Positions 1 through 64,000 of a stretch of 64,000 nucleotides of DNA are shown in pieces (positions within the stretch are counted from its first letter, which is position 1; each line of letters opens with the position of its first letter). The stretch comes from Sphingomonas naasensis (GTDB lineage Bacteria; Pseudomonadota; Alphaproteobacteria; Sphingomonadales; Sphingomonadaceae), in NCBI RefSeq assembly GCF_004792695.1, contig NZ_SRXU01000002.1, positions 1 through 64,000 of the forward strand. The letters are read 5' to 3'. The notes beneath the pieces were generated by a model that had not been told where the DNA came from, did no database searches, and saw only the letters and a list, made by a program, of their open reading frames with translations. The position numbers were made by a program, and so were the translations under genes.

Positions 1-561
1 GGCCGCGACGAGTTCGGCCTCGCCCCCGGCCGGGCGGCTCGCCGCCGCCCCCGTCTCGAGCCGCACCACCGCGACCGCGGGCGGCGCGGCCGGCGTCGCC
101 GCGGGCGTCGGCACGCCATGGTCGAGGAACCAGCGCCATTTGCCGTCCGCGCCGCGCAGCCAGATCGTCAGGAAGCGGCCATGATGCGCCTCCTCCCCGC
201 GCGTCATCCGATAGGGGCCGGTGGTGAAGCCGAGGTCGTTCGAGCGCGCCACGGCGGCGACCGCGGGCTCCCATTCGAGCCGGATGCCCGGCTCGTCGGT
301 CTCGCTGGCGAGCTGCGCCAGCGCCGGGCGCGGATCGGGGCGCAGCAATATCCCCTCGGGGGCGACGTGGGCGCGAAAGCCGGGGCTGAGCCCCAGCCGC
401 GCGACATCGGCGGCAAAGCCGCGCTCGGCGGCGACGAGGCTGGCCAGCGGGTCGTCGGCGGGGCCGGCCTGCCCGGCGGCGGCCGGAAGCGCGAGCCCGA
501 TCAACGGTGCGAGCCAGAGAGTCCGGACGATCCGGCGGCGGGCGGAAAAAGCGTGGGTCAT
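1..561 (-). CDS. Secreted SnoaL/NTF2-like (DUF4440-type) protein, C-terminus cut by window edge
   Basis: The minus-strand frame runs from an ATG at 561 off the left edge, giving 187 residues without a stop. Residues 1-30 look like a signal peptide: a basic start with several Arg, then LWLAPLIGLALPAAAG. The mature part has the pattern of SnoaL/DUF4440 proteins, with a helix around DDPLASLVAAERGFAADV, then a long loop, and strands ending in GKWRWFLDHG. This suggests an exported small-ligand or scaffold fold; no catalytic residues can be assigned. It lies upstream of, and in the same direction as nothing obvious beyond the LytTR gene 87 bp away. The assignment is by fold pattern only; function is unknown. 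Confidence 0.65.
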   Translation of the reverse strand, partial: MTHAFSARRRIVRTLWLAPLIGLALPAAAGQAGPADDPLASLVAAERGFAADVARLGLSPGFRAHVAPEGILLRPDPRPALAQLASETDEPGIRLEWEPAVAAVARSNDLGFTTGPYRMTRGEEAHHGRFLTIWLRGADGKWRWFLDHGVPTPAATPAAPPAVAVVRLETGAAASRPAGGEAELVAA

Positions 562-648
562 CCGCCTATTGGGGGCCGACCCGCCACCGGCCCAATCGCG
601 CTGCGACCGGTGAGGCGGACGCTGCGACCAAGCAACGAAGCGACGAAG

Positions 649-1434
649 CTAGAGCCGCAGCGCGCGGACGACCTGGTCCTGATAATTGGGCCCGACCTGC
701 AGATTGGCGCCGTCGCTCAGCACCAGCCGCAGGCTGCCCTTGCCCGGCCGCTCGATCCCGGTCACCGCGCCGAGCCGGACCATGTGCGAGCGGTGGATGC
801 GCACCATCACCTTGGGGTCGAGCCGGCGCTCGAGCTCGGTCATCTTGGCGCGCAATATGTAGCTCTTGATCGGCGTGTTGAGCAGCACATAGTCGCGCGC
901 CGCCTCGATCCGGTCTATCGTCTCGACCGGCACGCGCACCGATCCCTGCCGGCACGGCACCCAGATGCCGTTGTCGAAGGCCTGGCCGGGCTCCGGCTCG
1001 CCTTCCTCGTCCCCGCGCAGCGCGGCGACCACCGCGTCGAGCTCGGCGGCGCGGCCGTCGGCGTCGAGCAGCTCGCGCCGCCGCCGGACGCGCTCGACTG
1101 CGATGCGCAGCCGGTCGAAGCTCACCGGCTTGAGCAGATAGTCGACCGCCTCGACCTCGAACGCCTCGATCGCGAAGCGATTGAACGCGGTGATGAACAC
1201 GATCTCGGGCCGCTCGGGCGTCTGCGCGAGCGACTGCGCCAGCTCGATCCCCGAGAGCCCCGGCATCTGGACGTCGAGGAACACGAGGTCGGGCCGCAGC
1301 GCGACGATCTTCTCGCCCGCCTCGATCCCGTCGCTCGCCGTGCCGATCACCTCGATATCGGGGATCGTCGCCAGCGCCACCTGCATCCGCTCGATCGCGA
1401 GCGGTTCGTCGTCTACCAGCAATACTCGCATCAT
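649..1434 (-). CDS. LytTR-family response regulator
   Basis: A 261-residue two-component response regulator. The N-terminal receiver domain spans about residues 2-120, with the acidic pocket in VDDEP, phosphoacceptor Asp54 in VFLDVQMPG and the switch Lys102 in YLLKPV. The C-terminal LytTR DNA-binding domain spans about residues 155-258, with the typical RIEAARDYVLL and VRIHRSHMV segments. The start is the first ATG of a double ATG and overlaps the kinase stop as ATGA, so the two genes are translationally coupled. It is expected to bind direct repeats upstream of its targets once phosphorylated by the adjacent kinase. The targets cannot be told from the sequence. Confidence 0.93.
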   Translation of the reverse strand: MMRVLLVDDEPLAIERMQVALATIPDIEVIGTASDGIEAGEKIVALRPDLVFLDVQMPGLSGIELAQSLAQTPERPEIVFITAFNRFAIEAFEVEAVDYLLKPVSFDRLRIAVERVRRRRELLDADGRAAELDAVVAALRGDEEGEPEPGQAFDNGIWVPCRQGSVRVPVETIDRIEAARDYVLLNTPIKSYILRAKMTELERRLDPKVMVRIHRSHMVRLGAVTGIERPGKGSLRLVLSDGANLQVGPNYQDQVVRALRL

Positions 1435-2528
1435 TCCGCCGCCTGTTGCATTCGTGCATAGCGCAACGGCAGTGCCAGCTGCACCGCGAAGCCGCGCCCT
1501 TTCGCCTGCGCCTCGACGCTCGCCTGCGCGCCGTAGAAGGCGGCGAGACGCTTGCGCACATTGTCCAGCCCCAATCCGGTCCCCGTCGCGGGGGCCAGCC
1601 CGACGCCCTGGCGCCCGCTGTCCTCGACGACGAGGCGCAACGTGCCCTGCGCGGCGCTCGCGCGCACCGACAGCAGCACCGGCTTGCGCGACGGCGCGAC
1701 TGCATATTTGACCGAATTCTCGACCAGCGGCTGGAGCAGGAAGCTCGGCACCCACGCGCCGAGCAGCTCGGCGGGGCATTCGAACTCGGTCTTCAGCCGG
1801 TCGCCAAAGCGCACCGCCTCGATCTCGAGATAGGATTGGGTGTTGCCGAGCTCCTCATCGAGCATCACCTCGGCATCGGGGTCGGCCTCGAGCGAGAGCC
1901 GCAGGAACTCGGAGAGCTTCATCGTCATCCGCTCCGCCTCCTCGTTGCGGCGCGTGACGATCAGCGACGAGATCGCGTTGAGCGTGTTGAACAGGAAATG
2001 CGGATTGAGCTGGAAGCGCAGCGCCGCGAGCTGGGCCTGCTGGGTGGCGTGACGCGCCTCGACCAGCCGCCGCTCGCTCTCGCGCACCGTCATCTCGCTC
2101 AGCATCAGCCCCAGCGCGGTGGCGTAGAGCCCATAGATCAGCACGAACGGCATCAGCCCGCGATAGAAGATTTCGATCAGCGGTGTCGGCGGCAGGCGCA
2201 GCTCGACATTGATCGCGGCGATCGATTGCGCGTCGATGAAGCCGTGGAGCAGCGCGATGCCGATCGCCGCCACCGCCGCCACCGCGACCATCGCCTGGCG
2301 CGGCAGGCGGCGGCAGAGCCCGATCGCCGCTGCCAGCACCGCCGAGAACACCATGCCGAGCACGAAGGTCTCGATGAGCAGCCTCTTGTACGGCCACGGA
2401 AACACGGTTCCCGAGACGAGATCGCGCGCGCACCACAGCAGCAGCGCCACCGCCCAGAGCAAGACGGTGAGCAGGGCCGCGATCAGGAATTCGCGGCGCC
2501 GGAATTGTTCGGGGACGATGCTGCGCAC
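1431..2528 (-). CDS. LytS-like sensor histidine kinase (His_kinase family)
   Basis: A 365-residue membrane sensor kinase. There are four hydrophobic segments at about residues 15-33, 50-71, 79-98 and 125-145, with no large periplasmic or cytoplasmic sensor domain. The internal His_kinase region follows, with phosphoacceptor His177 in QLNPHFLFNTLN. The ATPase domain has the N-box Asn271 in PLVENSVKYA and the glycine box GTGLGLDNV near 316. This architecture is typical of LytS/AlgZ-type kinases paired with LytTR regulators, and the regulator gene follows with an ATGA overlap. The short transmembrane sensor suggests that it detects a membrane-related signal; this is inference. Confidence 0.92.
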   Translation of the reverse strand: MRSIVPEQFRRREFLIAALLTVLLWAVALLLWCARDLVSGTVFPWPYKRLLIETFVLGMVFSAVLAAAIGLCRRLPRQAMVAVAAVAAIGIALLHGFIDAQSIAAINVELRLPPTPLIEIFYRGLMPFVLIYGLYATALGLMLSEMTVRESERRLVEARHATQQAQLAALRFQLNPHFLFNTLNAISSLIVTRRNEEAERMTMKLSEFLRLSLEADPDAEVMLDEELGNTQSYLEIEAVRFGDRLKTEFECPAELLGAWVPSFLLQPLVENSVKYAVAPSRKPVLLSVRASAAQGTLRLVVEDSGRQGVGLAPATGTGLGLDNVRKRLAAFYGAQASVEAQAKGRGFAVQLALPLRYARMQQAAE

Positions 2529-2644
2529 GCGGTCACCCTAGCATGCGCGCCGATGCGCGCCGACCGTCTTCGTCGCACGCTGGTCGACTTTGGTCGCTGC
2601 GACCGTGATGCCGGTCGATTGGTCAGGCCATTTCCGCGCGCGGT

Positions 2645-3415
2645 TCAGACCGAGCCGATCTTGAGCCGCCGCGCCACGCTGTCGCGCCGCGCGTCGATCT
2701 CGCTGCGGGTCCGCTCGAGCGCCTCGAGCTCGGTCGCCTCGAGCAGATCGTCGACCACGCCGCGCAGATGCTTGCGCATCGCGCTGCGCGCCGCATGCGG
2801 ATCGCGCGCCCTGAGCGCCGCGACGATCGGGCGATGCTCCTCGACGCGCGGGGTGATCCCGCCGCGCTTCGCCCGCGCGAACATGTTCGCGGCGAGCGGC
2901 GATCGGGTGCGCAGATCCCACAGATACTCGATCACGCTGCGCACCGCCTCGTTCCCGGTCGCGTCGGCGATGGCGAGGTGGAAGCGCCGGTCGGCGTCCA
3001 TCACCGAAGGCTCGTTCGAATCGTCGGCGCCCATCTCGATCAGCAATTGGTCGATCTCGGCGAGCTGCTCGTCGCTGATCGATACCGCGGCGAGCGCCAC
3101 CGCCTCGCCTTCGAACAGGATGCGCGCCTCGGTCAGGTCGAACGCGCCGACGTCGAAATTGAGCGAATCCTCGCGCTGCCCGCTGCCGTGCTCGCGCTTG
3201 GTGACGTAGAGCCCCGAGCCGTGCCGCGCCTCGATCCAGCCCTTCATCTCGAGCGCGATCATCGCCTCGCGGATCGTCGGCCGGCTGACCTTATATTCCT
3301 CGGCGAGGTCGCGCTCGCCCGGCAGGCGGGTCCCCGGAGACCAGCGCCCCGCCTCGATTGCCGCGGTGATCGACGCCGCCACGCGTTGATAGAGCTTGTT
3401 GCCCGTGATCTTCAT
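2645..3415 (-). CDS. FadR-subfamily GntR transcriptional regulator
   Basis: A 256-residue regulator. The N-terminal winged helix-turn-helix covers about residues 8-75 and carries the GntR signatures LPGERDLAEEYKVSRPTIREA and HGSGLYVTK. The C-terminal all-helical FCD ligand domain follows, with a putative metal site in DADRRFHLAI and further His residues. I start at the ATG at 3415; an in-frame upstream extension to 3481 would run over the divergent promoter. The gene is divergent from manD with 86 bp between them, so a uronate or hexonate-type ligand such as mannonate is a reasonable inference, by analogy with UxuR/ExuR, which are in the same subfamily. Confidence 0.9.
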   Translation of the reverse strand: MKITGNKLYQRVAASITAAIEAGRWSPGTRLPGERDLAEEYKVSRPTIREAMIALEMKGWIEARHGSGLYVTKREHGSGQREDSLNFDVGAFDLTEARILFEGEAVALAAVSISDEQLAEIDQLLIEMGADDSNEPSVMDADRRFHLAIADATGNEAVRSVIEYLWDLRTRSPLAANMFARAKRGGITPRVEEHRPIVAALRARDPHAARSAMRKHLRGVVDDLLEATELEALERTRSEIDARRDSVARRLKIGSV

Positions 3416-3428
3416 AGCCGCCTCATTA

Positions 3429-3470
3429 CAACACCGCAGGTTGACAGGATACCCGCCAAAAGCAGATATT
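3429..3470 (+). promoter_or_regulatory. Putative sigma70-type promoter of manD with overlapping inverted repeat
   Basis: A -35-like TTGACA lies at 3441-3446. After 17 or 18 bases come AGATAT or GATATT near 3464-3470, placing a start about 25 bases ahead of the manD start codon. An inverted repeat CAAC-N7-GTTG at 3429-3443 overlaps the -35. It is a plausible operator for the divergent GntR regulator, but its sequence does not match a known operator that I can name. Confidence 0.45.
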
Positions 3471-3501
3471 GGCCTTACCACTTTGATAGGAATCCGCGCT
3501 C

Positions 3502-4713
3502 TTGTCTCGTATCATTTCCGCCCGCGTGATCGTCACCTGCCCCGGCCGCAACTTCGTCACGCTCAAGATCGAGACCGATGCGGGCGTCTACGGGATCGGC
3601 GACGCGACGCTGAACGGCCGCGAGCTGGCGGTGGCGAGCTATCTCGAGGATCATGTCATTCCCTGCCTGATCGGCCGCGATGCGCACGGCATCGAGGACA
3701 TCTGGCAATATCTCTACAAGGGCGCCTATTGGCGCCGCGGGCCGGTGACGATGTCGGCGATCGCCGCGGTCGACATGGCCTTGTGGGACATCAAGGGCAA
3801 GATCGCCGGGCTGCCGGTCTATCAGCTGCTCGGCGGCGCGGCGCGCGAAGGCTGCATGGTCTATGGCCATGCCAATGGTAGCGATATCGCCGAGACGATC
3901 GAGCGCGCGCACGAATATCTCGAGCAAGGCTACAAGGCGGTGCGCCTCCAGTCGGGCGTGCCCGGCCTCGCCGCCACCTATGGCGTGTCGGGCGAGCGCT
4001 TCTATTACGAGCCCGCCAAGGGCTCGCTCCCCGACGAGACCCTGTGGTCGACTTCCAAATATATGCGCCACGTCCCCGAGCTGTTCGAAAAGGGCCGCGA
4101 CGCGCTCGGCTGGGACATCCATCTGCTCCACGACGTCCATCACCGCCTCACCCCGATCGAGGCGGGGCGGCTCGGCAAGGATCTCGAGCCCTATCGGCTG
4201 TTCTGGCTCGAGGATGCGACGCCCGCGGAGAACCAGGCCGCCTTCCGCCTGATCCGCCAGCACACTACCACTCCGCTCGCGGTCGGCGAGATCTTCAATT
4301 CGATCTGGGACGCCAAGCAGCTGATCGAGGAGCAATTGATCGACTATATCCGCGCGACCGTGGTTCATGCCGGCGGGATCACCCATCTGCGCCGGATCGC
4401 GGGGCTCGCCGATCTTTATCAGGTCCGCACCGGCTGCCACGGCGCGACCGACCTGTCGCCGGTGAGCATGGCCGCGGCGCTCAACTTCGGGCTGTCGGTG
4501 CCCAATTTCGGCATCCAGGAATATATGCGCCACACCGCCGAGACCGACGCAGTCTTCCCGCACGCCTATTCGCTGTCGAACGGGCTGATGCATCCCGGCG
4601 ACAAGCCCGGCCTCGGCGTCGACATCGACGAGGCGCTGGCGGCCAAATACGAATATAAGCGCGCCTATCTGCCGGTGAACCGGCTCGAAGACGGGACGAT
4701 GTGGAACTGGTGA
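3502..4713 (+). CDS. manD: D-mannonate dehydratase, ManD group of the enolase superfamily
   Basis: The 403-residue product should dehydrate D-mannonate to 2-keto-3-deoxy-D-gluconate. The enolase-superfamily metal ligands are visible as Asp211 (LLHDVHH), Glu237 (FWLEDA) and Glu263 (VGEIFN). Arg148 and Tyr160 of the acid/base pair, His213, His313 and a C-terminal Trp fit the Novosphingobium ManD active site with an offset of one. The start is TTG at 3502; no ATG precedes the conserved N-terminal strand. A divergent GntR regulator is the neighbour. Some ManD-family members have weak or no mannonate activity, so the substrate is inferred from residues and context. Confidence 0.92.
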
Positions 4714-4730
4714 ACTAGCCTTCACCTCAA

Positions 4731-4840
4731 CCGTCACCCCGGCCTTGTGCCGGGGTCCACAGCGCCGATAGGGAAAGACAGGTGGGTCGAGCCATTCGCC
4801 CCGGCGGCACGGTGGATCCCGGAACAAGTCCGGGATGACG
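4731..4840. repeat. Intergenic inverted-pair palindromic element (CCGTCACCCCGG type)
   Basis: The left hairpin has CCCCGG and CCGGGG arms around a short loop at 4737-4755. The right, inverted hairpin has ATCCCGG and CCGGGAT arms and ends in GGATGACG near 4840. The outer ends CGTCA and TGACG are themselves inverted. It lies just after manD and resembles the element at 36694-36803. Confidence 0.8.
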
Positions 4841-4944
4841 ACGCGCGTTGACGAACGCTCGGCCTGCACCGTCCCGCGCGAAGACGGCTCCGCCGCGGTT
4901 TTCAACAGTAAATTTCCCATAAACCACGTATTTACGTGCTTCGG

Positions 4945-4993
4945 TATAACCCTGAGTTGCATGAAGGCCGCAGCCGACGCGGATCGGCCTTCA
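4945..4993 (+). promoter_or_regulatory. Leader of the 5011 gene: TATAAC box and 9-bp stem hairpin
   Basis: A TATAAC -10-like hexamer lies at 4945-4950; no convincing -35 is visible. A perfect 9-bp stem TGAAGGCCG / CGGCCTTCA follows at 4962-4970 and 4985-4993. It would sit in the 5' untranslated leader, ending 17 bases before the ATG at 5011. A regulatory or mRNA-protecting role is possible but unproven. Confidence 0.35.
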
Positions 4994-5010
4994 CAGGGTT
5001 TGGGGGCATA

Positions 5011-5676
5011 ATGCCGTTTGATACCGCACAGATCGCCCGTCTTGGTGGCACCTGGGGAGCGATGGGATCGCTCGTCGCCTCCGACGGCAGTGCGAACCAT
5101 CCCTGGCTCGCGCGCCTTGCCGACAGTCTCGAGCCGCTGCGCGATCTCGCCGACGCGGCGCACTTCATCTGCGTGCTCCATGGCCGCCATCCCGGCGTGA
5201 TCGACTATGCGCTCGATCATGCCCGCGTCTCGCTCGAGCGCGACTGGCTCGAAGCCGCCGCCAATGCCTTTTCGACCGAGCGCGCGCATCTCGTGCGCAT
5301 CGTCGCTGCTGCCGGGCCGCTGCCCAGCACCCCCGGCCACGCCGAATCGGAAGCCGCCGCGCAGGCCCAGCGCCATGCGCTCGACATGCTCGCCCAGTCC
5401 GATCGCGCCGGCTGCGCCGCGGGCGCCGCGCTCGCGCTGGCGATCGATTGGGCAACGATCCGCGAAGTGCTCGACGCCGTCGCCATCCGGCTCGGCCTCG
5501 CCGTCCCCGCCTCGACCCTCCCGCTCGCCGAGGAGACGGTCAGCGTCGTCGACGCGCTCGCCCGCGAGCCCGCGATGGAGCGTGCGATGCTGTTCGGCGC
5601 GCAGCAGGTCTTCGCCCAGCATCGCGGCCTCTGGGATCTGCTCGAAGCCCGCGCCGGCGCCCGCGAACGGGTGTAA
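5011..5676 (+). CDS. Hypothetical helical protein, family not recognised
   Basis: A 221-residue, Ala-rich, mostly helical soluble protein with no signal peptide or membrane segment. I do not recognise it as a characterised family. The start is the ATG at 5011 (MPFDTAQIARLGG). An upstream in-frame start at 4936 would swallow the leader hairpin and give an unconserved-looking basic stretch. The next gene is the MoxR ATPase, separated by a palindromic element, so co-transcription is uncertain. Its codon use matches the neighbours, which argues that it is a real gene. Confidence 0.7.
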   Translation: MPFDTAQIARLGGTWGAMGSLVASDGSANHPWLARLADSLEPLRDLADAAHFICVLHGRHPGVIDYALDHARVSLERDWLEAAANAFSTERAHLVRIVAAAGPLPSTPGHAESEAAAQAQRHALDMLAQSDRAGCAAGAALALAIDWATIREVLDAVAIRLGLAVPASTLPLAEETVSVVDALAREPAMERAMLFGAQQVFAQHRGLWDLLEARAGARERV

Positions 5677-5697
5677 AGCCAAGCATTTACTGCTGTG

Positions 5698-5725
5698 CGT
5701 CATCCCCGCGAAAGCGGGGATGACG
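5698..5725. repeat. Single palindromic unit (GTCATCCCCGCG type)
   Basis: A perfect palindromic unit reads CGTCATCCCCGC, then a short AAAG-centred loop, then GCGGGGATGACG. It is the short form of the elements at 25706, 55476 and 63446, and lies between the 5011 gene and the MoxR ATPase gene. Confidence 0.8.
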
Positions 5726-5800
5726 GAAGTGAGCGCAAGGACCTCCGCCCTCGCGCGAGGGGCCTTGCCTCTCCCCTCCTCCTCCTTCTATCCCCGCGCC

Positions 5801-6642
<842 letters not shown>

Positions 6643-6646
<4 letters not shown>

Positions 6647-7068
6647 GCCGCTACACCGGACGCTGCGCCTGCGGCGCGGTCACCGCGACGATCATCGGCG
6701 AGGCGGCGACGGTGCGCCAATGCTGGTGCCGCCAGTGCCAGCAGGTCGCCGCGGGTTCGCCGACCACCAATGCGATCTTCGCCACCGACGCGGTCGCGTT
6801 GCAGGGCGCGCTCGCCAACACGACCTACATTGCGGCGAGCGGCAACACCCTCACCCAGAGCTTCTGCGGCAAATGCGGCACCCAAGTGATGGCGCAATCC
6901 TCGGCGCGCCCGCAGTTCCGCACGATCCGCCTCGGCTTTCTCGACGCGCCGCACGACCTCGCTCCCGAAGTCGCGATCTGGACCGAGGACGCGCCCGCCT
7001 GGGCGGTGATCGACCCCGCGCTCGAACGCTTCCCGCGGCAGCCGCCGCCGCCGGTTACCAAGGCCTGA
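6643..7068 (+). CDS. GFA (glutathione-dependent formaldehyde-activating-like, CENP-V/GFA) family protein
   Basis: A 141-residue small zinc protein. It has the GFA/CENP-V cysteine pattern: CACGA near the N-terminus, the CWCRQC cluster around residue 30 and CGKCGTQ near 80. The family name comes from Gfa, which condenses formaldehyde with glutathione, but most members of this size have unknown substrates. It overlaps the MoxR stop by ATGA, so it is translationally coupled. A second, distinct GFA-family protein lies at 38454. Confidence 0.85.
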
Positions 7069-7070
7069 GC

Positions 7071-7922
7071 TTGCACAAGCCGGCGTTCCGCGGCGCCACC
7101 CGCTTCGCCCGCGTCCGCGCGCAGCTCGAGGCGTTCTCGCCGCGGCCGGGCTGGCGCGCCTGGACCTATGAGTTCCTGCTGTTCGGCTTCAAACAGGGCT
7201 GGGCCTGCCTGTTCGGCGCGCTGCTCCTCGTGCTGCTGCTCGGCACCCATTATCTCTATCCGGCCGACGCGGCGCTCGCGCGCTACGACTTCCTCGTCCT
7301 CGGTGCGGTGGCGATCCAGATCGGCATGCTCGCCTTCCGGCTCGAGAATATCGAAGAGGCCAAGGTCATCTTCGCCTTCCACGTCGTCGGCACGGTGATG
7401 GAGCTGTTCAAGACCGCGCACGGCTCGTGGCTCTATCCCGAGCCGAGCCTGCTCCGCATCGGCGCGGTGCCGCTGTTCTCGGGCTTCATGTACGCCGCGG
7501 TGGGCAGCTATATCGCCCGCGTCTGGCGGATCTTCGCCTTCCGCTTCCCGGGCTATCCGCCGCGCTGGACGACCTGGGCGCTGGCTGCGGCGATCTATGT
7601 CAATTTCTTCGCGCACCATTGGCTGCCCGATATCCGGCTCGGGCTGTTCGCCGCGACCGGTCTGCTGTTCTGGCGCACGCGGGTCTGCTTCACCGTGTGG
7701 CGCGCGGAGCGCCGGATGCCGCTGCTGCTCGGCTGGTTCCTCGTCGCGCTGTTCATCTGGTTCGCCGAGAATATCGGCACCTTCTCCAAGGCGTGGATGT
7801 ATCCGGGGCAGGAGGATGGCTGGGAGATGGTGTCCCCCGCCAAGCTCGGCGCCTGGTATCTGCTGATGATCATCTCGTTCGTGCTCGTCGAAGCCGTGCA
7901 CGGCCGCCGCAAACAGGGTTAA
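7071..7922 (+). CDS. DUF817-family integral membrane protein
   Basis: A 283-residue inner-membrane protein with about seven or eight hydrophobic helices. Typical DUF817 segments are visible, including FKQGWACLFG, the LENIEEAKVIFAFH stretch, KTAHGSWLYPE and the C-terminal WFAENIGTFSKAW. The function of the family is unknown. I place the start at TTG 7071, two bases after the GFA stop, because no ATG or GTG exists before the conserved part. The start is therefore less certain than the family call. Confidence 0.85.
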   Translation: MHKPAFRGATRFARVRAQLEAFSPRPGWRAWTYEFLLFGFKQGWACLFGALLLVLLLGTHYLYPADAALARYDFLVLGAVAIQIGMLAFRLENIEEAKVIFAFHVVGTVMELFKTAHGSWLYPEPSLLRIGAVPLFSGFMYAAVGSYIARVWRIFAFRFPGYPPRWTTWALAAAIYVNFFAHHWLPDIRLGLFAATGLLFWRTRVCFTVWRAERRMPLLLGWFLVALFIWFAENIGTFSKAWMYPGQEDGWEMVSPAKLGAWYLLMIISFVLVEAVHGRRKQG

Positions 7923-7941
7923 CGTTTTTTTAACCAGTGCC

Positions 7942-7967
7942 GGATACCAGGGCGTGGGGGGGTATCC
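7942..7967 (+). other. Leader hairpin ahead of the CHAP gene
   Basis: A perfect 7-bp inverted repeat GGATACC (7942-7948) and GGTATCC (7961-7967) surrounds a G-rich 12-base loop, 17 bases before the CHAP start codon. A second inverted repeat, GGTTAA-N7-TTAACC, lies at 7917-7935 over the preceding stop codon. Either could be an operator or a processing structure; neither has a terminator-like T-run after the stem. Confidence 0.4.
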
Positions 7968-7984
7968 TGTATCGGTGCCCGTGT

Positions 7985-8584
7985 ATGCGTTTCCTCGCGT
8001 TTTTGACTGCGCTCGTTGCCGCCGCGCTCGCGGCCGTTCCCGCGCAGGCCCAGACCCAGGGTCAGGCCCAGGCGGCCGGGTCGCTTCTCGAATATGTCGG
8101 CCAATGCGTTCCGTTCGCCCGCGCGGCGTCGGGGATCCAGATCTATGGCGATGCGTGGACGTGGTGGGATCAGGCCGATGGCCGCTACCAGCGCGGATCG
8201 AAGCCGCGCGTCGGCGCCGTCCTCGCCTTCGCGAAGAGTGATCGGCTGCGGCTCGGCCATGTCGCGGTGGTCAGCCGCATCGTCGACAAGCGCGTGCTGA
8301 TGATCACCCACGCCAATTGGTCGCGTCAGAACGGTGTGCGCGGCCATGCCGAGCAGGACGTCACTCTGTTCGACGTCTCGCAACGCGGTGACTGGAGCCT
8401 CGTCAAGGTCTGGTACCGCGACACCAACGGGCTCGGCAGCTCGATCTATCCCGCGCACGGCTTCATCTACGGCACGCCCGATCCCGCCGCCGGCAAGGCG
8501 GTGCGCCCCGCCCGCCCCGCCGCCGAGCTGACCAGCCGCCAGCCCGATTATGTCGGCTCGCTGATCGATGCCTATGTCCGCTGA
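7985..8584 (+). CDS. Secreted CHAP-domain cysteine hydrolase
   Basis: A 199-residue exported protein. A signal peptide covers residues 1-22, with cleavage likely after AQA. The CHAP fold follows, with nucleophile Cys41 in YVGQCVPFAR, general base His92 in LGHVAVV and a polar residue in THANW near 109-111. CHAP enzymes cleave peptidoglycan peptide bonds (amidase or endopeptidase), so this is probably a periplasmic wall hydrolase. The start is ATG 7985, directly before the signal peptide; an upstream in-frame start would spoil the signal sequence and overlap the leader hairpin. Confidence 0.9.
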   Translation: MRFLAFLTALVAAALAAVPAQAQTQGQAQAAGSLLEYVGQCVPFARAASGIQIYGDAWTWWDQADGRYQRGSKPRVGAVLAFAKSDRLRLGHVAVVSRIVDKRVLMITHANWSRQNGVRGHAEQDVTLFDVSQRGDWSLVKVWYRDTNGLGSSIYPAHGFIYGTPDPAAGKAVRPARPAAELTSRQPDYVGSLIDAYVR

Positions 8585-8621
8585 CTTGTGCGGCGCCCGG
8601 CACTGAAGCAATAGTGTCGCC

Positions 8622-10019
8622 ATGCGGGGGGAGCGGGGCGTCGACAGGCGGATATGGTGGCTGCTCGGCGCGATCGTCGCGCTCGGGCTGGCGCTGCGCA
8701 TCGCCGGGGCGCAGGGCGCGCTGTGGCTCGACGAGGCATGGTCGGCGAAGCAGGCGCACGATGCCGGCACCCCGCTCGGCGTGTTCCTCAACATCAATCA
8801 CGACAACAACCATCACCTGAATTCGCTGTGGCTGCTCGCCGTCGGGTTCGACGCGCCGCCGATGCTCGCCCGCGCGCTGTCGATCGTCACCGGCACCGCT
8901 GCGATCCCCCTGGCCTGGGCGATCGGCGCGCGCCGCGGCGCCGCGCTCGGACTGATCACCGCATTGCTCTTCGCGATCTCGCCGGCGCTGGTGACCTTTG
9001 GCTCGGAGGCGCGCGGCTATGCCCCGATGACGCTGGCGCTGCTCGTCGCGATCCTGCTCACCGACCGCTGGCTCGCCGGCGAGGCCGAGCGCAGCCCCGC
9101 GCTCGCGCTGGCGATCACCTTCTTCCTCGGCGCCTTCGCCCAGCTCACCATGTTCTTCGCCTTTTGCGCGCTCGCCGGCTGGGTGTTCTTCGCGCTGTGG
9201 AAGCGCGACGGCCTGAAGCCGGCGCTGACGGGCAGCTTCCGGCTGTTCCTGCCCTCGGCGGTCGCGCTCGCGCTGGTCGTGGTGATCATCCTCGGCGCCG
9301 CCTATCTGCGCACCGGGTTCAAGTTCGGCCGCTACGATCCCTACAACACGCTCGAATTGCTCCACGGCGTCTCCGAGCTGGTCCAGTACGCGCTCGGCGT
9401 GCCGGTGGTCAGCATCTGGTGGTTCGCGCTGATCCCGGCGCTCGTCGTGCTCGCGCCCTCGGCCGGGGTCTCGCGCATCGCCTTTCACCGGCTCGCGATC
9501 CTCGCCTTCCCGCTCGGCCTCGCGCTGCTCCGTGCCGGCAATGTCGCGCACCCGCGCTACTATCTGCTCGTCGGCATCGCGCTGCTGATCCTGATCGCCG
9601 AGCTGATCTGGCTCGGCTGGCGTGCCGGCGGGTGGAAGCGCTGGCTCGCCGCCGCCGCGCTCGCCGGCATCACCCTCGCCGGCCTCGCCTGCGATGTCGA
9701 TCTCGCGGTCAACCGCCGCGGCGATCCCGGCGCCGCGATCCGCGCGATGCAGGCGCGCGCGCCGCAGGGCACCCATCTGCTGCTCGATCGCGAGACCGGC
9801 ATCGCCACCTTCGAGGCCGCCGCCGCCTCCGCCCATTATCCGCTCACCGTCCAGCTCGCGGATTGCGCCGCCGCGCGCTTCTTCCTCGCCGATCGCTTCC
9901 GCGGCGAGGAGCCCCCCGCGCGCATCGCTTTGTGCGGCGCGGCCTATGCCCCGATCGCCGCCGCCCGCGCGCGCGGCATGTCGGGCACCCACTGGACGCT
10001 GTACGAGCGCCAGCCCTAG
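8622..10019 (+). CDS. GT-C type (GT39/ArnT-like) membrane glycosyltransferase
   Basis: A 465-residue polytopic membrane protein with about ten hydrophobic helices. The first periplasmic loop carries the acidic pair of the GT-C fold in LWLDEAW (Asp37-Glu38), and a second conserved loop motif FGSEARGYA follows near residue 130. This is the signature of polyprenyl-phosphate-dependent sugar transferases such as ArnT and PMT relatives. The acceptor and sugar cannot be read from sequence. It starts 37 bases after the CHAP gene; 9 bases separate it from the VWA gene. Confidence 0.85.
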   Translation: MRGERGVDRRIWWLLGAIVALGLALRIAGAQGALWLDEAWSAKQAHDAGTPLGVFLNINHDNNHHLNSLWLLAVGFDAPPMLARALSIVTGTAAIPLAWAIGARRGAALGLITALLFAISPALVTFGSEARGYAPMTLALLVAILLTDRWLAGEAERSPALALAITFFLGAFAQLTMFFAFCALAGWVFFALWKRDGLKPALTGSFRLFLPSAVALALVVVIILGAAYLRTGFKFGRYDPYNTLELLHGVSELVQYALGVPVVSIWWFALIPALVVLAPSAGVSRIAFHRLAILAFPLGLALLRAGNVAHPRYYLLVGIALLILIAELIWLGWRAGGWKRWLAAAALAGITLAGLACDVDLAVNRRGDPGAAIRAMQARAPQGTHLLLDRETGIATFEAAAASAHYPLTVQLADCAAARFFLADRFRGEEPPARIALCGAAYAPIAAARARGMSGTHWTLYERQP

Positions 10020-10028
10020 AAGGGCGCC

Positions 10029-11207
10029 ATGTTCTTCTCCTTCCTCGACGAGCTGCGCGCCGCGGGCATCCCGGCGAGCCTCAAGGAGCATCTCATCCTG
10101 CTCGAGGCGCTCGACCGCGACGTGATCGCGCGCACCCCCGAGGCTTTCTATTATCTCGCCCGCGCGACCTTCGTGAAGGACGAGGGCCTGCTCGATCGCT
10201 TCGACCAGGTCTTCGCCAAGGTGTTCAGAGGCATCGCGACGACCTACGGCGTCGCCCCCGCCGAGATTCCCGAAGATTGGCTCAAGGCGATCGCCGAGAA
10301 ATTCCTCACCCCCGAAGAGATGGCCGCGATCGAATCATTGGGCTCGTGGGACGAGATCATGGAGACGCTCAAACAGCGCCTCGCCGAGCAGCACGAGCGC
10401 CATCAGGGCGGGAGCAAGTGGATCGGCACCGGCGGCACCTCGCCCTTCGGCAATTCGGGCTATAATCCCGAAGGCGTCCGCATCGGCGGCGAGAGCAAGC
10501 ACGGCCGCGCGCTCAAGGTGTGGGACCAGCGCGCCTTCAAGAATCTCGACAACACGAAAGAGCTCGGCACCCGCAACATCAAGGTCGCGCTCCGCCGCCT
10601 GCGCCGCTTCGCCCGCGAAGGCGCCGCCGACGAGCTCGATATCGACGCGACGATCGACGGTACCGCGCGCCAGGGCTGGCTCGACGTCCGCATGCGCCCC
10701 GAGCGCCACAACGCCGTCAAACTGCTCCTCTTCCTCGACGTCGGCGGCTCGATGGATCCCTTCGTCAAGCTCTGCGAGGAGCTGTTCTCGGCGGCGACCG
10801 CCGAGTTCAAGAACATGGAGTTCTTCTATTTCCACAACTGCCCGTACGAAGGCGTGTGGAAGGACAATCGCCGCCGCTTCACCGAGCGCACCCCGACTTG
10901 GGACGTGCTCCACAAATATGGCCATGACTATAAGCTGATCTTCGTCGGCGATGCCTCGATGAGCGCGTACGAGATCAGCCATCCCGGCGGCTCGGTCGAG
11001 CATTTCAACGAGGAGCCGGGCGCGGTGTGGATGCAGCGGCTGGTCGATACCTATCCCGCCGCGGTGTGGCTCAATGTCCTGCCCGAGGCGCATTGGAGCT
11101 ACACCCAGTCGGTCCAGCTGATCCGCGGCCTGATGCAGGATCGCATGTACCCGCTCACCCTGCCCGGCCTCGATGCCGCGATGCGCGAGCTCAGCCGCAA
11201 ACGATAG
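10029..11207 (+). CDS. CoxE-like VWA domain protein
   Basis: A 392-residue soluble protein of the CoxE/YehP-like VWA group. The N-terminal helical region (about 1-125) precedes a glycine-rich linker, and the C-terminal VWA domain begins at KLLLFLDVGGSMD. The metal-site motif is DVGGS (237-241) instead of the classical DxSxS, so the first MIDAS serine is replaced by glycine; only Asp237 and Ser241 remain. It is the likely partner of the MoxR ATPase at 5801. The four intervening genes break the usual side-by-side arrangement. Confidence 0.9.
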   Translation: MFFSFLDELRAAGIPASLKEHLILLEALDRDVIARTPEAFYYLARATFVKDEGLLDRFDQVFAKVFRGIATTYGVAPAEIPEDWLKAIAEKFLTPEEMAAIESLGSWDEIMETLKQRLAEQHERHQGGSKWIGTGGTSPFGNSGYNPEGVRIGGESKHGRALKVWDQRAFKNLDNTKELGTRNIKVALRRLRRFAREGAADELDIDATIDGTARQGWLDVRMRPERHNAVKLLLFLDVGGSMDPFVKLCEELFSAATAEFKNMEFFYFHNCPYEGVWKDNRRRFTERTPTWDVLHKYGHDYKLIFVGDASMSAYEISHPGGSVEHFNEEPGAVWMQRLVDTYPAAVWLNVLPEAHWSYTQSVQLIRGLMQDRMYPLTLPGLDAAMRELSRKR

Positions 11208-11240
11208 GCGTGCGTTGTGCGCGCATTGCTAGCCCGTGCG

Positions 11241-11313
11241 CCTGCGAAGGCAGGAGCCCCGGGCTATGAAGGACTGTGCGCGCGACTCTGGGCTCCTGCT
11301 CTGGCAGGAGCCC
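11241..11313. repeat. Intergenic inverted-pair element (CTCCTGC/GCAGGAG type)
   Basis: Left unit CCTGCGAAGGCAGGAGCCCC and right inverted unit GGGCTCCTGC followed by GCAGGAGCCC flank about 30 bases of spacer. It resembles the better preserved elements at 47269-47347 and 58736-58813. It sits at the converging ends of the VWA gene and the minus-strand gene at 11328. Confidence 0.7.
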
Positions 11314-11327
11314 GAAACGTCGAACGC

Positions 11328-12179
11328 TCAATTCACCCCGGCACGTTCCTTCGCGTCGTTCTGGATCTGCCGCGAGATCCGCCCCTTGGCGACGCGGCCC
11401 TTCATCATCGGGCTGGTGTGGTACAGCCCGCGCAGATAGGAGCGATCGACCGCGCTCAGCTGCGGCGGCAGGGTGTCGGTCGCGTCGAACAGCGTCAGGA
11501 TCGTGTCCGCCGGCACGCCCTTGCGCGGCGGCAGCGCCCCCGCCAGCGCGCGCATCGCGACATAGTCCCCGAGCTGGTTGAGCGTCTTGCCGAGCGTCGC
11601 TTCGTGATCGAGCACGATCATCGAGCCGCTGATCGCCTGCTGCGTCGGCAGATAGAGGATCGACGCCGACTTCACCGTCATCGTCCCCCCCGTCGGCCGC
11701 TGCCCGTCCTCGTTGAGGATTTCGGTGGTATTCCACGCATGTACCGGCCCCTCGCGGAATGCGCGCTTCAGGTCGACATCGTCGACGCCCTCGAAGATCC
11801 GCGGCGTCTTGGCGCGCATCTGCTTGATCAGCGCGTCGCCGTCCTTCGCGAAGATCACCACCAGATTGCCGCGGCAATTCGCGTCGGCGAGCGGCGCGCC
11901 GACATCGCGCGCCACCGCGCGGATCCGCTTCGCGATGATGCGGGCATAATCGTCGGCGATGCCGATCACCGTGGGGCACACCGGCACCCGGAAGCGCGTC
12001 AGCTGGCCGTCGACGCCCGCGCTGATCTCGGCGACATAGCGCTGCGCCACCTTGGGCGGGATCTCGCGCTGGCCGGTGACGGTCACCTCGTCGTCGGGCG
12101 CCTGCTGCGCCGCTGCGCTCCCCGCCGCCAGCACCGAAGCCGCCGCCGCCAGCCAGAAACGCACCAACCCGCTACGCAT
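11328..12179 (-). CDS. Secreted hypothetical protein of a sphingomonad type
   Basis: A 283-residue exported protein with a signal peptide at about residues 1-26, ending near AAAQQAP. The start is ATG 12179, preceded by AAGGGGAG at a spacing of eight; the GTG codons further upstream lack this spacing. The mature part begins with a DEVTVTGQRE segment reminiscent of TonB-receptor leader regions but has no beta-barrel. The rest has CPTVIGIADDYARIIAKRI, where a conserved-looking Cys pairs with NCRGNLVVIF. The C-terminal half contains long helices and a SMIVLDHEATLGKTLNQLGDYV stretch cut here only in description. Function unknown. Confidence 0.75.
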   Translation of the reverse strand: MRSGLVRFWLAAAASVLAAGSAAAQQAPDDEVTVTGQREIPPKVAQRYVAEISAGVDGQLTRFRVPVCPTVIGIADDYARIIAKRIRAVARDVGAPLADANCRGNLVVIFAKDGDALIKQMRAKTPRIFEGVDDVDLKRAFREGPVHAWNTTEILNEDGQRPTGGTMTVKSASILYLPTQQAISGSMIVLDHEATLGKTLNQLGDYVAMRALAGALPPRKGVPADTILTLFDATDTLPPQLSAVDRSYLRGLYHTSPMMKGRVAKGRISRQIQNDAKERAGVN

Positions 12180-12248
12180 CACCGTCACTCCCCTTGGGTG
12201 AGTGACGCATGTAACACACTCGGCGGTTTCCGCAAGCAGAACCGGGCT

Positions 12249-12542
12249 TTACAGCCGGTCGATCGCCCGATGCAGCCGGCGCAGCACCGCGCCGTCATGC
12301 GCCGGGCCGTTCACTGCCTCGCCGGCCAACGCCATCAGCCGGACCGCGCCGAAGCTCGCCGCGAGTCCTTTGAGCCGCAGCGCCGCGGCGGACCAGGCGT
12401 CGGGCGTCTCGGCCGATTTGAGCGCGCCCACCGAACGCTTCACGCTCTCGAGAAACGCCTCGCGCAGCTCGGCGATCAGCTGGGGCTCGTCGCCCACCGC
12501 CGCCGCCAGCGTCGCATCGATTGCACCCGGATCATATGCCAT
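12249..12542 (-). CDS. Hpt-like phosphotransfer protein lacking the acceptor histidine
   Basis: A 97-residue, all-helical protein. The helix reading AALRLKGLAASFGA aligns with the Hpt motif AHxLKGxxxxxGA, but the phosphoacceptor position holds Leu55 instead of His. Lys58 and Gly59, which normally follow the histidine, are kept. It may be a pseudo-Hpt that binds receiver domains without phosphotransfer, like known degenerate Hpt inhibitors, or an unrelated helical bundle. It is divergent from the coiled-coil gene at 12622, with 79 bp between them. Confidence 0.7.
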   Translation of the reverse strand: MAYDPGAIDATLAAAVGDEPQLIAELREAFLESVKRSVGALKSAETPDAWSAAALRLKGLAASFGAVRLMALAGEAVNGPAHDGAVLRRLHRAIDRL

Positions 12543-12621
12543 GCCTCCGCGCTAGCCGAACGGGGTTAACGGCTGGTTGCGGGCTGTTTGGCGAAATGTC
12601 CAAACATGGTACAGCTATGCC

Positions 12622-14910
12622 ATGACTGGGGGAAACACCGCGCACATCGTCTCGGAGCCGTCGAGCGGCCACGAAGACCTCGTCCTCTCCGACACCGCGG
12701 CGCTTCCCGCGCCGCTCGAGGAACTCGGCCTCGACGAGGACGACGCGCATCACGGCACCGCCTGGGTCCTGCCCACGCTCGCCTGGCTCGCGGTCGCCGG
12801 CTGGTTCGTCGCCACGATCTGGCTCGCGCTTCCCACGCTTCAGCGCGGGATGGAGCCCGTCGCGCTGATCCAGCTGATCGCCGCGATCTGCGTGCCGCCT
12901 GCCCTTGTCGGGATCCTCTACCAGCTCGCGCTGCGCACGAGCCGCGCCGAGGCGCGCCGTTTCGGCGCCACCGCGCGCGCGATGCGCGCCGAAGCCGCCG
13001 CGCTCGAACGCGTGCTCGCGGCGATCTCGCAAAAGGTCGCCGAGAATCGCGCGACGCTGACCGAGCACACCACTGTGCTGACCACGCTCGGTGAGCGCGC
13101 CGCCGAGCGCGTCGAGGGCGCCGCCGGCATGGTCGAGCGTCAGGCGCAGCGCATGGACGGCGGCATCCGCACCTTCGGCGAGGCGATGGATCAGGCCGAG
13201 AAGCGCTTCGAGATCATCCTCACCACGCTGCCCAAGGCGCATGACGAGATGCAGGGCCTCGCCCAGCGCATCGACGGCGCCGGGCTGCTCGCCAGCCAAC
13301 GCGCCGCCTCGCTCGACACCCAGATCACCGCGCTCGCCGAGCGCGGGCGCGAGGCCGATCAGATCGCCGGCGGCGCCGCCGAGCGCCTCGCCGCGCATAT
13401 CGCGCGGATGGAAGCGACCAGCGAGACCGCGAGCAACCGGCTCGAGCAGGTCACCGAGCAGATGTCGGGCGCCGTCGATGCGGTGCTCGATCGCGCCGCC
13501 AATGCCGTCGACGAGGCGCGCAAGGGCATCGCCACCCAGGGCGAGGCGATCCTCGCGATGCTCGGCGCCAATCAGGCAGCGCTCGATCGCGCCGGCCGCG
13601 ACAGCGCCGAAGCGCTCGGCGCGCGCATGGCGACGATCGAGGAAGCGATCGGCCGTGTCGGCGCCCGCCTCGCCGAGGAGCAGGGCCGCGGCGACGCGCT
13701 GTTCTCCGATCTGTCGGCAGGCGTCGATCGGCTCGACCGCGAGCTCCAGATCCTCCACGCCGCCGGCACCGATCGCGCCCAGTCGCTGGCCGCGTCGATC
13801 AGCGCGCTGCAGGGCTCGACCGACGCGATGTCCGAAGCGCTGCGCACCGGCGATCAGCTCGCGCGCAAGGTGATCGGCACGTCTGAGGACCTGCTCACCG
13901 CGCTCGACGCCTCGGCGCGCGAGATCGACGAGACCTTGCCCGAGGCGATTGCCCGGCTCGACGACCGGATCAATGCGAGCCGCAAGGTCGTCGCCGCGTC
14001 CAAGCCCGAGCTGCTCGCGCTGGTCACCGCCGCCGAGAGCACGCACGACGCGATCGAGGCGATCGCCGATGTCGTCTCGCAGCAGCGCGACACGCTCGCC
14101 AAGACTCAGGCCTCGCTGCTCGAGACGCTCGCCAGCGGCAGCGATCAGGCGGCTTCGCTCGGCGCGATCGTCGACGATACGATCAACACCACCCGGCGCT
14201 TCGCCGAGACCGCGGCGCCGCAGCTCGTCGACGCGCTGGTCAATGTCCGCGAGACCGCCAGCGCCGCCGCCGCGCATGCCCGCGAGGCAATGGCGACGAT
14301 CGTGCCCGACGCTTCCGCAGCGCTCGAGGAAGCCAGCGGCGAGGCGCTCAAGCGCGCGGTCGACGGCACCGTCCGCCGCCAGATGGCGCAGCTCGTCGAC
14401 ACCACCGAGGCCGCGGTCACCGCCGCCGCGCGCGCGTCCGAGCGCCTCACCCAGCAGATGCTCGCGCTTGCCGATACCAGCTCGCGGCTCGAGGCGCGGA
14501 TCGAGGAGGAGCGCGCCGATCGCGAACGTGCCGACAGCGACAATTTCGCGCGCCGCACCACCTTGCTGATCGAGGCGCTCAACTCGGCCTCGATCGACAT
14601 CGCCAAGGCCTTCTCGGCCGAGGTCACCGACAGCGCCTGGGCGGCCTATCTGAAGGGGGATCGCGGCGTCTTCACCCGCCGCGCGGTGCGGCTGCTCGAT
14701 TCGGGCGAGACCCGCGAGATCGCGCGCGTCTACGATTCCGATCCGGGCTTCCGCGATCTGGTCAATCGCTACATCCACGATTTCGAGGCGATGCTCCGCC
14801 ACATCCTGTCGCTGCGCGATGGCTCGACACTCGGCGTGACCCTGCTCTCGTCGGACATGGGCAAGCTCTACGTCGCGCTCGCCCAGGCCATCGAGCGCCT
14901 GCGGACCTGA
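12622..14910 (+). CDS. Large membrane-anchored coiled-coil protein
   Basis: A 762-residue protein. Two hydrophobic helices at about residues 47-70 and 80-103 form a membrane hairpin, followed by some 560 residues of Ala, Glu, Gln and Arg-rich coiled coil resembling the cytoplasmic stalk of chemoreceptors. No canonical receptor hairpin-tip signature is present. A more globular C-terminal part (from about 640) contains DSAWAAYLKGDRGVFTRRAVRLL. I start at the ATG at 12622; an ATG-like start at 12577 is less likely. The family occurs in sphingomonads as I recall it, without known function. A scaffold or polarity role is only speculation. Confidence 0.8.
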   Translation: MTGGNTAHIVSEPSSGHEDLVLSDTAALPAPLEELGLDEDDAHHGTAWVLPTLAWLAVAGWFVATIWLALPTLQRGMEPVALIQLIAAICVPPALVGILYQLALRTSRAEARRFGATARAMRAEAAALERVLAAISQKVAENRATLTEHTTVLTTLGERAAERVEGAAGMVERQAQRMDGGIRTFGEAMDQAEKRFEIILTTLPKAHDEMQGLAQRIDGAGLLASQRAASLDTQITALAERGREADQIAGGAAERLAAHIARMEATSETASNRLEQVTEQMSGAVDAVLDRAANAVDEARKGIATQGEAILAMLGANQAALDRAGRDSAEALGARMATIEEAIGRVGARLAEEQGRGDALFSDLSAGVDRLDRELQILHAAGTDRAQSLAASISALQGSTDAMSEALRTGDQLARKVIGTSEDLLTALDASAREIDETLPEAIARLDDRINASRKVVAASKPELLALVTAAESTHDAIEAIADVVSQQRDTLAKTQASLLETLASGSDQAASLGAIVDDTINTTRRFAETAAPQLVDALVNVRETASAAAAHAREAMATIVPDASAALEEASGEALKRAVDGTVRRQMAQLVDTTEAAVTAAARASERLTQQMLALADTSSRLEARIEEERADRERADSDNFARRTTLLIEALNSASIDIAKAFSAEVTDSAWAAYLKGDRGVFTRRAVRLLDSGETREIARVYDSDPGFRDLVNRYIHDFEAMLRHILSLRDGSTLGVTLLSSDMGKLYVALAQAIERLRT

Positions 14911-14921
14911 GCTCTTCCTGT

Positions 14922-14943
14922 CCCTCCCGGCTTGCAGGGAGGG
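14922..14943 (+). other. GC-rich hairpin after the coiled-coil gene
   Basis: CCCTCCC and GGGAGGG flank an 8-base loop 12 bases after the stop at 14910. There is no T-run after the stem, so it is not a classical intrinsic terminator; it may protect the 3' end. The rest of 14944-15137 holds two direct copies of TGCGACTCT (15072-15089) and a GGCC-rich inverted repeat near 15111-15131. Confidence 0.4.
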
Positions 14944-15137
14944 GAGTCCAGGCGCTTCCAAAATAGGAAAAGCCCTGCCAGCCTCCCCGCTGCTCTTTGA
15001 CAGCGTCGATATTGTCCTGCAGCGCGTAGGAAATTTAGTTTCACCGCCGCGCAACGGAAGAGTCGTTCTACTGCGACTCTTGCGACTCTAGACGTCCGAA
15101 ATCCTACATTTCGGCCCGGGAATCGGCCGAAAAAATC

Positions 15138-15401
15138 CTACCGGTGCGCCCAGTCGAGCATGTCGGTGGTCACCCAGCCGAACACGTAATTGAGGTAGAA
15201 CAGCACGAACAGCACGGTCGCGACGATCGTCGTGCGGATCATCACCTTGACCGCGCTGAAGCTGTGCGGCGCGCTCTCGGCCTGGCCGGGGACCAGCTCG
15301 ACCCCGGCCTCGTGCGCGGTGCGCACCCCGAAGGGCAGCACGAGGAACACCGAAAAGGCCCAGAACAGGAAGTAGATCGCGAGCATCGACTGCCAGCGCA
15401 T
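15138..15401 (-). CDS. DUF1467-family small membrane protein
   Basis: An 87-residue inner-membrane protein with two hydrophobic helices at about residues 6-26 and 55-78. The DUF1467 pattern is clear: the FLVLPFGVRT motif after the first helix, then GQAESAPHSFSAVKVMIRTT before the second. This family occurs in alphaproteobacteria, often just after rnj at the end of the nuo-birA-coaX block, as here (3 bp after rnj). Function unknown. Confidence 0.88.
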   Translation of the reverse strand: MRWQSMLAIYFLFWAFSVFLVLPFGVRTAHEAGVELVPGQAESAPHSFSAVKVMIRTTIVATVLFVLFYLNYVFGWVTTDMLDWAHR

Positions 15402-15404
15402 GGC

Positions 15405-17039
15405 TCAGAGCTCCACGATCAGCACGTCGACCACGGGCTTCTTGCCGGTGAAGCGCACCGCCACGCGGCGCACCGCGAGCCGCAGGCTCTCGCGCAGCGC
15501 CTCGAGGTTGCGGCCGTCCTTGCGGACCGCTTCGGCGGCGGCTTCGGCAGCTTCCTCGAGAAACGCGTCGCGATCCTCCTCGACCGGGACGCCCTGCACG
15601 CGGATCTGCGGCGCGCCCTTCAGCCGGCTGCCGTGGATCGCCACCGCGACCGAGATCTGGCCATAGAGCGCGAGCCGCCGGCGCTCGGTGATCGTCGCGC
15701 CGTCGGCGGGCAGGATCACGTCGCCGTCGAGCACCAGCCGGCCCGCCGGGGCGTGGCCGATCTGCTGCGGCTTGCCCGGCGCGAGCCGCCAGATGTCGCC
15801 ATTGACCTGGTTGATCGCCTGCGGAACCCCCTGCGCCAGCGCGAAGCGCGCCTGCTCGTGCATGTGGCGGACCTCGCCATGGACGGGCAGGATGATCTCG
15901 GGCCGGATCCAGCGATACATCTCGGCGAGCTCGGGGCGGCCGGGGTGGCCCGAGACATGGACGAAGGCCTGGCGGTCGGTGATGATGTCGACGCCCTTGC
16001 CCGCCAGCGTGTTCATGATCCGCCCGATCGCGATCTCGTTGCCCGGGATCTGCCGCGACGAGAACACCACGGTGTCGCCGGCATGGAGCTTGAGGACATG
16101 GGTATCCTCGGCGATGCGGTTGAGCGCGGCGCGTGGCTCGCCCTGCCCGCCGGTCGCCACGATCATCACCTGGCTGGGCGGCAGGCTCATCGCGGTGTCG
16201 AAGTCGACCGTCTCGGGGAAGTCGCGCAGATAGCCGGTGGCCTTGGCGACGCGGATGATCCTGTCGAGCGAGCGTCCGGCGACGCAGAGCTTGCGTCCGG
16301 TATCCTCGGCGACCTCGCCCAGCGTCTGGAGCCGCGCCGCGTTCGACGCGAAGGTGGTGACGAGCACCCGCCCCTTGATCGCCGCGACGACTTCGTCGAG
16401 CCCCTTGCGGACATCCGCCTCCGAGCCTGAAGCCTCGGGGTTGAACACATTGGTCGAATCGCAGACCAGAGCGAGCACGCCCGCGTCGCCGATCGCGGTC
16501 AGCTCGGCGGCGGTCGATGCGCCGCCCAGCGCCGGCGAATCGTCGAGCTTCCAGTCGCCGGTGTGGAAGACCTTGCCGTACGGCGTCTCGATCAGGATCG
16601 CGTTGCCCTCGGGGATCGAGTGGGCGAGCGGGGTATAGGTCATCGTGAACGGGCCGACGCTGAACGGGCCGTCCTCCTTGACGACGTTGAGCTCGACCTT
16701 GTCGGTGATGCCCTCTTCCTCGAGCTTGCCGTAGATCAGCCCCGCGGTGAACGGCGTGGCATAGAGCGGCACGCCCAGGTCGGCGGCGAGATAGGGCAGC
16801 GCCCCGATATGGTCCTCATGGCCATGGGTGAGCACGATGCCGAGCAGGTCGTCGAGCCGCTCCTCGATGAACTGTAGATCGGGCAGGATCACGTCGACGC
16901 CGGGGTAATTGGCGTCGCCGAAGGTGATGCCGCAATCGACCATCAGCCATTTGCCCTGCGTGCCGTAGAGATTGACGTTCATGCCGATCTCGCCCGAGCC
17001 GCCAAGCGCGAGGAAGAGAAGTTCGTTACCTGGAGTCAC
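15405..17039 (-). CDS. rnj: Ribonuclease J
   Basis: A 544-residue metallo-beta-lactamase/beta-CASP nuclease with 5'-3' exonuclease and endonuclease activity in RNA maturation and decay. The zinc motif is THGHEDHIG (His72, His74, Asp76, His77), and further metal and beta-CASP motifs appear as HTGDWK, ATGGQGEP, HVSGHPGR and PVHGEVRH. The length fits alphaproteobacterial RNase J. The start is GTG 17039. It lies 19 bases after coaX, and the two genes read in the same direction. Confidence 0.95.
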   Translation of the reverse strand: MTPGNELLFLALGGSGEIGMNVNLYGTQGKWLMVDCGITFGDANYPGVDVILPDLQFIEERLDDLLGIVLTHGHEDHIGALPYLAADLGVPLYATPFTAGLIYGKLEEEGITDKVELNVVKEDGPFSVGPFTMTYTPLAHSIPEGNAILIETPYGKVFHTGDWKLDDSPALGGASTAAELTAIGDAGVLALVCDSTNVFNPEASGSEADVRKGLDEVVAAIKGRVLVTTFASNAARLQTLGEVAEDTGRKLCVAGRSLDRIIRVAKATGYLRDFPETVDFDTAMSLPPSQVMIVATGGQGEPRAALNRIAEDTHVLKLHAGDTVVFSSRQIPGNEIAIGRIMNTLAGKGVDIITDRQAFVHVSGHPGRPELAEMYRWIRPEIILPVHGEVRHMHEQARFALAQGVPQAINQVNGDIWRLAPGKPQQIGHAPAGRLVLDGDVILPADGATITERRRLALYGQISVAVAIHGSRLKGAPQIRVQGVPVEEDRDAFLEEAAEAAAEAVRKDGRNLEALRESLRLAVRRVAVRFTGKKPVVDVLIVEL

Positions 17040-17058
17040 TGAAATTCCTTGAATCGAG

Positions 17059-17832
17059 TCAACGGCTGCGTTCCCACAGCATCGCCAACCCCTGGATCGT
17101 CAAATCGGGCTCGACCATGTCGAACACGTCGGTCTGCTTCTCGAACAGGATCGCCAGCCCGCCGGTGGCGATCACCTTGAGCGGGCGGCCGACCTCGGCC
17201 TTGATCCGCGCGACCAGCCCTTCGATCATCGCGACATAGCCCCAATAGATGCCGATATGCATCTGGTCGACCGTATTGCGCCCGACCACGCTGTTGCTCT
17301 CGGGCGCGCTGATTGCGATCCGCGGCAGCTTGGCCGCCGCGGTCACCAGCGCGTCGAGCGACAGGTTGATTCCCGGCGCGATGATCCCGCCCTTATAGGC
17401 CCCCTGATAGTCGACCACCTCGAAGGTGGTCGCGGTGCCGAAGTCGATGATGATCAGATCGCCTTCGTGCCGGGCATGCGCCGCGATCATGTTGAGCGCG
17501 CGATCGGCGCCGAGGCTGCCCGGCTCCTCGACGTCGAGCGCGAAGCCCCACTCGGCCTTGCCCTGCCCGGCGATCACCGCCTCGGTCTTGAAATATTTGC
17601 TGCTCAGCACCTGCAGATTGTGCAGCGCCCGCGGCACCACGGTGCCGATGATCACCCCGGTCACCGCGGCGCGGTCATAGCCTTCGAGGCTGAGCAGCTG
17701 GCTCAGCCACACCGCATATTCGTCGGCGGTGCGACGCGGATCGGTGGCGATCCGCCAGCGCGCCCTGATCTCGCCGCCCTCGACGAGCGCGAAGACGACA
17801 TTGGTGTTCCCGGCATCGATGGCGAGCAGCAT
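17059..17832 (-). CDS. coaX: Type III pantothenate kinase
   Basis: A 257-residue enzyme phosphorylating pantothenate in the first committed step of coenzyme A synthesis. The type III signatures of the ASKHA fold are visible: [10 protein letters not shown] at the N-terminus (phosphate 1), [25 protein letters not shown] and [11 protein letters not shown]. The family needs a monovalent cation and resists feedback by CoA. coaX normally follows birA in this gene block; here an inverted DUF4274 gene separates them, so it may have its own promoter in the 83-bp gap 17833-17915. Confidence 0.96.
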
Positions 17833-17915
17833 GGGGTCTCTCTAGTCGGGCACGGCGTCGTTGGCGAGAGAGCGCGGTTGAGGAGATGTGAAGGGTTGCG
17901 CGGCATATCGGGCGC

Positions 17916-18935
17916 ATGGCCTCGCCGAACGCGCTCTTTGCCACGCTCCGTCCCGGCGACGCGCCGCCGTGGCTGGCCGCGCTGCTGGGCAGCGCCCGCA
18001 GGTCGTCTCCCAATGGCGATTATTTCGAATGGGACGACAAGCAACTCTGGCTCGCCGCCAATGGCGACGTCGCCAATGGCGACGTCGCCAAAGCGGTTTG
18101 CACCGCCTCCTTCCCGCCCGACATCGCAATCGAAGGCCTGCATATCGGCATGCCGATCGCCGCCGCACGTGGCGCCCTGCCCGAGCTCCATTCGCCTGGA
18201 GCGGTCAATGCGAACCTCCTGCATGGCTGGATGCCGGCCGGGAGGCCATGGGGCCTGTTGCTGGAGGAACTCGAAGGCAAAATCCGGTCGATCAGCATGC
18301 TGGTGCGAGGCGCGCTCGACCGGCGATTGGAAGAGGTCGTGCGCGAGCGGAGCGATGCCGCACGAATCTGGGACGCGCCGCCTGCGGCAGATCGCTGGAC
18401 GATGATCGACGACCCGGACGCGCTGCTCGAGGTATGGCTGGGCAGCCAGACGACGCGAGCGCCCTGGTCGAACACCCCCGCCGGCATCTACGCCGCCTAT
18501 GCCGCGTGGCTGAAAGCCGCGACGCCCGACCAATGGCACAGCGCCGCACGGTTCCACAACTGGAGCTACAGCCTCGGGCCGCTGTTCTTCATCAGCCGCC
18601 ACCCGGCGTGCGAGCTCGCGACGGCGCTGCACATCCTCTACGCCGCGGACCTTCGCTGGGTCGCCCGCTTCGGTTTCAATCCGGCTGCGGTTCCGACGCA
18701 TAGCCATGCCACGCTCCGGCTGATCACCGGCATCTGTGATCGCATCAGGCGGGATTGCTACGCTCGATCTCTGGCCTTCGATCCCGCGCGGGATTTCGGG
18801 CGCAATGCGCCGCGCATCGATCTGGGGCCCGGCTTTCCGGCGCAGTTGGAGGGGCGCGAACCCCGGCCGGTACCGTTCGACGACGGATATCCGATCGCCG
18901 TGTGGGAGGCCGTCGGCGTCGTCTACACGCACTAG
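17916..18935 (+). CDS. DUF4274-domain protein, inverted between birA and coaX
   Basis: A 339-residue soluble protein. The DUF4274 pattern appears at about residues 180-270: WLKAATPDQWHSAARFHNW, then LFFISRHPACELATALHI. Function unknown. A 15-base direct duplication at 18060-18089 adds a five-residue repeat (NGDVA twice). The gene opposes the surrounding operon: it is divergent from coaX and ends tail to tail with birA, both stops using the same CTAG at 18932-18935. Its composition is slightly less GC-biased than its neighbours, and it interrupts an otherwise conserved block, so it is probably an insertion. Confidence 0.8.
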   Translation: MASPNALFATLRPGDAPPWLAALLGSARRSSPNGDYFEWDDKQLWLAANGDVANGDVAKAVCTASFPPDIAIEGLHIGMPIAAARGALPELHSPGAVNANLLHGWMPAGRPWGLLLEELEGKIRSISMLVRGALDRRLEEVVRERSDAARIWDAPPAADRWTMIDDPDALLEVWLGSQTTRAPWSNTPAGIYAAYAAWLKAATPDQWHSAARFHNWSYSLGPLFFISRHPACELATALHILYAADLRWVARFGFNPAAVPTHSHATLRLITGICDRIRRDCYARSLAFDPARDFGRNAPRIDLGPGFPAQLEGREPRPVPFDDGYPIAVWEAVGVVYTH

Positions 18936-19633
18936 AGCAGGAAGACGTCCCCCGCGTGAATGACCCGGGTGGTGCTGTCGGCGAGGCGCAGGATGAGCGC
19001 GCCATGGCTGTCCAGCCCCTCGAACAGCCCGTCGATCGCGCTGCCGTCGCTCAGCCGCGCGGTCAGCGCCGTGCCGGCGGGATGCGCCTTGGCGAGCCAG
19101 CGCTCGCGCACCGGGGCGACGCCGTCGCGCCAGCGGGACAGCCAGCGGGCAAAGATCTCGGCGAGCGTCTCGGCGAAGACCTGCGGCTCCGGCGCTGGCG
19201 CATGCGCGGCGATGCTGGTGGCGGGGCGATCGAGATCAACCGGATGGTGCGAGAGATTGACTCCGAAGCCGATGATCACCGCATCGTCGACGCGTTCGAG
19301 CAGGATGCCCGAGAGCTTGGCGCCGTCGACCAGCAGGTCGTTGGGCCATTTGAGCATCGGCTGGACGCCGAACAGCGCCACCGCTTCCTCGAGCGCCACC
19401 GCCGCGACCAGCGCCAGCGTCGCCGGCGAAGGCTCGCCGGGGCGGGTGCGGACGAGCGTCGAGAGGTAGAGATTGCCGGCGGGCGAATCCCACGCCCTGC
19501 CCTGCCGCCCCTTGCCCGAGGTCTGGCGCTCGGCCCGCAGCCAAAGACCTTCGCTCGCGCCGCTTCGCGCGAGTTCAGCCACATCTGCATTGGTCGAGCC
19601 CGTCTCGGCGACGGTCCGGATCGTCGGGATCAG
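18932..19633 (-). CDS. birA: Biotin--[acetyl-CoA-carboxylase] ligase, monofunctional
   Basis: About 233 residues. Ligase signatures are ETGSTN near the start, the biotinyl-AMP loop GKGRQGRAWDSPAGN, then KWPNDLLVDGAKLSGIL, and a small C-terminal SH3-like domain. There is no N-terminal HTH, so it is a ligase and not a repressor. The start is unusual: no ATG, GTG or TTG occurs in frame between the nuoN coding region and the conserved ETGSTN. I place it at CTG 19633, overlapping the nuoN stop as CTGA with GAAGG seven bases upstream. ATC or ACG codons just downstream are alternatives. Confidence 0.9.
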   Translation of the reverse strand: MIPTIRTVAETGSTNADVAELARSGASEGLWLRAERQTSGKGRQGRAWDSPAGNLYLSTLVRTRPGEPSPATLALVAAVALEEAVALFGVQPMLKWPNDLLVDGAKLSGILLERVDDAVIIGFGVNLSHHPVDLDRPATSIAAHAPAPEPQVFAETLAEIFARWLSRWRDGVAPVRERWLAKAHPAGTALTARLSDGSAIDGLFEGLDSHGALILRLADSTTRVIHAGDVFLL

Positions 19634-21075
19634 AACAGCGCCTTCGCGGCGGCCGCAGTGGCCAGCTCGAGCTGCCCGAGCAGCGGCCAGCCGAGCGGCG
19701 AGATCACCGCGGCGGCAACCACCAGCAGCACGCCCTCGACCGGATCGGTCTTGCCCGCAAGCGCATCCGACGGCTCGTCGAAATACATCGTCTTGACGAT
19801 CTTCAGATAATAGAAGGCGCCGATCGTCGAGGCGGCGGCGGCCACTGCGGCGAACACCCACAGCCCGGCATGCACCGCCGCGACGAACACCTGCAGCTTG
19901 GCGAAGAAGCCGAGCAGCGGCGGGATGCCGGCGAGGCTGAGCATGAAGATCAGCATGGCGAGCGCGAGGCCCGGCCGCGTGCGCGACATGCCGGCCATGC
20001 TGGCGATGGTCTCGACCGGCTGGCCATCGGGGCCGCGCATCTGGAGCACGATCAGGAAGCTGCCGAGCGTCATGACGACGTAGATCGCCATGTAGTAGAC
20101 CACGCTCGACACGCCCGCCTCGCCGCCGGCCGCAAGGCCGACCAGCGCGAAGCCGACATTCGCTATCGAAGAATAGGCGAGCAGCCGCTTGATGTTGGTC
20201 TGGCCGATCGCCGCGACCGAACCGAACACGATCGAGGCAAGGGCCGCGAAGATCACGATCTGGCGCCAGTCGTGGATCGCCGGGCCCATCGCCTCGATCG
20301 CGACGCGGGTGGCGAGGGCCACCGCCGCGACCTTGGGCGCCGAGGCGAAGAACGCCGTCACCGGGGTCGGCGCGCCTTCATAGACGTCCGGGGTCCACAT
20401 GTGGAACGGCACCGCGCTCATCTTGAAGGCGAGGCCGGCGAAGACGAACACCAGCCCGAACATCAGCCCGATCGAACGTCCGCCGGCATAGGCCTCGGCG
20501 ATGCCGTCGAACAGCGTCGTGCCCGAAAAGCCGTACACCAGGCTGATGCCGTAGAGCAGGATGCCGGAGGCGAGCGCGCCGAGGACGAAATACTTCAGGC
20601 CCGCTTCGGCCGAGCGCGTGTCGCGGCGCATGAAGCTCGCCAGCACGTACGAGGCGAGGCTCATCAGCTCGAGCCCGACATAGAGCGTCAGCAGATCACC
20701 CGCCGAGACCATCATCCCCATGCCCGCCGCCGAGAGCAGGATGAGAACCGGATATTCGGGGCGGAGGTCGTCGCCCGAGCTGGTCTGGAAGAAGCGCGGA
20801 GCGATCAGGATCGAGATCCCCGCGGCGAAGAAGATCAGCACCTTGGCGAAGGCGGCGAACATGTCGGGGCGATAGAGCCCGCCGAACGCCTCGCCGCCGG
20901 CCGAAGCCGGCCCGGCGAGCGCGATGCCCGCGCCGATCAGCACCGCGATCGAGGTCCAGCTCACCAGCCTGGTCGAAGCCTGGCCGCCCCATGCCGCGAC
21001 GAGCATCAGCGCGATCGCGCCGACCGCCAGCACCAGCTCGGGCAGGCTCATCAGCAATTGAGTCGAATAATCCAT
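19630..21075 (-). CDS. nuoN: NADH-quinone oxidoreductase subunit N
   Basis: A 481-residue, antiporter-like membrane subunit of complex I with about 14 helices. Key proton-channel residues are visible: Glu in LYVGLELMSLASY, Lys in GQTNIKRLLAYSS, and a Lys in TM5-type segments. The start ATG at 21075 overlaps the nuoM stop (TGATG), and the stop overlaps the proposed birA start. It is the last nuo gene of the operon, in the standard order. Confidence 0.97.
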   Translation of the reverse strand: MDYSTQLLMSLPELVLAVGAIALMLVAAWGGQASTRLVSWTSIAVLIGAGIALAGPASAGGEAFGGLYRPDMFAAFAKVLIFFAAGISILIAPRFFQTSSGDDLRPEYPVLILLSAAGMGMMVSAGDLLTLYVGLELMSLASYVLASFMRRDTRSAEAGLKYFVLGALASGILLYGISLVYGFSGTTLFDGIAEAYAGGRSIGLMFGLVFVFAGLAFKMSAVPFHMWTPDVYEGAPTPVTAFFASAPKVAAVALATRVAIEAMGPAIHDWRQIVIFAALASIVFGSVAAIGQTNIKRLLAYSSIANVGFALVGLAAGGEAGVSSVVYYMAIYVVMTLGSFLIVLQMRGPDGQPVETIASMAGMSRTRPGLALAMLIFMLSLAGIPPLLGFFAKLQVFVAAVHAGLWVFAAVAAAASTIGAFYYLKIVKTMYFDEPSDALAGKTDPVEGVLLVVAAAVISPLGWPLLGQLELATAAAAKALF

Positions 21076-22694
21076 CAGTGCGCACCCCCGTGCGCGGAGG
21101 CGGCAGCCGGAGCGCCGCTATGGTTGGTTGCGGAAGCCTCGCCAGCAGCCGCGCCATGGCCTTCGCCATGCGCCGGCGCCGCGGCGGGGTTACCGGGTGT
21201 GGGCCTGGAGTCGCCGGCCGGAGCGGCACGCGACACCCGCTCGACGAGGCGCGCGGTGTCGGCGCGCATCGGGGCGAGGAAGCTCTCGGGATAGACGCCC
21301 ATCCACAGCACCGCCGCCGCGATCGGGCCGAGCAGCCACAGCTCGCGCATCGACAGATCGGGCATCGCGCGGACATCGTCCTTGGTCAGATCGCCCCAGA
21401 CGACGCGGCGGAACAGCCACAGCATATAGGCGGCGCCGAGGATGATGCCGGTGGTGCCGATGAACGCGGTCAGCGTCGAGGCCTTGTAGGTGCCCGCGAG
21501 GCCGAGGAACTCGCCGACGAAGTTGCTCGTCCCCGGCAGGCCGACCGAGGCCATAGTGAAGAGCAGGAACAGCGTGGCATAGCGCGGCATGTTGATCGCG
21601 AGGCCGCCATAACGGTCGATCTCGCGAGTGTGGAGCCGGTCGTAGATCACGCCGACGCAAAGGAACAGCGCGCCCGAGACGAGGCCGTGGCCGAGCATCA
21701 CCATCATCGCGCCGTCGATGCCCTGTTCGTTGAAGGCGAACAGGCCCATCGTCACGATCGCCATGTGCGCCACCGACGAATAGGCGATCAGCTTCTTCAT
21801 GTCGGTCTGCACCAGCGCGACGAGCGAGGTGTAGACCACCGCGACGCACGACAATGCGAACACCAGCCACATGAACTGGGCCGAAGCCTCGGGGAACATC
21901 GGCAGGCTGAAGCGCAGGAAGCCGTATCCGCCGAGCTTGAGCAGCACGCCCGCCAGGATCACCGACCCCGCGGTCGGCGCCTGGACGTGCGCGTCGGGAA
22001 GCCAGGTGTGGACCGGCCACATCGGCATCTTGACCGCGAACGACGCGAAGAACGCCAGCCACAGCCAGGTCTGCCACTGCGCCGGGAAGTCGTGCGCCAT
22101 CAGCGCCGGGATCGACGCGGTGCCGGCGTTGAGCAGCATCGCGATCATCGCGATCAGCATCAGCAGCGAGCCGAGCAGCGTGTAGAGGAAGAATTTGTAC
22201 GACGCGTAGATGCGGTTCGCGCCGCCCCAGATGCCGATGATCAGGTACATCGGGATCAGCCCGCCTTCGAAGAAGACGTAGAAGAGCAGCAGATCCTGCG
22301 CGGCGAAGGTGCCGATCATCAGGATCAGCGTGAGCAGCATCGCCGCCATATATTCGGGGACGCGCTTCTCGATCGCGGTCCAGCTCGCGCCGATGCAGAT
22401 CGGCATGAGGAAGACCGAGAGCATGATCAGCAGCAGCGCGAAGCCGTCGATGCCCAGCGCCCAGGCGAAGTCGACGCCGCCGATGCCGAACAGCCGGACA
22501 TGCTCGACATATTGCCACTGGGCGGCGCCGGGGCTCGCGTCGAAATGGGCCCAGAGCCAGATGCCCAGCGCCAGATCGATCAGCGTCGCGCCGAGCGCGA
22601 TCCAGCGGGCACCCTTCGCGCCTGCGAACAGGCAGGCGACCGCGGCGATCGCGGGTATCGCCAGCATGATGGAGAGGATCGGGAAGCCGCTCAT
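21075..22694 (-). CDS. nuoM: NADH-quinone oxidoreductase subunit M with low-complexity tail
   Basis: A 539-residue proton-pumping membrane subunit of complex I. It has the conserved Glu in [12 protein letters not shown], Lys in [13 protein letters not shown] and the [10 protein letters not shown] loop. The last 45 residues or so form an Ala, Gly and His-rich low-complexity tail beyond the normal subunit end, containing HGEGHG and SAHGGAH. Its start overlaps the nuoL stop as ATGA, and its stop overlaps the nuoN start. Confidence 0.97.
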
Positions 22695-24784
22695 CCTGCG
22701 ATCACCCAGGTGAGCGCGGCGGTGAGACCGATCAGCATGATGAACGCATAGGTGTAGAGATATCCCGATTGCAGGCGCGCCGTGCCGACGCTGCCGAGCT
22801 GGACCAGACGGGCGATGCCGTTGGGGCCGAAGCGGTCGATGGTGCCTTCGTCACCCGCCTTCCAGAGCAGCCGGCCGATCGCGAATGCGGGGCGGACGAA
22901 CAGGAAGTTGTAGAGCTCGTCGAAGTACCATTTGTTGAGCAGGAAGGTGTGGAGCACGCGGAAGTTGCTCGCGACCGCGGCGGCGAAGCCGGGCTTGCCG
23001 ATATAGGCGTACCACGCGCTCCCCAGCCCGAGCAGCATCGCGACCGTCGCCGAGAGCTTCACCCAGGTCGGCACCCCGTGCATCGCGTGCATCAGATGCG
23101 CGTTGAACGCGATCGATCCGTTCCAGAAATGCGCGCCCTCCTCGGCTTCGATGAAGAAGCCATGGAAGACATAGCCCGCGGCGATCGCGCCCATCGACAG
23201 CAGCAGCAGCGGGACCAGCATCACCCACGGGCTCTCGTGCGGATGATAGCCCGCCGTGCCCTCGACGGCATGATCGTCGTGCCCGGCGTGGTGCGCGTCG
23301 GGCGCATGCCCGGCATCCTCGGCCGAGGGCTGATCGTCGTGATGCGCATCATGGCCATGGCCGTGCGCGTCGTGGACGGCGTGCTGGATATGCTCCGAGC
23401 CCGCCCAGCGCGGCTTGCCGTGGAAAGTGAGGAACACGACGCGCCAGCTGTAGAAGCTGGTGAGTAGCGCGACGAACACACCGACCCAGAAGGCGCTCGG
23501 CACGCCCGCGGCCCATGCCGCCTCGATGATCGCGTCCTTCGAGTGGAAGCCGGCGAAGCCGATCGCGGCGACGCCGTCGAACACGCCCGGAATGCCCACG
23601 CCGGTGATCGCGAGCGTGCCCGCCATCATCGTCCAATAGGTCAGCGGGATCTTCTTCCACAGGCCGCCATAGAAGCGCATGTCCTGCTCGTGGTGCATCG
23701 CATGGATCACCGAGCCGGCACCGAGGAACAGCAAAGCCTTGAAGAAGGCGTGCGTGAACAGGTGGAACATCGCCGCGCCGTAGGCGCCGACGCCCGCGGC
23801 GAAGAACATGTAGCCGAGCTGCGAGCAGGTCGAATAGGCGATGACGCGCTTGATGTCGGTCTGGACGAGGCCGACGGTGGCGGCGAACAGGCAGGTCGCA
23901 GCGCCGACGAAGGTCACCACGCCCATCGCCGTCGGGCTCATCTCGAACATCGGCGACATGCGGCAGACCATGAACACGCCGGCGGTGACCATCGTCGCGG
24001 CGTGGATCAGCGCCGACACCGGGGTCGGACCCTCCATCGCGTCGGGAAGCCAGGTGTGGAGCCCGAGCTGCGCCGACTTGCCCATCGCGCCAACGAACAG
24101 CAGCAGGCAGAGCAGGGTCAGCGTGTCGAAGCGATAGCCGAGAAAGCCGATCGTCGAGCCGGCCATGCCCGGCGCCGCGGCGAGGATCGTCGGGATGTCG
24201 ACGGTGCCGAAGACGAGGAAGGTGCCGAAGATGCCCAGCATGAAGCCGAGATCGCCGACGCGGTTGACCACGAACGCCTTGATCGCCGCGGCGTTGGCGC
24301 TCGGCTTGCGGAACCAGAAGCCGATCAGCAGGTACGAGGCGAGACCGACGCCTTCCCAGCCGAAGAACATCTGGACGAGGTTGTTCGCGGTCACCAGCAT
24401 CAGCATCGCGAAGGTGAACAGCGACAGATAGGCGAAGAAGCGCGGCTGATCCGGGTCCTCGCTCATATAGCCCCAGCTATAGAGGTGGACGAGCGCCGAG
24501 ACGCTGGTGATCACCACGAGCATCACCGCGGTGAGCGCGTCGACGCGCAGCTCCCAGGTGAAGTGCATCGTGCCCGAGCTCACCCAGTGCAGCACCGGGG
24601 TGACCGTCGGCGCGATGCCGCCATGGAGATGTTCGAGGAAGATCGGCCACGACAGCGCGCAGGCGGCGATCAGCGCGCCCGTGGTCAGCAGCTTGGGCAG
24701 CACGCTGCCGAACGCCTTGTTCGACAGCCCCGCAATCGCGGCGGCGATCAGCGGCAGGAATACGATGAGGAGAATCGGCGACAT
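22691..24784 (-). CDS. nuoL: NADH-quinone oxidoreductase subunit L with His/Asp-rich insert
   Basis: A 697-residue distal antiporter-like subunit with the long lateral helix of complex I. Pump residues: Glu in [14 protein letters not shown], Lys in [13 protein letters not shown], and the [14 protein letters not shown] loop. Between helices, at about residues 455-510, lies a strongly His and Asp-rich insert (for example [11 protein letters not shown] and [11 protein letters not shown]) that standard NuoL lacks. It would lie in an extramembrane loop and could bind metal. The start overlaps the nuoK stop (TGATG). Confidence 0.97.
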
Positions 24785-25089
24785 CAGCCCTTCATCCGAT
24801 TGACGTCGTCGACCGAGATCGTGCCCCGGCTACGGAAGTAGATGACGAGAATGGCGAGCCCGATCGCGGCCTCGCCGGCGGCGACGGTGAGCACGAACAT
24901 CGCGAACACCTGCCCGACGAGATCGCCCAAAGCCGCCGAGAAGGCGACGAGGTTGAGGTTCACCGCGAGCAGGATGAGCTCGATCGCCATCAGGATGACG
25001 ATCAGGTTCTTGCGGTTCATGAAGATGCCGAGCACGCCCAGCGTGAACAGGATCGCCGAGACGACCAGATAATGGGTGACGCCGATCAC
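24784..25089 (-). CDS. nuoK: NADH-quinone oxidoreductase subunit K
   Basis: A 101-residue membrane subunit with three helices. The two Glu residues of the proton path are visible: one in [13 protein letters not shown] on helix 2 and one in [13 protein letters not shown] on helix 3. The start is GTG 25089, overlapping the nuoJ stop as GTGA; the length is typical for the family. Confidence 0.97.
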
Positions 25090-25697
25090 AGCTCGACCCC
25101 CTGCCCGACCGGCGGGTTCATGTTGCGGGTAGCGTCCTTGGCGCGGCGGTTGATCTGGCGGTTGATGTTCTGCGGGCGGACGTCGCTGCGCTGGCGCCAG
25201 GTCAGCACGATCGCGCCGATCATCGCGACGAGCAGCACAAGGCCCGCGCCTTCGAAGATGAACAGATAGCGCGTGTAGAGCAGCCGTCCGATCGCCTCGA
25301 TATTGGGCACATCGGCCTCGATCGGCGCGATGCGGCGGCCGAGCGCGAGCCCGCCCGCGCTATAGGCGCCGATCGCGATGACGATCTCGGCGACCAGCGC
25401 GACGGCGAGCGCGAGGCCCACCGCGGCATAGCGCATTACTCCCGCACGCAGCTCGGCGAAGTCGATGTTGAGCATCATCACGACGAACAGGAAGAGCACC
25501 GCGACCGCGCCGACATAGACGATGACGAGCAGCATCGCGATGAACTCGGCGCCCGCGAGCACCATCAGCCCCGCCGCGTTGAAGAAGGCGAGGATCAGCC
25601 AGAGCACGCTGTGCACCGGGTTGCGCGAGATGATCGTGAACGCCCCGGAGAGGCACACGATCGTCGCGAACAGATAAAAGGCGATGAGCTGGATCAT
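25086..25697 (-). CDS. nuoJ: NADH-quinone oxidoreductase subunit J
   Basis: A 203-residue membrane subunit with five helices. The conserved helix 3 segment [15 protein letters not shown]-like reads here as [19 protein letters not shown] in part. The start is ATG 25697 ([10 protein letters not shown]). A longer frame upstream runs into the palindromic element at 25706-25796 and is not used, since its residues (PRFRGGDG) are the usual translation of that repeat. It is separated from nuoI by 141 bp, the only sizeable gap inside the operon. Confidence 0.96.
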
Positions 25698-25705
25698 TAT
25701 TTGCC

Positions 25706-25796
25706 CGTCACCCCCGCGAAAGCGGGGGTCCATCTCCCGTGCTGTCCCGCAACCGGCGCGTGCCGGAGTTGGGTCCCCGCTTTCGCGGGGATGACG
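25706..25796. repeat. Inverted-pair palindromic element inside the nuo operon
   Basis: Left hairpin CGTCACCCCCGC / GCGGGGGTCCAT and right inverted hairpin GGGTCCCCGC / GCGGGGATGACG flank about 35 bases. It fills most of the gap between nuoJ (start 25697) and nuoI (end 25839). It is the best preserved member of the GTCAYCCCCGCG family and similar to 55476-55583 and 63446-63557. Confidence 0.88.
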
Positions 25797-25838
25797 GTTT
25801 GAAAGTGAATCATCGTGCGTCCCACTGTTGGCGCGCGC

Positions 25839-26324
25839 TTAACGGTACGGTGCATCGGCGGCAAGGTTCGCGGCGATCGCGCGCTCCCAGCGGTCGCCGT
25901 TGGCGAGCAGCTTGTCCTTGTCGTAGATCAGCTCCTCGCGGGTCTCGGTCGAGAATTCGAAGTTCGGCCCCTCGACGATCGCATCGACCGGGCACGCCTC
26001 CTGGCACAAGCCACAATAAATGCACTTGGTCATGTCGATGTCGTAGCGCGTGGTGCGGCGGCTGCCGTCGTCACGCGGCTCGGCCTCGATCGTGATCGCC
26101 AGCGCCGGGCACACCGCCTCGCACAGCTTGCACGCGATGCAACGCTCCTCGCCATTGGGATAGCGGCGCAGCGCATGCTCGCCGCGGAAGCGGGGCGAGA
26201 TCGGATTCTTCTCGTAGGGGTAGTTGATCGTCGCCTTGGGCTTGAAGAAATACTTCAAGGTCAGCCAGTGCGCCTTGATGAACTCCCACAGCGTGTAGGA
26301 ACGGACGAGTTGGGCGATGCTCAT
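25839..26324 (-). CDS. nuoI: NADH-quinone oxidoreductase subunit I
   Basis: A 161-residue ferredoxin-like subunit holding the two [4Fe-4S] clusters N6a and N6b of complex I. Two complete cluster motifs are visible: [12 protein letters not shown] and [12 protein letters not shown]. The start is ATG 26324, overlapping the nuoH stop as ATGA. The N-terminal amphipathic helix ([13 protein letters not shown]) and the length are typical of alphaproteobacterial NuoI. Confidence 0.97.
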
Positions 26325-27376
26325 GCGGGAAATCCAACCCGGGCCCACATCAGGTAGCCCGAAACGAGGAACACGAAGATCAGCGACAGCGGCAGGAAGA
26401 TCTTCCAGCCCAGCCGCATCAGCTGGTCGTAGCGATAGCGCGGAACCGTCGCCTTCACCCAGCTGAACACGAAGAAGAAGAACAGGATCTTGGCGAAAAG
26501 CCAGAGGATGCCGGGCACGAGGTACAAAGGCGCCCAGTCGATCGGGGGCAGATAGCCGCCCCAGAACAAGGTCGCGTTGAGCGCGCACATCAGCAGCACA
26601 TTGGCATATTCGCCGAGCCAGTAGAGCGCGAAGCTCATCGACGAATATTCGGTCTGGTAGCCGGCGACGAGCTCCGACTCGGCCTCGGTCAAGTCGAACG
26701 GCGCGCGCTGGGTCTCGGCGAGCGACGAGATGAAGAACACCACCGCCATCGGGAACAGCAGCGGGTTGAAGCCATAGCCGTTGATCAGCCCGAAGATGTG
26801 CGCCTTCTGCCCCTCGACGATGCCGCCGAGATTGAACGTCCCGGCCCACAGCACCACCGCGATCAGCACGAAGCCGATCGAGACTTCGTAGCTCACCATC
26901 TGCGCCGCGGCGCGGATCGCCGAGTAGAACGGATATTTCGAGTTGGACGACCAGCCCGCGAGGATGATCCCGTAGACGCCGAGCGACGAGGCCGCGAGGA
27001 TGTAGAGCAGCCCGACATTGATGTTCGAGAGCACCACGCCCGCCTGCCACGGCACCACCGCCCAGACGATCAGTGCCACCGTGAAGGTGATGATCGGCGC
27101 GATCAGGAACAGCGTCTTGTTGGCGCCCGACGGAATGATGGTTTCCTGGAGGAACACCTTCAGGCCGTCGGCGAAGCTCTGCAGCAGCCCGAGCGGGCCG
27201 ACGACGTTGGGGCCGCGACGCAGCGCCATCGCCGCCCAGATCTTGCGATCGGCATAGATGATCATCGCCACCGCCAGCATCAGCGGCAATGCGATCACGA
27301 GAATCCCGACGATCGTGGCGACGAACCACGCCCAGCCGAACGGCAGGCCGATGGTGTTCTGGAAGAAGGCGGTCAT
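26321..27376 (-). CDS. nuoH: NADH-quinone oxidoreductase subunit H
   Basis: A 351-residue membrane subunit at the quinone-binding junction, with eight or more helices. The conserved segments are the first loop with [16 protein letters not shown], the Glu-rich loop [21 protein letters not shown] and [15 protein letters not shown]. The start is ATG 27376, 13 bases after the stop of a small membrane-protein gene, with GACGGAAA ahead of it. Confidence 0.97.
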
Positions 27377-27389
27377 GCGAAAATTTCCG

Positions 27390-27551
27390 TCATTCCATAA
27401 AAGCCATGATCAGCACCGCGACAATCAACACGACGATCGCGATCAGAACGCCCCAAGCCACCCGGCGCACGCGTCGCGACCGGCTGTCGGTGGCTACCTC
27501 GATCGCCGTGCCCACCGCTTCCACGACCAACTCGCCAATGCCGTCGACCAT
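27390..27551 (-). CDS. Small single-helix membrane protein between nuoG and nuoH
   Basis: A 53-residue frame from ATG 27551 to TGA 27390. The first 30 residues are polar and end with a cluster of Arg ([10 protein letters not shown]), followed by one hydrophobic helix ([17 protein letters not shown]). The ATG is three bases after the nuoG stop, and its stop is 13 bases before nuoH, so it is placed for translational coupling. No family recognised. The Arg cluster predicts an N-in orientation. It may be a complex I accessory or assembly factor, by position only. Confidence 0.65.
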
Positions 27552-27554
27552 AGG

Positions 27555-29570
27555 TCACTCCGCCGCCTCCGCGAATTCCTCGCCGTGGAGCAGTTCGGCC
27601 GAGCAGCGCTGCATCGTCGGCGAAGCACGGCAGATCGCGTTGGTCAGATAGAAATCCTTGATCGGATAGGTCACTTCGCCCGAAGCGGCGGCCGACAGCG
27701 ACGGCGCCTTCCACGCGAAGCTCACCAGACCCTCCTGCCCCAACTCGGGCACTTCCGCCGCCATCGCTGCGCGCAACTCGTCGAAGCTGTCGAACGGCAG
27801 CGTGCGGCCGAGCTTGTCGGACAGCGCGCGCAGGATCGACCAGTCCTCGCGCGCGTCGCCCGGTGCGAACACCGCACGCTCGGCGTGCTGGACGCGGCCC
27901 TCGAGGTTGACATAGGTGCCCGGCTTCTCGGCCCAGGTGGCGGCCGGCAGGATCACATCGGCATGATGCGCGCCCTTGTCGCCGTGATGGCCGATGAACA
28001 CCTTGAAGCTGCCGTCGAAGCCCGCGAAATCGACTTCGTCGGCGCCGAGGAAGAAGGTCAGCTTCGGCTTGGCGGCGACGATGTCGGCGATGCCGCCCTT
28101 CTGCGCGAAGCCGAGCATCAGCGCGGCCATCCGCGCCGCGGCGATGTGGATCACGCCGAAGCCGTTCCACGCGCTGCCGTCGTCGAGCGTGCGGATCAGC
28201 TTCATCGGCTCGACCAGCGCCAGCGCCGCGCCGAAGCCCGCGCCGAGCGCGCCGGGGCCGACGATGACCAGCGGCTTCTTCGCGCCGTCGAACGCCTGCG
28301 CCACCTGATCGGGCAGCTTGCCGAGCAGCGACAGATCGTTGCCCAGCCATTCGAGCTTGTAGGTGAGATCGACCTCGGGCCCGATCGCGAAGACCTTGGC
28401 GCCCTTCTTGATCGCCTTGCGGACGCGCGTGTTGACCAGCGGCGCTTCCCAGCGGAGGTTCGAGCCGATCAACAGGATCGCATCGGCATCCTCGACGCCG
28501 GCGATGGTCGGGTTGAACGCCACCGCGCCGAGGCTCGACACGTCATAGTCCATGCCGGTCTGGCGGCTCTCGATCAGATCCGAGCCGAGGCCCTTGAGCA
28601 GCGCCTTGGCGGCGTACATCGTCTCGGCATCGAGCAGGTCGCCGGCAATCGCCGCGACGCTGGAGCCCGCATAGACCGCGGCGATCGCGTCGAACGCCTC
28701 GTCCCAGCTCGCCTCGACCAGCTTGCCGCCCTTGCGCACGAACGGACGGTCGAGCCGGCGACGGACGAGACCGTCGACATGGTAGCGGGTCTTGTCGTGC
28801 GCCCACTCCTCATTGACGTCTTCGTTGATCCGCGGAAGCACGCGCATCACCTGGCGGCCGCGGCTGTCGGCGCGGATATTGGTGCCGATCGCGTCCATCA
28901 CGTCGATCGAGAGGTTGCGGCGCAGCTCCCACGGGCGATATTCGAACGCCACCGGCTTGTGGGTCAGCGCGCCGACCGGGCAGAGATCGACGGCATTGCC
29001 CGAGAGCTCGCTCTTGAACGCGGACTCGAGATAGGTGGTGATCTGCATGTTCTCGCCGCGATAGATCGCGCCGATATCCTCGACCCCGGCGACTTCCTCG
29101 CCGAAGCGGACGCAGCGGGTGCATTGGATGCAGCGGGTCATCACCGTCTTGATGATCGGACCCATATATTTCTCGGTCACCGCCCGCTTGTTCTCGGTGT
29201 AGCGGCTATGGCCCTTGCCATAGGCGACCGACTGGTCCTGCAGGTCGCATTCGCCGCCCTGATCGCAGATCGGGCAATCGAGCGGGTGGTTGATCAGCAG
29301 GAATTCCATCACGCCTTCGCGCGCGGCCTTCACCATCGGGCTGTCGGTGCGGATTTCCTGATTGTCGGCAGCAGGCAGCGCGCACGAAGCCTGGGGCTTG
29401 GGCGGCCCCGGCTTCACCTCGACGAGGCACATGCGGCAATTGCCGGCGATCGACAGCCGCTCGTGATAGCAGAAGCGCGGAATCTCCTTGCCCGCGGCCT
29501 CGCAGGCCTGAAGCACCGTGGCGCCCTGCGGCACCTCGACTTCGATTCCGTCTACTTTGACCTTGGGCAT
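27555..29570 (-). CDS. nuoG: NADH-quinone oxidoreductase subunit G
   Basis: A 671-residue peripheral-arm subunit. The N-terminal iron-sulfur region carries ferredoxin-type Cys in CRMC, the HPLDCPICDQGGECDLQ stretch and CIQCTRCVRF for [2Fe-2S] and [4Fe-4S] clusters. The rest is a molybdopterin-oxidoreductase-like domain without molybdopterin function. The length matches the alphaproteobacterial form. It is followed by the unknown 53-residue gene. Confidence 0.97.
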   Translation of the reverse strand: MPKVKVDGIEVEVPQGATVLQACEAAGKEIPRFCYHERLSIAGNCRMCLVEVKPGPPKPQASCALPAADNQEIRTDSPMVKAAREGVMEFLLINHPLDCPICDQGGECDLQDQSVAYGKGHSRYTENKRAVTEKYMGPIIKTVMTRCIQCTRCVRFGEEVAGVEDIGAIYRGENMQITTYLESAFKSELSGNAVDLCPVGALTHKPVAFEYRPWELRRNLSIDVMDAIGTNIRADSRGRQVMRVLPRINEDVNEEWAHDKTRYHVDGLVRRRLDRPFVRKGGKLVEASWDEAFDAIAAVYAGSSVAAIAGDLLDAETMYAAKALLKGLGSDLIESRQTGMDYDVSSLGAVAFNPTIAGVEDADAILLIGSNLRWEAPLVNTRVRKAIKKGAKVFAIGPEVDLTYKLEWLGNDLSLLGKLPDQVAQAFDGAKKPLVIVGPGALGAGFGAALALVEPMKLIRTLDDGSAWNGFGVIHIAAARMAALMLGFAQKGGIADIVAAKPKLTFFLGADEVDFAGFDGSFKVFIGHHGDKGAHHADVILPAATWAEKPGTYVNLEGRVQHAERAVFAPGDAREDWSILRALSDKLGRTLPFDSFDELRAAMAAEVPELGQEGLVSFAWKAPSLSAAASGEVTYPIKDFYLTNAICRASPTMQRCSAELLHGEEFAEAAE

Positions 29571-29576
29571 TGCGAC

Positions 29577-30179
29577 TCAGCTTCCCGAAGCGGGTGTATG
29601 GGTGATGCGATAGGCCGCCAGCGCGATCTGCGCGCGCAGCCCGGGGCGATTGATGCGGACCTGCGTGCCCTTGGCGGTGCACTCGCCGAGGAACGGCGTG
29701 ACGCTGCGCAGCGCCTCCGTCTCCTGCTCGGTGGTCGGTTCCGTTTTCAGCAGCGCGACGGTCGCTTCGGGCGCCTTGCGCACGATGCACATCCCCATCG
29801 CCTCGAGCTCGCCGCGCGCCGCGATCGGCGCAGCGCCTTCGTGCCATGCGAGCTTGCCGGCGAGACCGCGGCCTTCGTCGGCCATTAATGCCCCTTCGGC
29901 CAGTGCCCCCGCGAGCAGCACACCGCCTGCCCTGAGCGCACCGCTGGTAAGGCAATAGCCATGCCCGGTCGTCACGCGACGCAGCGCCTCGTTATACGCC
30001 GCCGTACGGATATCCAGCCCGAGCACCTTCTCGACGGCCGACGGCGTGCGCTTCGCAACGCACTTGCCGAAATTATGGACGACCTGCACCGCCAGCGGAT
30101 CGAGCTTCTTCGGCGCCGCGTCCTGCGCGAGGACGGGCGATGCCAGCAGGCCAGCGACTATGGCTGCGCAAGCCTTCAT
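29577..30179 (-). CDS. Secreted hypothetical protein in the nuo operon
   Basis: A 200-residue protein with a signal peptide at residues 1-18 (cleavage near VLAQD). The mature part contains two similar halves: FGKCVAKRTPSAVEKVLGL and MGMCIVRKAPEATVALLKT, each with a Cys followed by a basic residue and Pro; further Cys residues (GYCLT, GECTA) could pair with them. The start ATG overlaps the preceding gene's stop (ATGA), and its stop is six bases before nuoG, so it is part of the operon. No family recognised. Its periplasmic location is at odds with the cytoplasmic arm subunits around it. Confidence 0.75.
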   Translation of the reverse strand: MKACAAIVAGLLASPVLAQDAAPKKLDPLAVQVVHNFGKCVAKRTPSAVEKVLGLDIRTAAYNEALRRVTTGHGYCLTSGALRAGGVLLAGALAEGALMADEGRGLAGKLAWHEGAAPIAARGELEAMGMCIVRKAPEATVALLKTEPTTEQETEALRSVTPFLGECTAKGTQVRINRPGLRAQIALAAYRITHTPASGS

Positions 30180-30424
30180 TCCGCGGCCTCCTGCTTCCGG
30201 CTCACTGCCCAGCGAATATCCGAAAGCACCTGCACCACGCCACCAAACAGCGCGATCAGAATCGGCTGAAGCATGAGCGTCAGCGCCACCGAGCCGATCG
30301 CGCCTCCGGCGGCCAGACCCATCCGACCCAGAAACAACATGGGGCTGATCAAGGCGACAAACGAGATAACGGCCACGACATAAAAACCGATCGCGAGCCG
30401 GGAGATGGGAGGCTTCCCGCTCAT
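30176..30424 (-). CDS. Small two- to three-helix membrane protein in the nuo operon
   Basis: An 82-residue frame starting at ATG 30424, which overlaps the nuoF stop as ATGA. It has three hydrophobic stretches: [33 protein letters not shown] and [14 protein letters not shown]. The C-terminus ([12 protein letters not shown]) is polar. The stop overlaps the next ATG. No family recognised. Tight coupling on both sides argues that it is a real gene expressed with complex I. Confidence 0.7.
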
Positions 30425-31725
30425 TCCGCGGCCTCCTGCATCGGCGCGTCGCTGCTGCCGTTGCGCTCGTTGATGCGGCGCTCGAGCTCGGGGCGGAAAT
30501 GGCGGATCAGGCCCTGGATCGGCCACGCCGCGGCGTCGCCGAGCGCGCAGATCGTGTGGCCTTCGACCTGCTTGGTGACCTGCTGGAGCGTGTCGATCTC
30601 GCTGATGTCGGCGTCGCCGGTGCGCAGCCGCTCCATCACCCGCCACATCCAGCCGGTGCCCTCGCGGCACGGGGTGCACTGGCCGCAGCTCTCATGCTTG
30701 TAGAAATAGCTGAGCCGGCTGATCGCGCGGACGACGTCGGTCGACTTGTCCATCACGATCACCGCCGCGGTGCCGAGGCCCGAGCCGACTCCGCGCAGCC
30801 CGTCGAAATCCATCGGGCAGTCCATGATCTGCGAAGCGGGGACGAGCGGCACCGAGGAGCCGCCCGGGATCACCGCGAGCAGATTGTCCCAGCCGCCGCG
30901 GATGCCGCCGCAATGCTTCTCGATCAGCTCGCGGAACGGGATGCTCATCGCCTCCTCGACCACGCAGGGCTTCTCGACATGGCCCGAGATCTGGAAGAGC
31001 TTGGTGCCCTTGTTGTTCTCGGCGCCGAAGCTGGCGAACCATTCGGGCGAGCGCCGCAGGATCGTCGGGACGACCGCGATCGACTCGACATTGTTCACCG
31101 TCGTCGGGCAGCCATAAAGGCCTGCGCCAGCCGGGAACGGCGGCTTGAGCCGCGGCTGGCCCTTCTTGCCCTCGAGGCTCTCGAGCATCGCGGTCTCTTC
31201 GCCGCAGATATAGGCGCCGGCGCCGCGATGGACGAAGACGTCGAAATCATAGCCCGAGCCGCAGGCGTTCTTGCCGAGCAGGCCCTTGTCATAGGCCTCG
31301 GCGACCGCCGCGAACAGCGTCTCGGCCTCGCGGATATATTCGCCGCGGATGTAGATGTACGCGGCGCGCGCGCGCATCGCATAGCCGGCGATCAGCGCGC
31401 CTTCGATCAGCTTGTGCGGATCGTGGCGGATGATCTCGCGGTCCTTGCACGAGCCGGGCTCGGACTCGTCGGCGTTGATCACGAGGAAGTTGGGCCGGTC
31501 GGGCCGCGGCTCCTTGGGCATGAACGACCATTTCGTGCCGGTCGGGAAGCCCGCGCCGCCGCGCCCGCGCAGGCCCGAGGCCTTGATGCGGTCGATGATC
31601 GTGTCCTGGCCGAGCGCCATCAGCGCCTTGGTATTGTCCCAGTCGCCGCGCTTGAGCGACGCCGACAGGTTCCACGGCTGGAAGCCGTAGACATTGGTGA
31701 AGATGCGATCCTTGTCCTGCAGCAT
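30421..31725 (-). CDS. nuoF: NADH-quinone oxidoreductase subunit F
   Basis: A 434-residue NADH-binding flavoprotein of complex I. The NADH and FMN signatures are [13 protein letters not shown] and [14 protein letters not shown]; the N3 [4Fe-4S] site is [13 protein letters not shown] near residue 350. The start is ATG 31725, one base after the preceding small-gene stop. It lies in the standard order after nuoE, apart from the inserted small gene. Confidence 0.97.
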
Positions 31726-31726
31726 C

Positions 31727-31900
31727 TCAGCGCCCCTGCCCGACGAGCTTCTGGATCACCATGAAGGCGACCGCGGCGAGCCCGACCAGAATGATGATCC
31801 CGAGCAGCTTGAAGGCGATCTTGAGCACCCAGCCGCCGACGACGATCGCGCCGATCACGGCGAGAACGACGAACAGGACGTTCTTGGTGTCCTGGCTCAT
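31727..31900 (-). CDS. Small hydrophobic protein between nuoE and nuoF
   Basis: A 57-residue frame from ATG 31900 to TGA 31727. After a short polar start (MSQDTKN) come two adjoining hydrophobic helices: [18 protein letters not shown] and [17 protein letters not shown]. The ATG overlaps the nuoE stop as ATGA, and one base separates its stop from the nuoF ATG. It is too short for most gene callers. No family recognised; its position suggests tight coupling to complex I. Confidence 0.65.
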
Positions 31901-32568
31901 GCCCATTCCCCGCGATAATCGTGGTTCTCGCCCACCATCGCCGTCAGCGTCGTCGGGCCGCCGACCGGCTCGACCGTGTGACGGCCCGGCTCCTGCGTGC
32001 CGGTCTTGGGGCTCTCGCCCCTGGCCAGCGCGTCGAGGATCGCGGTCGTGCGGTCATAGTCGAGGTCTTCGTAATTATCGTCGTTGATCTGCACCATCGG
32101 CGCCGACGAGCAATTGCCCATGCACTCGACCTCGGTGAGCGTGAACATGCCGTCCTCGGTGGTGTGGCCCTTCTTCAGCCCGCGCGCCTTGCACGCCGCC
32201 ATCACGTCGTCCGATCCGCGCAGCATGCACGGCGTCGTGCCGCAGACCTGGACATGATAGCGGCCGACCGGGGCGAGATTGAACATCGTGTAGAAGGTCG
32301 CGACCTCGAACACGCGGATATACGGCATCTCGAGCGCGCGCGCGACGAACTCGATCACCGGCACCGGCAGCCAGCCCTGGGTATTGGTGTCGGCGCCGAC
32401 CTGGCGCTGGGCGAGGTCGAGGAACGGGATCGTGCACGACATCTGCCGGCCCGCCGGATAGCGGCCGAGGATCTCGCGCGCCTTCTCGGCATTCTCGGCC
32501 GACCATGCGAACGCGCCCCAGCGCGCGCGGGTCTCGCCCTCGTCGGGGATTTGCGGCGTATCAGCCAT
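31897..32568 (-). CDS. nuoE: NADH-quinone oxidoreductase subunit E
   Basis: A 223-residue thioredoxin-like subunit carrying the [2Fe-2S] cluster N1a. The four Cys ligands are in CGTTPCMLRG and ECMGNCSSAPM. It starts at ATG 32568, overlapping the stop of the NTF2-like gene. The C-terminal extension after the cluster domain (EPGRHTVEPVGGPTTLTAM) is typical for alphaproteobacteria. Confidence 0.97.
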   Translation of the reverse strand: MADTPQIPDEGETRARWGAFAWSAENAEKAREILGRYPAGRQMSCTIPFLDLAQRQVGADTNTQGWLPVPVIEFVARALEMPYIRVFEVATFYTMFNLAPVGRYHVQVCGTTPCMLRGSDDVMAACKARGLKKGHTTEDGMFTLTEVECMGNCSSAPMVQINDDNYEDLDYDRTTAILDALARGESPKTGTQEPGRHTVEPVGGPTTLTAMVGENHDYRGEWA

Positions 32569-32930
32569 CAGCGAATGAACTCCACCCGATCGACCTTGTC
32601 GTCGGAGAACGAATAAATGGACATGACCTCGAAGGGCTCGGCCTCGGGCGAGCGCGCGACCTTCTCGTGCAGGACGACGGTATCGCCGAGCGCATAGGAA
32701 GTGAGGATTTCCGCGCGATTCCCCGGAAAATCGGCGAACATCGCCTTGAGCCCCGAACGCACGCCTTCGCGCCCCTCGCGCAGCACCGCGCCGCGATAGG
32801 TCGCCTCGCAGGCGTCCTCGGTCATCAGCGCGACATAGCCGTCGGCATCCTGCGCATTGTAGCGCTCGATCATCGCATGCGCGGTGGCGATGCGATCCTT
32901 GGCGCTGGAGAGGAGGGGCACGTCAGCCAT
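32568..32930 (-). CDS. NTF2/SnoaL-like cytoplasmic protein in the nuo operon
   Basis: A 120-residue protein with the SnoaL/NTF2 fold pattern: a helix with MIERYNAQDADGYVALMTEDA, the cone strands including ALGDTVVLHEKVA and the closing strand IYSFSDDKVDRVEFIR. Such proteins bind small ligands or act as isomerases, but no catalytic Asp/His pair can be assigned here. It overlaps the secreted gene upstream by eight bases and the nuoE start by one base. It is not a complex I subunit. Confidence 0.8.
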   Translation of the reverse strand: MADVPLLSSAKDRIATAHAMIERYNAQDADGYVALMTEDACEATYRGAVLREGREGVRSGLKAMFADFPGNRAEILTSYALGDTVVLHEKVARSPEAEPFEVMSIYSFSDDKVDRVEFIR

Positions 32931-33486
32931 TAGTCGTCTGGGCCTCGGGAACGATAGTGTTGGAGGTATTCATCATCGGCGGCACTTCGGCGACCAGCGT
33001 TCGGACATGCGAAACCTTGTCGCCGGCAAAATCCAGGAAAGAGATATAGTAGAGCTGGCCCTTGTAGAGCCACTCGATGCGCACCTGCCCATCCTTCATG
33101 AGGAACGGGGTGTTGTGATCGCAATGTTCGCTGAATTGCTTCGCGAACGAGAGCGTTGTCGGATCGCAATCGCCCCCCATGCCCTTCGGGCAAAGTTCGG
33201 CACCGGCATCCGCGGTGAACATGGCGGTGAGCGCCGCCTCGTCTTTTGTATCATAGGCCTTAAGCAGCGCCGCTACCGGAGCCGCAAGCGTAGCTGGTAG
33301 CGGAGAGGCATCGGCCTTGGACGGCTTGAGACCGAAATGCGTCTTGCCGTCGGAGACGAAAACGACCGGGCCCATCACAATGCCGTCGAGGGGACCGCCA
33401 TTGAACGTCGTGCCCTTGGTCTTGTCCTGCGCATGCGCCGCCACCGGCGCAGCGACGAGCGCAGCGGCCAGAAGCAACCGCGACAT
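32923..33486 (-). CDS. Secreted hypothetical protein in the nuo operon, possibly NTF2-like
   Basis: A 187-residue protein with a signal peptide at residues 1-19 (cleavage near AHAQD). The mature part has Cys pairs in ELCPKGMGGDCDP and EHCDHNTP, and the segment LLKAYDTKDEAALTAMF resembles the helix of NTF2-like proteins; the end has YKGQLYYISFLDFAGDKVSHV, similar in pattern to the adjacent cytoplasmic gene. The start ATG 33486 overlaps the nuoD stop (TGATG). Its composition is slightly less GC-rich than the nuo genes. Function unknown. Confidence 0.72.
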   Translation of the reverse strand: MSRLLLAAALVAAPVAAHAQDKTKGTTFNGGPLDGIVMGPVVFVSDGKTHFGLKPSKADASPLPATLAAPVAALLKAYDTKDEAALTAMFTADAGAELCPKGMGGDCDPTTLSFAKQFSEHCDHNTPFLMKDGQVRIEWLYKGQLYYISFLDFAGDKVSHVRTLVAEVPPMMNTSNTIVPEAQTTNG

Positions 33487-34721
33487 CACCGATCGCACTC
33501 CCCGAACACGATATCCATCGCGCCCAGAATGGCGGTGATGTCGGCGAGCATGTGCCCCTTGGACATGAAGTCCATCGCCTGGAGGTGGCTGAACGCGGTC
33601 GGGCGGACCTTGCAGCGATACGGCTTGTTGGTGCCGTCGCTCACCAGATAGACGCCGAACTCGCCCTTGGGGCTCTCGGTCGCGACGTAAACCTCGCCTG
33701 CGGGCACGTGATAGCCCTCGGTGAACAGCTTGAAGTGATGGATCAGCGCTTCCATCGATTGCTTCATCTCGCCGCGCTTGGGCGGCGCAACCTTGCGGTC
33801 GAGCGTCAGCACCGGCCCTTCGGGCATCTCGGCGAGGCACTGCTTCATGATCCGCGCCGACTGATAGACTTCCTCGACGCGCACCATGAAGCGATCATAG
33901 CAATCGCCACGCGTGCCGACCGGGATGTCGAACTCCATGCGGTCGTACACGTCATAGGGCTGCTGGCGGCGCAGATCCCATGGGATGCCCGCGGCGCGGA
34001 TCATCGGGCCGGAGAAGCCCCATTTGATCGCATCGTCGCGGCTCACCACCGCGATGTCGACATTGCGCTGCTTGAAGATGCGGTTCTCGGCGACGAGGCT
34101 GATCGCATCGCCGAACAGCCGCGGCAGGCGCGTGTCGAGCCAGTCGGCGATGTCGGTGAGCAGCTTGAGCGGCACGTCCTGGCGGACGCCGCCGACGCGG
34201 AAATAGTTCGAGTGCATGCGCGCGCCCGAGGCACGCTCGAAGAAGTTGAGGCAATCCTCGCGCAGCTCGAACATCCACAGGTTCGGCGTCATCGCGCCGA
34301 CGTCCATCACGTGGCTGCCGAGGTTCAGCATGTGATTGCAGATGCGAGTCAGCTCGGCGAAGAACACGCGCAGATACTGGCCGCGCAGCGGCACCTCGAG
34401 ATCGAGCAGCTTCTCGACCGCGAGCACGAAGCTGTGCTCCATGCCCAGCGGCGAGCAATAGTCGAAGCGATCGAAATAGGGCAGCGCCTGGGTGTAGGTC
34501 TTGTACTCGATCAGCTTCTCGGTGCCGCGGTGGAGCAGCCCGACATGCGGATCGATGCGCTCGATGATCTCGCCGTCCAGCTCGGTGACGAGACGCAGCA
34601 CGCCGTGCGCCGCAGGGTGCTGCGGGCCGAAATTGATCGTGTAGTTGGCGATCGCGACGTCGCCCACTTCGGGCTTGCCCGCGTCGGTGCGTCCTTCGAT
34701 CTCGTCGAGATAGTCAGCCAT
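33486..34721 (-). CDS. nuoD: NADH-quinone oxidoreductase subunit D
   Basis: A 411-residue 49-kDa-type subunit forming the quinone site with NuoB. Signatures: [14 protein letters not shown] at the N-terminus (quinone-site His), the helix with [14 protein letters not shown], and [15 protein letters not shown] near residue 360. The start ATG 34721 overlaps the nuoC stop, keeping the A-B-C-D order. Confidence 0.97.
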
Positions 34722-35641
34722 TACGCTTCACCCTCCGGCGTCTTCTTGACGCGCGGTTTCCGCGGTTTCTTGACCACGTCGGGATCGGCCGGCGCCGGAC
34801 CCGCCTCGGGTCCCGGCTTGCCCGCGCCGCTCTCGGCCGTGCTGTCGGTGGTCTTGGGCTTGCGCACCCGTGCCTTGGTCGCCTTCGCCGCCGGCGCGTC
34901 GGCCTTGACGATCGCGTCGGCGGTCAGCGGGGTCGGCGCGCCCTTCGCCTCGGGCTGCGACGCTACGGGAGCGGGCGCAGGCGCCGGAGCGGGTGCCGGA
35001 GTCGGAGCGGGCGGCGGAGGCGGCGCAGCCGCCTTCTCGTCGCCCGGCAGCACATAGGCCGCGCCTTCCCACGGGCTCAGGAAGTCGAAATTGCGGAAAT
35101 CCTGCGCCAGCTTGACCGGCTCGTAGACGACGCGCTTCGACTCTTCCGAATAGCGCAGTTCGACATAGCCGGTCTGCGGGAAGTCTTTCCGAAGCGGGTG
35201 CCCGACGAAGCCATAGTCGGTGAGGATGCGGCGCAGGTCCGTATTCCCCTCGAACAGCACGCCGTACATGTCGTAGACTTCGCGCTCGAGCCAGCCGGCG
35301 ACCGGCCAGATCCCCGTCACCGACGGCACCGGCTTTTCCTCGTCGGTGGTCACGCGGACGCGGATGCGGTGGTTCCGGGTGAACGAGAGCAGCTGGTAGA
35401 CCACGTCGAACCGCTCGGGGCGCGACGGATAGTCGGCGCCGGCGATCTCGCTCAGCTGCTGATATTCGAGGCCCGGGGTATCGCGCAGCGCGATCATCGC
35501 CTCGATCAGCGACTCGCGCGCGACGGTCAGCGAGACCTCGCCGACAGCGTCCTTGCTCTCGACCAGCAGCGCGCCGAGCGCAGCCTGCGCAGCTTCGATC
35601 ACGCCCTCGTTGGACGTGTAAGCAGGTGCGGGCGCCCTCAC
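34721..35641 (-). CDS. nuoC: NADH-quinone oxidoreductase subunit C with long Pro/Ala and Lys/Arg tail
   Basis: A 306-residue 30-kDa subunit. The core spans about residues 1-200 with the family signature [22 protein letters not shown]. Beyond it is a 105-residue tail: first Pro/Ala-rich with a run of PPPPP and repeated AP, then a basic part ([19 protein letters not shown]). Standard NuoC lacks this tail. The start is GTG 35641, overlapping the nuoB stop as GTGA. Confidence 0.95.
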
Positions 35642-36162
35642 CGTTCGAGCGTCCCGATGCGACGGATCTTACGCTGGAGCTGCATCACGCCATAGAGCAG
35701 CGCCTCGGCGGTCGGCGGGCAGCCCGGGACATAGATGTCCACCGGCACGATCCGGTCGCAGCCGCGCACGACGCTGTAGCTGTAATGATAATAGCCGCCG
35801 CCATTCGCGCAGCTGCCCATCGAAATGACGTATTTCGGCTCGGACATCTGGTCGTAGACCCGGCGCAGCGCCGGCGCCATCTTGTTGCAGAGCGTGCCCG
35901 CGACGATCATCACGTCCGACTGGCGCGGAGACGCACGCGGCGCGGCGCCGAAGCGCTCCATGTCGTAGCGCGGCATGTTGACGTGGATCATCTCGACCGC
36001 GCAGCAGGCGAGTCCGAAGGTCATCCACCACAGCGAGCCGGTACGCGCCCACTGGAACAGCTCCTCGGTCGAGGTGACGAGGAAACCCTTGTCGCCGAGC
36101 TCGGCATTGATGTCGTCGAGGAACGCGACGTTGGGCAGCGTTCCGGGCGGCGGGGGGCTCAA
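35638..36162 (-). CDS. nuoB: NADH-quinone oxidoreductase subunit B
   Basis: A 174-residue subunit holding cluster N2. The Cys motif is complete: the adjacent pair in GLACCAVEM, then GSCANGGG and [13 protein letters not shown] choose TTG 36162 as the start because GGGAG lies five bases upstream and just downstream of the nuoA stop; a GTG at 36174 is an alternative. Gene order and length are standard. Confidence 0.95.
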
Positions 36163-36164
36163 CT

Positions 36165-36539
36165 CTACTCCCACTCCAACGCACCTTTCTTCCAGGCGTA
36201 AACGAGGCCGAGCGCGAGCTCGGCGATGAAGATCATCATCGAGATCCAGGCGACCCAGCCGAGGTCGAACACGCTGACCGCCCAGGGATAGAGGAACGCC
36301 GCCTCGAGATCGAAGACGATGAACAGGATCGCGACGAGGTAGAAGCGCACGTCGAACTGGCTGCGCGAATCCTCGAACGCGGGGAAGCCGCACTCATATT
36401 CGGTGAGCTTCTCGGGCGTGGGCTGATGCGTGCCGGTGAGGCGGCCGACCAGCATCGGCAGAAACACGAAGGTGCCCGAGAGCGCCAGTGCCACGCCGAG
36501 GAACAGCAGGATCGGCAGATATTCGACTAGATCGACCAA
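36165..36539 (-). CDS. nuoA: NADH-quinone oxidoreductase subunit A
   Basis: A 124-residue subunit with three helices. Conserved family segments: [27 protein letters not shown] and [11 protein letters not shown]. The start is TTG 36539, with AGAAGG four to five bases upstream; the longer in-frame extension contains no family-like residues. It is the first gene of the nuo operon. Confidence 0.95.
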
Positions 36540-36571
36540 GGTGCCTTCTCGCGGATGCGGAATTTGAGGGG

Positions 36572-36600
36572 CTTCTAGGACTGTGAACCGGGTGCGGCAA
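36572..36600 (-). promoter_or_regulatory. Candidate promoter of the nuo operon
   Basis: On the minus strand TTGCCG (36600-36595), then a 17-base spacer, then TAGAAG (36577-36572). It places a start about 25-30 bases upstream of the nuoA TTG codon. The same TTGCCG-N17-TA pattern appears upstream of 50543. It is a motif match only. Confidence 0.4.
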
Positions 36601-36693
36601 GGGGGCGAACCCGTGAGAATCACTCGCAATAAACAGGATTTGACGGGCAACGGCGCAAGCGTTTTCAAGGCGATGCGCTTCACACGCATCACA

Positions 36694-36803
36694 CCGTCAC
36701 CCCGGCTTCGGGCCGGGGTCCACCCCGCCGATAGCGAAGAACTTGAAGTTCAAGGGATTCGTTCGGCCGCACCGTGGACCCCGGCCCAGGGCCGGGGTGA
36801 CGG
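36694..36803. repeat. Inverted-pair palindromic element (CCGTCACCCCGG type)
   Basis: Left hairpin CCCCGGCTTCGGGCCGGGG and right hairpin CCCCGGCCCAGGGCCGGGG with outer CCGTCA and TGACGG. A perfect inner hairpin CTTGAA / TTCAAG lies between, near 36740-36752. It lies between the nuo promoter and the inositol-phosphatase-like gene, and resembles 4731-4840. Confidence 0.82.
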
Positions 36804-36825
36804 AAGAGGACCGAAGGTCAACGCT

Positions 36826-37647
36826 TCACTTGTTGCGGAGCGCGCCGGCGACCAGCTTGTGCAGCTTCGAATGCAGCACGTCGTTCGCGGCGAGGAACTG
36901 GTTGCGCTCGCGCGGCATATCCTGCCCGCGGAAATCGGTGACGAAGCCGCCGGCTTCCTTGACCAGCAGCATCCCCGCCGCGACGTCCCACGGCTTGAGG
37001 TGCGATTCCCAATAGCCGTCGAACCGCCCCGCGGCGACCCAGGCGAGATCGAGCGCCGCCGCGCCGAGCCGGCGGATGCCGGCAACCTCGGGCGCCACCG
37101 CGCCGAAGATCCGGCTCCATTCGACGAAATCGCCATGGCCGAGGAACGGAATGCCCGTAGCGATCAGCGCGTCGGCGAGGTCACGCCGCGCCGAGACGCG
37201 CAGGCGCTGGCCCTGCAGCCACGCGCCCCTGCCCTTTTCGGCCCAGAAGCTCTCGTCGGTGAGCGGCTGATAGATATAGCCATGCGTCACCTCGGGCTTG
37301 CCCTGCGCGCCGTTGGGATCCTCGACTGCGATCGACATGCAGAAATGCGGGATGCCGTGGAGGAAGTTGCTGGTGCCGTCGAGCGGATCGATGATCCAGC
37401 GCGGCTTGCCCGGATCGCCCGCGATCTCGCCGCGCTCCTCGACGAGGAAGCCCCAATCGGGCCGCGCCTTTTGCAGTTCCTCGATCAGCGTGTCCTCGGC
37501 GCGCTTGTCGGCGAGGCTGACGAAGTCGGCCGGGCCCTTGCGGCTCACCTGGAGGTGCTGGACCTCGTTGAAGTCGCGCCGCAGCCGCGGCCCGGCCTTG
37601 CGGACGGCGCGCTCGATGACGGTGATGATGCCGGAATGGGAAACCAA
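36826..37647 (-). CDS. Inositol monophosphatase (SuhB-like) family protein
   Basis: A 273-residue metal-dependent phosphatase of the IMPase/FIG superfamily. Metal motifs: Glu in FLVEERGE, the WIIDPLDGTSNFLHG signature (Asp-x-x-Asp-Gly-Thr) and the C-terminal LKPWDVAAGMLLVKEAGG. Family members dephosphorylate inositol-1-phosphate and related sugars or nucleotides; the E. coli SuhB also acts on antitermination. The start is TTG 37647 with GGAG seven bases upstream; the longer frame begins in the repeat. The gene is alone between two palindromic elements. Confidence 0.9.
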   Translation of the reverse strand: MVSHSGIITVIERAVRKAGPRLRRDFNEVQHLQVSRKGPADFVSLADKRAEDTLIEELQKARPDWGFLVEERGEIAGDPGKPRWIIDPLDGTSNFLHGIPHFCMSIAVEDPNGAQGKPEVTHGYIYQPLTDESFWAEKGRGAWLQGQRLRVSARRDLADALIATGIPFLGHGDFVEWSRIFGAVAPEVAGIRRLGAAALDLAWVAAGRFDGYWESHLKPWDVAAGMLLVKEAGGFVTDFRGQDMPRERNQFLAANDVLHSKLHKLVAGALRNK

Positions 37648-37662
37648 GATACTGCTCCAAAA

Positions 37663-37834
37663 CCCCTCTCCCAATGGGAGAGAGTCAGGGGGGCGGTCAT
37701 GCTCCCGGCATGACCTGAATAACGCGGGGCGTTATTCACCCCGTAACTGGGCCCATCGCGTCAGCGATGGGAGGGTGCGGGTCGAGGGCAGTCCGATACC
37801 GCCCTCACCCAACCCTCTCCCACGGGGAGAGGGC
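37663..37834. repeat. Composite element of five hairpins between the IMPase and efp genes
   Basis: Five consecutive stems: CCTCTCC/GGGAGAG (37664-37683); TCATGC-N5-GCATGA (37697-37713); GAATAACGC-N3-GCGTTATTC (37717-37737); CCCATCGC-N4-GCGATGGG (37752-37771); and CCCTCTCC/GGAGAGGG (37814-37834). The outer two are similar, forming an inverted pair around the other three. The outer unit resembles those at 62168-62300. Confidence 0.82.
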
Positions 37835-37836
37835 TT

Positions 37837-38400
37837 TTAGTCCGCGCGGCGGACGTAGGTCTGTTCGTAAACATCGACGACGATGCGGGTTCCCGAGGCG
37901 ATGTGCGGCGGGACCATCACGCGGACGCCGTTCTCGAGCAGCGCGGGCTTGTACGACGACGACGCCGTCTGGCCCTTCACCACTGCATCGGCCTCGACGA
38001 TCGTGGCTTCGATCGTGTCGGGCAGCTGCACCGAGATCGCCTCTTCGTCGTAGAGCTCCATCACCACGTCCATGCCGTCCTGCAGGAACGCCGCGGCGTC
38101 GCCGAGCAGATCGCGCGGCAGCGTGGTCTGGTCATAGGTGTCCTTGTCCATGAACACGAGGTTCTCGCCCTCGGCGAACAGGAATTGGAAGTCCTTGGTG
38201 TCGAGGCGCACGCGCTCGACCGTCTCCGCCGAGCGGAAGCGGACATTGTTCTTGCGGCCGTCGCGCAGATTCTTGAGCTCGACCTGCATATAGGCACCAC
38301 CCTTGCCCGGCTGGGTGTGCTGAATCTTCACGGCGCGCCAGATGCCGCCTTCATATTCGATGATGTTGCCGGGACGGATGTCCACGCCGCTGATCTTCAT
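37837..38400 (-). CDS. efp: Translation elongation factor P
   Basis: A 187-residue ribosome factor that relieves stalling at polyproline stretches. It has the KOW-like domain I with the tip loop TQPGKGGAY; Lys33 is at the position modified in other EF-Ps. Domain II/III and the C-terminal signature [14 protein letters not shown] are present. No modification enzyme gene is next to it. The start is ATG 38400. Its polyproline target could include the NuoC tail in this window (inference). Confidence 0.96.
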
Positions 38401-38453
38401 GGATCGAGACCTGTAAGCTGAGAAAGAGCGAAGGTCGCGCCTTTAGCGGCGCA

Positions 38454-38939
38454 TCACGATTCCGGCAAGCGCTGCGCCGCCGCCACCGCCGCATCGATGC
38501 GCGCCGTCGCCTCTTCGTCCCACAAAGGCGGGTCTTCGGGCGTCGGCAGCCCCGGAAAGCTCGGCACGCCGGCGGGCACCTCGACCAGCGGATGCCGCGT
38601 CACCGTGAAGAAATGCGCGTCGGGCAGGATGCGCTCGTCGAGCGTGCCGCCACGGACGAAGCGGATCGCGTCGCCGAAATCGGGGTGCGTCCCCCACAGC
38701 CCCACGCCACAGCGCGGGCAGCGCGCGCTGCGCGTCGCGGGTTGGCTGCCCAGCTGCGAGACGAAGATCTCGGGCTCGCCATCGGTCAGCATCTCGACCC
38801 GGTCAGCCTCGATCATCGCGTTGATCGCAAAGGCCGATCCGGTCTCGCGCTGGCAGACGCGGCAATGGCAGCCGTTCACGAAGATCGGCGCCGACGTCAT
38901 TCTAAAGCGAATATACCGGCAGTTGCAGCCGCCCTGCAT
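38454..38939 (-). CDS. GFA-family zinc protein (second in window)
   Basis: A 161-residue protein with the GFA/CENP-V pattern: GGCNCRYIRF near the N-terminus, GCHCRVCQRETG around residue 28, CPRCGVGLW near 77. It is longer than the 6643 protein and has a Pro-rich C-terminal extension (VPSFPGLPTPEDPPLW). The start is ATG 38939. It lies 53 bases upstream of efp and shares its direction; the substrate is unknown. Confidence 0.85.
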   Translation of the reverse strand: MQGGCNCRYIRFRMTSAPIFVNGCHCRVCQRETGSAFAINAMIEADRVEMLTDGEPEIFVSQLGSQPATRSARCPRCGVGLWGTHPDFGDAIRFVRGGTLDERILPDAHFFTVTRHPLVEVPAGVPSFPGLPTPEDPPLWDEEATARIDAAVAAAQRLPES

Positions 38940-38968
38940 CACGCACCTTTTCTGCACTGCCCCGCAGG

Positions 38969-39583
38969 CTAGGGAGTGGTCCGGCGGCCCGCAAGCAGCG
39001 GATAGGGATTCACCGGCTGGCCCTGCCACCAATTGTCGGCGGGCTGCATGTGCGACACCGCAAAGTGGAGATGATAATTGCCCGCGCCGGCATTGCCGGT
39101 GTCGCCGACAAAGCCGAGCAGTTCGCCGGCCTTGATTTCGATCCCCTCGACGATTCCCGGCGCATAGCGCTGGAGGTGCGCGTAATAATAGCTCCATTGC
39201 CGGTCCGGCGAGCGGACGTAGAGCGTGATCCCCCCGCCGCCATTGCTGTAGAACAGCTTCTCGATCGTTCCCGGCGCGGCGGCGATCACCGGCGTGCCGC
39301 CCGGCGCCATGATATCGGTCGCCTGATGCGCCCGTGCGCCGTTCGCGCGCGATTGTCCCCAGGTGTCGACGATCTGCGCGCGCTGCACGCCCTGCACCGG
39401 CACGAGCAGCAACCTATGCGTCCACGCGCCCGCCGGCGCCGCGGGCGCCGACGCGGTCGCCTGGACGGGCGCCGGCGCCACCGGCGCCGCGGGGTCGCCC
39501 GGCACGATGCGGATCATCGACGCCATCGCGGCCAACGCCAGAAGCAAGAGCAAGCCCACCCCCATGGTCAGCCGTCTTAGCAT
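38969..39583 (-). CDS. Membrane-anchored M23 family metallopeptidase
   Basis: A 204-residue exported peptidase with an N-terminal hydrophobic anchor at residues 6-24, a Pro/Ala-rich linker at 29-52 and the M23 LytM-type domain. Zinc ligands His86 and Asp90 are in AHQATD, and His171 and His173 in NYHLHFAV; His136 in YAHLQRY is the likely catalytic partner. So the site appears complete, unlike inactive EnvC-type activators. Its likely action is cutting peptidoglycan cross-bridges. Four bases separate it from the L,D-transpeptidase gene, suggesting joint wall remodelling. Confidence 0.92.
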   Translation of the reverse strand: MLRRLTMGVGLLLLLALAAMASMIRIVPGDPAAPVAPAPVQATASAPAAPAGAWTHRLLLVPVQGVQRAQIVDTWGQSRANGARAHQATDIMAPGGTPVIAAAPGTIEKLFYSNGGGGITLYVRSPDRQWSYYYAHLQRYAPGIVEGIEIKAGELLGFVGDTGNAGAGNYHLHFAVSHMQPADNWWQGQPVNPYPLLAGRRTTP

Positions 39584-39587
39584 GGCA

Positions 39588-40622
39588 TCACTCCTGGAAC
39601 ACGGCTTCGGCGCCCGGCTTGATCATCAGCGCCAGCCGCGCCGCGTCCCAATTGGTCAGCCGGATGCAGCCATGGCTCTGGGTCCGCCCGATCGTCTGCG
39701 GCTCGGGCGTGCCGTGGATGCCGTAATGCTCCTTGGAAAGATCGAGCCAGACCACGCCCACCGGCCCGTTGGGGCCCGGCGGCAGCATCGCCTTCTCGTC
39801 GTCCTTCTTGGCGTCCCAGAACAGGTCGGGGTTATAATGAAACTTCGGATTGGTATCTACGACGTTGATTTTCCACGTTCCGATCGGCAGCGGATCATGC
39901 TGGCTACCCATCGTCGCGCTGAACTGCGCGACCAACGTGTCGTTGGTGTCGAACACCTTGAGCACCTTCTCGGACTTGTCGACGACGATATGGTCGCCCG
40001 CCGGCTGGTGCGCGTCGACATTGAGGTCGGTCAGCGTCTGGCGCCATTCGGGTTTGAGATCGCCGGCGTAATCGCGCGAGCTCGGTACCACATTGGGAAA
40101 GACGAAGGTCGCGCCCGGCCGGATCGCGCCGCCGCCGGGGTTGAGCTCGACCAGCACCTCGGGCGTGGTGTGGAACATCTCGGCGAGCTTCTCGAGCGGC
40201 CGGGTATAGGCGAGCGCCGGCAGCTTCGCCTGATCCTCGGGATCCTTGGGCGTCGGATTGATGAAGGGGCCCTGCAGCATCGCCGGATCGAGCGTGACCC
40301 GCGTCACCGGCCGGCGCTCGCGATATTGATGGAGCGCCCCCAGCGTCGCGCGATCGAGCTTGCCACTGGTCGTCAGCCCCTGGCTTTGCTGGAATCCCTT
40401 GAGCGCCGCGGTCAGCGATTGCCCCTCGCGGCCATCGACGATCCCGGGCGCGAAGCCGAGCGAGTCGAGGATCACCTGCGCATGCATTATGGTATAGTCG
40501 ACCGGCGGCTTGCCGCTCGGCGACTTCGCCTCGGGCTGCGCCGCGAGCGGAGCCATGGCGATCGCGGCAAGGCCAGCGGCAACGAGTAATTTTCTACGCA
40601 AAGACAGGCTCCTGACCAACAT
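39588..40622 (-). CDS. L,D-transpeptidase (YkuD domain) with peptidoglycan-binding domain
   Basis: A 344-residue exported enzyme forming 3-3 cross-links or attaching lipoproteins to peptidoglycan. Signal peptide at about residues 1-28; a PG_binding_1 domain follows at about 45-100 (LDSLGFAPGIVDGREGQSL); the YkuD domain from about 205 has the HYGIHGT and SHGCIRLTNWD motifs with the nucleophile Cys. The start is ATG 40622. A LysM-like segment (TRPLEKLAEMFHTTPEVLVELN) precedes the YkuD domain. It is paired with the M23 gene. Confidence 0.93.
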   Translation of the reverse strand: MLVRSLSLRRKLLVAAGLAAIAMAPLAAQPEAKSPSGKPPVDYTIMHAQVILDSLGFAPGIVDGREGQSLTAALKGFQQSQGLTTSGKLDRATLGALHQYRERRPVTRVTLDPAMLQGPFINPTPKDPEDQAKLPALAYTRPLEKLAEMFHTTPEVLVELNPGGGAIRPGATFVFPNVVPSSRDYAGDLKPEWRQTLTDLNVDAHQPAGDHIVVDKSEKVLKVFDTNDTLVAQFSATMGSQHDPLPIGTWKINVVDTNPKFHYNPDLFWDAKKDDEKAMLPPGPNGPVGVVWLDLSKEHYGIHGTPEPQTIGRTQSHGCIRLTNWDAARLALMIKPGAEAVFQE

Positions 40623-40693
40623 ATGTCGGACCGGAGAACGAACGCGCGCCGGCTTGTTTCCGGAGACGCTGCGGCCGGCGCCCCGCCGATTGA

Positions 40694-40722
40694 CCGTCAT
40701 CCCCGCGAAACCGGGGATGACG
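40694..40722. repeat. Single palindromic unit (GTCATCCCCGCG type)
   Basis: CCGTCATCCCCGCGAAACCG continues into GGGATGACG: a nearly perfect unit with one arm altered (CGCGAAACCGG). It lies in the gap 40623-40747 between thiE and the transpeptidase gene, whose remaining bases show nothing else I recognise. Confidence 0.75.
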
Positions 40723-40747
40723 AAGCGAGGGCGACGCAAGCCTGTCC

Positions 40748-41440
40748 TCAGCCCGCCAGCACCGCCTCGAACGCCTTTATCGCAGCGGCCTCGTCGCCGC
40801 CCCACACCGCGGCGGACACCGCGAGAAAGTCCGCCCCGGCATCGATCAACGGCCGCGCATTGGCCGGCGTGATTCCGCCGATCGCGACGCAGGGGATCTC
40901 GAACACCGTCGTCCACCAGCTCAGGATCGACGGCTCGGGGCGATGGCGCACTTCCTTGGTCGTCGTCGGATAGAAGCTGCCGAACGCGACATAGTCGGCG
41001 CCCGCCTCGCCCGCCTCCATCGCGAGGTGGCGGCTGTCATGGCAGGTCACGCCGATCTGCGCCGAGGGGCCGAGCACCGAGCGCGCCTCGCGCGGGTCGC
41101 CATCCTCCTGGCCGAGATGCACCCCGTCCGCCCCCAGCCGCTTGGCGAGGCTGATGCTGTCGTTGACGAGGAAGGCGACGTCGCGATCGGCGCAGATGCG
41201 CTGCAGCGGCTCGGCCAGCCGCGCCGCCTCGTGCTGGTCGACATCCTTGACGCGGAACTGGAACGCGGCGACCGGGCCGGCATCGAGCGCGCGGGCCAGC
41301 CGGTCGGCAAAGCCGCCGGTCACGTCGAGCGGCGAGATCAGATAGAGCTGGCACGCCGGCCGTCGATGGTCGCGCACGAATTGATCCGCAAAGCCCTCCA
41401 GCGCGTTGTCGGCGTCGAGGTCGTCTTCGGGATCGTGCAT
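40748..41440 (-). CDS. thiE: Thiamine phosphate synthase
   Basis: A 230-residue TIM-barrel enzyme joining the thiazole and pyrimidine moieties of thiamine. Visible signatures: FQFRVKD in place of the usual QLR(L/M)K strand, LVNDSISLAKRLGADGVHLGQEDGD (the phosphate and Mg site), GADYVAFGSFYPTTTK and IPCVAIGGITPANA. The N-terminal 30 residues are acidic. The start is ATG 41440. No thi-box riboswitch is visible upstream. Confidence 0.9.
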   Translation of the reverse strand: MHDPEDDLDADNALEGFADQFVRDHRRPACQLYLISPLDVTGGFADRLARALDAGPVAAFQFRVKDVDQHEAARLAEPLQRICADRDVAFLVNDSISLAKRLGADGVHLGQEDGDPREARSVLGPSAQIGVTCHDSRHLAMEAGEAGADYVAFGSFYPTTTKEVRHRPEPSILSWWTTVFEIPCVAIGGITPANARPLIDAGADFLAVSAAVWGGDEAAAIKAFEAVLAG

Positions 41441-41719
41441 GGTCAACTCCGGGCTCGCGGAAATCCGCATCGGTTGTTCGGGCCGGGTCTAGCCCTATTG
41501 GCGTGGCCGCTTCTACCCCGCGAAGCCGGCGGTCAAGAACTGGTTCCGCGCCGCGCCGGACATTTCGATGGTGGCTGGCTCGGGCGCACGCGGCGCCGGA
41601 CGATATTCGGGCGATCCGCCGCGTTCGGCATCGGCATGCGCTATAACGGAAAGAGATCAGGCGCCTCTTTGAAGGCAGCCGCCCGCGCGCGGCGCGGCAG
41701 ATGCGGAGTTCGATTGCAA

Positions 41720-41938
41720 ATGGCCAGTGGCAAGCCTCGTTTCGTGCAGCTCAAGTCGATCAACGGCGAGCCGATGCTCGTCAACCTCGCGCTGGTGCGC
41801 ACGGTGACCACGATCAACCTCGCCGGCGACGATGTCGGCGTGATTTCGTTCGACAAGGAGCATGAAGTGGTGGTCGGCTCGACGGTGTCCGACGTCACCG
41901 CCGCGATGGCCGAGCGCGCGCTTCCCGTCGGCGACTGA
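41720..41938 (+). CDS. Small hypothetical protein, FlbD-like pattern
   Basis: A 72-residue protein from ATG 41720. The pattern VQLKSINGEPMLVNLALVRTV followed by a beta-turn and VVVGSTVSDVTAAM resembles the small FlbD-type fold (N-terminal NG.P..VN..LI..V, then a VxESVxEV segment), but no flagellar genes are near. It may instead belong to an uncharacterised sphingomonad family. Its upstream region (41441-41719, 279 bp, shared with thiE) contains TATAAC near 41641; nothing else stands out. It is divergent from thiE. Confidence 0.6.
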   Translation: MASGKPRFVQLKSINGEPMLVNLALVRTVTTINLAGDDVGVISFDKEHEVVVGSTVSDVTAAMAERALPVGD

Positions 41939-41950
41939 GCCGGGCCGGCG

Positions 41951-42622
41951 TCAGCCGGTCACCAGCGCGATCAGGAATCCGTCCCACGGCTTGGCGCCGA
42001 TGGTCTGCAGCGCCGTTGCCGAAAGCCGCGGCTCGGCGGCGACGGCGTCGTAGAGCGCGCGCGTTCCAATGATCCGCGGATCGTCGCTCGCCGGATCGAG
42101 CACCCCGCCCGCGCGCACGACATTGTCGACCACGATCACCGTTCCGGGCCGCGACAGAACGAGCGCGGCGCGCAGATAGGCGACATTGCCTTCCTTGTCG
42201 GCGTCGATGAACACGAGGTCGAACGGCGCCTGCGCCTCTTCTTGCAACGCCGCGAGGCTGTCCGCCGCTGGTCCGACGCGGATGGCGCAGCGGTCCGCCA
42301 CCCCGGCGCGCGCGAGATTGGCCTCGGCCACCGTGGCATGGTGCGGCTCGAGTTCGAGCGTCACCAGCCGGCCCTCGGGCGGCAGCGCGCGGGCCAGCCA
42401 GATCGTCGAGTAGCCGCCGAGCGTGCCTATTTCGAGGATCCGCCGCGCCCCCGCGATCCGCGCCAGCAGGTGGAGCAGCTTGCCCTGGACCGGCGCAACG
42501 TCGATCGCCGGAAGCCCGCCCGCTTCGTTGGCGGCGAGCGCGGCGTCCAGCGCCGGATCGCTCTCCAGAAGCTTCGCCTCGATCCACGCGTCGACCGCGC
42601 CGGGATCGACGCCGTCAGCCAT
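41951..42622 (-). CDS. O-methyltransferase (class I SAM, catechol OMT-like)
   Basis: A 223-residue methyltransferase. The SAM-binding motif is ILEIGTLGGYSTIWLA, the acidic residue of motif II lies in VTLELEPHH, and the metal-binding DADKEGN motif in LVFIDADKEGNVAYL. The family (PF01596) uses a divalent metal and catechol-type or caffeoyl-CoA-like acceptors; the acceptor is not known here. The start ATG 42622 overlaps the ABM gene stop by eight bases; TTG 42631 is an alternative. It is convergent with the small 41720 gene, 12 bases apart. Confidence 0.9.
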   Translation of the reverse strand: MADGVDPGAVDAWIEAKLLESDPALDAALAANEAGGLPAIDVAPVQGKLLHLLARIAGARRILEIGTLGGYSTIWLARALPPEGRLVTLELEPHHATVAEANLARAGVADRCAIRVGPAADSLAALQEEAQAPFDLVFIDADKEGNVAYLRAALVLSRPGTVIVVDNVVRAGGVLDPASDDPRIIGTRALYDAVAAEPRLSATALQTIGAKPWDGFLIALVTG

Positions 42623-43007
42623 GCGCGACAAAGCTGCCCGCCACCGGGCGCGTCTCGACGCTGAGCTCGAACCCCGCGATCAGCGGGCGCCCCTTCGCGA
42701 TCGCCGCGCGCACCGCGGGTAGCTGCAGCGACGCCTTGTGGCTCGATGCGTCGTCCCAGATTTCGGTGATCCAGATCGCGTCGGGATCCTTGGCGTCCTC
42801 GGCGATCAGATAGGCGCGGCAGCCCGGCATCGCGCCGGTGCCCGAGCTGAGGATCGCGATCAGCTCGGCGCGCTTGCCGGGCAGGGCTTTCATCTTGCCG
42901 ATCATCCCGAACGGGACCGGATCTTCCATATCCCTGCCTTTCGCCAAGGCGCCGCCGCCCAGCATCGCGAGCGCGAGGCCCGCGAGCACCGGGCGACGCG
43001 CCGTCAT
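42615..43007 (-). CDS. Secreted ABM (antibiotic biosynthesis monooxygenase)-like protein
   Basis: A 130-residue protein with a probable signal peptide (MTARRPVLAGLALAMLGGGALA) followed by a ferredoxin-like ABM domain: FGMIGKMKALPGKRAELIAIL, then DAIWITEIWDDASSHKASLQ. The family includes YgiN-like quinol monooxygenases; exported members are less common, and the signal makes a periplasmic quinone or quinol role possible. The start ATG 43007 overlaps the aldolase stop as ATGA, and the stop overlaps the methyltransferase start, so all three are coupled. Confidence 0.82.
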   Translation of the reverse strand: MTARRPVLAGLALAMLGGGALAKGRDMEDPVPFGMIGKMKALPGKRAELIAILSSGTGAMPGCRAYLIAEDAKDPDAIWITEIWDDASSHKASLQLPAVRAAIAKGRPLIAGFELSVETRPVAGSFVAHG

Positions 43008-43918
43008 TCCTCGCCCTTGTAGATGCGCACCAGCCTGTCGAGCATCGCCAGCGCGTCCTCGCGCTTGCGCTGGAAGGTGTTGCGCCCGATGATCGAGCCG
43101 TTGCCGCCGCCCGCGCGGATGTCGCGCGCGTCCTGATAGACCGCGTCCTCGCCCTTGGCCGCGCCGCCCGAGAAGACGACGATGCGGCGGCCGTTGAAGC
43201 AGCTCTGCACCACATGCTTCACGCGATCGGACTGCGCCGACCAATCGCTGCCCTCATAGGCCTTTTGCGCATCCTTCTGCTCGATATGCGCGCTCGGCAG
43301 CTTGACCTTGATGATGTGCGCGCCGAGCAGCCCCGCCATGTGCGCGGCATAGGCGCCGACGTCGAGCGCGAGCTCGCCGTCCTTCGAGAGCTTGCCGCCG
43401 CGCGGATAGGACCAGATCACCGTGGCGATGCCGACCGAGGCCGCCTCGGCGCGCATCTCCTTGATTTCCTCCATCATCCCGAACACGTCGTCGGCGCCCG
43501 GATAGATGGTGAAGCCGATCGCCGAGCAGCCGAGCCGCAGCGCGTCGTCGACGCCGCCGGTCACCGCCTGGTCGATCGAGGTAGCCCAGCTGTTCGACGA
43601 GTTGACCTTGAGGATGGTCGGGATCTGCCCGGCGAAAGTGTCGGCACCCGCCTCGATCATGCCGAGCGGCGCGGCATAGGCCGAGAGCCCGGCGTCGATC
43701 GCCAGCTGGAAATGATAATGGGGATCATAGGCGGCGGGATTGACCGCGAAGCTGCGCGCCGGGCCGTGCTCGAAGCCCTGGTCGACCGGCAGGATGATCA
43801 GCTTGCCGGTGCCGCCGAGCCGGCCCTGCATCAGGATCCGGGCAAGATTGGCCTTAACCCCGGGGTTGTCGGACTCGTAGTTCGCGAGAATGGCGCGGAC
43901 TGCGGGCGTGATGCTCAT
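43004..43918 (-). CDS. fbaB: Fructose-bisphosphate aldolase, class I (FbaB/DhnA type)
   Basis: A 304-residue Schiff-base aldolase interconverting fructose-1,6-bisphosphate with dihydroxyacetone phosphate and glyceraldehyde 3-phosphate. FbaB/DhnA-type signatures: LILPVDQGFEHGP near the N-terminus, the strand HIIKVKLPS with the Schiff-base Lys, VVFSGGAAKGEDAV and GNGSIIGRNTFQR for the phosphate site. The start is ATG 43918. It is near, but not in one operon with, pgk-gap-tkt; a chemoreceptor gene lies between. Confidence 0.93.
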   Translation of the reverse strand: MSITPAVRAILANYESDNPGVKANLARILMQGRLGGTGKLIILPVDQGFEHGPARSFAVNPAAYDPHYHFQLAIDAGLSAYAAPLGMIEAGADTFAGQIPTILKVNSSNSWATSIDQAVTGGVDDALRLGCSAIGFTIYPGADDVFGMMEEIKEMRAEAASVGIATVIWSYPRGGKLSKDGELALDVGAYAAHMAGLLGAHIIKVKLPSAHIEQKDAQKAYEGSDWSAQSDRVKHVVQSCFNGRRIVVFSGGAAKGEDAVYQDARDIRAGGGNGSIIGRNTFQRKREDALAMLDRLVRIYKGEE

Positions 43919-44066
43919 GACTTCCCCTTGATTCGGTTCGCTCTGCCGCGGTCCCTATCGCACCGCATTAGGGGCGGAAACCGCTGACAACGCTGACCAA
44001 AGGGTCAAGGGTCGACAAAGAGCCAGAGCGCGACTGTCCGGCGACGAATCGCCGGGCGCGATGGCC

Positions 44067-45848
44067 TCAATGCACCGTCGCGAGCCGGGCGCGGCCGGGG
44101 GTGCCGGCCCGCGCCGTGCGGGCATCCTCGTCGAGCCGGAAGCGCGCCGCCTGCTCGACCAGCGCGGTCACTTCGTTGCTGAGCGTGCGCGACGCCGCCG
44201 AGGTCTGCTCGACCATCGCCGCATTCTGCTGGGTGGCCTGGTCCATCGTGCCGATCGCGCCGCTGATCTCGCTGACCGCCGCCGACTGCGCCGCATTGTC
44301 TGCCGCCATGCCGCCAACAAGGTCATGCACCTGCCCCACCCCGTCGCTGATCCCGGCCAGCGCACCGTCGACGCGCTCGACCGCGGCGACCGCGGCATGG
44401 ATGTCGACCTGCGTCGCGGTGAGCTGGTCGCGCGCGCGGCCGGCCTCTTCCTCGGCGCGCATCGCCAGCGCGCTGACCAGATCGGCGACCACGGCGAAGC
44501 CGCGCCCCGCCTCGCCGGCACGCCCCGCCTCGACCGCGGCGTTCATCGCGAGCACCCGCGTCTGGAAGGCGATCTTGTCGAGCCCCTCGATCACATCGTC
44601 GATGCCGCGCGCGCTCTCGCTGACCCGCGTCATCGCCTGCACCGCCTCGTCGGTGACCGCACGCCCGCCATGCACCGCGCCCGCAGCCTCGCCGGCGCGC
44701 GCGACGGTCTGCGACGCCGCATCGGCGCTCGCCCGGATCCGTCCGTCGATCTGCGCGATCGCCGCGGTGGTCTCCTCGAGGCTGGCGGCGTTGCTCTGGG
44801 TGCGCCGCGCGAGATTTTCCGACGCCTGCGCGATCTCCGCCGAGCCGGTGCGGATCGTCTCGGCGCTCTCGCGCACCGAGCCGATCAGCCCGCGCAGCGC
44901 GCCGAGCGCATCGTTGAAGTTGCGCCGCACGGTCCCGTAGCTCTCGGGGAAGTCTTCGCCGATCGCCGCAGTCAGGTCGCCGGCCGAAAGCTTGCCGAGC
45001 CCGTCCGAAAGCGCGTCGACGACGAATTTCTGCTCGGCATCGGCCGCCGCCTTGGCGCGGTCGGCTGCCTCCTTGGCGACCGCCGCGTCGCGGAATATCA
45101 GCACCGCGCGTGCCATGTCGCCGAATTCGTCGCCGCGCGTCGTCTCGGGCACGTCGACGCGATTGTCGCCCCCGGCGAGCCGCTTCATCACGCCGGTGAG
45201 TGCCAGCACCGGCCGGCCGAGCAGCCCGCGGAGCAAGCCCCACAGCAGCAGCGCCACCGCGAACATCGCGATCGCGCCGACGATCACCGCCGATTCCTCC
45301 GATTTGCTCGCCCGGCGCATCTCGCTCAGGCTCGCCTGCACCGCGGCATATTTCTCCTTGCGCAGCGCCTCGGCCCCGTCCGTCATCGCCTCGACCGCGC
45401 GCGAGGCGCCGCTGCTGCCGGCGAGCGCGTGCGCGCGCGTCGCGTCGGCCTGCGACATGTGCCCGAGCATCGGATCGACGACGGTGCGACGCCATTCGGC
45501 GACCGCGGCCATGGTCTGGTCGAGCAATGCCCGATCCTCCGCCTCGTCGAGCAGCGGCCGCAACCTCGCCGCGGCGGCATCGAAGCGCTGCATGCTGTTC
45601 TCGAACGCGGCGACGTCCCCGGGCGCGTTGCTCACCGCATAGCCGCGCAGATCGGCGACCGCGGCGAGCAGCGCATTCTCGACCTCGGCGGACAGCGCCT
45701 GCTCGGCATCGACCTGGTCATTGACCTGGCTGAGCTGCACCACTTCCGACGACTGGAGATAGACGAACCCCAGCGTGGCGCCGGCGGCGAGCATGATCGC
45801 GCCGAACGCGGCGGCGAGCTTGCGGGAAATCGGGAGAGACTTGAGCAT
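44067..45848 (-). CDS. Methyl-accepting chemotaxis protein
   Basis: A 593-residue chemoreceptor. TM1 at about residues 9-30 and TM2 at about 198-220 enclose a 170-residue periplasmic helical sensor; a HAMP domain follows (PVLALTGVMKRLAGGDNRV). The signalling tip reads IAFQTRVLAMNAAVEAGRAGEAGRGFAVVADLV cut here into its parts: QTRVLAMNAAVEAGRAG and GRGFAVVADLV. The usual Glu of VADEVR is Leu. No che or flagellar gene is near, and the 218-bp gap to pgk separates it from glycolysis genes. Confidence 0.92.
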   Translation of the reverse strand: MLKSLPISRKLAAAFGAIMLAAGATLGFVYLQSSEVVQLSQVNDQVDAEQALSAEVENALLAAVADLRGYAVSNAPGDVAAFENSMQRFDAAAARLRPLLDEAEDRALLDQTMAAVAEWRRTVVDPMLGHMSQADATRAHALAGSSGASRAVEAMTDGAEALRKEKYAAVQASLSEMRRASKSEESAVIVGAIAMFAVALLLWGLLRGLLGRPVLALTGVMKRLAGGDNRVDVPETTRGDEFGDMARAVLIFRDAAVAKEAADRAKAAADAEQKFVVDALSDGLGKLSAGDLTAAIGEDFPESYGTVRRNFNDALGALRGLIGSVRESAETIRTGSAEIAQASENLARRTQSNAASLEETTAAIAQIDGRIRASADAASQTVARAGEAAGAVHGGRAVTDEAVQAMTRVSESARGIDDVIEGLDKIAFQTRVLAMNAAVEAGRAGEAGRGFAVVADLVSALAMRAEEEAGRARDQLTATQVDIHAAVAAVERVDGALAGISDGVGQVHDLVGGMAADNAAQSAAVSEISGAIGTMDQATQQNAAMVEQTSAASRTLSNEVTALVEQAARFRLDEDARTARAGTPGRARLATVH

Positions 45849-45994
45849 GGGCAGGTTCCGGAAAGTGCGGACGCGCTCCCCAACGCGTCGGCGATATCGG
45901 AATCATTATAGGCTGCCGTAGCGGCGCCCGGCATCGCCGGAGCGCAATAGCATCGCTTATCGGTCACGAATCTGCCGCCGGTCTGCCGCCGGCG

Positions 45995-46024
45995 AAAAAA
46001 GGGGAGCCGGTTTCCCGACTCCCC
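45995..46024 (-). terminator. Rho-independent terminator of the tkt-gap-pgk operon
   Basis: On the minus strand GGGGAG-T-CGG, loop GAAA, CCG-G-CTCCCC (46024-46001), then TTTTTT (46000-45995). A ten-base-pair stem followed by six T, 39 bases after the pgk stop: a textbook intrinsic terminator. Confidence 0.88.
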
Positions 46025-46062
46025 TCCGTTCCTTGCGCGCGCGGCTCGCGGCTGCCGGCTGA

Positions 46063-47253
46063 CTATCGCTGCAGCGCGGCGACGCCCGGCAGCGCCTTGC
46101 CTTCCATCCATTCGAGAAACGCGCCGCCGGCGGTCGAGACGAAGCTGAAATCCCCGGCCACGCCTGCCTGGTTGAGCGCTGCGACGGTATCCCCGCCCCC
46201 GGCGACCGAAACCAGCGAACCCTCCTTGGTCAGCGCCGCGGCGGTCCGCGCGAGGCTGATCGTCGCGGTGTCGAACGGCGGCGTCTCGAACGCGCCGAGC
46301 GGGCCGTTCCACACCAACGTCCGGCAGGTCTTGAGCACATCGGCCAGCGCCTCGGTCGCCGCCGGGCCGACATCGAGGATCATCTCGTCTTCGGCGACTT
46401 CATGGACATTGACCGTCCGCACCGGCGGATTGGCCCGGAATTCCTTCGCGACCACCACGTCGTACGGCAGATGCACCGTGCAGTTCGCCTTGTCGGCCGC
46501 GTCGAGGATCTCCTCCGCGGTGCCGGTAAGGTCATGCTCGCACAGCGACTTGCCGACATTCACCCCGCGCGCGGCGAGGAAGGTGTTGGCCATACCGCCG
46601 CCGATGATCAGATGATCGACCTGCGCGACGAGGTGCTTGAGCACGTCGAGCTTGGTCGAGACCTTCGCGCCACCCACGACCGCCGCAACCGGATGCTCGG
46701 GATTGCCGAGCGCCTTGTCGAGCGCGTCGAGCTCGGCTTCCATCTGACGCCCCGCGAACGCCGGCAGCTTGTGCGCGAGGCCCTCGGTCGAGGCATGCGC
46801 GCGGTGCGCGGCGGAGAAGGCGTCGTTGACGTAGAGATCGCCGAGCGCGGCGAGCCGGTCGACGGTCTCGGGCGCGTTCTTCTCCTCGCCCGCGTCGAAG
46901 CGGGTATTCTCGAGGATGCCGACTTCGCCCTCGGCCATCGTCGCGATCACGCCCGCGGCGTCCTGATCGTCGATGAAACGCACCGGACGGCCGAGCACGG
47001 CCTCGAACGGCCGGGTGACCAGCGCGAGGCTCATCTCGGGGTTACGCTGCCCCTTGGGGCGCCCGAAATGCGCGAGGACGATCACCTTGGCACCCTTGTC
47101 GGCCAGCTCGGCGACGGTCTGCACCGCGGCGCGCAGCCGGGTGTCGTCGGTCACCGCGCCATCGGCCATCGGCACGTTGAGATCCTCGCGGACGAGCACC
47201 CGCTTGCCGGTGACCTCGCCCATATCGTCGAGCGTCCTGAAGTTGCGCGCCAT
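46063..47253 (-). CDS. pgk: Phosphoglycerate kinase
   Basis: A 396-residue glycolytic kinase transferring phosphate between 1,3-bisphosphoglycerate and ADP. Signatures: [27 protein letters not shown], the [10 protein letters not shown] segment, [10 protein letters not shown] and the C-terminal [12 protein letters not shown]. The start is ATG 47253 ([10 protein letters not shown]); the longer frame upstream is the palindromic element at 47269-47347. It is the last gene of the operon and ends at an intrinsic terminator. Confidence 0.97.
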
Positions 47254-47268
47254 ATTCGTCTCCCGCCC

Positions 47269-47347
47269 GTGCTCCTGCGAAAGCAGGAGCCCAGGGTTAC
47301 AAAGCACTGTCCCGCCTGGCTCTGGGCTCCCGCTTTCGCAGGAGCAC
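47269..47347. repeat. Inverted-pair element (CTCCTGC/GCAGGAG type) between gap and pgk
   Basis: Left unit GTGCTCCTGCGAAAGCAGGAG with CCCAGGG, right inverted unit CTGGGCTCCCGC then GCAGGAGCAC, separated by about 25 bases. It sits within the tkt-gap-pgk operon. The same family occurs at 11241-11313 and 58736-58813. Confidence 0.88.
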
Positions 47348-47358
47348 AAAGCGGCAGA

Positions 47359-48366
47359 TCAGCCCAGCTTCGCCATCGCGGTCGCGGTATCGACCATGCG
47401 GTTCGAGAAGCCCCATTCATTGTCGTACCAGCTGACCACGCGGACCAGCTTGCCGTCGATCACTGCGGTCTCGAGGCTGTCGACGGTCGACGAAGCCGGG
47501 GTGTGGACGATGTCGATCGAGACGAGCGGCTCGTCCGAATAGACCAGCACGCCCTTGAGCGGGCCGCTCTCCGACGCCGCCTTGAGGATCGCATTGATCT
47601 CGTCGCGGGTGGTGTCGCGCTTCGGGGTGAAGGTCAGATCGACGAGGCTGCCGTCCGGAACCGGAACGCGGATCGCCGAGCCGTCGAGCTTGCCCTTGAG
47701 CTCGGGCAGCACCTCGCCCACCGCGCGGGCAGCACCCGTGGTGGTCGGGATGATGTTCATCGCCGCGGCACGAGCGCGACGCAGGTCCGGGTGGATCTGG
47801 TCGAGGATCTTCTGGTCGTTGGTATAGGCGTGGACCGTGGTCATCAGCCCGCGCTCGATGCCGACGCTGTCGTTGAGCACCTTGGCCACCGGCGCGAGGC
47901 AGTTGGTGGTGCACGACGCGTTCGATACGATCGTGTGGCCGGCCTCGAGCTTGTCGTGGTTGACGCCATAGACGACGGTCAGATCGACATTCTTGCCCGG
48001 CGCCGAGATCAGCACCTTCTTCGCGCCGGCGTCGATGTGCTTCTGCGTATCGTCGCGGGTGGTGAAGAAGCCGGTGCACTCCAGCACCAGCTCGACGCCG
48101 TTGGCGGCGTGCGGCAGGTTGGCCGGGTCCTTCTCCTTGGTCACCTTGATGCGCTTGCCGTCGATGACGAGGTCGTCGCCCTCGGCGGTGACGGTGCCCG
48201 GATATTTGCCGTGGACGCTGTCACGCGAGAAGAGCCAGGCGTTCGACTTGGCGTCGGCGAGGTCGTTGATCGTCACCAGCTCGAGCCCGCTGTCGGGGCG
48301 CTCGAGGATCGCGCGCGCGACCAGGCGTCCGATGCGTCCGAAACCGTTGATCGCAACCTTCGTCAT
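47359..48366 (-). CDS. gap: Glyceraldehyde-3-phosphate dehydrogenase
   Basis: A 335-residue NAD(P)-dependent dehydrogenase. Rossmann start [17 protein letters not shown], catalytic Cys in [13 protein letters not shown], and the [13 protein letters not shown]-like C-terminal [12 protein letters not shown]. It produces 1,3-bisphosphoglycerate for pgk. The start is ATG 48366; 55 bases follow the tkt stop. Length is standard. Confidence 0.97.
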
Positions 48367-48421
48367 ATCGCTACACTCCTGCTTCGATTTTTTTGAGCCG
48401 TTCGGCTCGCTATATGGGGGC

Positions 48422-50377
48422 TCAGCCGAGCGCTGCCACGATCTTCGGCGCGATCGCTGCGGCAGTCAGGCCGAAATATTCGTAGAGCGCCGGCGCGGGC
48501 CCGGAGGCACCGAACCGATCGATGCCGAAACGCAGCCCGCCAATCCCGGTATAGCGCTCCCAGCCCATCGTCGTGCCCGCCTCGATCGAGACACGGAGCA
48601 CGTGATGCGGCAGCACCTCGTCGCGATATTCGGCAGTCTGCGCGTCGAACCGCTCCCAGCTCGGCATCGAGACGACATCGGCGCCGATGCCCTGCGCCTC
48701 GAGCGCGGCACGCACGGCGACCGCGATCTCGACTTCGGAGCCGGTGGCGATCAGCACCACCTTGCGCTCCGCCTCGGCAGCGAGCAGCCGGTAGGCGCCC
48801 TTGGCCGAGCGGTTCTCGCCGCCATCGGTGCGCAGCTGGGGCAGGTTCTGCCGCGAGAGCGCGAGCAGCGACGGGCCGTCGTTCTTTTCCAGCGCCAGCG
48901 CCCAGCATTCGGCGGTCTCGATCGTGTCGCACGGGCGATAGACGTCGAGATTGGGGATGAGGCGCAGGCTCATCACATGCTCGATCGGCTGGTGCGTCGG
49001 GCCGTCCTCGCCGAGACCGATCGAATCGTGCGTCATCACATAGGCGACGCGGGTCTGCTGGAGCGCCGAGAGGCGGATCGCGGCGCGGGCATAGTCCGAG
49101 AACACGAGGAAGGTGCCGCCATAGGGGATCACGCCCCCGTGCAGCGCCATGCCGTTCATCGCCGCGGCCATGCCGAACTCGCGGATGCCGTAATAGATGT
49201 AGCGGCCCTCATAGGTGCCCGCGGTGAGCGCCACGAGATTCCTGGTCAGCGTGTTGTTCGAGCCGGTCAGGTCGGCCGAGCCGCCGATCGTCTGGGGCAA
49301 GGCGGTGTTGATCGCCTCGAGCGCCATTTCCGAGGCCTTGCGCGTCGCGACATTTTGCGGGTTGGCGAGCAGCCCGTCGACATAGGGCTTGAGCCAGTCG
49401 CTCGAAGCGGTGTCGCGCGCCTCGAAAGCTGCACGATCGGAATGGCTTGCGAGGCGCTCCTGCCACTTGTTATGCGCTTCGGCGCCGCGCTTGCCGGTCT
49501 CGAGCCACGCCGCGCGGATGTCCTCGGGAACCTCGAACGGGCCGTGGTGCCAGCCCAAGGTCTCGCGCGCCGCGGCGACTTCGTCCTTGCCCAGCGCCGC
49601 GCCGTGGACCTTCGAGGTGCCCTGCTTGTTGGGCGCGCCCTTGCCGATGATCGTGCGGCAGCGGATCAGCGCGGGGCGATCCTCGTCGCGCGCTTCCTCG
49701 ATCGCCGCGACGATGCTGTCCTCGTCATGCCCGTCGCATTCGGTGACGTACCAGCCGGTCGCCTCGTAGCGCGCGACGATGTCCTCGCTCGACGAAAGCG
49801 ACACCGATCCGTCGATGGTGATCTTGTTGTCGTCCCACAGCACGATCAGCCGATCGAGCTTGAGGTGCCCCGCGAGGCCGATAGCCTCGTGGTTGATGCC
49901 TTCCATCAGGCAGCCGTCGCCGGCGATCACCCAGGTATGGTGGTCGACCAGATCGTTGCCGAACGTCGCGTTGAGGTGGCGCTCGGCGATTGCCATGCCC
50001 ACCGCCATCGCGAGTCCCTGGCCGAGCGGCCCGGTAGTCGCCTCGACGCCGGCGAGCTCGAAATTCTCGGGATGGCCCGCGCACGGGCTGCCGATCTGGC
50101 GGAAGTTGCGGATGTCTTCGAGCGTCGGCCGGGCATAGCCGGTGAGATGCAGCAGCGAATAGATCAGCATCGATCCGTGCCCCGCGGAGAGCACGAAGCG
50201 ATCGCGATCGGGCCAGCGCGGCGCGGCGGGATCGAACTTCAGATAGCGTTGGAAGAGCACCGTCGCGACGTCGGCCATGCCCATCGGCATGCCGGGATGC
50301 CCCGAATTGGCGGCCTCCACGGCGTCCATCGATAGCGCGCGGATCGCATTGGCGCGGTCGCTGAAGGAAACGGTCAC
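48422..50377 (-). CDS. tkt: Transketolase
   Basis: A 651-residue thiamine-diphosphate enzyme of the pentose phosphate pathway. Signatures: [31 protein letters not shown], the TPP motif [20 protein letters not shown] with the DDNKITIDG end, and the [15 protein letters not shown] segment of the middle domain. The start is GTG 50377, with GGGGAG six bases upstream. First gene of the tkt-gap-pgk operon, which is divergent from the 50543 gene. Confidence 0.97.
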
Positions 50378-50505
50378 CTGGACTCCCCTGCTGGTCGCGG
50401 ACGCCTTTGGGACGCATGCGCCCGCACGTCAACCGCTGCGCCCGCCTGTTCGGCAAAGCCGTTGGCCGCTCTCGAAAAATCGATGGGCCGTTGGACGCAG
50501 GAGTC

Positions 50506-50534
50506 TTGCCGCGCCCGCCCGCTCTGCCTAATCG
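50506..50534 (+). promoter_or_regulatory. Candidate promoter of the 50543-zapA operon
   Basis: TTGCCG (50506-50511), 17-base spacer, TAATCG (50529-50534). A start six to eight bases after the -10 would be at or next to the ATG at 50543, so the transcript may be leaderless or nearly so. Motif match only. Confidence 0.4.
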
Positions 50535-50542
50535 GGTGGGTT

Positions 50543-50731
50543 ATGGCCGAAAGCTCCGCAGACCGTATCGAACAGGCGCTGGCCCGGATCGAGCGCGCCG
50601 CGGCCGCGCGCGCCTACACCACCGAGCGCCTCGCGCGCCGCCACGCCAAGCTGCGCGCGCGGATCGAGGAAGCGGTCGCGTCGCTCGACGTGCTGATCGC
50701 GCGCGAAACGGCGAGTACGGAATCCGAGTAA
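50543..50731 (+). CDS. Small coiled-coil protein upstream of zapA
   Basis: A 62-residue protein, almost entirely one charged amphipathic helix rich in Ala, Arg and Glu (ADRIEQALARIERAAAARAY, then RLARRHAKLRARIEEAV). It overlaps the zapA start as TAATG, so both are co-translated. No named family; the position suggests a division-related partner of ZapA. In other alphaproteobacteria a similar small helical protein precedes zapA, as I recall. Confidence 0.75.
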   Translation: MAESSADRIEQALARIERAAAARAYTTERLARRHAKLRARIEEAVASLDVLIARETASTESE

Positions 50732-51033
50732 TGGCCGATATCGACCTCAGCATCGCCGGCCGCAGCTATTCGATCGCCGCACGCGACGGCGACGAGCCGC
50801 ATCTGCGCCATCTCGAAGCGATCCTGCAGCAGCACGCCCAGACCGCGCAGCGCGCCTCGGGCGGGCTCAACGCCGAGCGCACGCTCGTCTATCTCGCGCT
50901 GATCCTCGCCGACATGGTCGACGAAGTGCAGCGCAATCCGCCGCAGGGCGTCTCGCCGGTGCTGCTCGATCGCATCGCCGATCGGCTCGAGGCGGTGGCG
51001 GCGGCGCTCGAGGAAGACGCCGCGGAAGCCTGA
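50731..51033 (+). CDS. zapA: Cell division protein ZapA
   Basis: A 100-residue Z-ring stabiliser. The N-terminal domain (IDLSIAGRSYSIAARDGDEPHLR) matches the ZapA globular head, and the C-terminal half is a long helix for dimer and tetramer formation (LVYLALILADMVDEV). It acts on FtsZ at midcell. Upstream of the 6S RNA gene and fau, the usual neighbourhood. Confidence 0.93.
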   Translation: MADIDLSIAGRSYSIAARDGDEPHLRHLEAILQQHAQTAQRASGGLNAERTLVYLALILADMVDEVQRNPPQGVSPVLLDRIADRLEAVAAALEEDAAEA

Positions 51034-51046
51034 CCGAAGCGCGCGG

Positions 51047-51075
51047 TTGCGTCGGCGCGCCCGCGCCCCTACATG
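51047..51075 (+). promoter_or_regulatory. Candidate promoter of the 6S RNA gene
   Basis: TTGCGT (51047-51052), 17-base spacer, TACATG (51070-51075). The predicted start near 51082 coincides with the 5' strand of the closing stem of the 6S RNA, which supports both calls. Confidence 0.45.
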
Positions 51076-51081
51076 CATCCG

Positions 51082-51241
51082 CGGCGGGCACTGCCCGGTG
51101 CGAGCCTTGGCATTATCCCTGAGGCTATTCATCATCCATGGGGGCTGTCCCTGTGCAGATCCTGGTCTGTCGCATATGGTCCCCACCTGACGTAACGGGC
51201 GTCAGAGGATATTCTGGCAAACGGCCATGGCGGTCCCGCCA
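51082..51241 (+). ncRNA. ssrS: 6S RNA
   Basis: About 160 nt between zapA and fau, the conserved location. The central-bubble 5' strand TATCCCTGAGGCTATTCAT (51114-51132) resembles the E. coli TCCCCTGAGCCGATATTTCAT. The closing stem can form from GGCGGG (51083-51088) with CCCGCC (51235-51240) and GCCTTGGC (51104-51111) with GCCATGGC (51224-51231, one mismatch). A small hairpin CTGACG / CGTCAG lies at 51187-51204. It would bind RNA polymerase holoenzyme. Ends are approximate. Confidence 0.78.
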
Positions 51242-51256
51242 CCGCATTCTTCCCGC

Positions 51257-51811
51257 ATGATCATCGACAAGCCCGCGCTCCGCGCGAAGCTGCGCGCCGA
51301 TCGCGACCTGTTCGCGGCGCAGTCCTCGACCGCGATCGTCGCGCCCGAAGCCTATGTCGAGCGCCTGAAGCCGGGGATGATCGTCGCGACCTATTGCGCG
51401 GTGGGCAGCGAGGCCGATCCGACCCAGCTCGCCGCTGCCGCCGCCGCGGCAGGATGCCGGCTCGCCCTCCCCTTCGTGGTCGACCGCGCCGCGCCGATCC
51501 GCTTCCTCGCCTGGGAGCTGGGCGCGCCGCTGGTGGCCGGCCCGTTCAGCCTGCGCCAGCCCGATCCGTCGAGCCCCGAGGTCGTTCCCGACGTGATCCT
51601 CACCCCGCTGGTCGGCTTCGATCGCCGCCTCGATCGCCTCGGCCAGGGCGCCGGCCATTACGACCGCGCCTTCGCGCGCTACGAATCGGCGTGGCGCGTC
51701 GGGGTGGCGTGGTCGGTGCAGGAGGTTCCTGCTATCCCCGCCGACATCTGGGACGTGCCGCTGCACGCGATCATCACCGAGGAGGGCATGTTGTGGCGCG
51801 AGGAGAAGTGA
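51257..51811 (+). CDS. fau: 5-formyltetrahydrofolate cyclo-ligase
   Basis: A 184-residue enzyme converting 5-formyl- to 5,10-methenyl-tetrahydrofolate with ATP. Signatures: KPALRAKLRADRD at the N-terminus, PLVGFDRRLDRLGQGAGHYDRA (the substrate and ATP site). I start at ATG 51257; the ATG at 51227 would place codons inside the 6S RNA 3' strand. The stop overlaps the DUF2842 start as GTGA. Confidence 0.94.
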   Translation: MIIDKPALRAKLRADRDLFAAQSSTAIVAPEAYVERLKPGMIVATYCAVGSEADPTQLAAAAAAAGCRLALPFVVDRAAPIRFLAWELGAPLVAGPFSLRQPDPSSPEVVPDVILTPLVGFDRRLDRLGQGAGHYDRAFARYESAWRVGVAWSVQEVPAIPADIWDVPLHAIITEEGMLWREEK

Positions 51812-52026
51812 AGCCGAGCTGGCGCAAGCCCGTCGGCATGCTCGCGATCCTGTTGTTGATTCTGGTCTGGGTGGTGCTGGTCGCCAGCTTCTCGGCGCAG
51901 ATCGGCGCGCTGCCGATCCTCGTCCAGGCGCTGCTCTACGTCACGCTGGGCATCGTCTGGATCACCCCGCTCAAGCCGTTGCTGCGCTGGATGGAGACGG
52001 GGCGCTGGCGCGCGCCGCAGCGCTGA
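51808..52026 (+). CDS. DUF2842-family small membrane protein
   Basis: A 72-residue protein starting at GTG 51808, overlapping the fau stop. Two hydrophobic helices, LAILLLILVWVVLVASFS and LVQALLYVTLGIVWITPL, end in PLKPLLRWMETGRW, the DUF2842 signature. AGGAG lies close to the GTG. Function unknown; common in alphaproteobacteria. Confidence 0.85.
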   Translation: MKPSWRKPVGMLAILLLILVWVVLVASFSAQIGALPILVQALLYVTLGIVWITPLKPLLRWMETGRWRAPQR

Positions 52027-52061
52027 GCGCGACGATCGATCACATCTTCCCGGGAACGGCA

Positions 52062-52138
<77 letters not shown>

Positions 52139-52218
52139 TTGATCCAGGCGGGGCGACGCATGCCGCATCTTGGAAACCGCTTCGGTCGACCACAGGAGAC
52201 CCCCGAAAGGATCCCGCG

Positions 52219-52295
<77 letters not shown>

Positions 52296-52314
52296 TCTCG
52301 AAGCGAGGAGGCGG

Positions 52315-52343
52315 CCACTAACCCCGGCTTTCGGGGGTGTCAA
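52315..52343 (-). promoter_or_regulatory. Candidate promoter of the tRNA-Asp pair
   Basis: On the minus strand TTGACA (52343-52338), 17 bases, TAGTGG (52320-52315), 20 bases upstream of the tRNA 5' end. The spacer holds an inverted repeat CCCCGAAAGCCGGGG. The -35 overlaps the stop codon of the AI-2E transporter gene. Confidence 0.5.
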
Positions 52344-53575
52344 CCGGATTGGTCGCGACTTTGTCGACGATGGGTGTGCGTCTCGCCGGGATGGCTCACC
52401 AGCGTGCCGTGCTCGAACAGGAATCCGGCGATGTCGGGCTTGCCCGCGGCGTTGAGCACGGTCTGGATGATGATCAGCAGCGGCACCGCGAGCAGCGCGC
52501 CCGGCGTGCCCCACACCCAGCCCCAGAAGCTCAGCGAGACGAGGATGAGAATCGGGCTGATCGTCAGCCGGTGCCCGACGACCAGCGGCGTGACGACATT
52601 GGCCTCGATCAGATGCGCGCCGATCATCAGCGCCGCGGGCAGCAGCGCCCACCAGATGTCGGCGAAACTCATCAGCCCGCCCACCGCGAGCAGCAACGCC
52701 GAGAGGACCGGGCCGATATAGGGGATGTAGTTGAGCAGGGTGACGATGCCGCCCCACATCAGCGGCGTCGGCATGCCGATCGCCCACAGCGCGCCGGCGA
52801 CGATCGCGCCGAGCGTCACGTTGATCAGCGTGATCGTGCCCAGATAGGCCGAAGTGTCGTCGACCACGTCCTGGATCACCCGCGCGGTCGCCATCGCGCC
52901 GCCGAAGCTCGCGCGCCGGGTGATCGCGTTGCGGCGCAGCCGCGTCCAGCCCGAGAGGAAGAAATAGATCACGAGGATCGCGAAGAACATCTCGAGCAGC
53001 GCCGAAGGCGCCGAGGTGCTGAACAGGTCGAGCAGCGAGCGCGGCGGCGACACTGCGATCGTCTCGGGCTGGCGCACCGGCGCCGAGGCGAAGTTGTTGA
53101 GCGTCTTGTCGACGAAGCGCTCGAGCCGCGAATAGAAGCGGATCAGCGGCTCGAGATTGTGCTGGATCTTGGGAATGCTCTCGGGCAGCCGCTGCATCCA
53201 TTGCCACGCCGGCACCACGATCGAGGCCAGCGCGATATTGGCGATGCTGAGGAACAGCAGCACGCAGACGAACGCCGCCAGCGGCGCCGGCATGCGGTGG
53301 CGCTCGAGCCATTCGAGCATCGGTACCAGCGCGATCGCGATCACCAGCGCCGCGGTGAGCGGCAGGAAGAAGGGTGAGCCTTCGCGCAGCGCGAACGGTA
53401 TCGCGAAAAGCAGCCCGACGCCGATCATCAGCGCCAGCGCCGCCATCAGCCGGTCGCGCCGCAGCCCGCCGTCCTGCAGCGAGTCCGGCGCGAGGATGGG
53501 CTCGCGCGGCGCGGCCGGCGGAATGCCGCCGTCCTCGTCGCTGCCCCCGCCCATGGCCCGCACCTCGTCGTCCAC
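52340..53575 (-). CDS. AI-2E family transporter (PerM/YdiK-type)
   Basis: A 411-residue membrane protein with about eight helices. Family signatures: the periplasmic helical domain with WMQRLPESIPKIQHNLEP, then TVVVVTL-like segments here reading PLMWGGIVTLLNYIPYIGPVLSAL and a conserved PLVVGHRLTISPILILVSLSFWGWVWG part. Despite the name, most members are of unknown substrate; some work as Na+/Li+-H+ exchangers. The start is GTG 53575, with GGAG eight bases upstream; ATG 53554 is an alternative. Confidence 0.9.
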   Translation of the reverse strand: MDDEVRAMGGGSDEDGGIPPAAPREPILAPDSLQDGGLRRDRLMAALALMIGVGLLFAIPFALREGSPFFLPLTAALVIAIALVPMLEWLERHRMPAPLAAFVCVLLFLSIANIALASIVVPAWQWMQRLPESIPKIQHNLEPLIRFYSRLERFVDKTLNNFASAPVRQPETIAVSPPRSLLDLFSTSAPSALLEMFFAILVIYFFLSGWTRLRRNAITRRASFGGAMATARVIQDVVDDTSAYLGTITLINVTLGAIVAGALWAIGMPTPLMWGGIVTLLNYIPYIGPVLSALLLAVGGLMSFADIWWALLPAALMIGAHLIEANVVTPLVVGHRLTISPILILVSLSFWGWVWGTPGALLAVPLLIIIQTVLNAAGKPDIAGFLFEHGTLVSHPGETHTHRRQSRDQSG

Positions 53576-53666
53576 CCTTCGTTCTCCTTCGTACCGCTTC
53601 TAGGAGGCGGCGCGGGCGGTAGCAACGCCGGTTGCGCGCGGCGCAATCCGCGGCCAGTCTGCCGCG

Positions 53667-55172
53667 ATGGGCGAATTGCTACTGGTCCTCGACGAAGGCA
53701 CCACCTCCACCCGCGCGATGCTGTTCGCGCCGTCGGGCGAATGCCTCGGCAGCCGGGCCGCCGAACTCACCCAAAGCTATCCCGGCCCCGGCCTTGTCGA
53801 GCACGACGCCGCCCAGATCTGGCAGCGCACGCTCGCCTGCGCCCGCGCGATGGTCGACAAGGCCGGCGGCGCCGATCGGATCGCGGCGATCGGCATCACC
53901 AACCAGCGCGAGACCATCGTCTTCTGGGACAAGATCACCGGCGAGCCGCTTGCCCCCGCGATCGTCTGGCAGGACCGGCGCAGCGCCGCCCTGTGCCGCC
54001 AATGGCGCGAGGCGGGCGAGGAGCCGGGGGTGCAGGCACGCACCGGCCTGCTGCTCGATCCCTATTTCTCGGGCACCAAGATCGCTTGGGCGATGGCCAA
54101 CTGGCCGCAGCTCGCCGAGGCCGGCGACCGGCTCGCGATCGGCACGATCGAGAGCTGGCTGGTGTGGAAGCTCACCGCCGGCGAGGATCGGGGTGGCCTC
54201 CACATCACCGACGCGACCAACGCCTCGCGCACCCTGCTGATGGGCCTCGGCAGCGGCGGCTGGAGCGATGGGCTGCTCGACATGTTCTCGGCGCCGCGGA
54301 GCGCCCTGCCCGAGATCGTCGACTGCGCCGGGCGCTTCGGCACGACCCGCCTGTTCGGCGGCGAGATCCCGATCTGCGGCCTCGCGGGCGATCAACAGGC
54401 GGCGACGGTCGGCCAAGCCTGTTTCGCCAAGGGTGACACCAAGGCGACCTATGGCACAGGCGCCTTCGTCCTCACCAATGCCGGCACCGTCCCGCCCTCC
54501 TCGAAGCACCGCCTGCTCGCCACGGTGCTCTGGCAATTGGGCGGCCGCCGCACCTATGCGATCGAAGGCTCGGTGTTCGTCGCCGGCAGCCTGATTCAGT
54601 GGCTGCGCGATTCGGTCGGGCTGATCGACACCGCTCCCGAGACCGAGGCGCTCGCGCGCTCGGTGCCCGACAATGGCGGCGTCTACCTCGTCCCCGCGCT
54701 GTCGGGCCTCGGCGCGCCGTGGTGGGAGCCCGACGCCCGCGCCGCGCTCTCGGGTCTCAGCTTCGCCAGCACCCGCGCGCACATCGTCCGCGCCGCCCTC
54801 GAGGCGATGGCGCATCAGAGCCACGACCTCGAGACCGCGTTCGCCGCCGATGGTGCCGATTGGGCGCGGCTGCGCGTCGACGGCGGCATGGTGACCAACG
54901 ACTGGATGGCGCAGGACCTCGCCGACATGCTCGCCCTCCCCGTCGACCGCCCCGATTTCGCCGAAACCACCGCGCTCGGCGCGGCGATGCTCGCGGGGGT
55001 GGGATGCGGGCTGTTCGGCGGGCTCGGGGAAGCCGCGGCGATGCGGGGTCCCGGCACAACCTTCGAGCCCAAACTCTCCGCCGGGGCGCGCCAGACCCGG
55101 CTTGCCGGCTGGACTCAAGCCGTCCAGAACATCGTCACCCCCGCGAAAGCGGGGGCCCATCTCCCGGACTAG
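53667..55172 (+). CDS. glpK: Glycerol kinase with repeat-encoded C-terminus
   Basis: A 501-residue FGGY kinase phosphorylating glycerol to sn-glycerol 3-phosphate. Signatures: LDEGTTSTRAML at the start, the TNQRETIVFWD segment, GDQQAATVGQACF and KATYGTGAFVLTN, and the GLGAPWWEPDARAAL substrate loop. The final residues (about VTPAKAGAHLPD) are translated from the palindromic element at 55133-55160, which supplies the stop codon at 55170. No glpF or glpD gene is adjacent. Confidence 0.93.
   Translation: MGELLLVLDEGTTSTRAMLFAPSGECLGSRAAELTQSYPGPGLVEHDAAQIWQRTLACARAMVDKAGGADRIAAIGITNQRETIVFWDKITGEPLAPAIVWQDRRSAALCRQWREAGEEPGVQARTGLLLDPYFSGTKIAWAMANWPQLAEAGDRLAIGTIESWLVWKLTAGEDRGGLHITDATNASRTLLMGLGSGGWSDGLLDMFSAPRSALPEIVDCAGRFGTTRLFGGEIPICGLAGDQQAATVGQACFAKGDTKATYGTGAFVLTNAGTVPPSSKHRLLATVLWQLGGRRTYAIEGSVFVAGSLIQWLRDSVGLIDTAPETEALARSVPDNGGVYLVPALSGLGAPWWEPDARAALSGLSFASTRAHIVRAALEAMAHQSHDLETAFAADGADWARLRVDGGMVTNDWMAQDLADMLALPVDRPDFAETTALGAAMLAGVGCGLFGGLGEAAAMRGPGTTFEPKLSAGARQTRLAGWTQAVQNIVTPAKAGAHLPD
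55133..55160. repeat. Palindromic unit overlapping the 3' end of glpK, left of the GIY-YIG gene
   Basis: CGTCACCCCCGC, an AAAG loop and GCGGGGGCCCAT. Plus orientation, same as the first unit of the element at 55476, so the GIY-YIG gene is flanked by direct copies. Confidence 0.85.
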
Positions 55173-55180
55173 CCGCAAGC

Positions 55181-55468
55181 ATGGGCGGCTATGTCTATAT
55201 CGTGACCAACCGCAAAAACGGCGCGCTCTACACTGGAGTCACTGCGGATATCGCACAGCGTACATGGCAACATCGCGAAGGCACCGGCAGCCGCTTCACC
55301 GCGAAACACAGGATCCTTCGTCTCGTCTACGTGGAGCGGCACGACGATATCGAGAATGCGATCATCCGCGAGAAGCGGATCAAGAAGTGGAATCGCGCCT
55401 GGAAAATCGCGCTCATCGAAAAGTCGAACCCCGAATGGCGCGATCTCTGGTTCGACCTCAACAAATAG
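55181..55468 (+). CDS. Single-domain GIY-YIG nuclease
   Basis: A 95-residue protein consisting only of a GIY-YIG domain: the first strand VYIVTNRKNG, the second LYTGVTADI (YTG for YIG), catalytic-type Arg in AQRTWQH, the metal Glu in IIREKRIKKW, and the closing NPEWRDLW. This subfamily is uncharacterised (close to the UPF0213/YhbQ group by pattern). It starts at ATG 55181, 8 bases after the glpK stop. It is bracketed on both sides by the GTCAYCCCCGCG palindromes, at 55133 and 55476. It may cut or mobilise such elements; this is a hypothesis. Confidence 0.9.
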   Translation: MGGYVYIVTNRKNGALYTGVTADIAQRTWQHREGTGSRFTAKHRILRLVYVERHDDIENAIIREKRIKKWNRAWKIALIEKSNPEWRDLWFDLNK

Positions 55469-55475
55469 TCATCAA

Positions 55476-55583
55476 CCGTCATCCCGGCGAAAGCGGGGAC
55501 CCATTTCCTGCGCTTTGCTTTCACACCCCCGCGATATTCGCGGCGACTGCAGGCGATGGGCCCCCGCTTTCGCGGGGGTGACG
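55476..55583. repeat. Inverted-pair palindromic element right of the GIY-YIG gene
   Basis: Left unit CCGTCATCCCGGCG / GCGGGGACCCAT and right inverted unit GGGCCCCCGC / GCGGGGGTGACG enclose about 50 bases. It begins eight bases after the GIY-YIG stop and ends ten bases before the minus-strand synthetase gene. Confidence 0.88.
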
Positions 55584-55593
55584 ATAGAGCGGG

Positions 55594-57342
55594 CTAGGCC
55601 GCTGCCTCTCCCGCAAAGAGCCCACGCAGCTCGGTCTTCAATATCTTGCCCTGCGCGTTGCGCGGCAGCACGTCCTTGGCGAAGCGCACCTTCACCGGCA
55701 CCTTGAACGCCGCGAGCCGCGCGCGCACCCAATCCTGCAGCTCGGCCTCGCTCGCGCTGGTTCCCGGTGCGAGATGGACCACCGCGACCGGCTCCTCGCC
55801 AAGGATCTTGTGCGGCATGCCGACCAGCGCGCAGTCGGTCACCGCCGGATGCGCGTAGAGCACGTCCTCGACTTCGCTCGAATAGATGTTCTCGCCGCCG
55901 CGGATGACGATGTCCTTGGCCCGGTCGACGATGTAGAGGAAGCCGTCCTCGTCGAGCCGCGCGAGATCGCCGGTGCGCACCCAGCCGTCGACAAAGGTCG
56001 CCGCGGTCGCCTCGGGCTTGTTCCAATAGCCCTTCACGATCATCGGCCCGCGCGCCCAGAGCTCGCCGACCTCGCCCACCGCCAATTCGCGATCACCTTC
56101 GACCGAGCGGATCTGCAGGTCCGCCGTGGCGACAGGGGGGCCCGCGCTGGTCGGCCGGCTCAGATAATCCTCGCCCGAATGCGTCGTCACCGTCGCGGTG
56201 GTCTCGGTCATCCCCCAGCCATTGCCCGGCAGCGCGCCGAACTCCTCGTAGATCCGCTTGACCAGCTCGGGCGCCGAGGGCGCGCCGCCATAGGAGATGT
56301 TCTCGAGGCTCGACAGGTCGTAGTTCGCCCGGGCCGGATGCTCGAGCAACTGCCACGCGATCGTCGGCACGCCGCCGGTGGCGTTGACCTTCTCGCGCTC
56401 GATGATCCCCATCGCCAGCTCGGGGTCCCATTTGCGCATGAAGATCAATGTCGATCCCGCCGCGACCGCGCCCATCATCGCCGCCGAGCAGGCGGTGACG
56501 TGGAACAGCGGGATGACGAGCAGCATCACCTTGGGGTCGGGCACCGCCGGCGGCACCTCGCCGCGCCGGAGCATCGTGCGCGCCGCGACATAGCCGCTCG
56601 ACATGATGTTGGTGACGAAGTTGCGGTGGGTGCCCAGCGCGCCCTTGGGATTGCCGGTGGTGCCGCTGGTGTAGAAGATCGTCGCATCGTCGTCGGGCGC
56701 CACTTCGGCCTCGGGGAAACCGACATCGTCGAGCGCGCCCCATTCGTTGGGCGTTCCGATCAGCGATTCGAGCGCCAGCGCCGGCAGCTCGAGCGCACCC
56801 TTCGCGCGGCTCACGATCACCTGCGCGAGATCGGGCAGCTGATCATAGCATTGCTTGAGCCGCTCGTGACGCTCGCCGTCGACGATCAGCACCTTCGCGG
56901 CCGAATCCTTGAGCGCATATTCGAGCTCGCCGCCGGTCCACCACGCGTTGAGCGGCACCATGATCGCGCCGATGCTCACCCCGGCGAAGAAGATCGCCGG
57001 CCATTCGGGCAGGTTGCGCATCGCCAGCGCGACGCGGTCGCCCTTCTGCACCCCCATCTCGGTCAGCTGGCGCGCGATGTGCGCGGTCGCCCGGTAATTG
57101 GCCTCGAAGCTGACCCGCTCGTCCTCGTAGATCGTGAACAGCCGCGGCCCATAGGCGCGCACCATCTGCGCGAGCAACCGCAGCGACGGCGGCGCGTTCT
57201 TCCACACGCGCGTCGGCACCCCGCGAATGTCGACCGACTCCATCTCAAACTTCGCGCCCGGCGCGGTGAGCAGTGCCTTGGTCTGCTCCAGCGACATCCT
57301 GGGCCAGTCGGGGTCGAGCGGAACGATCGGATCGGGGACCAA
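55594..57342 (-). CDS. AMP-forming acyl-CoA synthetase/ligase
   Basis: A 582-residue ANL-superfamily enzyme activating a carboxylic acid through acyl-AMP to a CoA thioester. Signatures: the P-loop YTSGTTGNPKGA near residue 195, GWGMTETTA near 350, GDLARLDEDGFLYIVDRAKD and the C-terminal catalytic Lys in QGKILKTELR. The start is TTG 57342 with AGAGG six to seven bases upstream; ATG 57297 is an alternative. The acid substrate is unknown; neighbouring beta-oxidation genes suggest a fatty acid or aromatic acid. Confidence 0.92.
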   Translation of the reverse strand: MVPDPIVPLDPDWPRMSLEQTKALLTAPGAKFEMESVDIRGVPTRVWKNAPPSLRLLAQMVRAYGPRLFTIYEDERVSFEANYRATAHIARQLTEMGVQKGDRVALAMRNLPEWPAIFFAGVSIGAIMVPLNAWWTGGELEYALKDSAAKVLIVDGERHERLKQCYDQLPDLAQVIVSRAKGALELPALALESLIGTPNEWGALDDVGFPEAEVAPDDDATIFYTSGTTGNPKGALGTHRNFVTNIMSSGYVAARTMLRRGEVPPAVPDPKVMLLVIPLFHVTACSAAMMGAVAAGSTLIFMRKWDPELAMGIIEREKVNATGGVPTIAWQLLEHPARANYDLSSLENISYGGAPSAPELVKRIYEEFGALPGNGWGMTETTATVTTHSGEDYLSRPTSAGPPVATADLQIRSVEGDRELAVGEVGELWARGPMIVKGYWNKPEATAATFVDGWVRTGDLARLDEDGFLYIVDRAKDIVIRGGENIYSSEVEDVLYAHPAVTDCALVGMPHKILGEEPVAVVHLAPGTSASEAELQDWVRARLAAFKVPVKVRFAKDVLPRNAQGKILKTELRGLFAGEAAA

Positions 57343-57504
57343 GCAACACCTCTCGATATGATTTTCTGAACATTGGGTTTGGGCATAACAACCCAACCGA
57401 AAGCAACGTTAGTGTTGATTCGTGTCGCGCTCAAGGCAATAGGGGAAGCGCGTCGCGGATATGGCGCGGCCGACCGGATTCGAACGAGAGGTATGTAGCC
57501 CGAG

Positions 57505-58728
57505 ATGCACATGACACGGTCCGGACGCTACGGATTCGACGCCTCGCGGCTCGCGCGGATCGATGCGTTCGTCAGCGAACGCTATCTCGACTCGGGCAAG
57601 CTTCCGCACGTCCAGCTGCTGATCGCCCGCGACGGCGAGATCGTCCATTTCTCGCATCAGGGCGCGGCCCGCGAGGGCGGCGCCCCGGTCGACGAGGGCA
57701 CCTTGTTCCGCATCGCCTCGATGACCAAGCCGATCACCAGCCTCGCCTTCATGATGCTGGCCGAGGAGGCCAGGGTCTCGCTCGACACGCCCGTTCATCA
57801 CGTGCTGCCCGAGCTCAAGGGGCTCGGCGTCTATGCCGGCGGCGGCGAGGGCGCGCCCTTCACGACCACGCCGACCGCCGAGCCGATGCGGATGGTCGAC
57901 TTGCTCCGCCACACCTCGGGCCTGACCTACAGTTTCCAGAACCGCACCCCGGTCGATGCCGCCTATCGCGATTCGAAGATCGAGAACTGGCACGGCAATC
58001 TGACGCTCGACGAATTCATCGCCGCGCTCGGCAAGCTCCCGCTCGAATTCTCGCCGGGCACCGAATGGAATTATTCGGTGTCGACCGACGTGCTCGGCGC
58101 CGTGGTCGAGCGTGTCGCGGGCATGCCGCTCGAAAGCTTCTTCGCGACGCGCATCTTCGAGCCGCTCGGCATGGCCGACACCTTCTTTCAGGTGCCCGCC
58201 GATAAGCTCCACCGCCTGTCGGATTGCTGGGCGCTCGACGAGAAGACCGGCCAGCGCGTGCTGTACGATCGCGGCGAAGCCTCGGCCTGGTCGCTTTTCC
58301 CCAGGCTCGTCTCGGGCGGCGGCGGGCTCGTCTCGACCGCGCTCGACTATCACCGTTTCTGCAGCTTCTGCCTGAACGGCGGTGAGCTCGACGGCGTCCG
58401 CCTCGTCAGCCCCAAGACGATCGAATTGATGACGATGAACCACCTCCCCGGCGGTTCGGACCTCGCGACCATGTCGAAAGCGCTGTTCAGCGAGACCACC
58501 AATGCCGGCGTCGGCTTCGGGCTCGGCTTCGCGGTCACCACCGATGTCGCGCGCACGCTGATGCCCGGCTCGGTGGGCGAATATTATTGGGGCGGGATGT
58601 TCTCGACGGCGTTCTTCGTCGACCCGGTCGAGCGTATCCACATGGTGTTCATGACCCAGCTCACCCCCTCGATGCGCTACCCGATCCGCCGCGAGCTCAA
58701 GACGATGATCTATTCGGCTTTGACATGA
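57505..58728 (+). CDS. Serine hydrolase of the beta-lactamase class C family
   Basis: A 407-residue protein with the class C beta-lactamase/esterase EstB fold. The active-site Ser72-x-x-Lys75 is in IASMTKPITS, the Tyr190 of YSV is in EWNYSVSTD, and YYWGG near the C-terminus may replace the KTG motif. No signal peptide is obvious, so it is probably a cytoplasmic esterase or lipase and not an antibiotic-resistance enzyme. It is divergent from the synthetase with 162 bp between them. Confidence 0.88.
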   Translation: MHMTRSGRYGFDASRLARIDAFVSERYLDSGKLPHVQLLIARDGEIVHFSHQGAAREGGAPVDEGTLFRIASMTKPITSLAFMMLAEEARVSLDTPVHHVLPELKGLGVYAGGGEGAPFTTTPTAEPMRMVDLLRHTSGLTYSFQNRTPVDAAYRDSKIENWHGNLTLDEFIAALGKLPLEFSPGTEWNYSVSTDVLGAVVERVAGMPLESFFATRIFEPLGMADTFFQVPADKLHRLSDCWALDEKTGQRVLYDRGEASAWSLFPRLVSGGGGLVSTALDYHRFCSFCLNGGELDGVRLVSPKTIELMTMNHLPGGSDLATMSKALFSETTNAGVGFGLGFAVTTDVARTLMPGSVGEYYWGGMFSTAFFVDPVERIHMVFMTQLTPSMRYPIRRELKTMIYSALT

Positions 58729-58735
58729 CCCCATC

Positions 58736-58813
58736 GTGCTCCCGCGAAAGCAGGAGCCCAGGGCCACAAGCGGCCCGGTCCTAAACCCTGGGCTCCTGCT
58801 TTCGCAGGAGCAC
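58736..58813. repeat. Inverted-pair element (CTCCTGC/GCAGGAG type)
   Basis: GTGCTCCCGCGAAAGCAGGAG with CCCAGGG on the left and CCCTGGGCTCCTGC then GCAGGAGCAC on the right, about 25 bases of spacer. It resembles 47269-47347 closely. Confidence 0.88.
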
Positions 58814-58829
58814 TCGAACGGAGAATGAA

Positions 58830-60857
58830 ATGACTTCCCCCATCACCACCAGCCGCCAGGGCGACGTCCTGATCCTCACCTCGGACAATCCGCCGGTGAA
58901 TGCGCTCGGCGCCGCGGTCCGTCAGGGGCTGCAGGCCGGGATCGAGGAAGCGAAGAACGACGACAGCATCAAGGCCGTCGTCATCATCGCCGCGGGCAAG
59001 ACCTTCTTCGCCGGCGCCGACATCACCGAATTCGGCAAGGCGATGCAGGAGCCGTCGCTGCCGGTGCTGGTCGATCAGATCGAGGCGCTCGACAAGCCGG
59101 TGATCGCCGCGGTCCACGGCACTGCATTGGGCGGCGGCTGCGAAGTCGCCCTCGCCTCGCACTATCGCATCGCCGTCCCTAGCGCGAAGTTCGGCCTGCC
59201 CGAAGTCAAGCTCGGCATCCTGCCCGGTGCCGGCGGCACCCAGCGCATGCCGCGCGTCGCGGGAGTCGAGACCGCGCTCGAGCTCGCCACCAAGGGCGAT
59301 CCGATCTCGGCCGAGCAGGCCAAGGCGGCCGGCCTCGTCGATCGCCTCGCCAACGAAGGCAACCTTCTCGCCGACGCGGTGGCGTTCGCCAACGAAGTCA
59401 TCGGCAAGCCCGTCTCGCGCTCCAGCGAGCGTCCCGTCACCGTCGATCCGGCGATCTTCGAGACGTTCCGCAAGGCCAACGCGAAGCGCTTCCGCGGCAT
59501 GGACGCCCCCACCGCGATCGTCGACCTGATCGAGCAGACCGCCGGCAAGCCCTATGCCGAGGGCGTCCAGGCCGAGCGCATGGGCTTCATGAAGCTGATC
59601 ATGGGCACCCAGTCCGCCGCGCTCCGCCACATCTTCTTCGCCGAGCGCAAGGCCGCGAAGATCGACGGCATCGCCGAGGACGTGCAGCTCCGCGACATCA
59701 AGCGCGTCGGCGTGATCGGCGCCGGCACGATGGGCGGCGGCATCTCGATGAACTTCCTCACCGCCGGCGTGCCGGTGACCATCGTCGAGATGGCGCAGGA
59801 CGCGCTCGATCGCGGCACCGGCGTGATCCGCAAGAATTACGAGGCGACCGCCGCCAAGGGCCGGATGACCGCCGAGCAGGTCGAAGGCGCGATGGGGCTG
59901 CTCAAGGCCAGCCTCAATTTCGATGATCTCGCCGAGTGCGACCTGATCATCGAGGCGGTCTACGAGAATATGGACGTCAAGAAGGACATTTTCGGCAAGC
60001 TCGACAAGATCGCCAAGCCGGGCGCGATCCTCGCCTCGAACACCTCGTATCTGAACATCGACGAGATCGCCGCGGTCACCAGCCGCCCGCAGGACGTGCT
60101 CGGCCTGCATTTCTTCTCGCCGGCGAACGTGATGAAGCTGCTCGAGATCGTCCGCGGCGCCAAGACCGCCGACGACGTGCTCGCCACCGCGATGGCGGTC
60201 TCGAAGAAGATCAGGAAAGTCGCCGTGATCGCGGGCGTCTGCTACGGCTTCATCGGCAATCGCATGCTGATGCCGCGCCAGGTCGAGGCCAACAAGATGC
60301 TGCTCGAAGGCGCCACGCCCGAGCAGATCGACAAGGTCCATGTCGGCTTCGGCATGCCGATGGGCCCGTTCCAGATGGCCGACCTCGCCGGCGTCGACAT
60401 CGGCTGGCACCGCGACCCCAACCGCATCGAGAACATCCGCGACGCGCTCGCCGCCGAAGGCCGCTGGGGCCAGAAGAAGAGCGCCGGCTTCTACGACTAT
60501 GACGAGAAGCGCACGCCTTCGAACAGCCCGCGCGTCGCCGAGCTGATCGCGGAATGGCGAGGCAAGCTCAACGTTCCGCAGCACGAAGTGACCGAGGAGG
60601 AGATCGTCGTCCGCACGCTCTACACCATGGTCAACGAAGGCGCGCTGATCCTCGCCGAGGGCATGGCGCAGCGCGCGAGCGACATCGATGTCGTCTGGGT
60701 CTATGGCTATGGCTGGCCCCCGTACCGCGGCGGCCCGATGTTCTGGGCCGACACCGAGGGCCTCGCCAAGATCGTCGCCGGCCTCGAGAAATACGGCTTC
60801 GAAGTCGCCCCCTTGCTCCGCGAAAAGGCGGAAAAGGGCGAGAAGTTCAACAAGTGA
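58830..60857 (+). CDS. Multifunctional enoyl-CoA hydratase / 3-hydroxyacyl-CoA dehydrogenase (FadB/FadJ type)
   Basis: A 675-residue fusion enzyme of beta-oxidation. The N-terminal crotonase domain has the oxyanion loop in [10 protein letters not shown] and [12 protein letters not shown], with Glu in [15 protein letters not shown]. The HAD domain starts near residue 290 with [14 protein letters not shown], catalytic His in LHFFSPAN and a C-terminal helical pair. Isomerase activity is possible but not assignable. The start ATG follows GGAGAATGAA. It begins the beta-oxidation set. Confidence 0.93.
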
Positions 60858-60869
60858 AGTGACCCAAAT

Positions 60870-60990
60870 CCTCCCCCGGAGGGGGAGGTGGCAGCCGAAG
60901 GCTGACGGAGGGGTAGCGCACCACAAGCGGCAAAGCCCGCGGAGACTACCCCTCCACCGCTTCGCGGTCCCCCTCCCCCTCCGGGGGAGG
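60870..60990. repeat. Palindromic element (CCTCCCCCGGAGGGGGAGG type)
   Basis: Outer hairpins CTCCCCC-GGA-GGGGGAG and CCTCCCCC-TCC-GGGGGAGG; an inner inverted repeat GGAGGGGTAG (60907-60916) and CTACCCCTCC (60946-60955) lies between. It sits directly before the acyl-CoA dehydrogenase ribosome-binding site. Confidence 0.82.
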
Positions 60991-61003
60991 AATGGAGAGA
61001 AGA

Positions 61004-62161
61004 ATGGCAGAGGATCTGGAAACCTTCCGCGCCGAGACCCGCGCATGGCTCGAAGCCAATTGCCCGGAGACCATGCGCACCCCGATGCGCGGCGAGAAGG
61101 ACGCCACCTGGGGCGGCCGCAACCCGCAATTCGCGCATCCCGACCAGAAAATCTGGATGGACCGGATGGGCGCACGCGGCTGGACCGTGCCCGACTGGCC
61201 CGCAGCCTATGGCGGCGGTGGCCTCAGCCCGGCCGAGACCAAGATCCTCCGCGAGGAAATGGCGCGGCTCAAATGCCGCAACCCGCTCAACAGCTTCGGC
61301 ATCTCGATGCTCGGGCCGGCCTTGCTGAAATACGGCACCGAAGCGCAGAAACTCGAGCATCTGCCCAGGATCGCCCGCGGCGAGATCCGCTGGTGCCAAG
61401 GCTATAGCGAGCCCAATGCCGGCTCCGACCTCGCCGGGCTCCAGACCAGCGCCGAGGATGCCGGCGACCATTATATCGTCAACGGCCAGAAGGTCTGGAC
61501 GTCGTACGCCGACCAGGCCGACTGGATCTTCTGCCTCGTCCGCACCGACAAGACCAGCAAGCAGGGCGGGATCAGCTTCTTGCTGTTCGACATGGCCAGC
61601 GAGGGCGTCTCGACCAAACCAATCCTGCTGATCAGCGGCTATTCGCCCTTCTGCGAGACCTTTTTCGACAATGTGAAGGTCCCCAAGGCCAATCGCGTCC
61701 ATGACGAGAACAAGGGCTGGGACGTCGCCAAGTACCTGCTCGGCCATGAGCGCGAGATGATCTCGGGCATGGGTCTCGGCGGCCCCGCTGGCGATCCGAT
61801 GATCGACGCGGCGCGCAAGGGCGTCGATCCGATCCTCCGCGCCCAGATCGCCCTGTTCCAGGTGCGCTCGCAGGCGTTCAAGGCGATGTCCGAGCGCTTC
61901 ATCGACGAATTGAAGGCCGGCCGCGCGCACCCCGCCCAGCCCTCAATGATGAAATATTACGGCACCGAACTGAACAAGGCCCGCCACGAGCTGACCATGG
62001 CCGCGGGCGGCTCGGACAGCCTCGAATGGGAAAGCGAGGCGTCGAACCACGGCGCCGCACCCCGCGCCTGGCTGCGCACCAAAGCCAATTCGATCGAAGG
62101 TGGCACGAGCGAGATCCAGCTTAACATCATCGCCAAGCGGATATTGGATTTGCCGAGCTGA
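61004..62161 (+). CDS. Acyl-CoA dehydrogenase, first of a pair
   Basis: A 385-residue FAD enzyme. Signatures: CQGYSEPNAGSDLAGLQT (FAD/substrate), the segment WTSYADQADWIF, and the C-terminal EGGTSEIQLNIIAKRILDL. The start is ATG 61004, with GGAG seven bases upstream; an in-frame ATG at 60992 lies in the repeat. The gene is followed by a second, shorter dehydrogenase. This arrangement recalls large/small pairs such as PimC/PimD. Confidence 0.92.
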   Translation: MAEDLETFRAETRAWLEANCPETMRTPMRGEKDATWGGRNPQFAHPDQKIWMDRMGARGWTVPDWPAAYGGGGLSPAETKILREEMARLKCRNPLNSFGISMLGPALLKYGTEAQKLEHLPRIARGEIRWCQGYSEPNAGSDLAGLQTSAEDAGDHYIVNGQKVWTSYADQADWIFCLVRTDKTSKQGGISFLLFDMASEGVSTKPILLISGYSPFCETFFDNVKVPKANRVHDENKGWDVAKYLLGHEREMISGMGLGGPAGDPMIDAARKGVDPILRAQIALFQVRSQAFKAMSERFIDELKAGRAHPAQPSMMKYYGTELNKARHELTMAAGGSDSLEWESEASNHGAAPRAWLRTKANSIEGGTSEIQLNIIAKRILDLPS

Positions 62162-62167
62162 CATAAA

Positions 62168-62300
62168 CCCTCTCCCGCTTTCGCGGGAGAGGAGCGAGAC
62201 TTGGCAGCTTGCTGCCTAGTCGCAGCGGTGAGGGTCTTCTTCTTGCCCGCGCCAAAGAAGAAGGCCCTCACCCGACCTCTCCCGCGAAAGCGGGAGAGGG
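62168..62300. repeat. Palindromic element (CCCTCTCCCGC type)
   Basis: Outer inverted hairpins CCTCTCCCGC / GCGGGAGAGG at both ends, inner stems GGCAGC-N2-GCTGCC and CTTCTTCTT-N11-AAGAAGAAGG. Ends just before the second dehydrogenase gene. The outer units recall those of 37663-37834. Confidence 0.85.
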
Positions 62301-62321
62301 AGCAGAAGAGAGAAGAAGAAA

Positions 62322-63425
62322 ATGCCCCTCTACCTCACCGACGAACAGCAGATGCTCCGCGACACCGCGAAGGACTTCGTCGCCGAGCACGCGCCCGTAA
62401 GCCACATGCGCGCCTTGCGCGATGCGAACGACGCCACCGGCTTCTCGCGCGATCTGTGGAAGCAGTTCGCCGAGCTCGGCCTAACCGGCATTCTGATCCC
62501 CGAGTCCGACAACGGCCTCGGCCTCGGCCATGTCGAGGCGGGCGTCGTGCTCGAGGAGATCGGCCGCAACCTCTCGCCCTCGCCCTTCCTCACCACCGCC
62601 GTCGCCGCGGTCGAGGCGCTCAAGGGCACGCCCCACGCCGCGCGCTGGTTCCCCGGCATTCTCGCCGGCGAGACCGTCGCCGCGCTCGCGATCGACGAAC
62701 GCGCCAAGCATGACGGCCGCATCGAAATGAAGGCCGAGCGTTCGGGCAACGGCTTCCGCCTCACCGGCGCCAAGCAGTTCGTCACCCACGGCCATGTCGC
62801 CGATCTGCTCCTCGTCGCCGCCGCGACCGGGCACGGCACCACGCTCTTCGCCGTCCCCACCGACACCAAGGGCCTCACCGCCGATCCGCAGCGCCTCGCC
62901 GATGCCAGCCTCGCCGCGCGCATCACCTTCGACGGCGTCGAAGTCGATGCCGATGCGGTGGTCGGCGAAGTCGATCAGGCCCCCCTCGCCCGCCTGCTCG
63001 CCGCGGGCCGCACCGGCGCCTCGGCCGAATTGCTCGGCGTCGGCGGCGGCGCGATGGACATGACCGTGTCCTATCTCAAGGAGCGCAAGCAGTTCGGCGC
63101 GGTTATCGGCAGCTTCCAGGCCCTCCAGCACCGCGCCGCGCATCTCTACAGCGAGATGGAAGTCGCCCGCGCTGCCGTGCTCAAGGCGCAGCAACTGCTC
63201 GACGCGGGCGACGAGCGCGCCACCGACGCCGTCTCGGTCGCCAAGGCAATGACCAGCCTCGCCACTACGCTCGCGGTGCAGGAGGGCATCCAGATGCATG
63301 GCGGCATCGGGATGACCGACGAATATGATATCGGCTTCTACATGAAGCGCGCCCGAGTCCTCGCCGAGCTGTTCGGCGACAGTAATTTCCACGCCGATGC
63401 GCTGGCGCAGGCGGCGGGATATTGA
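62322..63425 (+). CDS. Acyl-CoA dehydrogenase, second of a pair
   Basis: A 367-residue dehydrogenase. Family segments are MHGGIGMTDEYDIGFYMKRA and YLKERKQFGAVIGSFQALQHRAAH, but the middle domain is short and less like the FAD/substrate region of the first protein. It may be the small subunit of a heteromeric acyl-CoA dehydrogenase. The start is ATG 62322, preceded by AGAGAAGAAGA. Confidence 0.9.
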   Translation: MPLYLTDEQQMLRDTAKDFVAEHAPVSHMRALRDANDATGFSRDLWKQFAELGLTGILIPESDNGLGLGHVEAGVVLEEIGRNLSPSPFLTTAVAAVEALKGTPHAARWFPGILAGETVAALAIDERAKHDGRIEMKAERSGNGFRLTGAKQFVTHGHVADLLLVAAATGHGTTLFAVPTDTKGLTADPQRLADASLAARITFDGVEVDADAVVGEVDQAPLARLLAAGRTGASAELLGVGGGAMDMTVSYLKERKQFGAVIGSFQALQHRAAHLYSEMEVARAAVLKAQQLLDAGDERATDAVSVAKAMTSLATTLAVQEGIQMHGGIGMTDEYDIGFYMKRARVLAELFGDSNFHADALAQAAGY

Positions 63426-63445
63426 TGGCGTCCCTACATCTCGTG

Positions 63446-63557
63446 CCGTCACCCCCGCGAAAGCGGGGGCCCATCTCGTGCAGAAGCAACGAGATACAAC
63501 AGCTGTTATGCACGTGGCACATTCCGGAGATGGGTCCCCGCCTTCGCGGGGATGACG
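63446..63557. repeat. Inverted-pair palindromic element (GTCAYCCCCGCG type)
   Basis: Left CCGTCACCCCCGC / GCGGGGGCCCATCTC, right GGGTCCCCGC / GCGGGGATGACGG; AACAGCTGTT lies near the centre. It separates the dehydrogenase from tesB. Confidence 0.88.
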
Positions 63558-63572
63558 GTTTGCGGGAAAATC

Positions 63573-64000
63573 ATGCCTGAACCCACCCCAGCCGAGCTCG
63601 TAGCCCAGCTCACCACCCTCCTCGACGTCGAGGAGATCGACACCGACCTGTATCGCGGCCCCCGCCTCCCCGGCGGCGTCGGCCGCGTGTTCGGCGGGCA
63701 GGTCATCGCGCAGGCGCTCCAGGCCGCGCAGCGCTCGGTGGAAGGCGACAAGACCGCCCACTCGCTCCACGCCTATTTCATGCGCCCCGGCGACGAGAAC
63801 CACCCGATCATCTTCCGCGTCGTCCGCGATTTCGAAGGCCGCAGCTTCGCCAATCGCCGCGTCATCGCGATGCAGAAGGGCCAGCCGATCCTCAACATGA
63901 CGGCGAGCTTCCAGACGCCGTCCGAAGGCCTGCACCATCAGGACGCGATGCCCGACGTCCCCGATCCGGACTCGCTCAGGTCCGAACGCGAGCTGCGCGA
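63573..64000 (+). CDS. tesB: Acyl-CoA thioesterase II (TesB), N-terminal part
   Basis: A frame from ATG 63573 running off the right edge, 142 residues. The first hot-dog domain is clear: EIDTDLYRGP, GRVFGGQVIAQALQAA, SLHAYFMRPGDENHPIIF and the NRRVIAMQKG strand, then FQTPSEG. TesB hydrolyses medium- and long-chain acyl-CoA; the catalytic Asp, Ser/Thr and Gln of the second domain lie outside the window. The start follows the palindromic element and a weak AGGAG-free leader. Confidence 0.9.
   Translation, partial: MPEPTPAELVAQLTTLLDVEEIDTDLYRGPRLPGGVGRVFGGQVIAQALQAAQRSVEGDKTAHSLHAYFMRPGDENHPIIFRVVRDFEGRSFANRRVIAMQKGQPILNMTASFQTPSEGLHHQDAMPDVPDPDSLRSERELR

Follow-up and report, generated by a model that had tools for sequence, protein, structure and literature searches.

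A three-way-junction cassette nested in REP-like palindromic repeats of Sphingomonas and related genera

Results

A string of palindromes fills the gap behind efp

In the window, i.e. the whole stretch of 64,000 nucleotides of Sphingomonas naasensis DNA that was analysed, efp and a gene of the inositol monophosphatase (IMPase) family are separated by a gap that is almost filled by a palindrome string of 172 nt (37663-37834; Table 1). A sequence-only reading had described five hairpin-forming inverted repeats at this place, and all of them were found there. It had given the perfect inner stems as 6, 9 and 8 bp; the stems exist, but their perfect arms measure 8, 10 and 8. Its view that the two outer stems are alike held, the units being 89% identical, and so did its view that the inner stems are mutually unrelated. 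Tandem duplication of one hairpin was accordingly dropped as an explanation.

Folding on both strands, which the same reading had proposed, gave strong structures either way. The energies are -109.1 (plus strand) and -114.0 (minus strand) kcal/mol for RNA (z -8.1 and -9.3), and -59.3 and -60.7 kcal/mol for DNA (z -8.6 and -8.7). GC-rich DNA such as that of this region often contains short palindromes, but a chance cluster can be excluded because none of 200 shuffles folded as well in any of the four folds; it was already refuted by the existence of a homologous multi-copy family, and we give it practically no credence. Long-range pairing between the outer arms (37659-37685 with 37812-37838, 85%) is present in each of the four minimum-energy folds, and only the inner three hairpins form locally. 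There is thus more pairing than the five hairpins: this long-range stem, a pair of 25-nt arms, and a closing stem that joins the first two inner hairpins and makes of them, in the minimum-energy structures, a three-way junction.

Table 1. Genes, inverted repeats and structural elements of the efp–IMPase gap (window positions)
Feature	Position	Strand	Remarks
Inositol monophosphatase family gene	36826..37647	-	downstream neighbour, same strand; TTG start at 37647 inferred
Left outer palindrome, repeat arm beside the cassette	37663..37682	-	CTCTCCC ATT GGGAGAG on the minus strand; from empty-site comparison
Left outer inverted repeat	37666-37673/37675-37682		8-nt arms
Three-way-junction cassette, 66 nt	37683..37748	-	AGTTACGGGG...CCCTGACT on the minus strand; covariance model R1 matches 37684-37747
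Cassette closing stem, one side	37683..37693		pairs with 37739-37748; imperfect in the window copy
Cassette hairpin A	37695..37715	-	GGTCATGC ... GCATGACC, loop GGG
Inner inverted repeat 1	37695-37702/37708-37715		8 bp
Cassette hairpin B	37716..37738	-	TGAATAACGC CCC GCGTTATTCA; stem differs among copies
Inner inverted repeat 2	37716-37725/37729-37738		10 bp
Cassette closing stem, other side	37739..37748		pairs with 37683-37693
Accessory hairpin H, TCCC-stem-GGGCCC	37749..37772	-	stem changes on both sides between orthologous copies
Inner inverted repeat 3	37752-37759/37764-37771		8 bp
Inner stem of the repeat pair	37768..37822		arms 37768-37792 / 37798-37822, 72% complementary
Intact outer REP or intrastrand-triplex-like unit	37802..37833	-	CCCTCTCCC-CGT-GGGAGAGGG-TT-GGGTGAGGG on the minus strand
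Right outer inverted repeat	37813-37821/37825-37833		9 bp
efp, elongation factor P	37837..38400	-	upstream neighbour, same direction

The outer frame is an inverted pair of REP-like repeats

The outer two palindromes are an inverted pair of C/G-rich repeats of the REP or intrastrand-triplex-like kind (CCCTCTCCC / GGGAGAGGG / GGGTGAGGG). Read on the minus strand, which is the direction of the genes, the order begins with the intact outer unit, the inner stem of the pair with its loop, and the accessory hairpin H (TCCCATCGCTGACGCGATGGGCCC); it continues with the cassette, which runs from AGTTACGGGG through hairpins B and A to CCCTGACT, and ends on the second outer palindrome. The five palindromes are therefore not one unit: a cassette is nested inside a palindromic repeat. 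Two inverted REPs able to pair into a hairpin, which define a REPIN, are present in the window (37659-37685 with 37812-37838), and REP-like palindromes are plentiful in the same genome (55 matches per strand to CTCTCCCNNNNGGGAGAG with at most 2 mismatches, vs 5 for the reversed control). The stem CCCTCNCCC N3-6 GGGNGAGGG that characterises the TMECO motif occurs at 37813-37833, the one match in 64 kb, and in none of 100 shuffles; the second G-rich strand GGGNGAGGG that TMECO has after N3 is absent from this unit, where GGGTGAGGG follows after 2 nt (TT). On the plus strand the outer unit reads as a hairpin followed by CTTTTA, and it is the only terminator-like site within 37400-38100.

The cassette keeps its pairing while its stems vary

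Covariation among homologues, the lack of which would have counted against the sequence-only reading, is present. In an alignment of 30 cassette copies (26 distinct rows), 97.5% of 731 cells are paired, a value that drops to 27-40% when the partners are slid, and two-sided change affects 17 of the 29 pairs. The covariation score is 0.402, vs 0.160 in shuffles and 0.04-0.10 with slid partners; further pair types (32) do not exceed those of shuffles (mean 29.9; 78 of 500 as high). The cassette thus has the conserved covarying structure by which structured non-coding RNAs are recognised. In a set of 57 distinct rows (1596 cells), 268 cells show two-sided changes vs 18 one-sided and 25 unpaired, inherited changes being counted many times in these figures. 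The CCC loop of hairpin B is constant across the 30 copies, and four of the nine pairs of hairpin A are invariant in this alignment, more of them varying in a larger set. By a simple parse, 52 of 67 copies combine CCCCG in hairpin B with CGGGG in hairpin A. The two loops, CCC and GGG, and those parts of hairpin A that are conserved may hint at a binding partner. The closing stem varies in sequence between copies yet stays paired, which leaves the cassette without the conserved terminal inverted repeats of a classical MITE.

Distribution across genomes

The search for the whole 172-bp unit suggested by the sequence-only reading found it once in its own genome, where only parts recur: a second copy of a 52-bp inner part lies at C4:23008 (85%), and C12:78325 matches the outer unit over 24 bp. 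A DNA search within the order matched some part in 35 of 61 genomes, own genome included. The covariance model R1 matches 112 of 151 genomes of the genus, with up to 33 matches in one genome; 45 of 298 genomes in the family, in 22 of 96 genera (own genus included, with 6 of the 45); and 3 of 385 in the class, two of them same-genus and one weak. At most 35 (genus), 17 (family) and 13 (class) candidates were scored per genome, with stricter filters, so the numbers for each genome are minimum values; in the other direction, some copies are scored on both strands. The class search says little on the rest of the order, because, outside the genus, it included only three genomes of the family, none of which matched. 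Later counts leave out the class-level outlier L101 (33.9 bits, without repeat flanks). Among the exact-pattern matches listed, at least 80, are Sphingomonas, Sphingobium, Sphingopyxis, Allosphingosinicella and some unnamed sphingomonads. A phage element was considered and dropped: the exact hairpin-A string occurs in 3 viral contigs, and in two of these, which share the same flanks, it lies in a repeat arm.

Some copies belong to larger arrangements. In the genome of the window, L105 (C16:324444) and L107 (C12:347886) have a divergent three-way cassette (about 1501-1564) at the centre of larger composite palindromes, whose frame consists of CCTCCCTCGCG...CGCGAGGGAGG-like ends and additional hairpins. 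In L077, a cassette whose closing stem is lengthened, by eye, to about 21 bp (1639-1702) adjoins another cassette (1501-1564).

One slot in the repeat arm, two orientations

Among 68 non-redundant copies with flanks, which are best-scoring matches plus hand picks and no random draw, 67 were read as standing in a repeat arm that is C- or G-rich, always at the same relative position; the exception is L101. The left side is C-rich in 48 copies, clearly G-rich in 16 and special in three; the cassette therefore sits in both orientations in the host repeat. A first count (48 C-side, 19 G-side) used the last letters of the left flank only. Upon re-inspection of the 19 G-side copies, 16 were clear, the second L077 copy proved to be flanked by the extended stem, and L105 and L107 are G-rich on the left and different on the right. 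The host repeats vary in sequence (CCCTCTCCC, CCCCTCCCC, CCCTCCCGC and others). In an exact-arm test, 35 of 67 copies had a distal arm that is complementary without mismatch over at least 10 nt, vs 79 of 1340 shuffles (5.9%), and the other 32 copies lack such an arm; a first flank-pairing test had given 29 of 67, vs 18 of 67 for the best of 10 shuffles.

The cassette alternates with four base pairs

The cassette stands where orthologous cassette-less sites have 4 bp, CTCC or CGCC. At the efp gap, the window (L001) reads GGGCCC-cassette-CTCTCCC and its relatives GGGCCC-CTCC-CTCTCCC, with CGCC in L129; the comparisons are of L001 with L129, L020, L143 and L189, and of L019 with L120. L210, a locus of another genus of the family, has flanks that match the efp gap too. 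The same kind of pair with hairpin H is found without cassette in seven relatives (L129, L143, L120, L189, L188, L169 and L020, the last also found by similarity). The absence of the inner stems between the same outer stems, which the sequence-only reading had named as evidence against its proposal, therefore does occur, for the two hairpins of the cassette. In all, the cassette is in the efp gap of 5 of 72 loci: in the 3' arm behind H in L001, L178 and L019, in the 5' arm of the efp-gap pair and in the opposite orientation in L200, and in a different repeat pair in L172. L001 is the window itself and L019 was found via its similarity to it, so that 3 of the 69 efp-drawn loci (L117-L145, L163-L202) have the cassette; a sixth, partial match (L141) lies at a locus end, away from the efp gap, and is uncounted. 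The remaining efp-gap relatives have other repeat pairs or none. Across species this gap carries several unrelated repeat pairs, and resembles a recurrent landing site.

The exchange is also seen within genes. In cobN, S. parapaucimobilis (L335, and the near-identical L397) has CATCCC-cassette-CGCC, vs CATCCC-CTCC-CGCC in L398 and L400, a net 60 bp within the annotated reading frame. In the cysteine desulfurase gene, L372-L377 have no repeat, L368 has a degenerate pair without cassette, and L336, L282 and L257 have the repeat pair and the cassette in frame. The L096/L292 and L334/L324/L314 comparisons show the 4-bp difference as well, with left flanks of only 63-64 bp. The statements on the 4-bp difference use only the named rows among 29, the others including same-site repeats, both orientations and misaligned gaps. 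The in-frame repeat pair of cobN occurs in several genomes (L335, L398, L399, L400), and the cysteine desulfurases (L336, CDS 2031-3281; L282; L257) have about 65 extra residues, in S. parapaucimobilis (two strains) and S. pseudosanguinis.

The target-site duplication of a classical MITE was not found at the cassette ends at efp and cobN, where the difference is cassette vs 4 bp. On a tree of the adjoining coding sequence, which covers the 65 of 72 efp loci with usable coding sequence and uses labels assigned by reading, the label changes 11 times, vs a shuffled mean of 11.7 (50 of 200 shuffles as low); cassette presence is therefore close to independent of descent. The composite mobile unit of the sequence-only reading is accordingly composite, with one element nested in another instead of a single unit, and its mobility is inferred from presence and absence. 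Each swap may be a gain or a loss, since the second arm could serve to restore an intact first one.

Half-steps, gene context and Rfam

In a selected RNA, G-U pairs are expected to be common and A-C rare on its strand. The cassette has 20 G-T and 10 A-C half-steps in 1596 cells (57 distinct rows), and the RNase P RNA of 30 loci of the genus has 293 and 4 in 3105 cells (Fisher p 7e-9), in a comparison where the RNase P structure is predicted from the alignment, the cassette rows were aligned by fitting them to the model of the cassette, and related rows contribute cells that depend on one another. The strand-specific tolerance of G-U over A-C expected of a structured RNA is thus lacking in the cassette (20:10 vs 293:4).

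The 87 intergenic copies were placed with a home-made caller based on a codon-position score, after dropping 32 copies near locus ends and one duplicate. Relative to the genes on both sides, 32 are in ++, 22 in --, 27 in convergent and 6 in divergent gaps; all gaps of at least 80 bp at the same loci, cassette-bearing ones included, number 427 (118 ++, 122 --, 82 convergent, 105 divergent). Copies are rarer between divergent genes (6/87 vs 105/427, p 9.5e-5) and commoner between convergent ones (27/87 vs 82/427, p 0.02), and their strand bias relative to genes is not significant (32:22, p 0.22). The two copies that the caller placed within an ORF (L257, L282) belong to one cysteine desulfurase gene, seen in two species. 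The scarcity in divergent gaps and the lack of a significant strand bias fit fold-back DNA that is tolerated behind genes.

Six cassette-bearing loci gave no Rfam match at the gathering score, and an Rfam family was dropped as a candidate. The best sub-threshold match in the window, over H and the cassette end, was to Acido-Lenti-1 (22.9 bits vs a gathering score of 37, E 0.0057). In another locus, L075, five YrlA (Y RNA-like) matches lie in a row (796-1839) around the cassette at 1501-1564, one of them above gathering (73.1 vs 69).

Y1 transposases

PF01797 (Y1 transposase), which we take to be the RAYT domain, was matched in 9 of the 41 genomes searched. It is commoner in cassette-rich genomes (7/20) than in cassette-free ones (1/18, p 0.045), and was not found in 13 of the 20 cassette-rich genomes, including those with 33, 29, 23 and 23 cassette matches. 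Cassettes can therefore be present without a resident Y1 enzyme. The genome of the window has two Y1 matches, at G000:C13:288338-290339 (L048), and by eye a truncated third copy separates them. They stand among copies of what was read as an unrelated repeat, attacggtgacagtgcactaattgacg, downstream of a region that presumably corresponds to the end of an Rhs/YD-repeat protein.

Discussion

We regard it as somewhat probable that the string is a two-level fold-back DNA repeat, in which a REP-like inverted pair carries, in place of 4 bp of one arm, a three-armed cassette of about 64 bp that travels as a hitch-hiker on such repeats. The near balance of G-T and A-C half-steps, together with the lack of a significant strand bias, favours fold-back DNA over RNA. 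The cassette would fold when it is extruded or when replication exposes it as a single strand, and in this state would pass from one repeat arm to another by copying or recombination. Gene conversion or template switching, for which the many similar arms offer partners, is the most likely route, and hairpin-templated correction would keep the stems of the cassette paired. The 4-bp difference, the unchanged flanks and the two-sided differences in the stems, with their small number of half-steps, are what one would expect, at the sequence level, from inter-arm copying with such correction. Any effect on efp is probably incidental. Several results weigh against this explanation: further pair types are no more numerous than in shuffles, about half of the copies (32/67) lack a long distal arm, Y1 genes are commoner in cassette-rich genomes, and the conserved loops and hairpin-A parts hint at a binding partner; the half-step comparison also depends on a predicted RNase P structure and on a cassette alignment fitted to its model.

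The sequence-only reading had offered, as its other option, an RNA with ordered stem-loops, which is left unsupported by half-steps near balance (unlike those of RNase P), by the occurrence of both orientations and by the lack of a significant strand bias; a single RNA gene was dropped on this evidence and on that of gene context. In the structured-RNA alternative, the cassette would be a cis-acting or small RNA with a ligand-binding three-way junction, e.g. a 3'-end element of the efp transcript. The strong covariation, the conserved loops (CCCCG of hairpin B with CGGGG of hairpin A in 52/67 copies) and the fact that at least one neighbouring gene reads towards 81 of the 87 placed intergenic copies speak for this, but with G-T and A-C at 20:10 where RNase P has 293:4, no significant preference for one strand relative to the genes (32:22, p 0.22), host repeats that contain the cassette in either orientation, six loci without an Rfam match at the gathering score and turnover at the efp gap close to random, we find it quite improbable. 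The cassette may have an added RNA role. A structure selected by the host, such as a terminator or an mRNA-protecting 3' element for which repeats are the raw material, would explain the shortage of copies between divergent genes and their excess between convergent ones (27/87 vs 82/427, p 0.02), and a terminator-like hairpin does exist on the plus strand. That site, however, is oriented opposite to the genes on both sides, removal of promoter insertions by selection would produce the position bias as well, and the efp gap has the cassette in only 5 of 72 loci (among them the window and one locus picked by similarity), its relatives carrying other repeat pairs or none, all of which makes host selection an unlikely explanation.

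In the third alternative the repeat is a REPIN that a RAYT (Y1 transposase) moves or recently moved, and the cassette is a variant form of its arm. The inverted palindromic units, the numerous intergenic copies, their presence in some relatives and absence from others, and the two Y1_Tnp matches in the genome of the window are all in line with it, and the enrichment of Y1 in cassette-rich genomes (7/20 vs 1/18, p 0.045) leans towards an enzyme. Against it, 13 of the 20 cassette-rich genomes, including those with 33, 29, 23 and 23 matches, gave no PF01797 match, and the Y1 genes of the window's own genome sit, by reading, among an unrelated repeat; we doubt that it accounts for the cassette, although Y1 may be associated with it, and a lost or an unrelated enzyme may be involved. 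The fold-back explanation has a bolder version, which we put forward tentatively: the cassette may be a parasite of a parasite, an undescribed family of structure-defined DNA cassettes that spreads among sphingomonads by swapping with a tetranucleotide in REP-like arms, is recognised by its three-way-junction shape and not by its sequence, manages in most genomes without a resident Y1 transposase and occasionally becomes protein-coding.

The outer frame is of a known kind, and the following comparisons draw on excerpts of the cited papers. Inverted pairs have been described for TMECO, a G/C-rich intrastrand-triplex motif (Holder et al. 2015, PMC4666352). The outer unit resembles it in its layout (CCCTCTCCC-N3-GGGAGAGGG-gap-GGGTGAGGG), its intergenic location and its inverted pairs, and TMECO loci are reported there to be unstable between related strains; it differs in its second gap (2 nt, TT, vs 3 nt in the TMECO consensus), in that TMECO is reported more often upstream than downstream of ORFs, and in the nested cassette, none having been met in the excerpted TMECO description (PMC4666352). 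REPINs, REP doublets and BIMEs share the inverted palindromes forming a larger hairpin, the many intergenic copies and the mosaic build, but most cassette-rich genomes tested here lack a Y1 match and one arm contains a three-way-junction insert (PMC3116915; PMC2817692). The CGTC-tagged REPs of Alphaproteobacteria are likewise palindromic dimers, apparently without a dedicated transposase in the excerpted account, but their stems of 8-9 bp with terminal CGTC and AT at the stem start were not seen by eye here (PMC3733652). REPs are also the preferred landing place of other elements, but these are insertion sequences, and the cassette, of about 64 bp and without a gene, replaces 4 bp (Tobes and Pareja 2006, PMC1525189). 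The MRSC-65-2 mobile or repeat motif is a very abundant covarying repeat that is thought to be selfish; it is a single long stem (PMC11109978). Searches of the open-licence literature of PubMed Central found neither a record of the cassette nor a 19-letter piece of its hairpin A.

These observations bear on the question of how REP-like repeats spread where no transposase is evident. The cassette family provides natural pairs of filled and empty sites with a marker that is defined in size and scored for orientation, which could separate gene conversion, template switching and transposition. Fold-back elements of this kind could be mistaken for non-coding RNAs in covariation screens, and the low excess of G-T over A-C half-steps suggests a simple test by which such screens may tell fold-back DNA from structured RNA.
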